From Armatimonadota bacterium (lineage in GTDB: Bacteria; Armatimonadota; Armatimonadia; Armatimonadales; Capsulimonadaceae): a stretch of DNA of 35,700 bases. The notes under the pieces are model-generated. The model was given only the letters and a program-made list of their open reading frames with translations. It was not told the origin of the DNA and ran no database searches. Where the stretch lies: NCBI GenBank assembly GCA_025354405.1, contig JANXMY010000152.1:1-35700 (forward strand), in the 5' to 3' direction. The position numbers and the translations under genes are program-made. Shown piece after piece: positions 1-35,700 of the stretch (within the stretch, counting starts at the first letter, position 1; every line of letters starts with the position of its first letter).

Positions 1-498
1 ATGGCGGGGTCGGAGCAGACGGGAGTCGAAGCGGCAACGCCCTATCTGTTCGAGGAAGCAACCTGGGCAGTCACCCCTTCCGAGGCGACGGACCCGGAGG
101 CACTGCATACGGTGGAGATGCTGGCTCGGGAAGTGGGAGCAGCCACGCTGACACTCTCGCCGGGGGCGCATGACGCGATGCTGGCAGTCACCAGCCATCT
201 GCCGCACGTTCTGGCATCGGCCCTGATGCGGCAGGCGGCGGCAGTGCGGGGGATCTATGCCGAAACCGATCAGCTGAGTGCCGGCAGCTTCGCGGATGCG
301 ACTCGCGTAGCGGCCTCGTCGCCCGAGCTTTGGCGGGATGTCTGCCTTTCGAACCGAGACGCGCTGCTGTCCGCGCTGCACGGATTTCGGGCTGAGCTGG
401 CTATTTTGGAAGCGGCGGTCGCCGTAGGGGACGCGTCAGCAATCGAGGCCTTCTTCGCCGCCGGAGCACAGGCGAAACGCGGCTGGGGCGGACGCTGA
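1..498 (+). CDS. tyrA: Prephenate dehydrogenase, C-terminal part (gene enters from the left edge)
   Basis: Oxidative decarboxylation of prephenate to 4-hydroxyphenylpyruvate in tyrosine synthesis, cytoplasmic. The visible 165 residues carry the helical dimerisation region of the family: MAGSEQTG at the very start matches the HPMAGSE motif that follows the nucleotide-binding domain. HDAMLAVTSHLPHVLA and ASSPELWRDVCLSNRDALL are typical of the C-terminal half. The Met at base 1 is therefore an internal residue of that motif, not the start codon, and the Rossmann domain lies outside the window. The gene ends in TGA and converges on the CGNR gene 27 bases further on; I see no hairpin terminator between them. 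Confidence is high for family, moderate for exact specificity (arogenate versus prephenate). Confidence 0.85.
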   Translation: MAGSEQTGVEAATPYLFEEATWAVTPSEATDPEALHTVEMLAREVGAATLTLSPGAHDAMLAVTSHLPHVLASALMRQAAAVRGIYAETDQLSAGSFADATRVAASSPELWRDVCLSNRDALLSALHGFRAELAILEAAVAVGDASAIEAFFAAGAQAKRGWGGR

Positions 499-525
499 CA
501 CTCAGTTTTACAGAGTCGCATTTTG

Positions 526-1116
526 CTACTTTTCCCGTTCGCTTTCTTTGACGTGAACTCGCTTGTAGTGATTCGCCGCCTTGACACGATTGCCGCAGCC
601 CTCCATACTGCACCAGCGGCGTTTGTGATTTTTGCTCGTGTCGTAGAAAAAGAGAATGCATTTCGGCCCCTCGCATCTCCGAACCAAACGCCAATCCCCC
701 GCTGAAAGCAAGTCCGCGATAGATTGTACGACGGGGAAAAGCGCGTCTGCTCCCCGCACATTCTCGGAATAAAACAGTAACTCCCATCTGTCGTCCCGGC
801 GAAACAATTGCACAGTTCCACGCCGCGAACTGAGCAGGCTGTTCAACGTCGCGGCGGCCTCGGCTGATATAGGTGTGCCCTGCATAAACTGATCAGCGAG
901 TGTCCGAAGAAATGTTCGCAGTTCCAGAGCACGGGGCAGAAGCGTGACTTCCGGCAGCTCCCTCGCGCCGAGTACTCCAGACTGCACCAGCCAAGCTCGT
1001 AAGTCCGCCTCTGACCTCACCAAATCTACCGGCTCTCCATCCACAGCAATTTCTGTGTTGACGAAATCCAGCCATAATGCATTCCCTAAAAACAGGAACG
1101 TTCCGACCTCGCTCAT
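526..1116 (-). CDS. CGNR zinc-finger putative transcriptional regulator (ABATE domain)
   Basis: About 196 residues. The N-terminus has FLFLGNALWLDFVNTE, the hallmark of the ABATE (putative stress-induced regulator) domain. The C-terminus has a CGNR zinc finger: paired cysteines in CEGPKC and WCSMEGCGNR followed by a basic AANHYKR segment, a likely DNA-binding element. I chose the ATG at 1116 because GGAAGAAAGG lies a suitable distance upstream; an in-frame GTG at 1140 would add 8 residues that include this site. It is transcribed away from the VOC gene at 1261, and the two promoters overlap, so it probably controls that divergent gene set. This regulatory role is inferred from position; family members are poorly characterised and no ligand can be read from sequence. 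Confidence 0.85.
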   Translation of the reverse strand: MSEVGTFLFLGNALWLDFVNTEIAVDGEPVDLVRSEADLRAWLVQSGVLGARELPEVTLLPRALELRTFLRTLADQFMQGTPISAEAAATLNSLLSSRRGTVQLFRRDDRWELLFYSENVRGADALFPVVQSIADLLSAGDWRLVRRCEGPKCILFFYDTSKNHKRRWCSMEGCGNRVKAANHYKRVHVKESEREK

Positions 1117-1152
1117 AGTCTTTGCCTTTCTTCCTTCCACTAAAAAGAATTC

Positions 1153-1181
1153 ATTATAACCTTTAAAACAAGTATTGACAA
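1153..1181 (-). promoter_or_regulatory. Promoter for the CGNR regulator
   Basis: On the minus strand TTGTCA (1181-1176), a 17-bp spacer, then a perfect TATAAT (1158-1153). The predicted start of transcription is near 1146, about 30 bases before the ATG at 1116. Its -35 box is the complement of the opposite promoter's -35 box, offset by one base. Confidence 0.65.
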
Positions 1182-1204
1182 GTTAGGGATCCGACAGGTA
1201 TAAG
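1175..1204 (+). promoter_or_regulatory. Promoter for the VOC / PNPOx / DUF1348 gene set
   Basis: TTGACA (1175-1180), an 18-bp spacer, then TATAAG (1199-1204). The predicted transcript begins near 1211, about 50 bases ahead of the ATG at 1261. TTGACAA at 1175-1181 serves both directions, so the two divergent promoters should compete or be controlled together. Confidence 0.6.
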
Positions 1205-1260
1205 TATATAACTTTCAAAAATCATTTTGGAGGTTAGGCTTAAACAGATTGGAGAACAGT

Positions 1261-1722
1261 ATGGCAGAGACATCAGGGTCGAAGTTCCAAACCGGCCACA
1301 TTGGCCTCAACGTCAGTGATCTGGCCCGTGCCAGCCGCTTCTATCAGGACGTGTTCGCGTTCCAGGTCACGGCAGAGTCGAGCGAGGCAGGGCGAGCATT
1401 TGTCTTCCTAAATGATAACAGCACACTGGTGCTGACTCTTTGGCAGCAGAGCGAGGGGCGATTCGTTGCGGACAACCCCGGCCTGCACCATCTCTCGTTT
1501 ATGGTTCCCACAATCGAAGAGGTCCACGCCGCCGAGAGCAGAGCGCGTGCGGCCGGAGCGCACTTCTTCCATGACGGAGTTGTCCCCCACGCCGAAGGTG
1601 CCTCGTCGGGCGGCATCTTCTTTGCGGACCCGGATGGCATCCGCCTGGAAATATTTTCCCCCGCCGGTGCCGAAGGGCAGCCCGCTCCTGCGGCAGGCGC
1701 ACCGACCTGCGGCTTCTTCTAA
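1261..1722 (+). CDS. VOC (glyoxalase/bleomycin-resistance/dioxygenase fold) family protein
   Basis: 153 residues forming one VOC module of paired beta-alpha-beta-beta-beta repeats. GHIGLNVSDLARASRFYQDV opens the first repeat. LHHLSFMVP opens the second, and DPDGIRLEIF supplies the C-terminal Glu. His in GHIGLN, His in LHHLSF and Glu in RLEIF are the usual metal ligands and are all present, so a metal-dependent lyase or dioxygenase activity is possible; the substrate cannot be read. The start is the ATG at 1261 because GGAG lies 6 bases before it; a TTG at 1249 would place that site inside the gene. It is first in a plus-strand set with the PNPOx-like and DUF1348 genes, opposite the CGNR regulator, suggesting detoxification or small-molecule turnover. 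Confidence 0.85.
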   Translation: MAETSGSKFQTGHIGLNVSDLARASRFYQDVFAFQVTAESSEAGRAFVFLNDNSTLVLTLWQQSEGRFVADNPGLHHLSFMVPTIEEVHAAESRARAAGAHFFHDGVVPHAEGASSGGIFFADPDGIRLEIFSPAGAEGQPAPAAGAPTCGFF

Positions 1723-1802
1723 ATAGTTGGAAGAAACGCTCCGCCGCCGCGCGTTATTTGTGTGCGCGACGGCGCGAGGCAGCCATCAAGAAGGGTAGTT
1801 CA

Positions 1803-2693
1803 ATGTCAACTTTTCATGCCGGAGAATATGCGGTGCAGGAACAGGCTGGCGTTCGCGCATTGGCGGAGCGCGTCGGCCCTAGTATCCACACGGAAATGCC
1901 GGCGGCGGCTCAGGATTTTCTGAAGCGCCAACCGTTTGTCATTGTCGGGTACGCCGACACTCAAAGTTGTGTTTGGGCATCCGTTTTGGCGGGAGTGCCG
2001 GGCTTCGCATCCGCGCCGGATGGTCACACCGTTGAAATTCGCGCTGCGCCGTTCTCGGGCGATCCCCTGCATGAAGTCTGGCAAGACGGAACGGATGTCG
2101 GTCTGCTCGCCATTGAGCTATCTTCGCGCCGCCGGATGCGAGTTAACGGACAACTGACTCGACAGTGTGATCACGTCATGGCTGTCACCGTGCATCAGGC
2201 GTATGCTAACTGCCCGAAATACATTCAAGCACGGGAGTGGGAACAAATCGCCGTGCCGCCACGGCAGTCGCGGCAAAGCGGAAATCTGAGCCGCCCGCAG
2301 CAAAAATGGATTGAGCAGTCGGACACATTCTTTGTTGCTTCGGCACACGCCGAAGCCGGGACGGATGCGTCCCACCGGGGGGGTGCCCCGGGATTTGTCC
2401 GCGTTGCAGACGAAGTGACGCTGATATTTCCTGATTATCCTGGAAACAATATGTTTAACACCCTCGGCAATCTCGCGCTCAACCCGCAGGCGGGGCTGCT
2501 GTTTATCGACTTCTCCTCCGGGAACACGCTTCAGCTCACAGGCACAGCTAAAACCCTTTGGGATGTGGACAGGGCTGTGCTGCCACCCGGTGCCCAGCGT
2601 GTTGTCGAGTTCATTGTCACAAGCGTCATCGAGACACCGCAGAATATTCCGCTTCATTGGCACTTTCTAGAAGCCTCACCTTTCAACCCGTGA
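1803..2693 (+). CDS. Pyridoxamine 5'-phosphate oxidase-like flavin-binding protein
   Basis: 296 residues. The family resemblance is in HRGGAPGFVRV followed by FPDYPGNNMFNTLGNLALNP and then AGLLFIDFSSG, the flavin-binding split-barrel pattern of PNPOx-like proteins. The N-terminal half (FVIVGYADTQSCVWASVLAG) looks like a second, related barrel, so this is a long two-barrel version and not the roughly 200-residue vitamin B6 enzyme. It probably binds FMN or F420-like cofactors and reduces or oxidises a small molecule; the substrate is unknown. The start at 1803 is the first ATG and follows AAGAAGGG. It lies 80 bases after the VOC gene and 48 before the DUF1348 gene on the same strand, consistent with one transcript. 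Confidence 0.75.
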   Translation: MSTFHAGEYAVQEQAGVRALAERVGPSIHTEMPAAAQDFLKRQPFVIVGYADTQSCVWASVLAGVPGFASAPDGHTVEIRAAPFSGDPLHEVWQDGTDVGLLAIELSSRRRMRVNGQLTRQCDHVMAVTVHQAYANCPKYIQAREWEQIAVPPRQSRQSGNLSRPQQKWIEQSDTFFVASAHAEAGTDASHRGGAPGFVRVADEVTLIFPDYPGNNMFNTLGNLALNPQAGLLFIDFSSGNTLQLTGTAKTLWDVDRAVLPPGAQRVVEFIVTSVIETPQNIPLHWHFLEASPFNP

Positions 2694-2741
2694 TAAGACT
2701 TACAGTAGACGTCAAGTATTGCAGCAAATAAGGATCCCAGC

Positions 2742-3221
2742 ATGAATACAGTTCAAGAACCTCGCCCGCCGGTCCCGCCTTTTATCCTGTCGACGGCTGT
2801 TCAGAAAGTCCGCATGGCAGAAGACGGATGGAACAACCGTGACCCCGAGAGTGTTTCGCTGGTCTACACGCCGGAAAGCCAGTGGCGCAACCGCACGGAA
2901 TTTCCCCAGGGCCGTGCCCAGATCGTCGAATTCCTGCGCCGGAAATGGGCACGGGAGATGGATTATCGCCTCATCAAAGAGCTTTGGGCTTTTGCAGGCA
3001 GCCGGATCGCCGTGCGTTTCGCTTACGAATGGCATGATGAATCAGGTCAATGGTATCGCTCGTATGGCAATGAAAATTGGGAGTTTGCGGAGAACGGGCT
3101 GATGCAGTTTCGTCATGCCAGCATTAACGACTTGCCAATCACAGAAGCCGAACGCAAGTTTCACTGGCCGCCAGGTCGGCGTCCCGACGATCACCCAGGG
3201 CTGAGTGAGCTAGGTCTTTAG
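2742..3221 (+). CDS. DUF1348 / NTF2-like (SnoaL-fold) protein
   Basis: 159 residues matching the DUF1348 group of the nuclear-transport-factor-2 superfamily. Recognisable pieces are [19 protein letters not shown], then SQWRNRTEF, then [18 protein letters not shown], then [20 protein letters not shown], and the tail [16 protein letters not shown]. These small cone-shaped proteins bind hydrophobic ligands or catalyse simple isomerase or hydrolase steps, but this subgroup has no firmly known reaction. It is the third gene of the set that begins with the VOC protein, which may mean a shared substrate. The ATG at 2742 follows AAGGATCCCAGC, an acceptable ribosome site. Confidence 0.8.
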
Positions 3222-3240
3222 AGGCTCTCAACAGCAGAAA

Positions 3241-3266
3241 AAGCCCGGCCATTTCTGGCCGGGCTT
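3241..3266 (-). terminator. Rho-independent terminator of the HDOD gene
   Basis: Perfect 10-bp stem AAGCCCGGCC / GGCCGGGCTT with a 6-base loop, followed on the minus strand by a T-rich tail (TTTCTGC). It lies between the ends of two convergent genes and may also slow plus-strand transcription, although no T-run follows in that direction. Confidence 0.8.
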
Positions 3267-3282
3267 GCTCGTGAAATTATCT

Positions 3283-4170
3283 CTATAGCACCTGCAAAAA
3301 GTCTTTTGACTCCTCGAACTTGCGGCAGCTATCCGTCTCCACCGCCTCCCAGACGGCGGGAGAGAAGGCCAGCCATTTTTCAACTTCGGGGGAGAGCGCT
3401 GGAACGAGAGTGTCGCCGGAACTGCCGAGTCCCAGTTTACGAGCCACAAAATCGGCGGCCTGGATGGTTGCAGTCATCTCGAAGTATTCTTTGGCGAAGG
3501 CCGGCTGATGATGCAGGGTGATCATGGAAGTCAGCGACGCCGGAAGGTTCCACTTCTCCGCAATCCGCTTGCCGACCAGCGCATGGCCGACGCCCAGAGC
3601 GGTCTTTTCCGATTCCCAGATGGAGATCTTCGCCGCACTTGCCAGCTTCATAGCGATCGCATATTGATCGGGGAAGTACTGATCGAGAAACAGCTTTCCG
3701 ATATCATGCATCAGGCCGCCAATAAATACCTCTTCGATGGCCTTCGACCCGATCCCCTTACGGCGGGCCAGCGCAGTTGCCGCAACCGCCGTTCCCAGAG
3801 AGTGTGCCCAGAACTGCTCACGGTTCAGCGCGGTCTTTTGGCCCTGCGAATCAAATGCATTGGAGACGCCCAGCGAAGTTGTCAGGTTGCGAACGGTGTT
3901 AAAGCCCAAAATCACTACAGCATTGGTTACCGTCGAGATCTTGCGCGGGAAGCCGTAATAGGAAGAGTTGACCAAACGCAGCACTTTTGACGCCAGTGCC
4001 TGGTCTGCCGAAATCAGCCGGTTCAGGTCGCTGGCTGAGGTCGCCGGGTCATTAACCGTCTGCATGACGCGAACGATCACGGCGGGCAGCGGCGGCAGAT
4101 CTTGAAGCTCGTCTTCAATAATACGCAGCAGCCGCTCTTGCTTCAATTTTGTTTCAATCAGTGTCGGCAC
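3283..4170 (-). CDS. HDOD-domain signalling protein
   Basis: 295 residues. The sequence opens with LPPLPAVIVRVMQTVNDP, continues with SADQALASKVLRLVNSSYYGF and PRKISTVTNAVVILGFNTVRNL, and includes GGLMHDIGKLFLDQYFP. This is the standard order of an HDOD domain, a catalytically divergent HD-superfamily module used as a scaffold in bacterial signalling and stress control. No receiver, GGDEF or kinase domain is fused, so a partner protein must provide input. GTG start at 4170; GAGGGA lies about 8 bases upstream. The gene is single, with its own terminator at 3241-3266. Its target cannot be inferred from its neighbours. Confidence 0.85.
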   Translation of the reverse strand: MPTLIETKLKQERLLRIIEDELQDLPPLPAVIVRVMQTVNDPATSASDLNRLISADQALASKVLRLVNSSYYGFPRKISTVTNAVVILGFNTVRNLTTSLGVSNAFDSQGQKTALNREQFWAHSLGTAVAATALARRKGIGSKAIEEVFIGGLMHDIGKLFLDQYFPDQYAIAMKLASAAKISIWESEKTALGVGHALVGKRIAEKWNLPASLTSMITLHHQPAFAKEYFEMTATIQAADFVARKLGLGSSGDTLVPALSPEVEKWLAFSPAVWEAVETDSCRKFEESKDFLQVL

Positions 4171-4246
4171 AACAGTCCCTCGTTCAAGTAATTTATGCTG
4201 CGTTATACTAAGAGTATCGGCGCACCGGCGAAGAAACTTTATAGTC

Positions 4247-4813
4247 TTACTTGACCAGTTTGAGTATGGATTTGAACTCGAGGGTTCCAGCCTCGCCTAA
4301 TAATTCATAGATGGCGGCTTCGGCGGCGCAGGGCAGCACACCGCTGTCGCGCAGCCGCTCCATACCCAGCTTGTGCTTTTCTTGTGATCGCGACGAGACC
4401 GCATCCGCGGCCACATGGACCTGGTAGCCTAAATGCACCAGATCAAGTGCCGTCTGTGAGATGCAGATGTGGGTCTCGACCCCGCACAGCAAAATCTGCC
4501 GCCGGCCGCTCGCAGCCAGAAACGCAGCAAACTCTTCGCTGCGAGCGCAGGAAAAACAGAGCTTATCCAGCGGCCACTTCGCAGATGTGGGAAGGACTTC
4601 GGAGATTTCAGGGACGAGACCACCCATACGCTCGGCATACTGAACGGTGGAGACCACAGGAATATTTAAGATCGCGGCCGTTTGTGCCAGCAGCCTGACA
4701 TTTTCGGTCAGCCGGGCACGCTCATGGATGACGTTTAAAAAAGGCTCCTGCATATCCACTATGACGAGGAGCGTCGTCGTACGATCGAGCAAATTTGGAT
4801 GGTGCGTTTTCAA
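4247..4813 (-). CDS. Isochorismatase-family cysteine hydrolase
   Basis: 188 residues. The catalytic triad of the family is visible: Asp20 in VIVDMQ, Lys84 in PLDKLCF and Cys117 in GVETHICISQT, with the usual Gly-Val-Glu cis-peptide before the Cys. Enzymes of this type hydrolyse isochorismate, nicotinamide, ureidoacrylate or similar small amides. This one most resembles the YcaC-like hydrolases of unknown substrate. Start is TTG at 4813, preceded by AAGGCAATACTC; no better ATG exists ahead of the conserved Asp. It lies 27 bases after the LacI-type gene on the same strand, so the two are probably one transcript and the regulator may respond to a related metabolite (inference). Confidence 0.85.
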   Translation of the reverse strand: MKTHHPNLLDRTTTLLVIVDMQEPFLNVIHERARLTENVRLLAQTAAILNIPVVSTVQYAERMGGLVPEISEVLPTSAKWPLDKLCFSCARSEEFAAFLAASGRRQILLCGVETHICISQTALDLVHLGYQVHVAADAVSSRSQEKHKLGMERLRDSGVLPCAAEAAIYELLGEAGTLEFKSILKLVK

Positions 4814-4840
4814 GAGTATTGCCTTAGTTGTCGGGCCGTC

Positions 4841-5914
4841 TCAAACATGCCGGGGACTGGCGCAGGAGGCGCGAGTGACAAGCTGAACTGACAGGCTATG
4901 GTCGCGCTCTGTGACGGCGTCGGCTGTCTCGGCATCGTGCAGCTCATAGAGGGCGGCAATTGCGGCTTTGGCCAGCGCGGCGACGGGAAGACGGATCACC
5001 GTCAGCGGCGGAGTCAGGGCTTCAGCCAGGCGCGGGGTATCACCAAAAGCCGTCAGGGAAACGTCCTGCGGAACATGCTGCCCCACTTCCGCCAGCGTTT
5101 GGGCGGCGATCGCCGCGACATTTTCATCATTACAGACAAGTGCGGTCGGCCGGTTATCGGCCGGAGCATCGGGTCCGAACAGCTGCAGGACGACCCGCCG
5201 TACCTGTTCCCGCTCGCCCAGAGTCTTCAGCGTGTCATACGGGTGGTGCATGACGTGATCGGCGTGGCACTCATTCCCCGTCCAGGCATTCCGCAGACCC
5301 GCCAGGCGGCGGCCAGTAACGCGCGGGGTAGCACTGGGAGCAAGGAAGGTAATCTGCCGATGCCCCAGGCTCCAGAGATATTCGCCGACCAGAGCTCCGG
5401 CGGCGACATTGTCTGCATGGACCTGAATGAATTCACGCGGGGGATTGTCGATCTCACCGACCATAACGCAGGGTGTTCCGGCAGTTGCGGCTTCGCGGGG
5501 CAGCGGCAGGGAGGAGAGAAGAATAATCCCCATGATACCCACGGCGTCCAAACGCGGCAGATCATCGCTGGTCAGCAGCCGCAGGCCAAAGTCGTCGACG
5601 GCCTCCTCTCCCTGTTCCCGCGCATAGTCGCGCAGTGCTACCTGAAGGTTCTGCACCAGATACGCACTGCCGGGGTTATAGTCGGCATCCCAGACGCCGA
5701 TAAACTGCTCCGTATGCTGACGACGCAGACGCCGGCTGCCACGCGGCCGTCCAGCCCGCACCGGGGTATAGTGCAGCTGCTCGGCCACGAGCAGAACCTT
5801 GCGCCGTGTCCCTTCACTGACGAACGTTCCGTTATCGCGGCCGCTGAGCACCGTGGAAACGACACTGGCAGAGACGCCCGTTTTTTCGGCAATGTCTTTA
5901 AGTGTTACCGGCAT
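4841..5914 (-). CDS. LacI/GalR-family transcriptional regulator
   Basis: 357 residues. The N-terminal helix-turn-helix begins TLKDIAEKTGVSASVVSTVL and is followed by the hinge helix region (VAEQLHYTPVRAGRPRGSRR), which inserts into the minor groove in this family. The remainder is a periplasmic-binding-protein-like effector domain, with LWSLGHRQITFLAPS, GRRLAGLRNAW and PTALVCNDENVAAIAAQTLAEVG. The start at 5914 is the conventional ATG immediately before the helix-turn-helix; an in-frame ATG at 5962 would add 16 residues not usual in the family. Effector sugars or nucleosides cannot be predicted. It heads a likely two-gene unit with the isochorismatase-like hydrolase. Confidence 0.85.
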   Translation of the reverse strand: MPVTLKDIAEKTGVSASVVSTVLSGRDNGTFVSEGTRRKVLLVAEQLHYTPVRAGRPRGSRRLRRQHTEQFIGVWDADYNPGSAYLVQNLQVALRDYAREQGEEAVDDFGLRLLTSDDLPRLDAVGIMGIILLSSLPLPREAATAGTPCVMVGEIDNPPREFIQVHADNVAAGALVGEYLWSLGHRQITFLAPSATPRVTGRRLAGLRNAWTGNECHADHVMHHPYDTLKTLGEREQVRRVVLQLFGPDAPADNRPTALVCNDENVAAIAAQTLAEVGQHVPQDVSLTAFGDTPRLAEALTPPLTVIRLPVAALAKAAIAALYELHDAETADAVTERDHSLSVQLVTRASCASPRHV

Positions 5915-6070
5915 AATTTGGTTTCTAAAAATCAGACTTCTAAGCCTCGCCCCCGCTGCCATTCAGCAGACTGAGAGCGATGACATGTACCACGAGCGGG
6001 CGAATATCGTCGTACTCAATGACAATTCCCCGCGGATAAATCCAAGGACTGAGATACAGCGGAGGCAAAC

Positions 6071-7075
6071 CTACAGTTTGCCGAGTGCCTTCAGGCTATC
6101 TACCGTCCCCTGCACTTTCAGCGCAGACTCTTTGATCCCGGCCAGCTCGATTTCCGTCAGCGGGGTAAGCTTCATCAGATCGTAAACGGCCTCTGCACCC
6201 CCTGCACCGAGCAGTGTGGGAACGCCAAAGTACAGGTCATTGACCCCATACTGGCCGTCTAGGAGTACGGTGCAGGGGAGGATGCGCTTGCGGTCCAGCA
6301 GAACGGCTTCCACCATCTCCGCCGTCGCCACGCCCGGGGCATACCAGGCACTGGTACCAATCAGGCCGGTAAGGATTCCCCCACCCTGACGCGTGTCATC
6401 CTCAATCTTCTGAAGCTGGTCATTGGTCAGCTTGCCTAACTCTACCCATTTCTGTACGGGGATGCCGCCAACCGTGGTCAGGGAGCGCACCGGGACCATC
6501 TGATCCCCATGTCCGCCCAGAACGTAGGCCTGGACATCCTCCACCGAGACGCCGACGGCGGCAGCGATATAGTTGCGGTAACGGGTGCTGTCGAGAACTC
6601 CCGCCTGACCGATTACCCGCGCGGATGGCAGGCCGGTGGCTTTGAGGGCGACATGGCACATAGCGTCCAGGGGGTTGGAGACGACGATATAGACCGCCTC
6701 CGGGCTGTGCGCGGCGGCCTGCTTCGCGACACTTTCCACGATGTCGGCGTTGACCGCCAGCAGGTCCTCGCGGGACATGCCCGGAGTCCGGGGGCGGCCC
6801 GAGGTGATCACGACCACGTCACTATTTGCCGTATGCGCATAGTCGGAAGTCCCTGTGACCCGGCCGTCATAGCCGACGATCGGAGAGACCTGATTGAGAT
6901 CGAGCGCCTTGCCCTGCGCCATAGACCCGGTCTTGCGCGGCCGCTCCAGCGTCAAATCATCCGGCAGGTCCAGCACGACTACATCGGCGTATCCCTGCTG
7001 CGCGACGTGGAAGGCCACCGTCGCTCCGACGTTTCCCGCGCCGATCACGCTCACTTTTTTCTTTCCAGAGGCCAT
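6071..7075 (-). CDS. mdh: Malate dehydrogenase (LDH-like NAD-dependent type)
   Basis: 334 residues. Interconverts malate and oxaloacetate in the TCA cycle. The nucleotide-binding site is VSVIGAGNVGATVAFHVAQ. The substrate-binding region TSGRPRTPGMSREDLL has the Arg pair expected for malate in place of the Gln of lactate dehydrogenases. The catalytic His lies in LGGHGDQMVP. GKALDLNQ and VSNPLDAM are also conserved. Start: the ATG at 7075 just before the Rossmann strand, with AGGAG 13 bases upstream, which is a rather long spacing. It follows the isocitrate dehydrogenase gene on the same strand after 219 bases with hairpins between, so the two TCA genes may be separately transcribed. Confidence 0.93.
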   Translation of the reverse strand: MASGKKKVSVIGAGNVGATVAFHVAQQGYADVVVLDLPDDLTLERPRKTGSMAQGKALDLNQVSPIVGYDGRVTGTSDYAHTANSDVVVITSGRPRTPGMSREDLLAVNADIVESVAKQAAAHSPEAVYIVVSNPLDAMCHVALKATGLPSARVIGQAGVLDSTRYRNYIAAAVGVSVEDVQAYVLGGHGDQMVPVRSLTTVGGIPVQKWVELGKLTNDQLQKIEDDTRQGGGILTGLIGTSAWYAPGVATAEMVEAVLLDRKRILPCTVLLDGQYGVNDLYFGVPTLLGAGGAEAVYDLMKLTPLTEIELAGIKESALKVQGTVDSLKALGKL

Positions 7076-7235
7076 TTTCTGTGTAATTCTCCTAATATAT
7101 AATGGGTGGCGGCAGCAAAACAGAGGCTGCGGCCGGCCCGGCAATAAGCGGCACGGCATAAAGATGAAAGCAAACTTTGACCATCAAAACAGAGTTTGAA
7201 AGTTACTTACAGTAAAGCCCTATATGGCTTCTGCC

Positions 7236-7268
7236 CTCTCGCTGACCTGACGGCAGGTCCAGCGAGAG
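7236..7268 (-). terminator. Hairpin downstream of isocitrate dehydrogenase gene
   Basis: Long stem CTCTCGCT...AGCGAGAG that continues inward as ACCTG / CAGGT with a 4-base loop and one bulge. On the minus strand no T-run follows directly; a second small hairpin (AGCC / GGCT) and TTT come about 20 bases later. Probably a terminator or a processing and stability structure at the icd 3' end. Confidence 0.45.
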
Positions 7269-7294
7269 AGAAAAGAGGAAGATACCTGCTTGTT

Positions 7295-8374
7295 TTATTT
7301 ACTCGACTGCATCCGGGCGATGATCGCGTCCGCCATTTCTGCGGTACCAACTGCCGTGGGGTCGTTGCGGTCGGGCTTCATGTCGTAGGTGACATACTTA
7401 CCCTCAGCGATGACTTCCGAGACGGCTTTTTCGAGGCGAACGGCGGCTTCATCTTCTTTAAGGTACTTAAGCATCAAATATCCTGAGAGAATAAGTGCTG
7501 TCGGATTGACCTTGTTCAAGTTCTTGTACTTCGGAGCGGAGCCGTGCGTGGCTTCGAATAACGCCATATCCACGCCGATGTTCGCACCAGGTGCGACACC
7601 GAGACCGCCGACAAGGCCCGCGCAGAGGTCAGAAAGGATATCCCCATATAGGTTTTCCATGACCAGAACATCGTAGTTTTCGGGCTTCTGGACCAGCTGC
7701 ATGCACATGGCGTCCACCAGCCACTCATCGTACTCGACCCGGCCTTCGTACTCTTTGGCGACTTCACGGGCCATCTCGTAAAACAAACCGTCCGTGTACT
7801 TCATGATGTTGGCTTTCGCCACTGCGGTCACTTTTTTGCGCCCGTTTTCGACTGCGTACTCAAATGCGGAGCGAACGATCTGGCGCGAACCTGTGCGCGA
7901 GATCGGCTTGATCGAAATCGCCGAGTCTTGTCGGATCTTGCCGCCAGCCATGCCGATGATCTGCGCCGCTTCCGCACTGTCTACCGGGTACTCGACTCCG
8001 GCGTACAGATCTTCCGTGTTTTCGCGGACGATCACCAGATCGACGTTCTCATAACGAGAGCGGACTCCGACGTAAGACTTGCAGGGGCGGATACAGGCAT
8101 AAAGATTTAATTCTTTGCGCAAAGCCACATTGACACTGCGAAAGCCGGTGCCGATCGGTGTGGTAATCGGACCTTTCAGCGCAACTTTATTCTTTCGAAT
8201 CGAAGCCAGCACGTTATCCGGCAGCGGTGTCCCCGCCGTCTCCATGATATCCACTCCCGCCTCGACTACGTCCCATTCGAACTGAACTCCCGTGCCTTCG
8301 AGAACGCGACGGGTCGCTTCGACCAGCTCTGGTCCGGTTCCGTCGCCGCGAATCAGGGTTACTTGATGAATCAA
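7295..8374 (-). CDS. icd: NAD-dependent isocitrate dehydrogenase (isocitrate/isopropylmalate family)
   Basis: 359 residues. Oxidative decarboxylation of isocitrate to 2-oxoglutarate. [10 protein letters not shown] opens the protein, and [21 protein letters not shown] holds the substrate-binding Ser and Arg residues in the isocitrate arrangement. [27 protein letters not shown] and [20 protein letters not shown] (metal-binding Asp residues) follow, then [11 protein letters not shown]. It resembles the compact, mitochondrial-like NAD enzymes more than the longer E. coli NADP form. Start: TTG at 8374, because GGAGG lies 8 bases before it; the ATG at 8392 would place that ribosome site inside the gene. 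It has its own consensus promoter at 8415-8444 and lies upstream of mdh. Confidence 0.87.
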
Positions 8375-8414
8375 ATTGAAATTCCTCCACATTGGGGCAA
8401 ATTTAGTTACCCCT

Positions 8415-8444
8415 AGTATAGGCGTTTCCCTGGGCGTTTGTCAA
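8415..8444 (-). promoter_or_regulatory. Consensus promoter of the isocitrate dehydrogenase gene
   Basis: Minus strand: perfect TTGACA (8444-8439), 18-bp spacer, TATACT (8420-8415). The predicted transcript start is about 34 bases before the TTG start codon. It lies directly after the LptD-like gene's stop. Confidence 0.75.
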
Positions 8445-8462
8445 GCAAAAAAAGCCGGGGGC

Positions 8463-10100
8463 CTAGAACGTGATGCCTTTGACTTCAATCCCCAGCCCCA
8501 GACTGCGCGTTCGGAAGCTGTAGGAAAACACTGGGCTAAAGCCGCGCAGAGCCGGAGCGATCACAACCTGATAGTCGATCACTCCGCTGCGGGAAAGGTC
8601 GTAGCGTATACGCCCGGCCGTAACCAGGCGGCGATTTCCCAGCTGAAGCCGAACATCCAGCTCGCGAGTCGTGTCCAGCACATCGAAGTTAAAGGGCGAA
8701 TCCCCCCCCGTCGTGCTGGCGAGATACTGGACACTGACGGCATTCAGATCCGAAAAGTAGTGGTTTAATGCGACTGAGACCTGATCGTACCGATACGCCG
8801 TTTTGCTGCCGCTGTAGCTGCTTGTGGAGACGGAGATGCGCGGTAAAATGACCGTATTCGGTGCAACCAGCAAAGGGCGTGTACTCAGCCCGAACTGCGT
8901 TCGAACCCGCCGTTCCCGGATCGTATACGGCGCACTCGAAAGCTGTTCTCGGTAGCTGCCGTACGATTGCTGTACATCACCATAGACGACCAGATGGCGC
9001 AGCCCACGTCGGAATTCAGACGGGTCACCAGATTCCGGTGATGCAGGGATGGGCGTGAGGGGAAGCTGCCCTATCAACGTCACCTCCGGCAGGCGCGTGA
9101 CATACAGGTCGTCACGTTTTCGTCCCTGCGCCGCTTGATGAACCGAGACGACTTCAGCCAGTTTGACCCCCCCATGTGAAGGGGTGTCGAACAGCCGGAT
9201 CGGGTTGGCATCGGGCAGGAAGTCATGGAACAAAAGCGGGTCGCCTTCCGGCAGCGGGCCGGTCGGGGCAGTGGCAAAAGCGCGGATACGATCCAGCATT
9301 GTCCGTGGCTCGGTATTGGAATCGGGCGCTAATTTTTGGGGGTGAGAGCGCGGCGCATACAGAGTTTGCTCACTGCTCAGGCTGCCCTCCACGGTTTGAC
9401 GCGTTGGCAGCAGCAAGCGATATCGTGTCGGAGACGCGGGGGAACCCAAACTGCTCCCAAACGCTAAATAGGTCCCGTAGCGGGCAGAAACACCGACGGT
9501 TGGAATCATCGCCTCATGCCGGGCTGTCCCGCCCGCACCGCCCAGGTGGAACGAAAGGCGCGGGAGTGTCAGGAGGCGAGTATGAAATACATACAGCGCC
9601 ACATTCTTGAGCGTGCCCCGATGGTGCACGGAGTCCAGGGTTACCGACTGGACGCGGAGGCTCGCATCCGCCGTCTCCCCGGGTGGCACGGTCGTTATGT
9701 TGGCATCGCTTGCCGTCAGCAGACTGGGCACGGCCTCGATGGTTCGAGCACGGAGCGTAAAGACTTTTTGTGTCAGCAGGGCATTCTCGGCAAAGGCGCG
9801 TTTGGTGAGGCCTTCCAGAGTGATCGTGTCAGCCTTGATCGTGGTATCGGCTTCGTGGGCCGTCACATTGCCGCTCAAAACGTAGCGGTTCAGCAGTCGG
9901 TCCCCGTCCGCCACATCGGATTCGAGCGAAAGCTCCCCGCCATAAAGGAGCTTCACACCCTCCACATGCGGCTTGCTGAGCGGGCCGCTGAGTGATTGGT
10001 AGCGCAGGTCAACGCTCGGTGCAGTCTGGGCAGTCTGGGCAGACACAGGGGCCGCCAGCAAAAAAAGAAACAAAACTGCGCGGCAATTATTTCCAGTCAC
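8463..10100 (-). CDS. LptD/OstA-like outer-membrane protein
   Basis: 545 residues with a signal peptide (AVLFLFLLAAPVSAQTAQ). The N-terminal part follows the OstA pattern: YVLSGNVTAHEADTTIKADTITLEG, then RAFAENALLTQ, and a stretch (VTLDSVHHRGTLKNVALYVF, LLTLPRLSF) equivalent to the LptD region just before the barrel. The C-terminal part alternates polar and hydrophobic residues like a beta-barrel and ends in Phe (VKGITF), as outer-membrane proteins do. LptD inserts lipopolysaccharide into the outer leaflet; this one is shorter than the roughly 780-residue E. coli protein, so it may serve a different envelope glycolipid. GTG start with GGAG 7 bases upstream; it overlaps the end of the HerA-like gene by 14 bases, so translation is probably coupled. 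Confidence 0.7.
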   Translation of the reverse strand: MTGNNCRAVLFLFLLAAPVSAQTAQTAPSVDLRYQSLSGPLSKPHVEGVKLLYGGELSLESDVADGDRLLNRYVLSGNVTAHEADTTIKADTITLEGLTKRAFAENALLTQKVFTLRARTIEAVPSLLTASDANITTVPPGETADASLRVQSVTLDSVHHRGTLKNVALYVFHTRLLTLPRLSFHLGGAGGTARHEAMIPTVGVSARYGTYLAFGSSLGSPASPTRYRLLLPTRQTVEGSLSSEQTLYAPRSHPQKLAPDSNTEPRTMLDRIRAFATAPTGPLPEGDPLLFHDFLPDANPIRLFDTPSHGGVKLAEVVSVHQAAQGRKRDDLYVTRLPEVTLIGQLPLTPIPASPESGDPSEFRRGLRHLVVYGDVQQSYGSYREQLSSAPYTIRERRVRTQFGLSTRPLLVAPNTVILPRISVSTSSYSGSKTAYRYDQVSVALNHYFSDLNAVSVQYLASTTGGDSPFNFDVLDTTRELDVRLQLGNRRLVTAGRIRYDLSRSGVIDYQVVIAPALRGFSPVFSYSFRTRSLGLGIEVKGITF

Positions 10101-11787
10101 TGATCATCTCCGAAATCGACTTGATCTCAGGCGTTTTCCCGTAAGCACCCATGCTGTCGCGAAACGCCTGATCGTCGTAGGTGCGCGACTGAATAACCAC
10201 CGGCATCGGCACCGCGTGGCCGAGCAGCAAAGCCTGCTGCTTGCTGTCGAGCGATGCTAAGACGGTACGCAGGGATGTCGCTCCAGAGATTCCCGTCAGC
10301 ACGGCGTCGATATCGCGCTCGTCGTTGAGCAGGCACGTAATACGTGTCCCCAGCTGAGACAGCACTTCCGAGTCGATGCCCGAAGGCCGCTGATCGACCA
10401 CCAGTAGCGTGACGTTGTACTTTCGCAGCTCCCGGGCGATAATTCCGAAGGTCGTCTGATGCGCTAGATGCGGGCTGAGGAACTTGTGCGCCTCTTCGAT
10501 AGTAATCACCAGCGGTGTCGGTTTTTTACCCTTGTCGCCCATCGCCGCTTCGGTCAGCTTGACATATTCGCCGTGTATCCGGCGGGTCAGAATGTTCGCG
10601 ACCAGCATATACTGCAGCGGCTTGCGGTAGTTGCCAAATTCCAGAACAACATTCACGTCTTTAAGCAGGCAGCCCATGATCTGTTTCACGGCATTATCTT
10701 GGTCGTCGGCATCTTCGATCAGGAAGCCTTTGCACTCCTCGACCATCCGGCCCAGCTTACGTTTGAGTGCGCTCAGCGACATGGCATTGGCTCCGCTGCG
10801 CTCGGCGAACTCTTTGATGCCATCACCGTCCATCTTCAGCAGGGCGGCCAGCCACTTGTCCTTGAAGTACTGCTCTAACAGGTACGTTGTCTCGGCGGCA
10901 CTCTGGTTCAAATTCAGCTCGTCGGTGAGCAGAATAATATCTTCGACACTGATCTGGCTGTAGGGGATACGAACGTTGTTTTCGATGGGGACATTCCGCC
11001 GCTCCGACGATTCGCGGTCCATGGTGAAGACGCTGACTCGGCTGCCAAAATACTTCTTGAGGCCGTTAACACCCTCGCGGTTTGGGTCTTCAGTAGTCCC
11101 CTTCCAGCCATATTCGCCGTGCATGTCGAAAACGAGATTGACCGCTTTTTTGTGCTTGATCATGCCGCAGAGACAGATTCGGGTCAGGAACGTTTTGCCG
11201 GTGCCAGACTTGCCGAAGATGCCATTCGACCGCTCAACAAACTTTTCCAGGTCGAGGCAGACCGGGATCTCGTCCATATCCAGCGGCGCACCAATCGTGA
11301 AATACTTGCCGCCCTCAGTCTCATTCCCGAAAATATCGGCGATGTCTTCTTCAGTCGCCTCCCCGACTTCCGAGAAGTGGGTCGGCACCGTCTTCACTGG
11401 CTCGAAGCCCCCTCCCGCGGCTTTGACGCGCATAAGCATCGGCTTCATAGTCACGGTTCCGAAGGTCGAGGTGCCCGCCAGAGCCTTACGCAGGAATGCA
11501 TCCGCAGACGAATCAGAAGCGGGCGGATCGGCCAGCACTCCGGGAGAGACACAGTCTAAGGTGACATCCGTGATCATAGCAAAAAACTCGTGCCGCTCGC
11601 CTTCGACGACCACGAATTTACCTGCGGTGATATCTTCGACGCATCGCGCCCCGGAGAGCTTCATCTGAATTCCGGCCTGCAAAGAGCCGCGCACCACCGT
11701 ACCCATCGCGAGCCGCTCGCGCTTCAGCGGAGCAAGCGGCGGCAGGCTATGGCTCAAACTATTCTGAGTTCCGTTACTGAATGCCAT
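10087..11787 (-). CDS. HerA-like (DUF87) hexameric ATPase with HAS-barrel
   Basis: 566 residues. Residues about 20-85 fit the HAS (HerA-ATP synthase) beta-barrel. Walker A is GKSGTGKT at 192-199, Walker B is around residue 430 in VITIEEAHKFLSP, and LRKYNVTLLVVDQRPSGID followed by TRITCLLND resembles the sensor and arginine-finger region of HerA/FtsK ATPases. Such ATPases pump or unwind DNA, usually with a NurA-type nuclease in archaea. No nuclease gene is adjacent here; the downstream partner is an LptD-like gene instead. The ATG at 11787 overlaps the TAA of the 72-residue ORF (TAATG), which suggests translational coupling. The role (repair, end resection or defence) is undetermined. Confidence 0.82.
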   Translation of the reverse strand: MAFSNGTQNSLSHSLPPLAPLKRERLAMGTVVRGSLQAGIQMKLSGARCVEDITAGKFVVVEGERHEFFAMITDVTLDCVSPGVLADPPASDSSADAFLRKALAGTSTFGTVTMKPMLMRVKAAGGGFEPVKTVPTHFSEVGEATEEDIADIFGNETEGGKYFTIGAPLDMDEIPVCLDLEKFVERSNGIFGKSGTGKTFLTRICLCGMIKHKKAVNLVFDMHGEYGWKGTTEDPNREGVNGLKKYFGSRVSVFTMDRESSERRNVPIENNVRIPYSQISVEDIILLTDELNLNQSAAETTYLLEQYFKDKWLAALLKMDGDGIKEFAERSGANAMSLSALKRKLGRMVEECKGFLIEDADDQDNAVKQIMGCLLKDVNVVLEFGNYRKPLQYMLVANILTRRIHGEYVKLTEAAMGDKGKKPTPLVITIEEAHKFLSPHLAHQTTFGIIARELRKYNVTLLVVDQRPSGIDSEVLSQLGTRITCLLNDERDIDAVLTGISGATSLRTVLASLDSKQQALLLGHAVPMPVVIQSRTYDDQAFRDSMGAYGKTPEIKSISEMISDWK

Positions 11788-12005
11788 TACGCGGCCTCTT
11801 TTCTTTTGACAGCCTGTGCCAAAGCCGCAGTCTCTGGTGCCGATAGCCTCACCCGTGATCGGGATTGCACCGAAGTGCCGGGGGGCAGAATTTGCAGAAT
11901 AGTTAAAAAAATGAAGGCGGACAGAGCCGCCGGTGACAATGCAGGATACAGAAGTGGGAAAGCGAGGATGCGGCAGGAAGGGACAGCGGCTTGAAAGGTT
12001 GTCAT
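11787..12005 (-). CDS. Small putative membrane protein ahead of the HerA-like gene
   Basis: 72 residues, not recognised. Residues about 12-42 are hydrophobic (RILAFPLLYPALSPAALSAF, then IFLTILQIL), enough for one membrane segment, and the C-terminus is charged. Support for it being real: its TAA overlaps the ATG of the HerA-like gene (TAATG), and its ATG lies exactly where a strong promoter (12014-12043) should start transcription, so it would be translated from a leaderless message. Against: no ribosome site, no known family and little room to judge codon use. The alternative is a 220-base untranslated leader of the HerA gene. Confidence 0.5.
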   Translation of the reverse strand: MTTFQAAVPSCRILAFPLLYPALSPAALSAFIFLTILQILPPGTSVQSRSRVRLSAPETAALAQAVKRKEAA

Positions 12006-12013
12006 CTACGGAT

Positions 12014-12043
12014 ATTATATCACACCGGGCGCGGCGGCGTCAA
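12014..12043 (-). promoter_or_regulatory. Strong promoter with predicted leaderless start
   Basis: Minus strand TTGACG (12043-12038), 18-bp spacer, perfect TATAAT (12019-12014). The predicted +1 is at about 12007, two bases before the ATG at 12005. The -35 box starts within the T-rich tail of the terminator at 12051-12077. Confidence 0.7.
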
Positions 12044-12050
12044 CAAGAAA

Positions 12051-12077
12051 GGCCGACACTCCGTGTGAGTGTCGGCC
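12051..12077 (-). terminator. Rho-independent terminator of the 111-residue gene
   Basis: Perfect 11-bp stem GGCCGACACTC / GAGTGTCGGCC with a 5-base loop, followed on the minus strand by TTTCTTGTTG. It ends the transcript of the gene at 12099-12434 and directly abuts the promoter of the next unit. Confidence 0.8.
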
Positions 12078-12098
12078 AGCCCCCAGCGGTTTGAGGAG

Positions 12099-12434
12099 TT
12101 ACTGCTCGATCGATGCCGGGAGATGCGTCGCAGCAAATACTGCCGGGGTGCATTCCTGGGCCACGAGATTGTAGTCGGCTATAGCCTGGGCGATCCCTGC
12201 CGGGTGCATTTTCGCCCGGGACCGCGCGACCTGTATAGCCTGCAGATTGAGACAGACCGTCATACTCCGGTCCATACGCGGACTGGGGTCCTGTAAAAAA
12301 ATCTGTTCCTGGTTTGAAGCTACAGACGGATTAGTCTTGGAACCTGCCTGCCAGAGGCTAAAAAATAATGCGCAAATTCCCAGTACCGGAATGCCGAAGG
12401 CGGACAAAAAAGAGATCCACTTGCTGTTCATCAT
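12099..12434 (-). CDS. Hypothetical membrane-anchored protein
   Basis: 111 residues, no family recognised. The N-terminus is a single membrane segment or uncleaved signal (WISFLSAFGIPVLGICALFF), and the rest is soluble, with two Cys (MTVCLNLQAIQVA and AQECTPAVFA) that could form a disulphide outside the cytoplasm. The gene is supported by GAGGG 6 bases before the first of two adjacent ATGs and by a terminator right after it. The short ORF at 12546-12719 precedes it on the same strand, with a 10-bp inverted repeat in the gap. Confidence 0.6.
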   Translation of the reverse strand: MMNSKWISFLSAFGIPVLGICALFFSLWQAGSKTNPSVASNQEQIFLQDPSPRMDRSMTVCLNLQAIQVARSRAKMHPAGIAQAIADYNLVAQECTPAVFAATHLPASIEQ

Positions 12435-12489
12435 TTGTTTCCCTCAAATTACATTGCAATAATTGCGACAGGTGCACAATATGATTTCC

Positions 12490-12524
12490 CGATCACTCCA
12501 TATCGGCAGGCCGCGGAGTGATCG
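12490..12524. other. Inverted repeat between two small minus-strand ORFs
   Basis: CGATCACTCC / GGAGTGATCG, a perfect 10-bp stem around a 15-base GC-rich loop. There is no T-run on the minus strand, so it may be an operator or an mRNA structure ahead of the 111-residue gene, not a terminator. Confidence 0.4.
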
Positions 12525-12545
12525 TCGTTTTCGTGAGACGCAGAA

Positions 12546-12719
12546 TTACCAATCTGCGTGGGTATGTTCCGCTTCTTCGTTGACCCGCAATGCCCCCGCA
12601 CTCATAGGTGCCATCGAGCAGAGGTAAGCCCGGTCCCAATCTTGTTCCGGACCAGCGTTCATATAGCTCCAAAGGAGGCGAATTCGATTTAGCATCGCTG
12701 CAGTAAGATTCATGCTCAT
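12546..12719 (-). CDS. Hypothetical small protein
   Basis: 57 residues from the ATG at 12719, not recognised. The composition is ordinary for a soluble peptide (LLWSYMNAGPEQDWDRAYL, then a charged EEAEHTHADW tail). AAGGCAAG lies just before the ATG; a longer start at 12746 would include it. The only other support is its position upstream of the 111-residue gene on the same strand. Confidence 0.35.
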   Translation of the reverse strand: MSMNLTAAMLNRIRLLWSYMNAGPEQDWDRAYLCSMAPMSAGALRVNEEAEHTHADW

Positions 12720-12789
12720 TTTCTTGCCTTGCTTCCCAAGTCTCAAAACTCTAGTTTTTTATTTTTACTCTGTATTTTTGTATCTCAGC

Positions 12790-13182
12790 TCAGTCACATT
12801 TTGTTGCCCGAATCAGAGCAATAATCTGTTTATGCAGCAGTTCTCGCCGCTCACCGGAAATATCGGAGAGTTCGCGCGCGATTTGCAGGGCGAGCTGCTG
12901 ATCCGGGTCAATCTCTTCGTCTTCGGTATCGCCGCCCAGCGTCCGAGCGAAATCGTGCTTTCCGGCATATCGCAGCCAGTCCGACGGAGACTCTCCCACG
13001 GCGCTTGCAAATTTGATCAGAGTCTTCTCACCGGGTGATTTCCCCTTGACCATATCGGAGATCTGGTTGTAGCCAACCCCTAGTTTCTCCCCCGCCGCGC
13101 GCGCCGAAAGCGGTTTCCCCCGCGCGCCTAGATCCATCAGAAGTCTGAGCGTCTGCTTTTGCAACTCTTCGATTTTCGACAT
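12790..13182 (-). CDS. XRE-family helix-turn-helix regulator
   Basis: 130 residues. The helix-turn-helix is in LSARAAGEKLGVGYNQISDM and continues to SPGEKTLIKFASAVGESPSDWLRYAG, an XRE/Cro-type domain at residues about 15-70. A short C-terminal acidic and helical part (DTEDEEIDPDQQLALQIARE) may dimerise. The ATG at 13182 sits 6 bases after a perfect TATAAT with an extended -10 TG, so the message should be leaderless; longer starts would cross that promoter. Two imperfect copies of ATAATnGTGAnA lie in the promoter (on the minus strand), possible binding sites for autoregulation. No phage or toxin genes are nearby, so it is not obviously a prophage repressor. Confidence 0.82.
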   Translation of the reverse strand: MSKIEELQKQTLRLLMDLGARGKPLSARAAGEKLGVGYNQISDMVKGKSPGEKTLIKFASAVGESPSDWLRYAGKHDFARTLGGDTEDEEIDPDQQLALQIARELSDISGERRELLHKQIIALIRATKCD

Positions 13183-13188
13183 ATCACT

Positions 13189-13218
13189 ATTATACCACAA
13201 CACTGTCACCATTATCAA
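13189..13218 (-). promoter_or_regulatory. Extended -10 promoter of the XRE regulator, leaderless
   Basis: Minus strand TTGATA (13218-13213), 18-bp spacer, TGG and perfect TATAAT (13194-13189). The predicted +1 coincides with the A of the ATG at 13182. Direct repeats ATAATGGTGACA and ATAATAGTGATA overlap it and could be an operator. Confidence 0.7.
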
Positions 13219-13280
13219 CATTATTCTCGGAAGAAAGTTCCCAAGACAAGAGTCATCCACGATTGATATCGCGTAAAATA

Positions 13281-13334
13281 AATAAACGCCCCCACTCTCT
13301 TCTCAGATCTGAGAAGAGAGTGGGGGCGTTTATT
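13281..13334 (-). terminator. 54-bp perfect palindromic terminator of the sigma factor gene
   Basis: Perfect two-fold palindrome with 27-base arms and no loop (AATAAACGCCCCCACTCTC... mirrored about 13307/13308). It lies 22 bases past the sigma factor stop. On the minus strand it ends GTTTATTTATTTTACG, a good T-rich tail; the plus-strand end TTTATTTGGTTT is T-rich too, so it may work both ways. Confidence 0.85.
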
Positions 13335-13356
13335 TGGTTTGGAGTGTGATTATCGG

Positions 13357-14460
13357 TTAAGCCCGAATGTCTACGGGTCCCATCCGGCGCAGTTTCTTCA
13401 ATGCCCGGAGCTCAATCTGGCGGACGCGCTCACGGGTGACCTGAAAGCGCTGGCCGACCTCCTCCAGCGTGTGTGCATAGCCGTCGTCGAGGCCGAAGCG
13501 CATGCGTACAACGTCTCGCTCACGCGGGGTCAGCTTGTCCAGAACGGCATCGAGCTGTTCGCGGCGAATCAGGTTGACCGCAGCATCTGACGGCGACTGA
13601 TTGGCGTTGCTCTGGATAAAGTCCGCCAGCTGGGCCGAATCTTTCTCGCCAACGGGAGTTTCCAGCGAGAGCGGCTCGGAGGCGATTCGCTTGATCTCGT
13701 TGACGCGCTCGACCGGGACATCCATCTCGCGGGCCAGCTCATCCTGCGTTGGCTCACGCGAAAGCTGCTGCCGAAGCAGACCTTCCGTGCGAACCAGCTT
13801 GTGGATCGTCTCAGCAACGTAGACCGGAATACGGATCGTCCGGCCCTGATTGATCACGGCGCGGGCGATCGCGCGGCGGATCCACCAGGTCGCATAGGTG
13901 CTAAATCGGTAGCCCTTGGTGTAATCGAACTTTTCCACGGCGCGGATCAGGCCAATATTGCCTTCCTGAATCAGGTCAGCGAGGCTGATGCCCGGCACCG
14001 AGTAGCGGCGGGCAATGCTGACCACGAGGCGCAGGTTGGCCTCGGTCAGAATGTCCTTCGCGCGCTGATCGCCGTCGGCAACGCGACGCGCCAGGTCGAT
14101 CTCTTCGGAGGCGTTTAAAAGCTTGGTGCTTTTTGTTTTCCGCATCCACATTTGCAGCGACTCGTCGCGGGGGTTATCCTCGACGGGCGCATACACGGTC
14201 TCCTGCGGCTCATCTTCGGCCATATCCGAGTCAGAGTCGTCATCGCCGGAAGTGCCGTCCATCAGCGGGGCCGAGAGATCGTCATCACCGCCACCAGCCA
14301 TCGCCAGGAAACGAGCCGCATCTGGATCGTCCATCGCGCCGCCGAGCGGGCCGTCCTCCGAGGCGTATTCGTTTCCGTCACGCCGGCTTTCCGACGTCCC
14401 AAGGCCGCGCGGCGTCATTGCCGTTTCCGGGTTGTCCATCAATGCCGTATTGGTCCCCAT
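13357..14460 (-). CDS. rpoD: Primary-type RNA polymerase sigma-70 factor
   Basis: 367 residues. After an acidic, low-complexity N-terminus (residues 1-100, rich in Asp and Glu), region 1.2 begins [20 protein letters not shown]. Region 2 includes [32 protein letters not shown] and [16 protein letters not shown], which contact the -10 element. Region 3 contains [17 protein letters not shown]. Region 4 ends with [15 protein letters not shown] and [20 protein letters not shown], the -35-binding helix-turn-helix. Length and regions fit a group 1 or 2 factor; the full non-conserved region of E. coli RpoD is absent, as in many short SigA proteins. ATG start with AAGGGGAA upstream. I cannot exclude a group 2 paralog without the whole genome. 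Confidence 0.9.
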
Positions 14461-14509
14461 TAGTTTCCCCTTTGTCTTGCAAGCCCGAATAAAATCTTAA
14501 TTATTACTA

Positions 14510-14538
14510 ATTATATCAACATAAAATCCGCATGCACA
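14510..14538 (-). promoter_or_regulatory. Candidate promoter of the sigma factor gene
   Basis: Minus strand TGTGCA (14538-14533), 17-bp spacer, perfect TATAAT (14515-14510). The -35 is weak. The predicted leader is about 43 bases. The remaining DNA between 14461 and 14686 is AT-rich and shows no convincing terminator for the HD-GYP gene. Confidence 0.45.
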
Positions 14539-14686
14539 GTTCCTTTTACGGAAGTGGGCCTCTCATTGTCACAAAATTTCCACTTTATTTCAGTGATATT
14601 GCTTACGTTTATATAAAAAATTTCTATGAGGTGATATTAACCTGTGAAAAGATACCCAAAGCTGCGCCTTCTCAATCCAGCCGGAC

Positions 14687-15670
14687 TTATCCCAGTGGCT
14701 GACGGGCGGCCCAGGCGATGAAGAGGTTGACGAGGTGCGCATCCCACTGACGACCGGCTCCGGCCTGGAGCGTCTGCAGCGCTTTTTCGGGCGTGAACGA
14801 CGGACGGTAAGACCTGGAGGAAAGCATGGCATTATAGGCATCGGCGATCGCGACGATCCGAGCACCCAAAGGAATCTGGTCGCCGGAAAGACCGTCCGGG
14901 TAGCCTTTGCCGTCCACGCGCTCATGGTGGTGGCGAATGATGGGCAAAAGCGCCGCTGTGGAGCGCAGCGGGGCCATGATGCTCTCACCCATCACCGTAT
15001 GCTTCTGCATCCGCTTTTGTTCCTGATCGCTGAACATACCACTTTTGTTTAGCAGCGCATCCGGCAGCCCAATTTTGCCGACATCGCGCAGCATCGCCGC
15101 CTGTCCCAGCAGGCGCAGGGCTTCGTCAGGCAACCCCAGCTCGCACCCGAGTGCCTGCGCACAGGCGATTACTCGCTGGGTACCACCATCGTGGTCCTCA
15201 TCACCATCACGCACCTCCGCGGCACGGCTCAGGGAATAGATGACATCTTCCACTTCGTCGAGCTGATCATTCAGAGCCTTAATCCGCAAAAGAGATCGTA
15301 CCCGAGCCAGCAGTTCGATCCGGTTGAAAGGCTTGACCACAAAATCATCCGCCCCGGCTTCGAAGCCCAGTACACGCTCCTGTGTGCTGGATTGAGCCAT
15401 CAGCAAAATTACGGGAATGCGGCGTGTTCGGACTTCTTCTTTGAGCGTGCGGCAGACGGAAAAACCGTTTTCCTCTCCCGGCATGAATGCGTTCAGCATG
15501 ACCAGGTCCGGCCGTGTCTGCCGGGCCGTTTCCAGCCCCTGATGCCCACTGCAGGCAGCCAGGACATCGTACCGATTGTCCGTGCGCAGGACGGCATCGA
15601 TCAAAGTCCGGCTCATGGGTTCGGGGTCCACTACGAGAATACGCGGCTTAGCTGTGAGGAGTTCATTCAC
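14687..15670 (-). CDS. Receiver plus degenerate HD-GYP protein
   Basis: 327 residues. The receiver domain (about 10-130) has ILVVDPEP at the acidic site and VMLNAFMPG where the phospho-acceptor Asp normally sits: residue 60 is Asn (codon AAC) and the second acidic residue is Pro16. Lys113 (VVKPF) is kept. The HD-GYP domain (about 140-320) keeps HHHERVDGKGYPDGLSG and VGKIGLPDALL, but the HD pair reads Arg195-Asp196 (codon CGC where His is expected), and the GGxH motif reads GGTQRV. HD-GYP proteins hydrolyse cyclic-di-GMP using these metal ligands, so this copy is probably inactive as an enzyme and unphosphorylated, perhaps a binding or scaffold protein. The GTG start at 15670 is 6 bases after a TATAAT. 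Confidence 0.85.
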   Translation of the reverse strand: MNELLTAKPRILVVDPEPMSRTLIDAVLRTDNRYDVLAACSGHQGLETARQTRPDLVMLNAFMPGEENGFSVCRTLKEEVRTRRIPVILLMAQSSTQERVLGFEAGADDFVVKPFNRIELLARVRSLLRIKALNDQLDEVEDVIYSLSRAAEVRDGDEDHDGGTQRVIACAQALGCELGLPDEALRLLGQAAMLRDVGKIGLPDALLNKSGMFSDQEQKRMQKHTVMGESIMAPLRSTAALLPIIRHHHERVDGKGYPDGLSGDQIPLGARIVAIADAYNAMLSSRSYRPSFTPEKALQTLQAGAGRQWDAHLVNLFIAWAARQPLG

Positions 15671-15676
15671 CCCGTT

Positions 15677-15682
15677 ATTATA
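15677..15682 (-). promoter_or_regulatory. TATAAT box immediately before the receiver/HD-GYP gene
   Basis: Perfect TATAAT on the minus strand, 6 bases before the GTG start, so the predicted +1 is the G of GTG. No good -35 box is seen at 16-18 bp. It falls in the 54-base gap after the mutT stop. Confidence 0.5.
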
Positions 15683-15724
15683 GGAGGGTGGTCAGGGGAA
15701 CGTTACCCGGTAAAGGTGGCGGGT

Positions 15725-16129
15725 TTACTTGGGAAGGGATGCCGAAAGCCGCGCGAGCAGCGGCGTGTTAGCCTCAGGAAATTGGTACTTGTCTAGATCG
15801 GTCGGAAGGACCCAGCGGATATCGTTGCTGCCCAGGGGCCGAGCGTCCCCGGTCTGAGCCTGGCAGAGAAAGGGGTGCAGCGTGACAGTTCGCTCCGGAT
15901 ACGTGTAGGTCAGAGGCGGCCAGGCTTCCAGAACGGTGACCTCCAGACCGGTCTCCTCCCGTGTCTCACGAAGCATGCAAGCCTCGGGCGTTTCCCCTGG
16001 GTAACATTTGCCGCCGGGAAATTCCCAGAGGTTAGCCAGATGCGTGTCGGCCCGCCGCTTCGAGATCAGCACCGTACCGCCAGTCGGGTGCAAAATCATC
16101 GCGATCGCAATAGTCAGAATATTGTTCAC
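15725..16129 (-). CDS. mutT: NUDIX hydrolase, MutT-like (8-oxo-dGTP diphosphatase type)
   Basis: 134 residues. The NUDIX box is complete at residues 40-62: Gly40, Glu46, then RETREETGL, matching GX5EX7REUXEEXGU, with the metal-binding glutamates in place. The short single-domain form with WEFPGGKCYPGE and the 8-oxo-purine-type context LISKRRADTHLANLW fits MutT-like pyrophosphohydrolases that remove oxidised guanine nucleotides from the pool. Its GTG start overlaps the mutY stop (GTGA), so the two are translated together. The pairing with MutY, which removes adenine opposite 8-oxoguanine, supports this specificity, though CTP-type substrates are also possible in this subgroup. Confidence 0.85.
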   Translation of the reverse strand: MNNILTIAIAMILHPTGGTVLISKRRADTHLANLWEFPGGKCYPGETPEACMLRETREETGLEVTVLEAWPPLTYTYPERTVTLHPFLCQAQTGDARPLGSNDIRWVLPTDLDKYQFPEANTPLLARLSASLPK

Positions 16130-17223
16130 AGTTCGAGTCGCCCCTGCGTTTCCTGCTGAAAAAGCAGGTCCGAGAGCTTGACCTGCGGCGTTGCCAGCGC
16201 ATAGTCCCCGCGCGTTTCCGGCGTTATCCAGGCGCGTCTGACAGAGGGTGCTGCTTCTGCCTCCTGGTCATTCTCGGCAGCCGCCTCAAAGCCATGCAGC
16301 AGGATTCGCCGATTGGCGACCACATGCTTGACGACCCCGAATGGAGCCATTCCCGTGACAGACAGGCCGGTGCTTTCACGAACCGCCCGAGCGGCACAGC
16401 ACTCTAAACTTTCGCCGTCCTGCCGGGTCGCGCGTGGCAGCTCCCAGAGGCCGCCCCACAGGGCCAGCTCCGGGGAGCGCTGTATCAGCAAAACCTCTCG
16501 GGCCGGATTTCGGATCGCCACGGAAACATCTTCCACATCCAGCCATTTCTTGACGCCCGTAAACTGCGGGTAGCTTGTCGGATCGCCCAGCTGTTTTGCC
16601 GCGCAGAGATCTGCAACGGGGCAGGTGCCGCAGCGCGGCGCCCCGGCCTCGCAGACTAGCGCCCCCAGCTCCATCATGGCCTCATTGAAGTCCCCTGCCC
16701 GCCCCGTGGGTAAGGCGGCCTCTGCAAGCTTCCAGAGCACTGCCTGTGTCGCCGCGGATGTCTTTGGGTCCCCGGGCACTGCATGGACACGCGAGAGCAC
16801 ACGGATCACGTTCGCATCCAGAATCGGAGCCGCCTGATTGAACGCGATCGAAAGAATCGCACCTGCGGTGTACCGCCCAATTCCCGGCAGTGCCAGCAGC
16901 TGCTTCGGATCCGAAGGAACTCGCCCGCCATGCTCCGACACCACCACCCCTGCTCCCTTATGCAGGTTCCGAGCCCGGGCATAATACCCAAGGCCCGCCC
17001 AGTGCTTCAGGACGTCGTCAAGGGGAGCTTCCGCCAGGCTCTGCACAGTCGGGAACCGGGCCATCCATTTGTTGTAAAAGGGGATAACGGCAGCCACAGT
17101 CGTCTGCTGGAGCATGATCTCCGAGACCCAGACCGCATACGGGTCATGCTGCAGCCGCCGCCAGGGCAGGTCGCGTTTAGAGCCGGCGAACCAATCGAGT
17201 AATCTTTCCGCAAAGTCGTTCAT
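16126..17223 (-). CDS. mutY: A/G-specific adenine DNA glycosylase
   Basis: 365 residues. Removes adenine mispaired with 8-oxoguanine. LPWRR opens the catalytic domain, Glu35 in SEIMLQQTT is the catalytic acid, helix-hairpin-helix LPGIGRYTAGAI lies at about 112-123, and Asp136 in LDANVIRVLSRV is the second catalytic residue. The iron-sulphur loop is intact: Cys191, Cys198, Cys201 and Cys207 (C-x6-C-x2-C-x5-C). Residues from about 225 form the NUDIX-like 8-oxoguanine recognition domain (LIQRSPELALWGGLWELPRA). Length is normal for the family. The ATG overlaps the stop of the macro domain gene (ATGA) and its own stop overlaps the mutT start, giving a macro-mutY-mutT unit. Confidence 0.95.
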   Translation of the reverse strand: MNDFAERLLDWFAGSKRDLPWRRLQHDPYAVWVSEIMLQQTTVAAVIPFYNKWMARFPTVQSLAEAPLDDVLKHWAGLGYYARARNLHKGAGVVVSEHGGRVPSDPKQLLALPGIGRYTAGAILSIAFNQAAPILDANVIRVLSRVHAVPGDPKTSAATQAVLWKLAEAALPTGRAGDFNEAMMELGALVCEAGAPRCGTCPVADLCAAKQLGDPTSYPQFTGVKKWLDVEDVSVAIRNPAREVLLIQRSPELALWGGLWELPRATRQDGESLECCAARAVRESTGLSVTGMAPFGVVKHVVANRRILLHGFEAAAENDQEAEAAPSVRRAWITPETRGDYALATPQVKLSDLLFQQETQGRLEL

Positions 17224-17855
17224 ACGGGTTCCGGCGGCTGGGCCTCACTCGCCCGCACTTTCGATTTGTCGTCGCTGTCCGCCCCGGCATCCAGCGAAAT
17301 ATCCAAATTTGGCGAGGCTCCCCGCAGTACCACCTCATAGGCGGCCCGCATCTGACGGGCGGCGCGCAGCGGCGGCATGAAGCCGGTGTCTGTGCCGAGG
17401 CCCGGCACCAGCAGCGTCTGAATCAGGCCGCCGTGAAGACTATTAAATTCCAGCACGGCCCGCAGGGCCGCACGAAACGCGAGGTAGGGATTGACGGTGC
17501 GGGAAATGTTCTGCGGGACGCGCAGGGTCGGCGCGACCACGAGAAAGGGAAATTGCGGGGCATGGGTGATGATGACCTCAGCCTGCCCGACCAGCAGCTC
17601 TCCGTCGTGCCGGAGGCGTATCACCTGCTGGACTTCCGCTTCGATCTCTTCGCCGAAGAACTCGACGATCTGAGCGTCCAGCCCCCCGTCCATGCGCCCG
17701 AAGGAGTTGGAGGGGGAAACAAGAGCGTCGGCTTCCAGTGTAAAAACGCTGTCGCAGACGACAGAGACATCGGGGAGGCCAGTGAAGTAGCACTGCCATG
17801 CCTCGACAATCAGCAGGTGTGGGTCGCAGAGGATGATTCGCAGGGCAGCGGACAT
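17220..17855 (-). CDS. Macro domain (ADP-ribose binding/processing) protein
   Basis: 211 residues. VFTLEADALVSPSNSFGRMD and GGLDAQIVEFFG give the macro-domain signature (the Asn of the SPSNS region and the Gly-rich loop), and TLLVPGLGTDTGFMPPLRAARQMRAAYE is the second conserved segment. Macro domains bind ADP-ribose and often remove it from proteins, nucleic acids or O-acetyl-ADP-ribose. The C-terminal 25 residues are charged and probably disordered. The gene overlaps mutY by 4 bases, so a link to DNA repair is likely (inference). The ATG at 17855 lies 5 bases after a perfect TATAAT, with no ribosome site, predicting a leaderless transcript that starts 22 bases after the pstB stop. Confidence 0.8.
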   Translation of the reverse strand: MSAALRIILCDPHLLIVEAWQCYFTGLPDVSVVCDSVFTLEADALVSPSNSFGRMDGGLDAQIVEFFGEEIEAEVQQVIRLRHDGELLVGQAEVIITHAPQFPFLVVAPTLRVPQNISRTVNPYLAFRAALRAVLEFNSLHGGLIQTLLVPGLGTDTGFMPPLRAARQMRAAYEVVLRGASPNLDISLDAGADSDDKSKVRASEAQPPEPV

Positions 17856-17860
17856 GGCTT

Positions 17861-17866
17861 ATTATA
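17861..17866 (-). promoter_or_regulatory. TATAAT box directly before the macro domain gene
   Basis: Perfect TATAAT on the minus strand, 5 bases before the ATG at 17855. No clear -35 box lies within the 3' end of pstB. It could provide independent, leaderless expression of macro-mutY-mutT from the pst operon. Confidence 0.5.
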
Positions 17867-17877
17867 GCACAGGAAAC

Positions 17878-18702
17878 CTATCCGAACTTGCCCGAGACGT
17901 AATCTTCCGTGTCTTTCTGCTTGGGGCTGGTGAAGATCTGGTCCGTGTCCCCGAACTCCTTCATTTCGCCGCGCAGGAAGAAGCCCGTGCGCTGTGAGAC
18001 GCGGGCCGCCTGCTGCATATTGTGCGTGACGATGACGATGGTGTAGTCTTTTTTCAGGTCTTCCATCAGCTGTTCGATGCGAAACGTGCTGTTGGGGTCA
18101 AGCGCGGAGCAGGGTTCGTCCATCAAGATCACTTCTGGCTCGACCGCCAGCGTACGCGCGATGCAGAGGCGCTGCTGCTGGCCTCCGGAGAGGGCGAAGG
18201 CCGAGGCCTTCAGCTTGTCTTTAACCTCTTCCCAGAGGGCGGAGCCGCGCAGGGTACGCTCCACAATCTCATTGAGCTTTTTTCGGTTGGTTAGGCCGTG
18301 GATGCGCGGGCCGTAAGCGATATTGTCATAGATTGACATCGGGAAGGGATTGGGCTTCTGGAACACCATGCCGACGCGCTTACGCAGGTCGACCACGTCG
18401 ACGCGCTTATCATAGAGATCCTCACCGTCAAGGCTGATCTTGCCCGTGAGCTTCGTACCGTCGATGAGATCGTTCATGCGGTTCAGTGTGCGCAGAAACG
18501 TGCTCTTGCCGCAGCCGGACGGCCCGATCAGCGCCGTTACCTGCCGGTCAGGAATGACGATATTGATCGTTTTCAGGGCATGAAACGCACTGTAGTAAAA
18601 GTCGACGTTTTCCACCAGAATCTTGGTCGCAGTTGGAGTCGAGGTCTGCGATCGGGCCAGATCCTGAAGGCTGCTTGGTTTTTGGGTCGTCACATCCATC
18701 AT
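17878..18702 (-). CDS. pstB: Phosphate ABC transporter ATP-binding protein PstB
   Basis: 274 residues. Couples ATP hydrolysis to phosphate import at the inner membrane. Walker A is GPSGCGKS in [20 protein letters not shown], the Q-loop is in [21 protein letters not shown] (typical of PstB), the ABC signature is [16 protein letters not shown], Walker B is [13 protein letters not shown] and the switch His is in [13 protein letters not shown]. Two adjacent ATGs occur; the first has GAGAAA upstream. It begins 5 bases after the pstA stop and is the last transporter gene. No phoU follows, although phoU is usual next to pstB; the next gene is a macro domain protein. Confidence 0.96.
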
Positions 18703-18707
18703 AAGAA

Positions 18708-19643
18708 TTATTTCTCTTCTTGCATATTTCCGCGCGTGGCAAACCGCGCCGCGATGCTGAGGACTAAGATCAGCGAAATCAGAACGACCGCACCGGCCCA
18801 GGCCTGAGCCTGCCGATCTGGGTTGACATCCTGAGAATAATTATATATCCGAAGTGGCAGAGCGTCAATCGGCGCGTTTAGGGTGGGAACGTGTGCATGC
18901 CCTCCCAGAACCGCATGGGTGGAGAAGTACTCACTCCCCAGGATCGTAAACAGCAGCGGCGCCGTCTCCCCCGCGATGCGCGCCAGAGCCAGCATGATGC
19001 CGGTGATGACGCCGCCGCGGGCCGCGGGCAGAACGACACTCCACATGGTGCGCCAGCGGGTGGCTCCGAGGCCCAGAGAGGCTTCCCGCAGTGCAAACGG
19101 AACCAGCCGCAAAATCTCCTCCGTGGTCCGCATGACTGTCGGAACCATGAGGATGCCGAGCGCAAAGCCACCCGCATAGGCGGAAAATCCTGTGCCGGGG
19201 TGTGCCTGTGCCACCGGATACACAATGGCGGCATACGCGAAGATGCCGATGACGATCGAAGGAATACCATTTAAAACGTCGGTGAAGAACCGTACCGTCG
19301 AAGCGAACTTACCCTTGGCTTCCAGCTGATAAATCCCGCCGAGAATCCCCAGGGGCAGACCAAGACAGGAAGCGATTCCGAGCAGCACCAGCGTTCCAAA
19401 GATGGACTGTATCATGCCGCCCTTCTTGATGTCAATGTTGTCTGGCGGGCGGGTGAACAGGCTCAGATGCAGGGAGCTGAAGCCTTTCGACAGCAGGAAA
19501 AACAGCACCAGGCCCAGCACTAGGATCGCCAGACCAGCTGCCAGCATGCACAGGCTAAGCATGACGACATTCTGCGCTTTACGCCGGGCGACGTTACCGC
19601 TTTGTTTTCCGAGAAGTGAGGAATGGGGGGGAGCAACACTCAA
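18708..19643 (-). CDS. pstA: Phosphate ABC transporter permease PstA
   Basis: 311 residues with about six membrane segments, the first at residues 28-52. [18 protein letters not shown] and [19 protein letters not shown] are typical of PstA, and the cytoplasmic EAA-type loop that docks PstB is in [18 protein letters not shown]. Forms the channel with PstC. Start is TTG at 19643: GGAGG lies 9 bases upstream, inside the end of pstC, and the pstC stop is only 3 bases before it. Confidence 0.93.
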
Positions 19644-19646
19644 AGC

Positions 19647-20813
19647 TTACTTGCCTCCATGGACGTCTTTAGCGGTGTAGAAAACCAGAAGACGTGCGAC
19701 GATATTCACAAACACGGTGACCCCGAACAGCACCAGGGCGATCTCGACAAGTGCGGCGAGATTCAGTCCGGGAATCGCTTCGTTGAACTTGTTCGCCAGA
19801 ACGCTGGACATGGTATAGCCGGAGTCAAACAGCGAAAGCGATACGCCCGATGGCGTGCTGGGAGATTGGTTACCAATCACCATAGTTACCGCCATCGTCT
19901 CCCCAAGTGCCCGTCCAAGTCCCAAAATGACCGCTCCGATGATGCCCGATTTGGCATAAGGAATAACGACCTGCTTGATCGTTTCCCATTGCGTCGCCCC
20001 CAGGGCATAAGAGCCTTCGCGCTGGGAGCGGGGGATGGCCCGCAGGATATCACGGGTGACGGCGGTGATAAACGGAGTCACCATAATCGCGAGGATCATT
20101 CCGGCGGCCAGCATGGAGTAACCCGCGGACTGGCCCGTAAACAGAAAACCAATTCCCTTTACCTGCGCGAGTGGGATATGAGTTGTGTCGAAGTGGTTGT
20201 AACTGAACGGCAGGTGGGAGTGTCCAACACGGATCACGGAATGAACCAGATGCCGGTGGTAAATCGGCACATGGGGCTGTATCACCGGCTGGAACACATA
20301 TAATTTCAGGAACGGGATCAGAATGAAGATCCCCCAGAGGCCGTATACGACACTGGGAATAGCCGCCAGAAGCTCAATCAAAAATGTCGCCGGGGTGCGT
20401 ATCCACCGGGGAGCCAGCTCGGAAAGGAAGATCGCTGCGCCGATACTGATCGGTACGGAGAGCACAAGCGCGATGAGCGATGAGTACAGCGTACCAAAAA
20501 TGAAAGGCAAGGCATGAAAACTGTTGGTCTCTTCATTCCAATCGGACTTTGTGATGAACGACCAGCCAAACTTGTGAATAGCAGGAAGGCTTGCGCCTGT
20601 CAGCTGGTACAAAAGCCAAAGAATGATGATGAAAATGCTGAGTGAGGCCAGAAAAGTCACGGCGCCATAGATTTTGTCGCCAAAACGGGCCAGACTCGAC
20701 GCCGGGGGAATACGGCTCGGTGCAGACGTGCTTTTGGACACACGCGGAGGCGGTGCGGTGGCAGCCAGCAGGGGAGCAGAGGTTGAAGGCACACTCGGTG
20801 CGCGGTCGGCCAT
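19647..20813 (-). CDS. pstC: Phosphate ABC transporter permease PstC
   Basis: 388 residues. A cytoplasmic Pro/Ser/Ala-rich N-terminus of about 50 residues (LLAATAPPPRVSKSTSAPSR) precedes the first membrane segment (VTFLASLSIFIIILWLLYQL). Typical PstC regions are FGTLYSSLIALVLSVPISIG, LIELLAAIPSVVYGLWGIF and the PstB-docking loop SQREGSYALGATQWETIKQV. The start at 20813 has GGAG 11 bases upstream; 20852 would add 13 residues. A roughly 50-residue periplasmic stretch around PHVPIYHRHLVHSVIRVGHS is richer in His than usual for PstC. Confidence 0.93.
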   Translation of the reverse strand: MADRAPSVPSTSAPLLAATAPPPRVSKSTSAPSRIPPASSLARFGDKIYGAVTFLASLSIFIIILWLLYQLTGASLPAIHKFGWSFITKSDWNEETNSFHALPFIFGTLYSSLIALVLSVPISIGAAIFLSELAPRWIRTPATFLIELLAAIPSVVYGLWGIFILIPFLKLYVFQPVIQPHVPIYHRHLVHSVIRVGHSHLPFSYNHFDTTHIPLAQVKGIGFLFTGQSAGYSMLAAGMILAIMVTPFITAVTRDILRAIPRSQREGSYALGATQWETIKQVVIPYAKSGIIGAVILGLGRALGETMAVTMVIGNQSPSTPSGVSLSLFDSGYTMSSVLANKFNEAIPGLNLAALVEIALVLFGVTVFVNIVARLLVFYTAKDVHGGK

Positions 20814-20892
20814 GAGACGAACTTCTCCAGAAACATTCCCCCGGCCCCTCAATTACAGGACCGGGGGGAGCAACACGATATCGATCGTATGA

Positions 20893-21903
20893 CTATCGCA
20901 TGGAAGCGACGGCCGCCAGGGCGCGGCGTTTCACGCTCGGGGGCAGCGGTGCATACTGCTGCGCGGCCGCATCGGCCTGACCCGTCGTAAGGCACCATTC
21001 CAGCAGCTTTTTGACTTCCGGGCGGGTTCCATTTTTGTAGACCAGCAGAAAGGTGAAGCCGGTGATCGGGTAGCCTTCTGGCGCCGATGTGTTCGTAATC
21101 ACCTTGCGGAAGTCCGCAGGAAGGGTCACCCCTTCGGCGGCGATCGACGTGTTCTCAACGCTGGGATAGATGAACTTACCCTTGGCGTTCCGCACCCCTG
21201 CGTACGGAATATTATAGGTAACCGCATAGCTCAGTTCAATGTACCCGATGCCGCCATCATTCTGTTTGATGAGCTGTGCGACGCCTGCGTTGCCCTTGCC
21301 GCCAAGACCGTTCGGCCAATGAACGGATTTGCCGGCACCGACACTGTCTTTCCATTCCGGGCTGACTTCGCCGAGGTAGGTTGTAAATATGTTGGTGGTC
21401 CCGGAGCCGTCCGAGCGATGCACCGGGAAGATGCTGGTGCTAGGGAACTTTGTGCCCGGGCTGAGCCGGGTGATCTGGGAGTCATTCCATTTGGTGATCT
21501 TGCCCAGGAAAATGTCTGAAATGATCGTCGAGGTCAGGTGGATGCCGGGTCCGACACCAGGAATGTTGTACGCAACGACGACAGCACCGGCAACGGTCGG
21601 GATATGCAGTATGCCGGGGGCCGCGGCCATCTCTGCTGCGTTCATCGGAGCATCGGAGGCGCCGAAATCAACCGCATGGGCGGTGATGTTCTTGATGCCG
21701 CCGCCGGAACCGATCGCCTGGTAGTTGACCTGGGCACCAGTAGCATTTTTGTATTCCTGGAACCATTTCAGGTAAAGCGGGGCCGGGAATGTCGCGCCCG
21801 CACCGGTGATCTGTTGGGCCTGGGCGGAAGTTCCGCCAAGGAGTGCCAGACCGAGGGCGGCCAAAACGGCACCCTTCCATGTCTGTGTAAACGAATTAAG
21901 CAT
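20893..21903 (-). CDS. pstS: Periplasmic phosphate-binding protein PstS
   Basis: 336 residues. A signal peptide (VLAALGLALLGGTSAQAQ) is followed by the family opening ITGAGATFPAPLYLKWFQEY. Phosphate-contacting motifs are IGSGGGIKNI, VDFGASDAPM and VHRSDGSGTTNIFTTYL; LSPGTKFPSTSIFPVHR and NDGGIGYIELSYAV are also typical. There is no lipobox Cys, so the protein is free in the periplasm, as in Gram-negative species, in keeping with an outer membrane. The ATG at 21903 is chosen for AAGGAAAG 7 bases before it; the earlier ATG at 21921 has no ribosome site. It lies between the porin and pstC in the same direction. Confidence 0.95.
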   Translation of the reverse strand: MLNSFTQTWKGAVLAALGLALLGGTSAQAQQITGAGATFPAPLYLKWFQEYKNATGAQVNYQAIGSGGGIKNITAHAVDFGASDAPMNAAEMAAAPGILHIPTVAGAVVVAYNIPGVGPGIHLTSTIISDIFLGKITKWNDSQITRLSPGTKFPSTSIFPVHRSDGSGTTNIFTTYLGEVSPEWKDSVGAGKSVHWPNGLGGKGNAGVAQLIKQNDGGIGYIELSYAVTYNIPYAGVRNAKGKFIYPSVENTSIAAEGVTLPADFRKVITNTSAPEGYPITGFTFLLVYKNGTRPEVKKLLEWCLTTGQADAAAQQYAPLPPSVKRRALAAVASMR

Positions 21904-21958
21904 GGTGTAACTTTCCTTCATGGAAGCGAGAGTAAATAGAATCGAATCGTTGAGAAGA

Positions 21959-21986
21959 GCAGGGACGGAGGGTTCTCCGCCCCTGC
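21959..21986 (-). terminator. Hairpin between porin and pstS genes (attenuator or processing site)
   Basis: 12-bp stem GCAGGGACGGAG / CTCCGCCCCTGC with one non-canonical pair and a 4-base loop, followed on the minus strand by TCTTCTC. The tail is too weak for full termination, so partial read-through into pstS-pstC-pstA-pstB is likely, which would set a high porin-to-transporter ratio. Confidence 0.5.
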
Positions 21987-22015
21987 AGCTGCTGAGCGTC
22001 TGTCAAAGACCGTCG

Positions 22016-23740
22016 TTAGAACTTGACCTGAATCTCTCCGGTCAGCAGGCCATATTTGGTTGGGCTGTTGAAGCCGGGCTGGTGGGCCACAGCGTCCGGG
22101 TGGTTGTACCACAGGCGAAGCCGGGTCGCTTTGTCCAGGCTGTACAATGCGCCGTAGCCGAGATTCTTGTCGGTATAAGCATCGCTGCCGCCGGTGTTGA
22201 AGGCGTTGGCTTTTCCTTCGCCGCGCTTGAGCACATCGTAGCTGGCTGCAAAGGTCAGGCCGTGCGTCCCGGTCGCGCCGAACGTATATCCGCCCTGAAC
22301 GTAGTAGCCGTCGATTTTGTTGCCTTTGGCATACACGGTCTGAAGTGACGTGCCGTTTGTCAGGTCAGTCGCGGTTCCGGTGAAGAAAGTCCGCTCCTCG
22401 AAGGTCCCGCCAACATACTCGGCATTCAGAAATACCTGGGAGTCGCCTGTCGGCACTGCAAGCTGACCGTCGAAACCAATCAGCTCTTTTTTCGCACCGG
22501 TATAGTTAGGGCCGGTATTGTTGAGCAGGGAGGTCGCGGCCACTCCGGTGTTCGGGTCCTTGATCTGACCAAGATAGTAACTGGCGCCCAGCGAAAGAAC
22601 TTTGCTGGGTGTCTGGTACGCGATCCGATAGATGGTGTCGATCTTTCGATCGCTGTTTTCCCCGGTTCGTCCCGCTCCGTTGATTGCCGCAAAGGTCAGC
22701 TTCAGACCGGCAGGAATGAACGCCAGCTGCTGAGGCGTGTTGTAGCCGATCTGCAGGCCTTTGTCGTAGTCCTGTGCATTGAAGATGCCGTAGTTTGACT
22801 CGCTGAACGCCAGCGGGCGCTCCGGGGTAAGATACGTCGCTGAGGAGACCGGCAGAATGTAACCAAACGGGGTCGCAAATTCGCCCGCCGTAAAGGTCAG
22901 GTTCTTGGTGGGATCACCGTTGCCACTGGTGTAGGCGACGTAGCCCTCACGCACCGTGACCTGCTGATTAGCCGATGTCGCCGATGTCCCGGCAGTGATT
23001 GCCCCGGAAGTATCGATCTGAACCGCGTACTTCGTGTTGGGAGTGACCTGACCAGAGAACTTAACACGCGCCCGACGCAGCTGGAACGACTCGACATTGC
23101 CGCCCTGAGCATAGTTGCCATTATACGAGCCGGATTTGGTGGAGACGCCCTGCGGGAAGCGCACGCGTGTCCCCTGACCGTAGCCATCGGCGCTCTGGAA
23201 TCGACCCTGGAGGTAGCCGCTGATCTGGAACTTCCGGTTTGAGCCGAATCCGTAAGAATCGTTGGCGGTCGCCTGGGCTTTGTTCGCCAGCGCTTTGGTG
23301 TCCAGCACATCAGCACGCAGGGCTTCGATGTTGTCCTGTGCGGTCTTGAGGTCGGCCTGAATGGTGTCAAGTTCCGGACGGAACTTGTCGATCAAAGCCT
23401 GTACTTCATTAAGCTGATCTTGTGTCAGCGCGGTCGCCGGGGGGGTCCCGACCGGTGCAGGAGTGCCAGCCTGCGCTTTGACCATGGAGTCGATTGTCAG
23501 CAGCGCACGCTCAATTGCCACCGCGAATTCGTAGCGCGTCATGGGACGCTTACCGCCGTAGGTTCCATCGGGATACCCGATGACGATCCCGCGTTTGGCA
23601 AGGTCCTGTACGGACTCATATGCCCAGTGATTAGTGGGCGTGTCCAGGAATGGGGCGGCCTGGGCGTGGGCCTGAGAAGTGCTGAACGCAGCTCCCATGG
23701 CAATTAGCCCGCCGGAAAGCAGTGCTGTCCGAAGTTTCAA
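22016..23740 (-). CDS. SLH-domain outer-membrane porin, OprO/OprP (phosphate-selective) type
   Basis: 574 residues. After a signal peptide (ALLSGGLIAMGAAFSTSQA) comes one SLH domain (FLDTPTNHWAYESVQDLAKR, then YPDGTYGGKRPMTRYEFAVA) that binds pyruvylated or polyamine-modified wall polymers, then a coiled coil (about 95-150; LNEVQALIDKFRPELDTIQA), then the barrel. FQLRRARVKFSGQVTPNTKY and QIDTSG are typical of Porin_O_P proteins, and the chain ends in Phe (GEIQVKF). This is the OmpM/SlpA architecture of diderms that tether the outer membrane to the wall, but with a phosphate-porin barrel. Start is TTG at 23740; GGAGGAGG precedes it. A PHO-like box and -10 are upstream, and the pst genes follow. 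Confidence 0.85.
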   Translation of the reverse strand: MKLRTALLSGGLIAMGAAFSTSQAHAQAAPFLDTPTNHWAYESVQDLAKRGIVIGYPDGTYGGKRPMTRYEFAVAIERALLTIDSMVKAQAGTPAPVGTPPATALTQDQLNEVQALIDKFRPELDTIQADLKTAQDNIEALRADVLDTKALANKAQATANDSYGFGSNRKFQISGYLQGRFQSADGYGQGTRVRFPQGVSTKSGSYNGNYAQGGNVESFQLRRARVKFSGQVTPNTKYAVQIDTSGAITAGTSATSANQQVTVREGYVAYTSGNGDPTKNLTFTAGEFATPFGYILPVSSATYLTPERPLAFSESNYGIFNAQDYDKGLQIGYNTPQQLAFIPAGLKLTFAAINGAGRTGENSDRKIDTIYRIAYQTPSKVLSLGASYYLGQIKDPNTGVAATSLLNNTGPNYTGAKKELIGFDGQLAVPTGDSQVFLNAEYVGGTFEERTFFTGTATDLTNGTSLQTVYAKGNKIDGYYVQGGYTFGATGTHGLTFAASYDVLKRGEGKANAFNTGGSDAYTDKNLGYGALYSLDKATRLRLWYNHPDAVAHQPGFNSPTKYGLLTGEIQVKF

Positions 23741-23834
23741 ATTCTATCCTCCTCCGAAGTGATCGCGCAAGATCGTGCAGCGCGTCAGGCTTCATGCGGC
23801 CTTATCACACATTTTCACGATCCTTATGGAGTGG

Positions 23835-23867
23835 ATTTTACCTGCCCAATATTAAGAGAATGTTAAG
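23835..23867 (-). promoter_or_regulatory. PHO-box-like promoter of the porin-pst operon
   Basis: On the minus strand CTTAACA-N4-CTTAATA (23867-23850), two direct repeats at 11-bp period, then TAAAAT (23840-23835) 9 bases after the second repeat. In PhoB/PhoP-type promoters the repeats replace the -35 element at this distance. No conventional -35 is present. Confidence 0.65.
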
Positions 23868-23910
23868 GAATGTGGAGAAGGAGAGAAAATGAGGGCGAAA
23901 AACGCTTCGA

Positions 23911-25257
23911 CTAACTTCGTGGCGCGGCCGCTTCGCTGCCCGGCGCAGGCACTGGCACGGAAGCGACCGTGGCAGGCTGGACATAGATCGGATTGCTGAA
24001 GATCCAGGGCTTGGCTCCGAGGCAAAGACTGCCGAGACGCGTGCGGTATAGAAAAACTTCAACCCGGTAAACACCCGACTCTGACACGGCAAATTCCAGT
24101 CGTCCCCCGCGTGCCGCGGCGACCAGATACCCGTCTTTGTACAATCGCACCAGCGATCGGGTACGCGGCGACTGCGCAATCAGTGTGATCCCCAGGGGTC
24201 GATTATTCGTGTCGGCAGCACATGGCGGCAGCGTTACGGCGTCGCCCATCAGCGACGAGTTCGGACCGGCCTCGAAGACAAAGCCGGTCGGATCGGCATA
24301 GTTGTCATAGGCCATATAGCAGTGGCCTGCCGCCAGGGCCGCGTGTACCCGCGCGGCATCCTGCTTTCCGGATTCCGCAAGATCCCCCTCAGGAACTTCG
24401 CCGTGCGATAGGGGCTGGGCCGTGACCAGGTGGGTACGCAGTGTCCGAAACGTCTCTTCATAGGTGGGGAAAGGGTACGTCCGGCGGGCAAACTTCATCA
24501 CGGCGTGGGCATCGAGCGAGGCGATACCGACGACGCGTCGGGCAGGAAGACCGGGGCCGGGGGCCGTGGTCAGGGTATCCCAGAGTTTCAGCTCCCGGTC
24601 GGGACGGGCGGAGACGAGATGGAACGCTCGCAGCGGGCGGCGGCTCTTGTAGCGTCGCCACACTTCGGCCAGGGTCGGAAGATTGATTTTTGTGCGGGCG
24701 ATCGCACTGAGGTTGAAGACTTCGAGGCCGATCCCATCCTGGAAGCGATCAAAATCCCGCCAGTGGTCTTTCAAGTCGCAGGGGAGTGCCACAAAGCCAA
24801 GGCCGCCGCTGCCGAGAATGGACTTCTGCGCTTCCACTGCATCTCCCGAAGCGGGCAGAAAGCTGTCCGGGACATCGAGTGCCAGCAGGTGGCCGGTATC
24901 CGTCGTCACTTCCGTGCCAATTAGGACGAGTGTACGGCCGCGCCAGCCGTCCTGCCCATCCACCCGTGCCTGAAGGCTGGAATGATCACAGAGTACCAGA
25001 AAATCAAGACCAGCCTGGTTCGCAGCTTCGGCGATTTGCGCGACCGTCCCCGCTCCGTCACTGTAGGTGGAGTGAATATGAAGTGCGCCGGCATAATCGT
25101 AAAAGCGTGGCAGGGCAAGTGTTTGCCCTCCGCGCCCCGTCTCTTCAAGACGCAGTTTCGGAGCGGGAGCGAACTGAATTCGCTCCCGCCAGGTGGCAAA
25201 CATTCCCTCGCAGGACAGGATCGACAGATAAAGCCGCACACGCGACCATTTCAACAC
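23911..25257 (-). CDS. PHP-domain metallohydrolase (CehA/McbA-like)
   Basis: 448 residues. The PHP active site begins with ALHIHSTYSDGAGTVAQIAE (metal-binding His-x-His and Asp), followed by GLDFLVLCDHSS and the downstream DAHAVMKF. This trinuclear-metal family includes phosphatases and the CehA/McbA carbamate hydrolases, which it resembles in total length. The residues after about 320 form a beta-rich tail (PLGITLIAQSPRTRSLVRLY, then a proline-rich end). I see no strong signal peptide. GTG start at 25257 with GGGAG 11 bases upstream; a TTG at 25254 is equally possible. It lies between the metallophosphoesterase and the porin, so a phosphoester substrate is likely (inference). Confidence 0.75.
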   Translation of the reverse strand: MLKWSRVRLYLSILSCEGMFATWRERIQFAPAPKLRLEETGRGGQTLALPRFYDYAGALHIHSTYSDGAGTVAQIAEAANQAGLDFLVLCDHSSLQARVDGQDGWRGRTLVLIGTEVTTDTGHLLALDVPDSFLPASGDAVEAQKSILGSGGLGFVALPCDLKDHWRDFDRFQDGIGLEVFNLSAIARTKINLPTLAEVWRRYKSRRPLRAFHLVSARPDRELKLWDTLTTAPGPGLPARRVVGIASLDAHAVMKFARRTYPFPTYEETFRTLRTHLVTAQPLSHGEVPEGDLAESGKQDAARVHAALAAGHCYMAYDNYADPTGFVFEAGPNSSLMGDAVTLPPCAADTNNRPLGITLIAQSPRTRSLVRLYKDGYLVAAARGGRLEFAVSESGVYRVEVFLYRTRLGSLCLGAKPWIFSNPIYVQPATVASVPVPAPGSEAAAPRS

Positions 25258-25332
25258 GGTAAGATATCTCCCGGCTAAGGAGCCAAACGAAGGTTCGGAA
25301 TTTGGCTTAGTTCCCCTATTGTAGCACGGAAT

Positions 25333-26529
25333 CTAGGGTTTTGCGAGTACCGGGCTGAGAGTAATTTCTTCCGTACGAGCCTTCTTCGCTACAGCTGAGA
25401 CGATCACATCCAGAGTCCCCGGAACTGCACCAGGCGATTGGGAGAGAATTTGGGCATCGCCAGGCTTGACTTTGTTCTTGTACTGGATACTTGCCGTCAG
25501 CCCCAGCTTCTGCCCCGTCGGCGGAGCCGCGACATGGAAGACCAGGTGGCTGAGCGTGATCGGCAGGTCGTTCGTATTCGTTACCAGCAGACGTTCCGAG
25601 GCTGCAGAAGCACTCTTGCCGACGGCAGTGCTGACTTCCAGATGGCCCGGCTGCAAAATCTGCGTCGTGAGCTTCGTGTCGTTGACTTCGATGGTTAGAT
25701 AGTGCAGGTAACCGCCCTTTTCGGGAGAGGCGTCCAGAGGTGCGCCGCCGCCGCCAGAGATATAATAGTCCACCCCGTCTTTGGCCTGATGCCAGTAGAT
25801 ATGGTTGTGTCCGCAGAATACGGCACGGACGCCATACTTCGCCAGCACGGTGTGGATACGGTCTCGTGCTTCCGTGCTCACAAAGCCGGTGTCGATGTCC
25901 GGCGTGTCCGGATCGGGTGGTCCAAACATATAGTGGTGCAGGAATACAAACGTATTCTTCGCACTCTTGTTGGCTTCCAGATCGCTGAGGAGCCAGGTCA
26001 TCTGCGCTTCGTCGATCGTCCCGCCTTTCATGGTACCGTCCGCCGCCACCGGGGTGGTATTCAGCGATACGAAATGACTGTGACCATAGTCGAACGAGCC
26101 GTACAATGCCCCGATGCGCTTTGTATAGACCGGCAGCAATGCTTTGTCTAAACTAAACTCATGGTTGCCAGGCGTGCAGAAGACGGGAACCCCAGTCAGC
26201 GAAATATCGCGCAGGAAGACGTCGTACTCGGCATTGGCTTCGGCAACCGTATCGCCGTAGCCCTGGATGGCGTCGCCGGTCGTCAGCATGAACGCCGGAT
26301 GCAGCCAGCCAATCTCCCGGCAGATCACTTCCCAGACCGGCGGCATCGGATAGCCGTGCCCCGTCGAGCGGTTGTCCCCGCCAACCACAAATGTAAAGTG
26401 GTCCGGGTCAAGTGGGGCCGTCATTGCGGACGACGCCGTCGGTGCAGGAGCCAGCGGCTGTGTGGAGGAGGCAAATCCCGCCGATTCCATAGCTGCCAGC
26501 AGAGCGAGCGTAAATATCCAGTGCTTCAT
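25333..26529 (-). CDS. Secreted calcineurin-like metallophosphoesterase
   Basis: 398 residues with a signal peptide (WIFTLALLAAMESAGFASST). The two-metal motifs are in order: GGDNR (replacing the usual GDxH), TTGDAIQG, PGNHEF, LHHYMF and FCGHNHIYWH. The overall pattern is that of purple-acid-phosphatase-like or nucleotidase-like exported enzymes. The C-terminal 110 residues form a beta-sandwich-like tail. Such enzymes release phosphate from organic esters outside the cytoplasm, which fits the adjacent phosphate uptake genes and the PHO-like repeats upstream of the next gene. ATG at 26529; the ribosome site (GAG 4-6 bases upstream) is weak. Confidence 0.85.
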   Translation of the reverse strand: MKHWIFTLALLAAMESAGFASSTQPLAPAPTASSAMTAPLDPDHFTFVVGGDNRSTGHGYPMPPVWEVICREIGWLHPAFMLTTGDAIQGYGDTVAEANAEYDVFLRDISLTGVPVFCTPGNHEFSLDKALLPVYTKRIGALYGSFDYGHSHFVSLNTTPVAADGTMKGGTIDEAQMTWLLSDLEANKSAKNTFVFLHHYMFGPPDPDTPDIDTGFVSTEARDRIHTVLAKYGVRAVFCGHNHIYWHQAKDGVDYYISGGGGAPLDASPEKGGYLHYLTIEVNDTKLTTQILQPGHLEVSTAVGKSASAASERLLVTNTNDLPITLSHLVFHVAAPPTGQKLGLTASIQYKNKVKPGDAQILSQSPGAVPGTLDVIVSAVAKKARTEEITLSPVLAKP

Positions 26530-26559
26530 AAATTCTCAGATAGACCTTCCAGAAAAAAG

Positions 26560-26583
26560 CCCGCCCTCAAGAGTGAGGGCGGG
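26560..26583 (-). terminator. Rho-independent terminator of the prepilin-like gene
   Basis: Perfect 10-bp stem CCCGCCCTCA / TGAGGGCGGG with a 4-base loop, followed on the minus strand by CTTTTTTCTGG. It separates the prepilin-like gene from the metallophosphoesterase gene, so they are probably not cotranscribed unless read-through occurs. Confidence 0.85.
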
Positions 26584-26604
26584 GTCGTCAATCGTAAAAT
26601 AGGG

Positions 26605-27525
26605 TTATGGTGCGCTGCGGACCATTCCTGCGCTGTTACACGCCTCCGTGCTGCCTGCAAACGGAGCGCCGGTGGGGCCGTCACAGAAGCGATTGCCTTC
26701 CACGATGCCCGTACCGGTTGCGCCGGTCTTGTCCGAGTAGTTCAGGAATTTGACGTGGCCGTCCGCGAAGCCCCAGTTGCCGCCGCCGCTGTGCCAAGTC
26801 GATTGTCCGGCAGGAAACGGTTTGGCGGGGGTAGCATCCCAAGGACAGTTCTGGTCGCGCATCATCTTCGTCATTGCCGGGTTCGAGAAGTAGTTCAGCG
26901 TCATGACGTTCGGAGGAGACTGTGTGCCGGTTCCCGGTGTGAAGGAAGCATGCCCCAGCGAATCCGTGCCGGTCGGGGTTCCAAGCGAAACCAGCATATC
27001 GCCGGCCTTGAGTTTAATTCCGCCGTAACAAAGGCCCGCCGCAGTGCAGTTCGTAATGGAGTAGTTCTCTTTCGTGAATTTGTACGAATGGCCGTAAGCG
27101 TCAGCAAAAGAAGTACCGCCGGGCATGACATACCCGACAAAACCGGCAGTCTTGTCCTGGCCGGCGTTGTTTGCAGGATCTGTCCCAATACCAGTGTCAT
27201 CTGGGCAGGCGTACATTCCCTGCGAAGCTCCGTATCCCTTCAGGAAGACGTGCGGGCCGCGCTCGGTCAAGCTGTATGTCTTCGCCGTCACCGGCCCGAT
27301 ACACCAGGCATCCACGGAAGCGGGCATGAGGCCTTCATCGTTGTCATTGGCATACATCAGGATAGACAGCGCGAACTGCTTCATATTTGACGTACAGACT
27401 GTCCGACGAGCATTCTCGCGGACTTTCTGGAATACTGGAAAAAGAATGGCGGCAAGAATCGCGATAATGGCGATGACGACGAGCAGTTCGATCAGTGTAA
27501 ATCCACGTTTCTGGGGTGAGCGCAT
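26605..27525 (-). CDS. Type II/IV pilin-like protein with DUF1559 and H-x9-DG motif
   Basis: 306 residues. The N-terminal prepilin cleavage and methylation site is [18 protein letters not shown] with a long hydrophobic helix. The middle follows [20 protein letters not shown], typical of this group, and the C-terminus has [17 protein letters not shown], the H-x9-DG motif. These proteins are abundant in Planctomycetes and Armatimonadota and are thought to be exported through type II/IV-like systems; their function is unknown. Many Cys residues may form disulphides. The start has AAAGGAG 7 bases upstream. Four 11-bp-spaced CTTAACA-like repeats lie 75-115 bases upstream, so it may be induced under phosphate limitation. 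Confidence 0.9.
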
Positions 27526-27599
27526 AAAAAATCTCCTTTGGAAGGTGCTTTTTATATAAAAGCATCAAATATAGTTTACAGCCTACACCCGGAGATTTA

Positions 27600-27639
27600 T
27601 GTTAAGGGAATGTTAAGCTTTCATTAAGTTTGTGTTAAG
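27600..27639 (-). promoter_or_regulatory. Four-copy PHO-box-like direct repeat
   Basis: On the minus strand CTTAACA, CTTAATG, CTTAACA, CTTAACA, separated by exactly 4 bases each, giving an 11-bp period (plus-strand start points 27600, 27611, 27622 and 27633). This is the arrangement of PhoB/PhoP/SphR binding sites. The distance to the prepilin-like gene is about 75 bases; the -10 that it serves is uncertain (candidates TAAACT or TATATT). Confidence 0.65.
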
Positions 27640-27677
27640 AGGGGTGTTTGCGAGGAAGTATGCTGCTTCCGAATGTA

Positions 27678-27892
27678 CCGGATGGCCTTAGGAACCCACC
27701 CCGGTACTGCGTACCGACCCTCCCGAAACGGGAGGGTGGACGGGAAGTGGACAGAGTGTTTATCGATGGGACGAAAAGCTCTTTCAGAAGACTATTTCAA
27801 GAAGGCTAAACCCAACACATCTCTTCCCGCTCACCGTCCCGTTTCGGAAGGGTCGGTACGCAGTACCGGGGTGGGTTCCTAAGGCCATCCGG
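27678..27892. mobile_element. 215-bp inverted-repeat element (MITE-like)
   Basis: Two arms of about 70 bases, 27678-27747 and 27823-27892, are near-perfect inverted copies; I find about five mismatches. They flank a roughly 75-base centre. Each arm begins CCGGATGGCCTTAGGAACCC and contains its own small hairpins (CGGTAC-TGC-GTACCG, and in the left arm CCCTCCCG-AAA-CGGGAGGG). No transposase ORF is present and no obvious target duplication flanks it. It sits in the 545-base gap between the prepilin-like gene and leuS and could be a non-autonomous mobile element or a dispersed REP-type unit. Confidence 0.65.
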
Positions 27893-27979
27893 ACTGGGTC
27901 CCAAAAACCCAACGTCACATCAATTTGTAAATCGCTTCTCGCAGCAGCGCCCTCAGCGTCTCTCACGCTTCCCCCTCCC

Positions 27980-28009
27980 TTGACACTCTCTCCCACCCCA
28001 CAGTATACT
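27980..28009 (+). promoter_or_regulatory. Consensus promoter of leuS
   Basis: Perfect TTGACA (27980-27985), 18-bp spacer, TATACT (28004-28009). Predicted start near 28016, giving a 55-base leader with GGAAATCAGG-type sequence before the ATG. I see no T-box in this leader. Confidence 0.75.
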
Positions 28010-28070
28010 CTTTGCAATTAAAGCATCCAAACAGAGTATCGAATTCTAGGAAATCAGGCACAAAGCACAC

Positions 28071-30683
28071 ATGGCGCTGGACGAGAAATATCACTTTCGC
28101 GAGATTGAAGAGAAGTGGCAGGCACAGTGGGCCGAGGCCGACCTGTACCATGCCGAAATGGACCCGAATAAGCCCAAGTATTACGGGCTGGAGTTCTTCC
28201 CCTACCCGTCCGGCGCTGGGCTGTCGGTAGGGCATTTCAAGAACTATGCGCCGACCGATGCCTTTCTGCGGCTCAAGGCCATGCAGGGCTACAATGTTCT
28301 GCATCCCATGGGCTGGGATGCCTTTGGGCAGCCTGCGGAGAATGAGGCCATCAAGCGGCAGCGAAACCCTGGTCCAATGGTCGCGGAGTTTGCCGCAACA
28401 TATAAGCGTCAGATGAACCTGATCGGCATGGCCTACGACTGGGACCGGGAGATCAACTCCAGCGATCCGGCGTACTACCACTGGACGCAGTGGATCTTTC
28501 TGCTGCTGCTGAAGCGCGGATTGGCCTACCGCCGCAATGCCCCCGTCAACTGGTGCCCGAAGGACAAGACCGTGCTGGCGAACGAAGAAGTGGTCAACGG
28601 CCGCTGCTGGCGCTGCAGCACGCTGGTCGAGAAGAAGGCCATGCCCCAGTGGTACCTGAAGATCACGGAGTATGCCGACCGGCTGCTCGCCGATCTGGAC
28701 GGCCTGGACTGGACCGACGGCATTAAGCAGCAGCAGCGCAACTGGATCGGACGCAGCGAAGGCGCGGAGGTGCGCTTCGACGTTCCAGGCGGCGAAGCGA
28801 TCACCGTCTTCACTACCCGCCCAGACACCCTCTGGGGGGCGACTTTCCTGGTGCTGGCCCCCGAGCATGCTCTCGTCGAGGCACTGACCACTCCCGCCCA
28901 GAAAGATGCTGTGGCGGCCTATGCCGCCCGGGCGGGGCGCGAGACAGAAATGGACCGGCAGGCCGAAGGCCGCGAGAAGACCGGCGTCTTCACAGGCGCT
29001 TATGCGGCCAATCCAGTCGATGGGAAGCAAGTCCCCATCTGGATTGCCGATTATGTCCTGATGGGTTACGGGACCGGTGCGATCATGGCCGTGCCCGCGC
29101 ACGACCAGCGCGACTTTGATTTTGCCCGCAAGTTCGGCCTGCCGATCGTCCCAGTCTATCAGGAGCCGGGAGCGGAAGTCTCCGGCGAGTCGATGACATC
29201 GGCGACGACCGACAAAGGTGTTTTAGTCAATTCCGGGCAGTTCGATGGCAGGGCTTACAGCAAGGACACTGTGCGCGAGGTCGCGGCCTGGCTGGAGGGT
29301 AACGGTGTAGGCAAGCCGGTAGTGACCTACCGGTTCCGCGACTGGCTGCTTTCCCGGCAGCGCTACTGGGGCGTTCCGATCCCGATTATTCACTGCCCGA
29401 GCTGCGGCCCGGTGCCGGTGCCGGAGGATCAGCTTCCAGTTGTCCTTCCCCCCGTGGAGCATTACCAGCCGACGGGGACCGGCGAAGGGCCGCTGGCGAG
29501 TATCGCCGAGTTTGTCCATACGACCTGCCCGGTCTGCGGCGAAGCGGCACGGCGCGAAACCGATACCATGGCCGGCTTCGCGTGTTCGTCCTGGTACTTC
29601 CTTCGTTTTGCCGACCCGCATAATTCAGCGGCCCCGTTTTCCCCGGAAGCGGTGGAGTACTGGCTGCCCGTAGACACCTATGTCGGCGGGGCCGAGCATG
29701 CCGTCATGCACCTGCTCTACGCCCGGTTCTGGAACAAAGTGCTGTTCGATGCGGGATTAGTGGGCTTCAACGAGCCATTCACGCGTCTGCGAAACCAGGG
29801 CATGATGCTGGCGTATACGCCGGGCCGCAAGCCGTCGGCAGGCGACGATGGCGAAGAGGGCGGCGACGAGAAGATCGAGGACTGGGTCGCGGTCAAGCCC
29901 GACGATCTTTCCAAATATCCTGCGGACGAGATTATTTATCGCTGGGCCAAGATGTCCAAATCCGCCGGGAATGTCGTCACGCCCGATGAAGCGGCCGAGC
30001 GGTTCGGCGCGGACAGCCTGCGGGTCTATGAGATGTTTGTCGCCCCATTTGAGGAGACCGTCCAGTGGAGCGAGGAAGGTATTCGCGGCTCCTCCAAGTT
30101 CCTGGGCCGGGTCTACCGGCTCGTCGCACAGTACGGCATCGGCTGGACAAAAAATTGGCGGCAGTTGGTTGGGGAAGCGGTCGGCAAAGACCGTGACCTG
30201 CGGCGCAAAACGCATCAGACGCTCCTGCGGGTCGCCGACGACCTGGAAAACTTCCGTTTCAACACCGCCGTTGCCGGATTGATGGAGTGGGTCAACGCCT
30301 GCTACGATGTCGCAAACTCTTTGCCGGCGGGCACACGCTCAGCGGCGCTCGATGAAGCATTGGAGCTTCTGACACTCGCTCTTTCGCCATTCGCCCCACA
30401 TCTGGCCGACGAGCTGTGGACCGAAGGACTCGGCCAGTCCGGCTTTCTGTACCGCCACTCGTGGCCCGAAGCCGACCTGGAAGCGGCCAAAAATGACGAG
30501 ATCACGCTGGTGGTCCAGATCAACGGCAAGGTCCGGGACAAGATGACCGCCCCCGCCGATGCCGACCAGGCCGCCTTGTCGGCTCTGGCCCTCGCCAGCC
30601 CAAAGGTTGCGGAAGCTCTAGGGGGAAACGCGCCCAAGAAAGTCATCGTGGTCCCCGGCAAGCTGGTCAACATCGTGGTGTAA
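28071..30683 (+). CDS. leuS: Leucyl-tRNA synthetase
   Basis: 870 residues. Charges tRNA-Leu with leucine. The class I HIGH-type site is FFPYPSGAGLSVGH at 42-55 (family norm is ...GLHVGH, with Ser in place of the His here), and KMSKSAGNVV near residue 628 is the KMSKS loop. The CP1 editing domain (about 220-400) has FTTRPDTLWGATFLVLAPEH and GYGTGAIMAVPAHDQRD, including the Asp used to hydrolyse misacylated tRNA. The C-terminal domain ends with QINGKVRDKMTAPADADQ and a VVPGKLVNIVV tail. A charged insert (AGDDGEEGGDEKIEDW) precedes the KMSKS loop. Length is normal for bacterial LeuRS. The ATG is the only good start after the promoter. Confidence 0.97.
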   Translation: MALDEKYHFREIEEKWQAQWAEADLYHAEMDPNKPKYYGLEFFPYPSGAGLSVGHFKNYAPTDAFLRLKAMQGYNVLHPMGWDAFGQPAENEAIKRQRNPGPMVAEFAATYKRQMNLIGMAYDWDREINSSDPAYYHWTQWIFLLLLKRGLAYRRNAPVNWCPKDKTVLANEEVVNGRCWRCSTLVEKKAMPQWYLKITEYADRLLADLDGLDWTDGIKQQQRNWIGRSEGAEVRFDVPGGEAITVFTTRPDTLWGATFLVLAPEHALVEALTTPAQKDAVAAYAARAGRETEMDRQAEGREKTGVFTGAYAANPVDGKQVPIWIADYVLMGYGTGAIMAVPAHDQRDFDFARKFGLPIVPVYQEPGAEVSGESMTSATTDKGVLVNSGQFDGRAYSKDTVREVAAWLEGNGVGKPVVTYRFRDWLLSRQRYWGVPIPIIHCPSCGPVPVPEDQLPVVLPPVEHYQPTGTGEGPLASIAEFVHTTCPVCGEAARRETDTMAGFACSSWYFLRFADPHNSAAPFSPEAVEYWLPVDTYVGGAEHAVMHLLYARFWNKVLFDAGLVGFNEPFTRLRNQGMMLAYTPGRKPSAGDDGEEGGDEKIEDWVAVKPDDLSKYPADEIIYRWAKMSKSAGNVVTPDEAAERFGADSLRVYEMFVAPFEETVQWSEEGIRGSSKFLGRVYRLVAQYGIGWTKNWRQLVGEAVGKDRDLRRKTHQTLLRVADDLENFRFNTAVAGLMEWVNACYDVANSLPAGTRSAALDEALELLTLALSPFAPHLADELWTEGLGQSGFLYRHSWPEADLEAAKNDEITLVVQINGKVRDKMTAPADADQAALSALALASPKVAEALGGNAPKKVIVVPGKLVNIVV

Positions 30684-30731
30684 ATATCGTTGTATAGAAA
30701 GTTGCCGTGATTGTTAAGCCACCGCGTGTAA

Positions 30732-30750
30732 CCCGGATTAGAAATCCGGG
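30732..30750 (+). terminator. Terminator of leuS
   Basis: 8-bp stem CCCGGATT / AATCCGGG with a 3-base loop, followed by ATACGCATTTTTCG. The T-run starts about 7 bases after the stem, so termination may be moderate and some read-through into the comEA-like gene is possible. Confidence 0.6.
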
Positions 30751-30791
30751 ATACGCATTTTTCGCAATGACGATCCATGGAGGAACTACTC

Positions 30792-31493
30792 ATGCAGGAT
30801 GCTCGAGTTCGCGCCGCATTGCTGACCATCTGTCTTTTGTGCCTCCTCGGCAGCGGGGCAGTACTATACTCCAATCACCGGCAGGACAAGGTGCCGCCGG
30901 TCGTCATCACATCGACGCCGCCTGAGATAGCGGCAACGGCTTCCCCGCCTCCCGCCGTCCCGGCCGCGCGGATCTATGTCGATGTCGCCGGTGCCGTCCG
31001 CCGCCCCTCCTTGTACGCGCTGCCCCCCGGCTGCCGCATTATGCAGGCGATAGTTGCGGCAGGCGGTCCGGCATCAGGAGCAGACTTAGATTCGGTCAAT
31101 CTCGCTCAAAAACTGGCTGATGGCGAGAAGATATTCGTCCCAAAACATACACTCGCACCCCCTGCCTCCGGGAGTCCAGACCCTCGCACAATCCCTTCCA
31201 GCACGGCCGTTCAACCCAGCACCTCCATTCACACGGCTGGTAAAATCGCCAAAACTTCCCTGTCTAGCCATTCCAACAAGCTCACCGCCGACTCGGGCTT
31301 GCAGATCGCTCTCAACACGGCCACCCTTGACGAGCTGCAGCGGCTTCCGAGCGTCGGCCCGGCGATGGCTGCCCGTATTCTTGCCTACCGTGCCCAGGCG
31401 GGCGGATTCGGTAAAGTCGAGGACTTGATGCAGGTCCCCGGGATCGGCCCCAAGAAGTTCGCAAAGATCGCCCCCTGTGTCAAGCTTAACTAG
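30792..31493 (+). CDS. comEA: ComEA-family helix-hairpin-helix DNA-binding protein
   Basis: 233 residues. A membrane anchor at 7-25 (RAALLTICLLCLLGSGAVLY) is followed by a Pro/Ala-rich spacer and an SLBB domain (YVDVAGAVRRPSLYALPPG, then RIMQAIVAAGGP). A second low-complexity linker leads to the C-terminal double HhH domain (LNTATLDELQRLPSVGPAMA, then VEDLMQVPGIGPKKFAKI). This is the ComEA order, a DNA receptor for uptake during natural transformation. No comEC or comEB lies in the window, so a role in other surface DNA binding is not excluded. The ATG at 30792 is chosen because GGAGG lies 8 bases before it; the ATG at 30777 overlaps that site. Confidence 0.85.
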   Translation: MQDARVRAALLTICLLCLLGSGAVLYSNHRQDKVPPVVITSTPPEIAATASPPPAVPAARIYVDVAGAVRRPSLYALPPGCRIMQAIVAAGGPASGADLDSVNLAQKLADGEKIFVPKHTLAPPASGSPDPRTIPSSTAVQPSTSIHTAGKIAKTSLSSHSNKLTADSGLQIALNTATLDELQRLPSVGPAMAARILAYRAQAGGFGKVEDLMQVPGIGPKKFAKIAPCVKLN

Positions 31494-31498
31494 CTGCC

Positions 31499-31584
31499 AA
31501 CGTCCGGAGGACGCCCTACCTAGCGAGAAAAGCAAGCGAGTGACTGAAAGTCACTCGCTAGGTGAGGCACCCTCCGGGTGTGAG
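31499..31584. repeat. Palindromic repeat unit 1 (two facing half-units)
   Basis: Left half ACGTCCGGAGGACGCCCTAC then CTAGCGAG. Middle hairpin AGCGAGTGACT-GAA-AGTCACTCGCT (31535-31559). Right half CTAGGTGAGGCACCCTCCGG then GTG is the mirror image of the left half type (TACCTAGCGAG facing CTCGCTAGGTG). Thirty bases at 31552-31581 are identical to 33337-33366. It lies just after the comEA-like gene. Confidence 0.75.
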
Positions 31585-31622
31585 GAAAGCAGACCAATTG
31601 CCTATTCTATTTCTGCGTCCTA

Positions 31623-31672
31623 TTCCGACGTCCGAAGGACGCCCTACCTAGCGAGTGGTTTGGAACCACTCG
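31623..31672 (+). repeat. Palindromic repeat unit 2 (single half-unit with hairpin)
   Basis: TCCGACGTCCGAAGGACG, then CCCTACCTAGCGAG, ending in a perfect hairpin CGAGTGGTT-TGG-AACCACTCG (31652-31672). It matches 33383-33432 at 45 of 50 positions. The remaining gap up to the purB promoter (31673-31782) shows a loose inverted repeat of TGGAAGTAAA and nothing else. Confidence 0.75.
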
Positions 31673-31782
31673 TCTTCTTTATGCTGGAAGTAAAGCCTGG
31701 GCGGATTGCTCCTATCCGGGTTTCCAACGTTTACTTTCCAAAGACCGCTGCCTGCGGACGCCGCCGGAACGGGGGCTCGAGG

Positions 31783-31788
31783 TATAAT
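31783..31788 (+). promoter_or_regulatory. Probable -10 box for purB
   Basis: Perfect TATAAT about 60 bases before the purB ATG, giving a leader of about 54 bases. No convincing -35 at 16-18 bp upstream, where the DNA is GC-rich. Confidence 0.45.
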
Positions 31789-31848
31789 ACTCTTCGACTG
31801 AGAAGTTGAACTACTGAGAATTTGACCCACCAAAGGATTTCACCCACT

Positions 31849-33219
31849 ATGTCCGTGACCGCGATTTCTCCCATTGATGGCCGCTACGCCGCGCAGACGG
31901 CGGACCTGATGGCGGACTTTTCTGAGTTCGCCCTGATCAAGTGCCGAGTACGGGTGGAAGTGGAATGGCTCCTGTTTCTGGCTGAGCTGCCGGGAGTTAC
32001 AGATCTGCGCATGCTTACTGAAGAGGAGCAGGCCTTTCTGCATGCCCTGACCGCGGACTTCGACCCGGCACAGGCCGACCGTGTCAAAGAGATCGAGCAG
32101 ACGACGCGGCACGACGTGAAAGCGGTCGAATACTATCTACAGGAAAAGCTGCGGAGCACGACGCTTGCCGACACTATTCCCTTCATCCATTTCTGCTGCA
32201 CATCGGAAGATATCAATAATCTCGCCTACGCCCAGATGCTGCAGGTCGGGATCACGCAAAAATGGCTTCCACTGGCCCACCGTATGACCGACCGGGTGGC
32301 GGCGATGGCGACGGAGCAGCGAGATGTTGCGATGCTAGCTCACACCCATGGTCAGCCCGCCAGCCCGACGACGCTAGGCAAAGAGCTGGCGGTCTTCGTC
32401 CATCGCTGGCGGCGGCAGCTTCGCCAGATCGAAGCTCTGGAATATCTTGGTAAATTCAACGGCACGGTGGGCAACTTCCACACCCACTCCGTCGCCTACC
32501 CAGATCTGCCCTGGGAGGACCTGTCGCGCCAATTTGTCGAGCGCCTCGGCCTGACTTTCAACCCGCTGACGACCCAGATCGAATCCCACGATACGATCGC
32601 CGAGCTGGCGCATGCCCTGGTGCGCTTCAACACGATTTTGCTGGGCTTTGACCAGGATGTCTGGACCTATATCTCCCTCGGCTACTTCAAGCAGCGTGTC
32701 GTCGCCGGAGAAGTCGGCTCGTCGACCATGCCGCACAAAGTCAACCCGATCAACTTTGAGAACTCTGAGGCCAATCTGGGCATCAGCAATGCACTTTTGA
32801 CGCACCTGGCGACGAAACTGCCGATTTCGCGGATGCAGCGCGACCTGACCGATTCGTCGGCCCTCCGCAATATCGGCGCCGCCGTCGCGCACTCCTACGT
32901 CTCCCTGCACGCCACCCTGCGCGGCCTCTCCGTGCTGGAAGTCAGCCCCATCGCTCTCGCCCGCGACCTGGACCCCGCCTGGGAAGTCCTGGCCGAGCCG
33001 GTGCAGACAGTCATGCGCCGCGCGGGGGTCCCCGATGCTTACGAGAAGCTGAAAGACCTGACCCGGGGGGCCGGGATCACCCGAGATGCCCTGCGGGAGT
33101 TTATCTCGGCATTGGACTTACAAGAGGACGATAAGCAGCGCCTCCTCGCTCTGACCCCGGCGACTTACACCGGCCTGGCGTCATCTTTGGTACGTCATAT
33201 CGAGGAGATGAAGCATTAA
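31849..33219 (+). CDS. purB: Adenylosuccinate lyase
   Basis: 456 residues, the length of the E. coli-type enzyme. Catalyses two fumarate-releasing steps of purine synthesis (SAICAR to AICAR, adenylosuccinate to AMP). SPIDGRYAAQTADLMADFSE opens it; TRHDVKAVEYYL, HFCCTSEDINNLAYA and AHTHGQPASPTTLGKE contain active-site residues. The family signature is GSSTMPHKVNPINFENSEAN with the catalytic Ser. Start is the ATG at 31849 with AAAGGA upstream, preferred over the TTG at 31822. It heads a purine cluster with purS and purQ, separated by a repeat-filled gap of about 270 bases. Confidence 0.96.
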   Translation: MSVTAISPIDGRYAAQTADLMADFSEFALIKCRVRVEVEWLLFLAELPGVTDLRMLTEEEQAFLHALTADFDPAQADRVKEIEQTTRHDVKAVEYYLQEKLRSTTLADTIPFIHFCCTSEDINNLAYAQMLQVGITQKWLPLAHRMTDRVAAMATEQRDVAMLAHTHGQPASPTTLGKELAVFVHRWRRQLRQIEALEYLGKFNGTVGNFHTHSVAYPDLPWEDLSRQFVERLGLTFNPLTTQIESHDTIAELAHALVRFNTILLGFDQDVWTYISLGYFKQRVVAGEVGSSTMPHKVNPINFENSEANLGISNALLTHLATKLPISRMQRDLTDSSALRNIGAAVAHSYVSLHATLRGLSVLEVSPIALARDLDPAWEVLAEPVQTVMRRAGVPDAYEKLKDLTRGAGITRDALREFISALDLQEDDKQRLLALTPATYTGLASSLVRHIEEMKH

Positions 33220-33249
33220 GTCAGCTCTGCGAATCCGAGTGATCAGAGG

Positions 33250-33255
33250 TATAAT
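33250..33255 (+). promoter_or_regulatory. Possible -10 box for purS-purQ
   Basis: Perfect TATAAT in the purB-purS gap with a weak -35. Transcription from here would give a 230-base leader to purS that contains both halves of repeat unit 3. A second possible -10 (TGGTAAAAT) lies at about 33287-33295. Confidence 0.4.
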
Positions 33256-33319
33256 TAAATACCAGTATCGTGCCGCTTTACAACTGTGGTAAAATATTAT
33301 GAAATATCGAGCGGGTGAG

Positions 33320-33432
33320 AGCGAGCGGTTGAAAACCACTCGCTAGGTGAGGCACCCTCCGGGTGTAGGAGAAGACGTCCGAATCCGACGTCCGAAGGAC
33401 GCTTTACCTATCGGGTGGTTTGGAACCACTCG
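33320..33432. repeat. Palindromic repeat unit 3 (facing half-units in reversed order)
   Basis: Left part: hairpin AGCGAGCGGTT-GAA-AACCACTCGCT with one mismatch (33320-33344), then CTAGGTGAGGCACCCTCCGG, identical over 30 bases to unit 1. Right part (33383-33432): GACGTCCGAAGGACGCTTTA and a hairpin GGTGGTT-TGG-AACCACTC, matching unit 2. It lies 62 bases before the purS start. Confidence 0.75.
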
Positions 33433-33493
33433 TCCTGCTCGGGCCTGACATCGGAAGAATTTCAAAAATTACAGGAACACATCAGGAGCATTT

Positions 33494-33733
33494 ATGGCGC
33501 AGGTCAAAGTTTATATCACCCTCAAGCCGTCCCTTTTGGACGCTCAGGGCAAAGTCGTTCAGGGTGCCCTGCATCAGCTTGGCTACGAAGGCGTGGAGCA
33601 GGTGCGGATTGGCAAGTATATCGAGATGACAGTCGCCGACGGACCGCAGCGCGATGCCCACATCATGGAGATGTGTGAGAAGCTGCTCGCAAATTTGGTC
33701 ATCGAAGATTATCGCTATGAGGTAATTGAGTGA
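33494..33733 (+). CDS. purS: Phosphoribosylformylglycinamidine synthase subunit PurS
   Basis: 79 residues, the normal size. PurS bridges PurL and PurQ in the three-subunit FGAM synthase found outside Proteobacteria. [20 protein letters not shown], then [16 protein letters not shown] and the tail [15 protein letters not shown] match the family. AGGAG lies 6 bases before the ATG. The stop overlaps the purQ start by 4 bases. The presence of PurS implies a short PurL elsewhere or past the edge of the window; it does not follow purQ here. Confidence 0.95.
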
Positions 33734-34419
33734 AGTTTGGCGTCATTAAATTCCCCGGCTCCAACTGCGACCAGGATGCCTATTACACGGTCAAAGACGT
33801 GCTCGGGCAGCCGGTCGAGTACCTGTGGCATGGAGACTCTGATCTTAAAGCCGTCGATTGCGTCATTGTGCCTGGCGGCTTCTCTTATGGGGACTACCTG
33901 CGCTGCGGTGCGATCGCCCGCTTTTCGCCTGCGATGATCGCGACCCATGAGTTTGCGGCAAAAGGCGGCCTGGTACTGGGCATCTGCAACGGTTTCCAGG
34001 TGCTGTGCGAATCGCATCTGCTGCCCGGGGCACTGGTGCGCAACGATGGCCAGAAGTTTGTCTGCAAGCAGATACACTTACGGACAGAAAACACCGACAC
34101 TCCGTTTACGGGTGCGCTGTCGCCCGGACAGATTATCCAAGTCCCCATCGCACATGGAGAAGGCAAATATGTCTGCGACGAAGCTGTACTGGCTGAATTA
34201 GATGCCGCGAATCGTATCCTTTTCCGCTACTGCGATGCCGACGGCACCCGCACGGAGACCTCCAACCCTAATGGCTCGACCGACGATATCGCCGGGATCG
34301 CCAGTGCGAATTTCAACGTGCTGGGCCTGATGCCACATCCAGAACGGGCCGCCGATCCGGCATTGGGCTCCGCAGATGGCCGTGCGATTTTCGAGTCTTT
34401 ACTGAAGTTCTGGCACTGA
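33730..34419 (+). CDS. purQ: Phosphoribosylformylglycinamidine synthase glutaminase subunit PurQ
   Basis: 229 residues. Supplies ammonia from glutamine to Pur[21 protein letters not shown] opens the protein, [17 protein letters not shown] is a family signature, the nucleophile Cys is in [12 protein letters not shown], and the catalytic His-Glu pair is in [10 protein letters not shown]. Start is GTG overlapping the purS stop (GTGA), so expression is coupled. The next genes are DJ-1/PfpI proteins, not purL. Confidence 0.96.
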
Positions 34420-34449
34420 GAAGTCCCTTCAGCTTGTGAACCACTGATT

Positions 34450-35049
34450 ATGAAAACTGTGACAATGCTGCTCTATGACGGCATGGACGAAATGGATTTT
34501 TGCGGACCGCTCGAAGTGCTGGCATCATGCCGGAAGGTGGTGGACGGCAAACGGACCAATAAACCGGCATTTCTGGTCGAAACCATCGCCGCCCGCGTCG
34601 GCAGTATCCGCTGCGCTCACGGGGTCCAGGTGCTGCCCGACAAGTCCGTGACACAGGCACTGGAATCCGATATCGTGCTGGTTCCCGGCGGGCCGGGCGC
34701 ACGTCAGGAAAGCGCAGTCTCATCGCTGCTGCTGGAGTATCTCGCAAAGGCCACTGCCACCGCCGAATTGATCGCCTCTGTCTGCACCGGCGCGTTCATC
34801 GTCGCCCGGACCGGCATCGCCGATGGACGACGGCTGGCGACCCACCATGCCGCCTCCGATGAGCTTGCCCGGCAGTACCCAAGAATCCACGTTGTAACGG
34901 GTCAGCGCGTGGTGACCGACGGCAATGATCTCATCTCTTCCGCCGGGATTTCGGCGGGAATCGACCTGGCCCTCGCCGTGGTCGAGCGTTACGAAGGACG
35001 CGAAGCGGCGCGGATGACGGCGCGACGAATGGAATGGCCGGGGAGTTAA
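34450..35049 (+). CDS. DJ-1/PfpI-family protein (first tandem copy)
   Basis: 199 residues. KTVTMLLYDGMDEMDFCGPL and VPGGPGARQE are typical. The nucleophile-elbow Cys is in IASVCTGAFIVA, followed by GRRLATHHAA (second site), and GISAGIDLALAVVERYEG is typical of the isonitrile-hydratase-like or AraC-associated glutamine-amidotransferase-like branch. Likely roles are glyoxalase III, protein deglycase or isonitrile hydratase; no residue decides between them. There is no HTH, so it is not a transcription factor of the ThuR/AraC type. It follows purQ after 30 bases with no clear ribosome site. Confidence 0.85.
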   Translation: MKTVTMLLYDGMDEMDFCGPLEVLASCRKVVDGKRTNKPAFLVETIAARVGSIRCAHGVQVLPDKSVTQALESDIVLVPGGPGARQESAVSSLLLEYLAKATATAELIASVCTGAFIVARTGIADGRRLATHHAASDELARQYPRIHVVTGQRVVTDGNDLISSAGISAGIDLALAVVERYEGREAARMTARRMEWPGS

Positions 35050-35110
35050 CCGCTAAGAAATAGGACAGGAAACCAGTCGGAACTAAACTAAAATCGGAGA
35101 GGCAAACGCG

Positions 35111-35700
35111 ATGAAAACTGTTGATGTGCTGCTTTATGATGGAGTAGATGAACTCGACTTTTGCGGCCCGTATGAAGCTCTGGCCTCCTGCCGCCGGGTT
35201 ATTGCCGGCAAATGGAGTGACAAGCCCGCTTTCCACGTTCAAACGGTCGCCGACCGACGATCCACCGTGACCGGGGCAAACGGCCTGTGCATTCTGCCGG
35301 ACAAGTCTCTGGCACAGGCGCACGATGCCGATATTATCATTATTCCTGGCGGTCCGGGTGCCCGCAATGAGAATCTCCCCCTGCATATCCTTGAATTCCT
35401 GCTCAATGCCCATGACACCGCGGAGGTAATCGCGTCTGTCTGCACGGGAGCCTTCATCCTCGCGAAGTCCGGCCTGGCGAATGGCCATCAAATCACCACA
35501 CACTGCGCCCAGCTTGATAATCTCGCCAAACAGTTCCCAAAAGTCCACGTCGTCAAAGGCGCCCGCGTCGTCAACGGCGGCGGCAAACTGATGTCTTCGG
35601 CGGGAATTACCGCTGGGATCGACCTCGCTCTGGCGATCATCGCCCGCTACGAAGGTCAGGAAACCGCCTGCTTCGCCGCCAAACGCCTGGAATGGCCCGG
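35111..35700 (+). CDS. DJ-1/PfpI-family protein (second tandem copy, cut by the window end)
   Basis: 196 codons without a stop; by comparison with the first copy only a few residues are missing. KTVDVLLYDGVDELDFCGPY, IIIPGGPGARNE, the elbow Cys in IASVCTGAFILAKSG and GITAGIDLALAIIARYEG align end to end with the preceding gene; more than half the positions are identical by eye, with a shared Cys-Gly-Pro in DFCGP. A ribosome site GGAGAGG lies about 8 bases before the ATG. It is a recent tandem duplicate, diverged in the surface regions (for example ASVCTGAFILAKSG versus ASVCTGAFIVARTG), and may have a different substrate. Confidence 0.85.
   Translation, partial: MKTVDVLLYDGVDELDFCGPYEALASCRRVIAGKWSDKPAFHVQTVADRRSTVTGANGLCILPDKSLAQAHDADIIIIPGGPGARNENLPLHILEFLLNAHDTAEVIASVCTGAFILAKSGLANGHQITTHCAQLDNLAKQFPKVHVVKGARVVNGGGKLMSSAGITAGIDLALAIIARYEGQETACFAAKRLEWP

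Follow-up and report, generated by a model that had tools for sequence, protein, structure and literature searches.

A protein that has the fold of a phosphodiesterase response regulator, but has lost residues needed both for phosphorylation and for catalysis, raises the question of what it still does. One such protein, a receiver domain joined to an HD-GYP domain, is encoded in a stretch of 35,700 nucleotides (the window) from an Armatimonadota bacterium of the Capsulimonadaceae. Degenerate HD-GYP proteins are already known, one by one. In the reading favored here, to which we give a probability of roughly 50%, the protein is a non-catalytic, phosphorylation-independent receptor or adaptor for c-di-GMP, and its partner may be the group-2-like sigma factor encoded beside it.

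The preliminary description of this gene was right about its reading frame, strand and coordinates (Table 1), and also in its claim that the fold is kept despite the substitutions, as judged from Pfam scores, a structure model and PDB matches. The receiver domain matches Response_reg (PF00072) with E = 4.6e-21 (75.5 bits against a cut-off of 30.2), and the HD-GYP domain matches HD_5 (PF13487) with E = 1.9e-34 (119 bits against a cut-off of 27). An AlphaFold2 model with 27 related sequences as input has a mean pLDDT of 89 and supersedes an earlier, poor model based on 7 sequences (pLDDT 76). Its best PDB matches are the HD-GYP domains of PA4781, PmGH and c-di-GMP-bound DvhD, and its receiver part matches the receivers of PleD, PhoB-type proteins and CheY in fold. 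The HD-GYP domain is thus recognizable by profile and by fold, and the receiver likewise by its fold. One orthologue, always a full-length open reading frame, occurs in each of seven family genomes; these sample five genera, namely g1 (two genomes, including this one), g3 (two), g4 (one), g5 and g2. The other six orthologues are 39-91% identical to the protein, and residues 113-154 are near-invariant in the alignment of the set.

Table 1. Positions of the features discussed, numbered along the window
Feature	Coordinates	Strand	Description
Putative promoter region	15671..15713	minus	TATAAT at 15682-15677, TTTACCGGGTAA upstream
Receiver-HD-GYP gene	14687..15670	minus	327 aa, GTG start; predicted non-catalytic, non-phosphorylatable
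Receiver domain, residues 11-125	15296..15640	minus	Pfam Response_reg
Codon 60	15491..15493	minus	AAC, Asn replacing the phospho-acceptor Asp; sequence and alignment
HD-GYP domain, residues 160-313	14732..15193	minus	Pfam HD_5
Codon 163	15182..15184	minus	Gly replacing the first metal-ligand histidine (H189 of PmGH)
Codon 195	15086..15088	minus	CGC, Arg replacing the HD histidine (H221 of PmGH); sequence and alignment
Conserved non-coding element	14565..14618	minus	TTTATATAAAYGTAA-N6-TTACAG, then TTTGAGACAAT
Sigma-70 family factor (group-2-like RpoD paralogue)	13357..14460	minus	conserved neighbor in 7/7 family genomes

The substitutions first reported (Asn60, Pro16 and the Arg195-Asp196 pair) are borne out by the sequence and the alignment, and the GYP (256-258), HHE (within HHHE, 247-250) and DG motifs are present as claimed. 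In the receiver, Asp15 and Lys113 are retained, and Pro16, Asn60 and Met91 stand in place of Asp, Asp and Thr. Met91, which the first reading had missed, is a further receiver loss: this position, the conserved Thr/Ser switch residue, is Met in genus g1 and Thr in nearly all outgroups. The residues of a phosphorylatable response regulator (the acidic pair, the phospho-acceptor Asp, Thr/Ser and Lys) are therefore not all in place, and phosphorylation of the Asp60 type is predicted, with near certainty, not to occur.

The seven metal ligands shared by HD-GYP proteins are H189, H221, D222, H250, H276, H277 and D305 in PmGH. Two of the seven are lost here (H189, now Gly163, and H221, now Arg195) and the other five are present; the intact residues of the domain are Asp196, Lys199, His224, His248, His249, Tyr257, Asp277, Arg286 and Arg289. 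The first of these losses had been described as a change of GGxH to GGTQ. The loss of the ligand histidine stands, but its counterpart is Gly163, and Gln165 lies two residues beyond. H189 of PmGH is the H of HTERV and aligns at position 163, as does the histidine of the g3 orthologues, in which A-H-T-E-R-V stands opposite G-G-T-Q-R-V of this protein. In PmGH, alanine at H189, H221, D222, H250, H276 or H277 essentially abolished activity, and changes in the GYP motif, R314 and K317 caused no substantial reduction (PMC4159591). Because two residues that are essential in PmGH are missing, phosphodiesterase activity is very unlikely, and we predict with high confidence that there is none. With both sites replaced, and with the H189A and H221A forms of PmGH nearly inactive (PMC4159591), the original proposal that canonical phosphorylation and phosphodiesterase activity are lost is strongly supported. 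This argument depends on the essentiality of the lost residues and not on column statistics: within the clade, changes at active-site columns are not significantly enriched over those at the remaining conserved columns (6/11 versus 13/38; Fisher p = 0.30). A preferential loss of catalytic columns was considered and is not claimed.

The pattern of losses differs among the genera. The orthologues of g1, g3 and g4 all have Arg195, which is thus found in 5/7; their residue 60 is Asn, Ser and Asn, respectively, and their second acidic residue Pro, His and Asn. The g5 and g2 orthologues retain the receiver Asp pair and Asp60. The g5 protein has kept the HD histidine and lost His224 and His248, and the g2 protein has lost His195 (replaced by Lys), His224 and His248. 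In every orthologue (7/7) one or more of the seven shared ligands are missing, the two genera with Asp60 have lost other essential ligands, and the full catalytic set occurs in none of the seven. Restoration of Asp and His in orthologues had been named as the finding that would refute the first reading, and the outcome is mixed: three of the five genera keep the losses, two keep Asp60, and one of these also keeps the HD histidine. The suggestion of a constitutively locked receiver fits g1, g3 and g4 but not g5 and g2, which keep Asp60.

One might suppose that the protein has become a different hydrolase, in which Asp196, His224, His248, His249 and Asp277 hold one metal and support a residual phosphodiesterase or phosphomonoesterase reaction on another substrate. 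HD-superfamily enzymes can indeed be mononuclear phosphomonoesterases (PMC4159591), and the GYP-side ligands appear complete in g1, g3 and g4. However, a single alanine at H189 or H221 was enough to remove nearly all activity of PmGH (PMC4159591), and in g5 and g2 it is His224 and His248 that are gone, so that no single metal site is conserved across the family. We regard a hydrolase of this kind as very unlikely.

That several hallmark residues are missing at once could also mean that the gene is decaying, or that an assembly error is responsible, and that there is no function to explain. Yet the substitutions of this protein recur in an independent genome of genus g1 (91% identity), and this recurrence, together with Arg195 in five of seven orthologues, argues that they are not due to chance. 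The reading frame is full-length throughout the seven genomes, its position beside the sigma gene is fixed, and dN/dS against the 91% orthologue, about 0.05 overall, is low to a similar degree in both domains. Such strong purifying selection argues that the gene is functional. A recent mutation, a pseudogene and an assembly error were each rejected on the evidence of the orthologues, the independent genomes and dN/dS, and a gene without function is highly improbable.

In a phylogenetic tree, the seven orthologues lie on one side of a branch with support 86/62, recovered in 87% of bootstrap trees. Two groups, g1+g3+g4 (support 100/99) and g5+g2 (96/94), fall inside this family group, and the tree neighbors of the seven are mostly intact proteins from other families. 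Based on this grouping, and on the fact that no orthologue has a full ligand set, catalysis was probably lost early, at or near the base of the family and possibly more than once. Receiver phosphorylation was probably lost after catalysis, in the ancestor of g1, g3 and g4, an order deduced from seven sequences.

Controls show how far the degeneracy extends. Of 26 outgroup receiver-HD-GYP proteins, which belong to other families of the phylum or to paralogous lines, 25 keep Asp60 and all seven ligands; among 30 HD-GYP domains of paralogues in this genome and a second one (G002), 28 have all seven ligands. The degeneracy is therefore a property of this orthologous set rather than of the HD-GYP proteins of these genomes, and a general sloppiness of the paralogues can be dismissed, with 28/30 intact. 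The lone degenerate outgroup (L107, genome G211) is a distant receiver-HD-GYP protein with Asp at position 163 and Gln at 249; its receiver is changed as well (Glu15, Arg16, Arg113), and it is possibly a separate degenerate line. Within the present genome, a paralogous HD-GYP stretch (L081) has HG for HD, and at another locus (L083) a degenerate HD-GYP copy precedes a copy with all ligands.

The retained residues bear on whether the pocket may still bind its former substrate. In PmGH, R314 and K317 (here R286 and R289) and Y285 (here Y257) contact c-di-GMP, and the complex was observed with only the GYP-side iron present (PMC4159591); the GYP-side ligands are, by inference from the alignment, intact in g1, g3 and g4. 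All seven orthologues have Tyr257, Arg286 and Arg289, and six have Tyr288. DvhD, in which HD has become SQ and HH has become MN, binds c-di-GMP with a Kd of about 99 nM without metal or hydrolysis; binding alters dimer contacts via a stalk helix, and the R650A, Y652A/R653A and P567T changes weakened stabilization by c-di-GMP (PMC13090378). The present protein has, through Arg195, likewise lost the HD diad. In the alignment, the DvhD contacts R650, Y652, R653, Y621, M646 and P567 correspond to R286, Y288, R289, Y257, M282 and P203, and L577, K582, E668, Y523 and R569 are unmatched (K520 was left out of the comparison). The aligned DvhD contacts, together with the PmGH complex containing GYP-side iron alone, favor a c-di-GMP receptor, in line with the earlier suggestion of a c-di-GMP-binding effector. 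On balance, the protein is predicted to bind a cyclic dinucleotide, although with odds only a little better than even. Against this, the contact residues kept here are common to the HD-GYP family, and their persistence could have a structural cause.

The protein might instead be a nucleotide-independent adaptor, that is, a locked response-regulator scaffold that does not bind c-di-GMP and whose partners are the sigma factor, GGDEF proteins or those HD-GYP paralogues that are active. A charged residue, Arg or Lys, at the HD position would fit such a role, as would the differences in metal-site losses among genera and the near-invariant 113-154 stretch, which looks like an interaction or dimerization surface; the degenerate NosR (Rec + HG-GTP) is thought to regulate other enzymes (PMC12570481). 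A pure scaffold would, however, have no need of the conserved Tyr257, Arg286, Tyr288 and Arg289, and we consider this a minority possibility.

The most constant feature of the locus is the sigma gene, which lies directly downstream of the receiver-HD-GYP gene on the same strand in each of the seven family genomes. Beyond the genus the remaining flanking genes are not the same, so that the sigma gene is the sole conserved neighbor, and no conserved cognate kinase or operon other than the sigma factor was found at the seven family loci. At 15725-17855 in the window lies mutY with a C-terminal NUDIX domain, with a macro-domain gene and a small gene of the NUDIX type beside it. The neighboring sigma factor scores 321 bits against TIGR02393 (RpoD_Cterm), below the cut-off of 354 for a primary sigma factor, and another sigma factor of the same genome reaches 367 bits; it is for these reasons most likely a group-2 factor. 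In the sister family the sigma gene is present, and no receiver-HD-GYP gene was found within 1.5 kb of it. The gap between the two genes is 226 nt here and wider in some relatives, with a separate conserved element between them. Gene order makes the sigma factor the leading candidate partner, and on this basis a functional link between the two proteins can be tentatively proposed; direct contact between them is doubtful. There is a precedent in Streptomyces, where the c-di-GMP enzyme RmdB contacts the sigma factor WhiG (PMC13232838).

The genome encodes about 18 GGDEF loci and 2 PilZ proteins. At a separate locus (L129:1367-2692, plus strand, contig C20) a 441-aa open reading frame joins sigma-70 regions 2, 3 and 4 to a shortened GGDEF domain, with a degenerate GGDEF motif (EEHEF) and a retained RxxD I-site-like motif (RRSD). 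Each of the seven family genomes has homologues of this fusion, as do others of the class, and RxxD is retained in g2 and g5. The fusion has the look of a sigma factor with a possible c-di-GMP sensor of its own.

The conserved element between the two genes is common to all seven family loci, lies upstream of the sigma gene and contains an inverted repeat, YGTAA-N6-TTACAG. It was not found at the other sigma loci examined and, with up to 2 mismatches allowed, has no further copy in the genome, which argues against a regulon-wide operator; it is probably the control region of the sigma gene. No Rfam match to a riboswitch or known RNA was found in the window. The receiver-HD-GYP gene had been said to have its own promoter, and here the evidence is divided. 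A generic consensus scan found no consensus sigma-70 promoter upstream of the gene, and there is no standard -35 box, but a TATAAT/GATAAT hexamer is conserved in g1, g3 and g4. In this genome 6 nt separate the end of TATAAT from the GTG start, and a TTACC-G-GGTAA palindrome lies upstream; the hexamer stands 6-7 nt before the start codon in both g1 and both g3 species and 14 nt before it in g4. This spacing suggests a leaderless or near-leaderless mRNA in g1 and g3.

Under the c-di-GMP receptor reading, Tyr257, Arg286, Tyr288 and Arg289 would still bind c-di-GMP, or a cyclic dinucleotide related to it, in the HD-GYP pocket, as in DvhD, and hydrolysis of c-di-GMP and switching by Asp phosphorylation would both have been given up. 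Through the long helix 117-154 and the receiver, binding would shift the contacts of the dimer; the output would be contact with another protein, for which the adjacent group-2-like sigma factor is the leading candidate. A still more specific version, in which the protein is a family-specific, c-di-GMP-responsive anti- or co-factor of the group-2 sigma factor that lost catalysis first and receiver phosphorylation second, is unlikely as a whole. In that version, the level of a second messenger would be read out directly on sigma activity. The locus offers a clear test case for control of a group-2 sigma factor by c-di-GMP pseudo-enzymes. The whole Armatimonadota orthologous set suggests that a response regulator of the enzyme type was turned, step by step, into a protein that is no longer an enzyme; the metal sites that were lost differ among genera, while selection and linkage to one sigma factor persist.

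Among known systems, RpfG-type phosphodiesterases have the same domain order and fold, and 25 of the 26 phylum outgroups are of this type, but in these phosphodiesterases neither the phospho-acceptor nor any metal ligand has been lost. Bd1817 of Bdellovibrio and HdgB of Streptomyces are likewise HD-GYP proteins called inactive or degenerate, although they are described as lacking GYP residues rather than the HD histidine (PMC4159591, PMC6205966). NosR of Burkholderia, a receiver with a degenerate HD-GYP domain (HG-GTP), is alike in architecture (PMC12570481), and its family (NF053512) is the best NCBIfam match, although at 154.8 bits the protein falls well short of the family cut-off of 400. 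NosR keeps the phospho-acceptor Asp and has lost the GYP tyrosine, whereas here Asp60 is lost and GYP is kept; moreover, NosR lies with the kinase NosK and the sensor NosP (PMC12570481), and the conserved neighbor here is a sigma factor. DvhD (DVU1020 of Desulfovibrio vulgaris; PDB 9rbz and 9rc0) also has an HD-GYP fold with the HD diad lost, and its c-di-GMP-binding residues Tyr621, Arg650, Tyr652 and Arg653 are all matched here; it differs in being a membrane protein with dCache and PAS domains that has lost the HH pair (PMC13090378), whereas the present protein has a receiver instead and keeps HHE. By analogy, the mode of action would be most like that of DvhD and the architecture like that of NosR. 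Judged against open-licence papers, the new element is the loss of both sites in one conserved protein, combined with a fixed linkage to a sigma factor.
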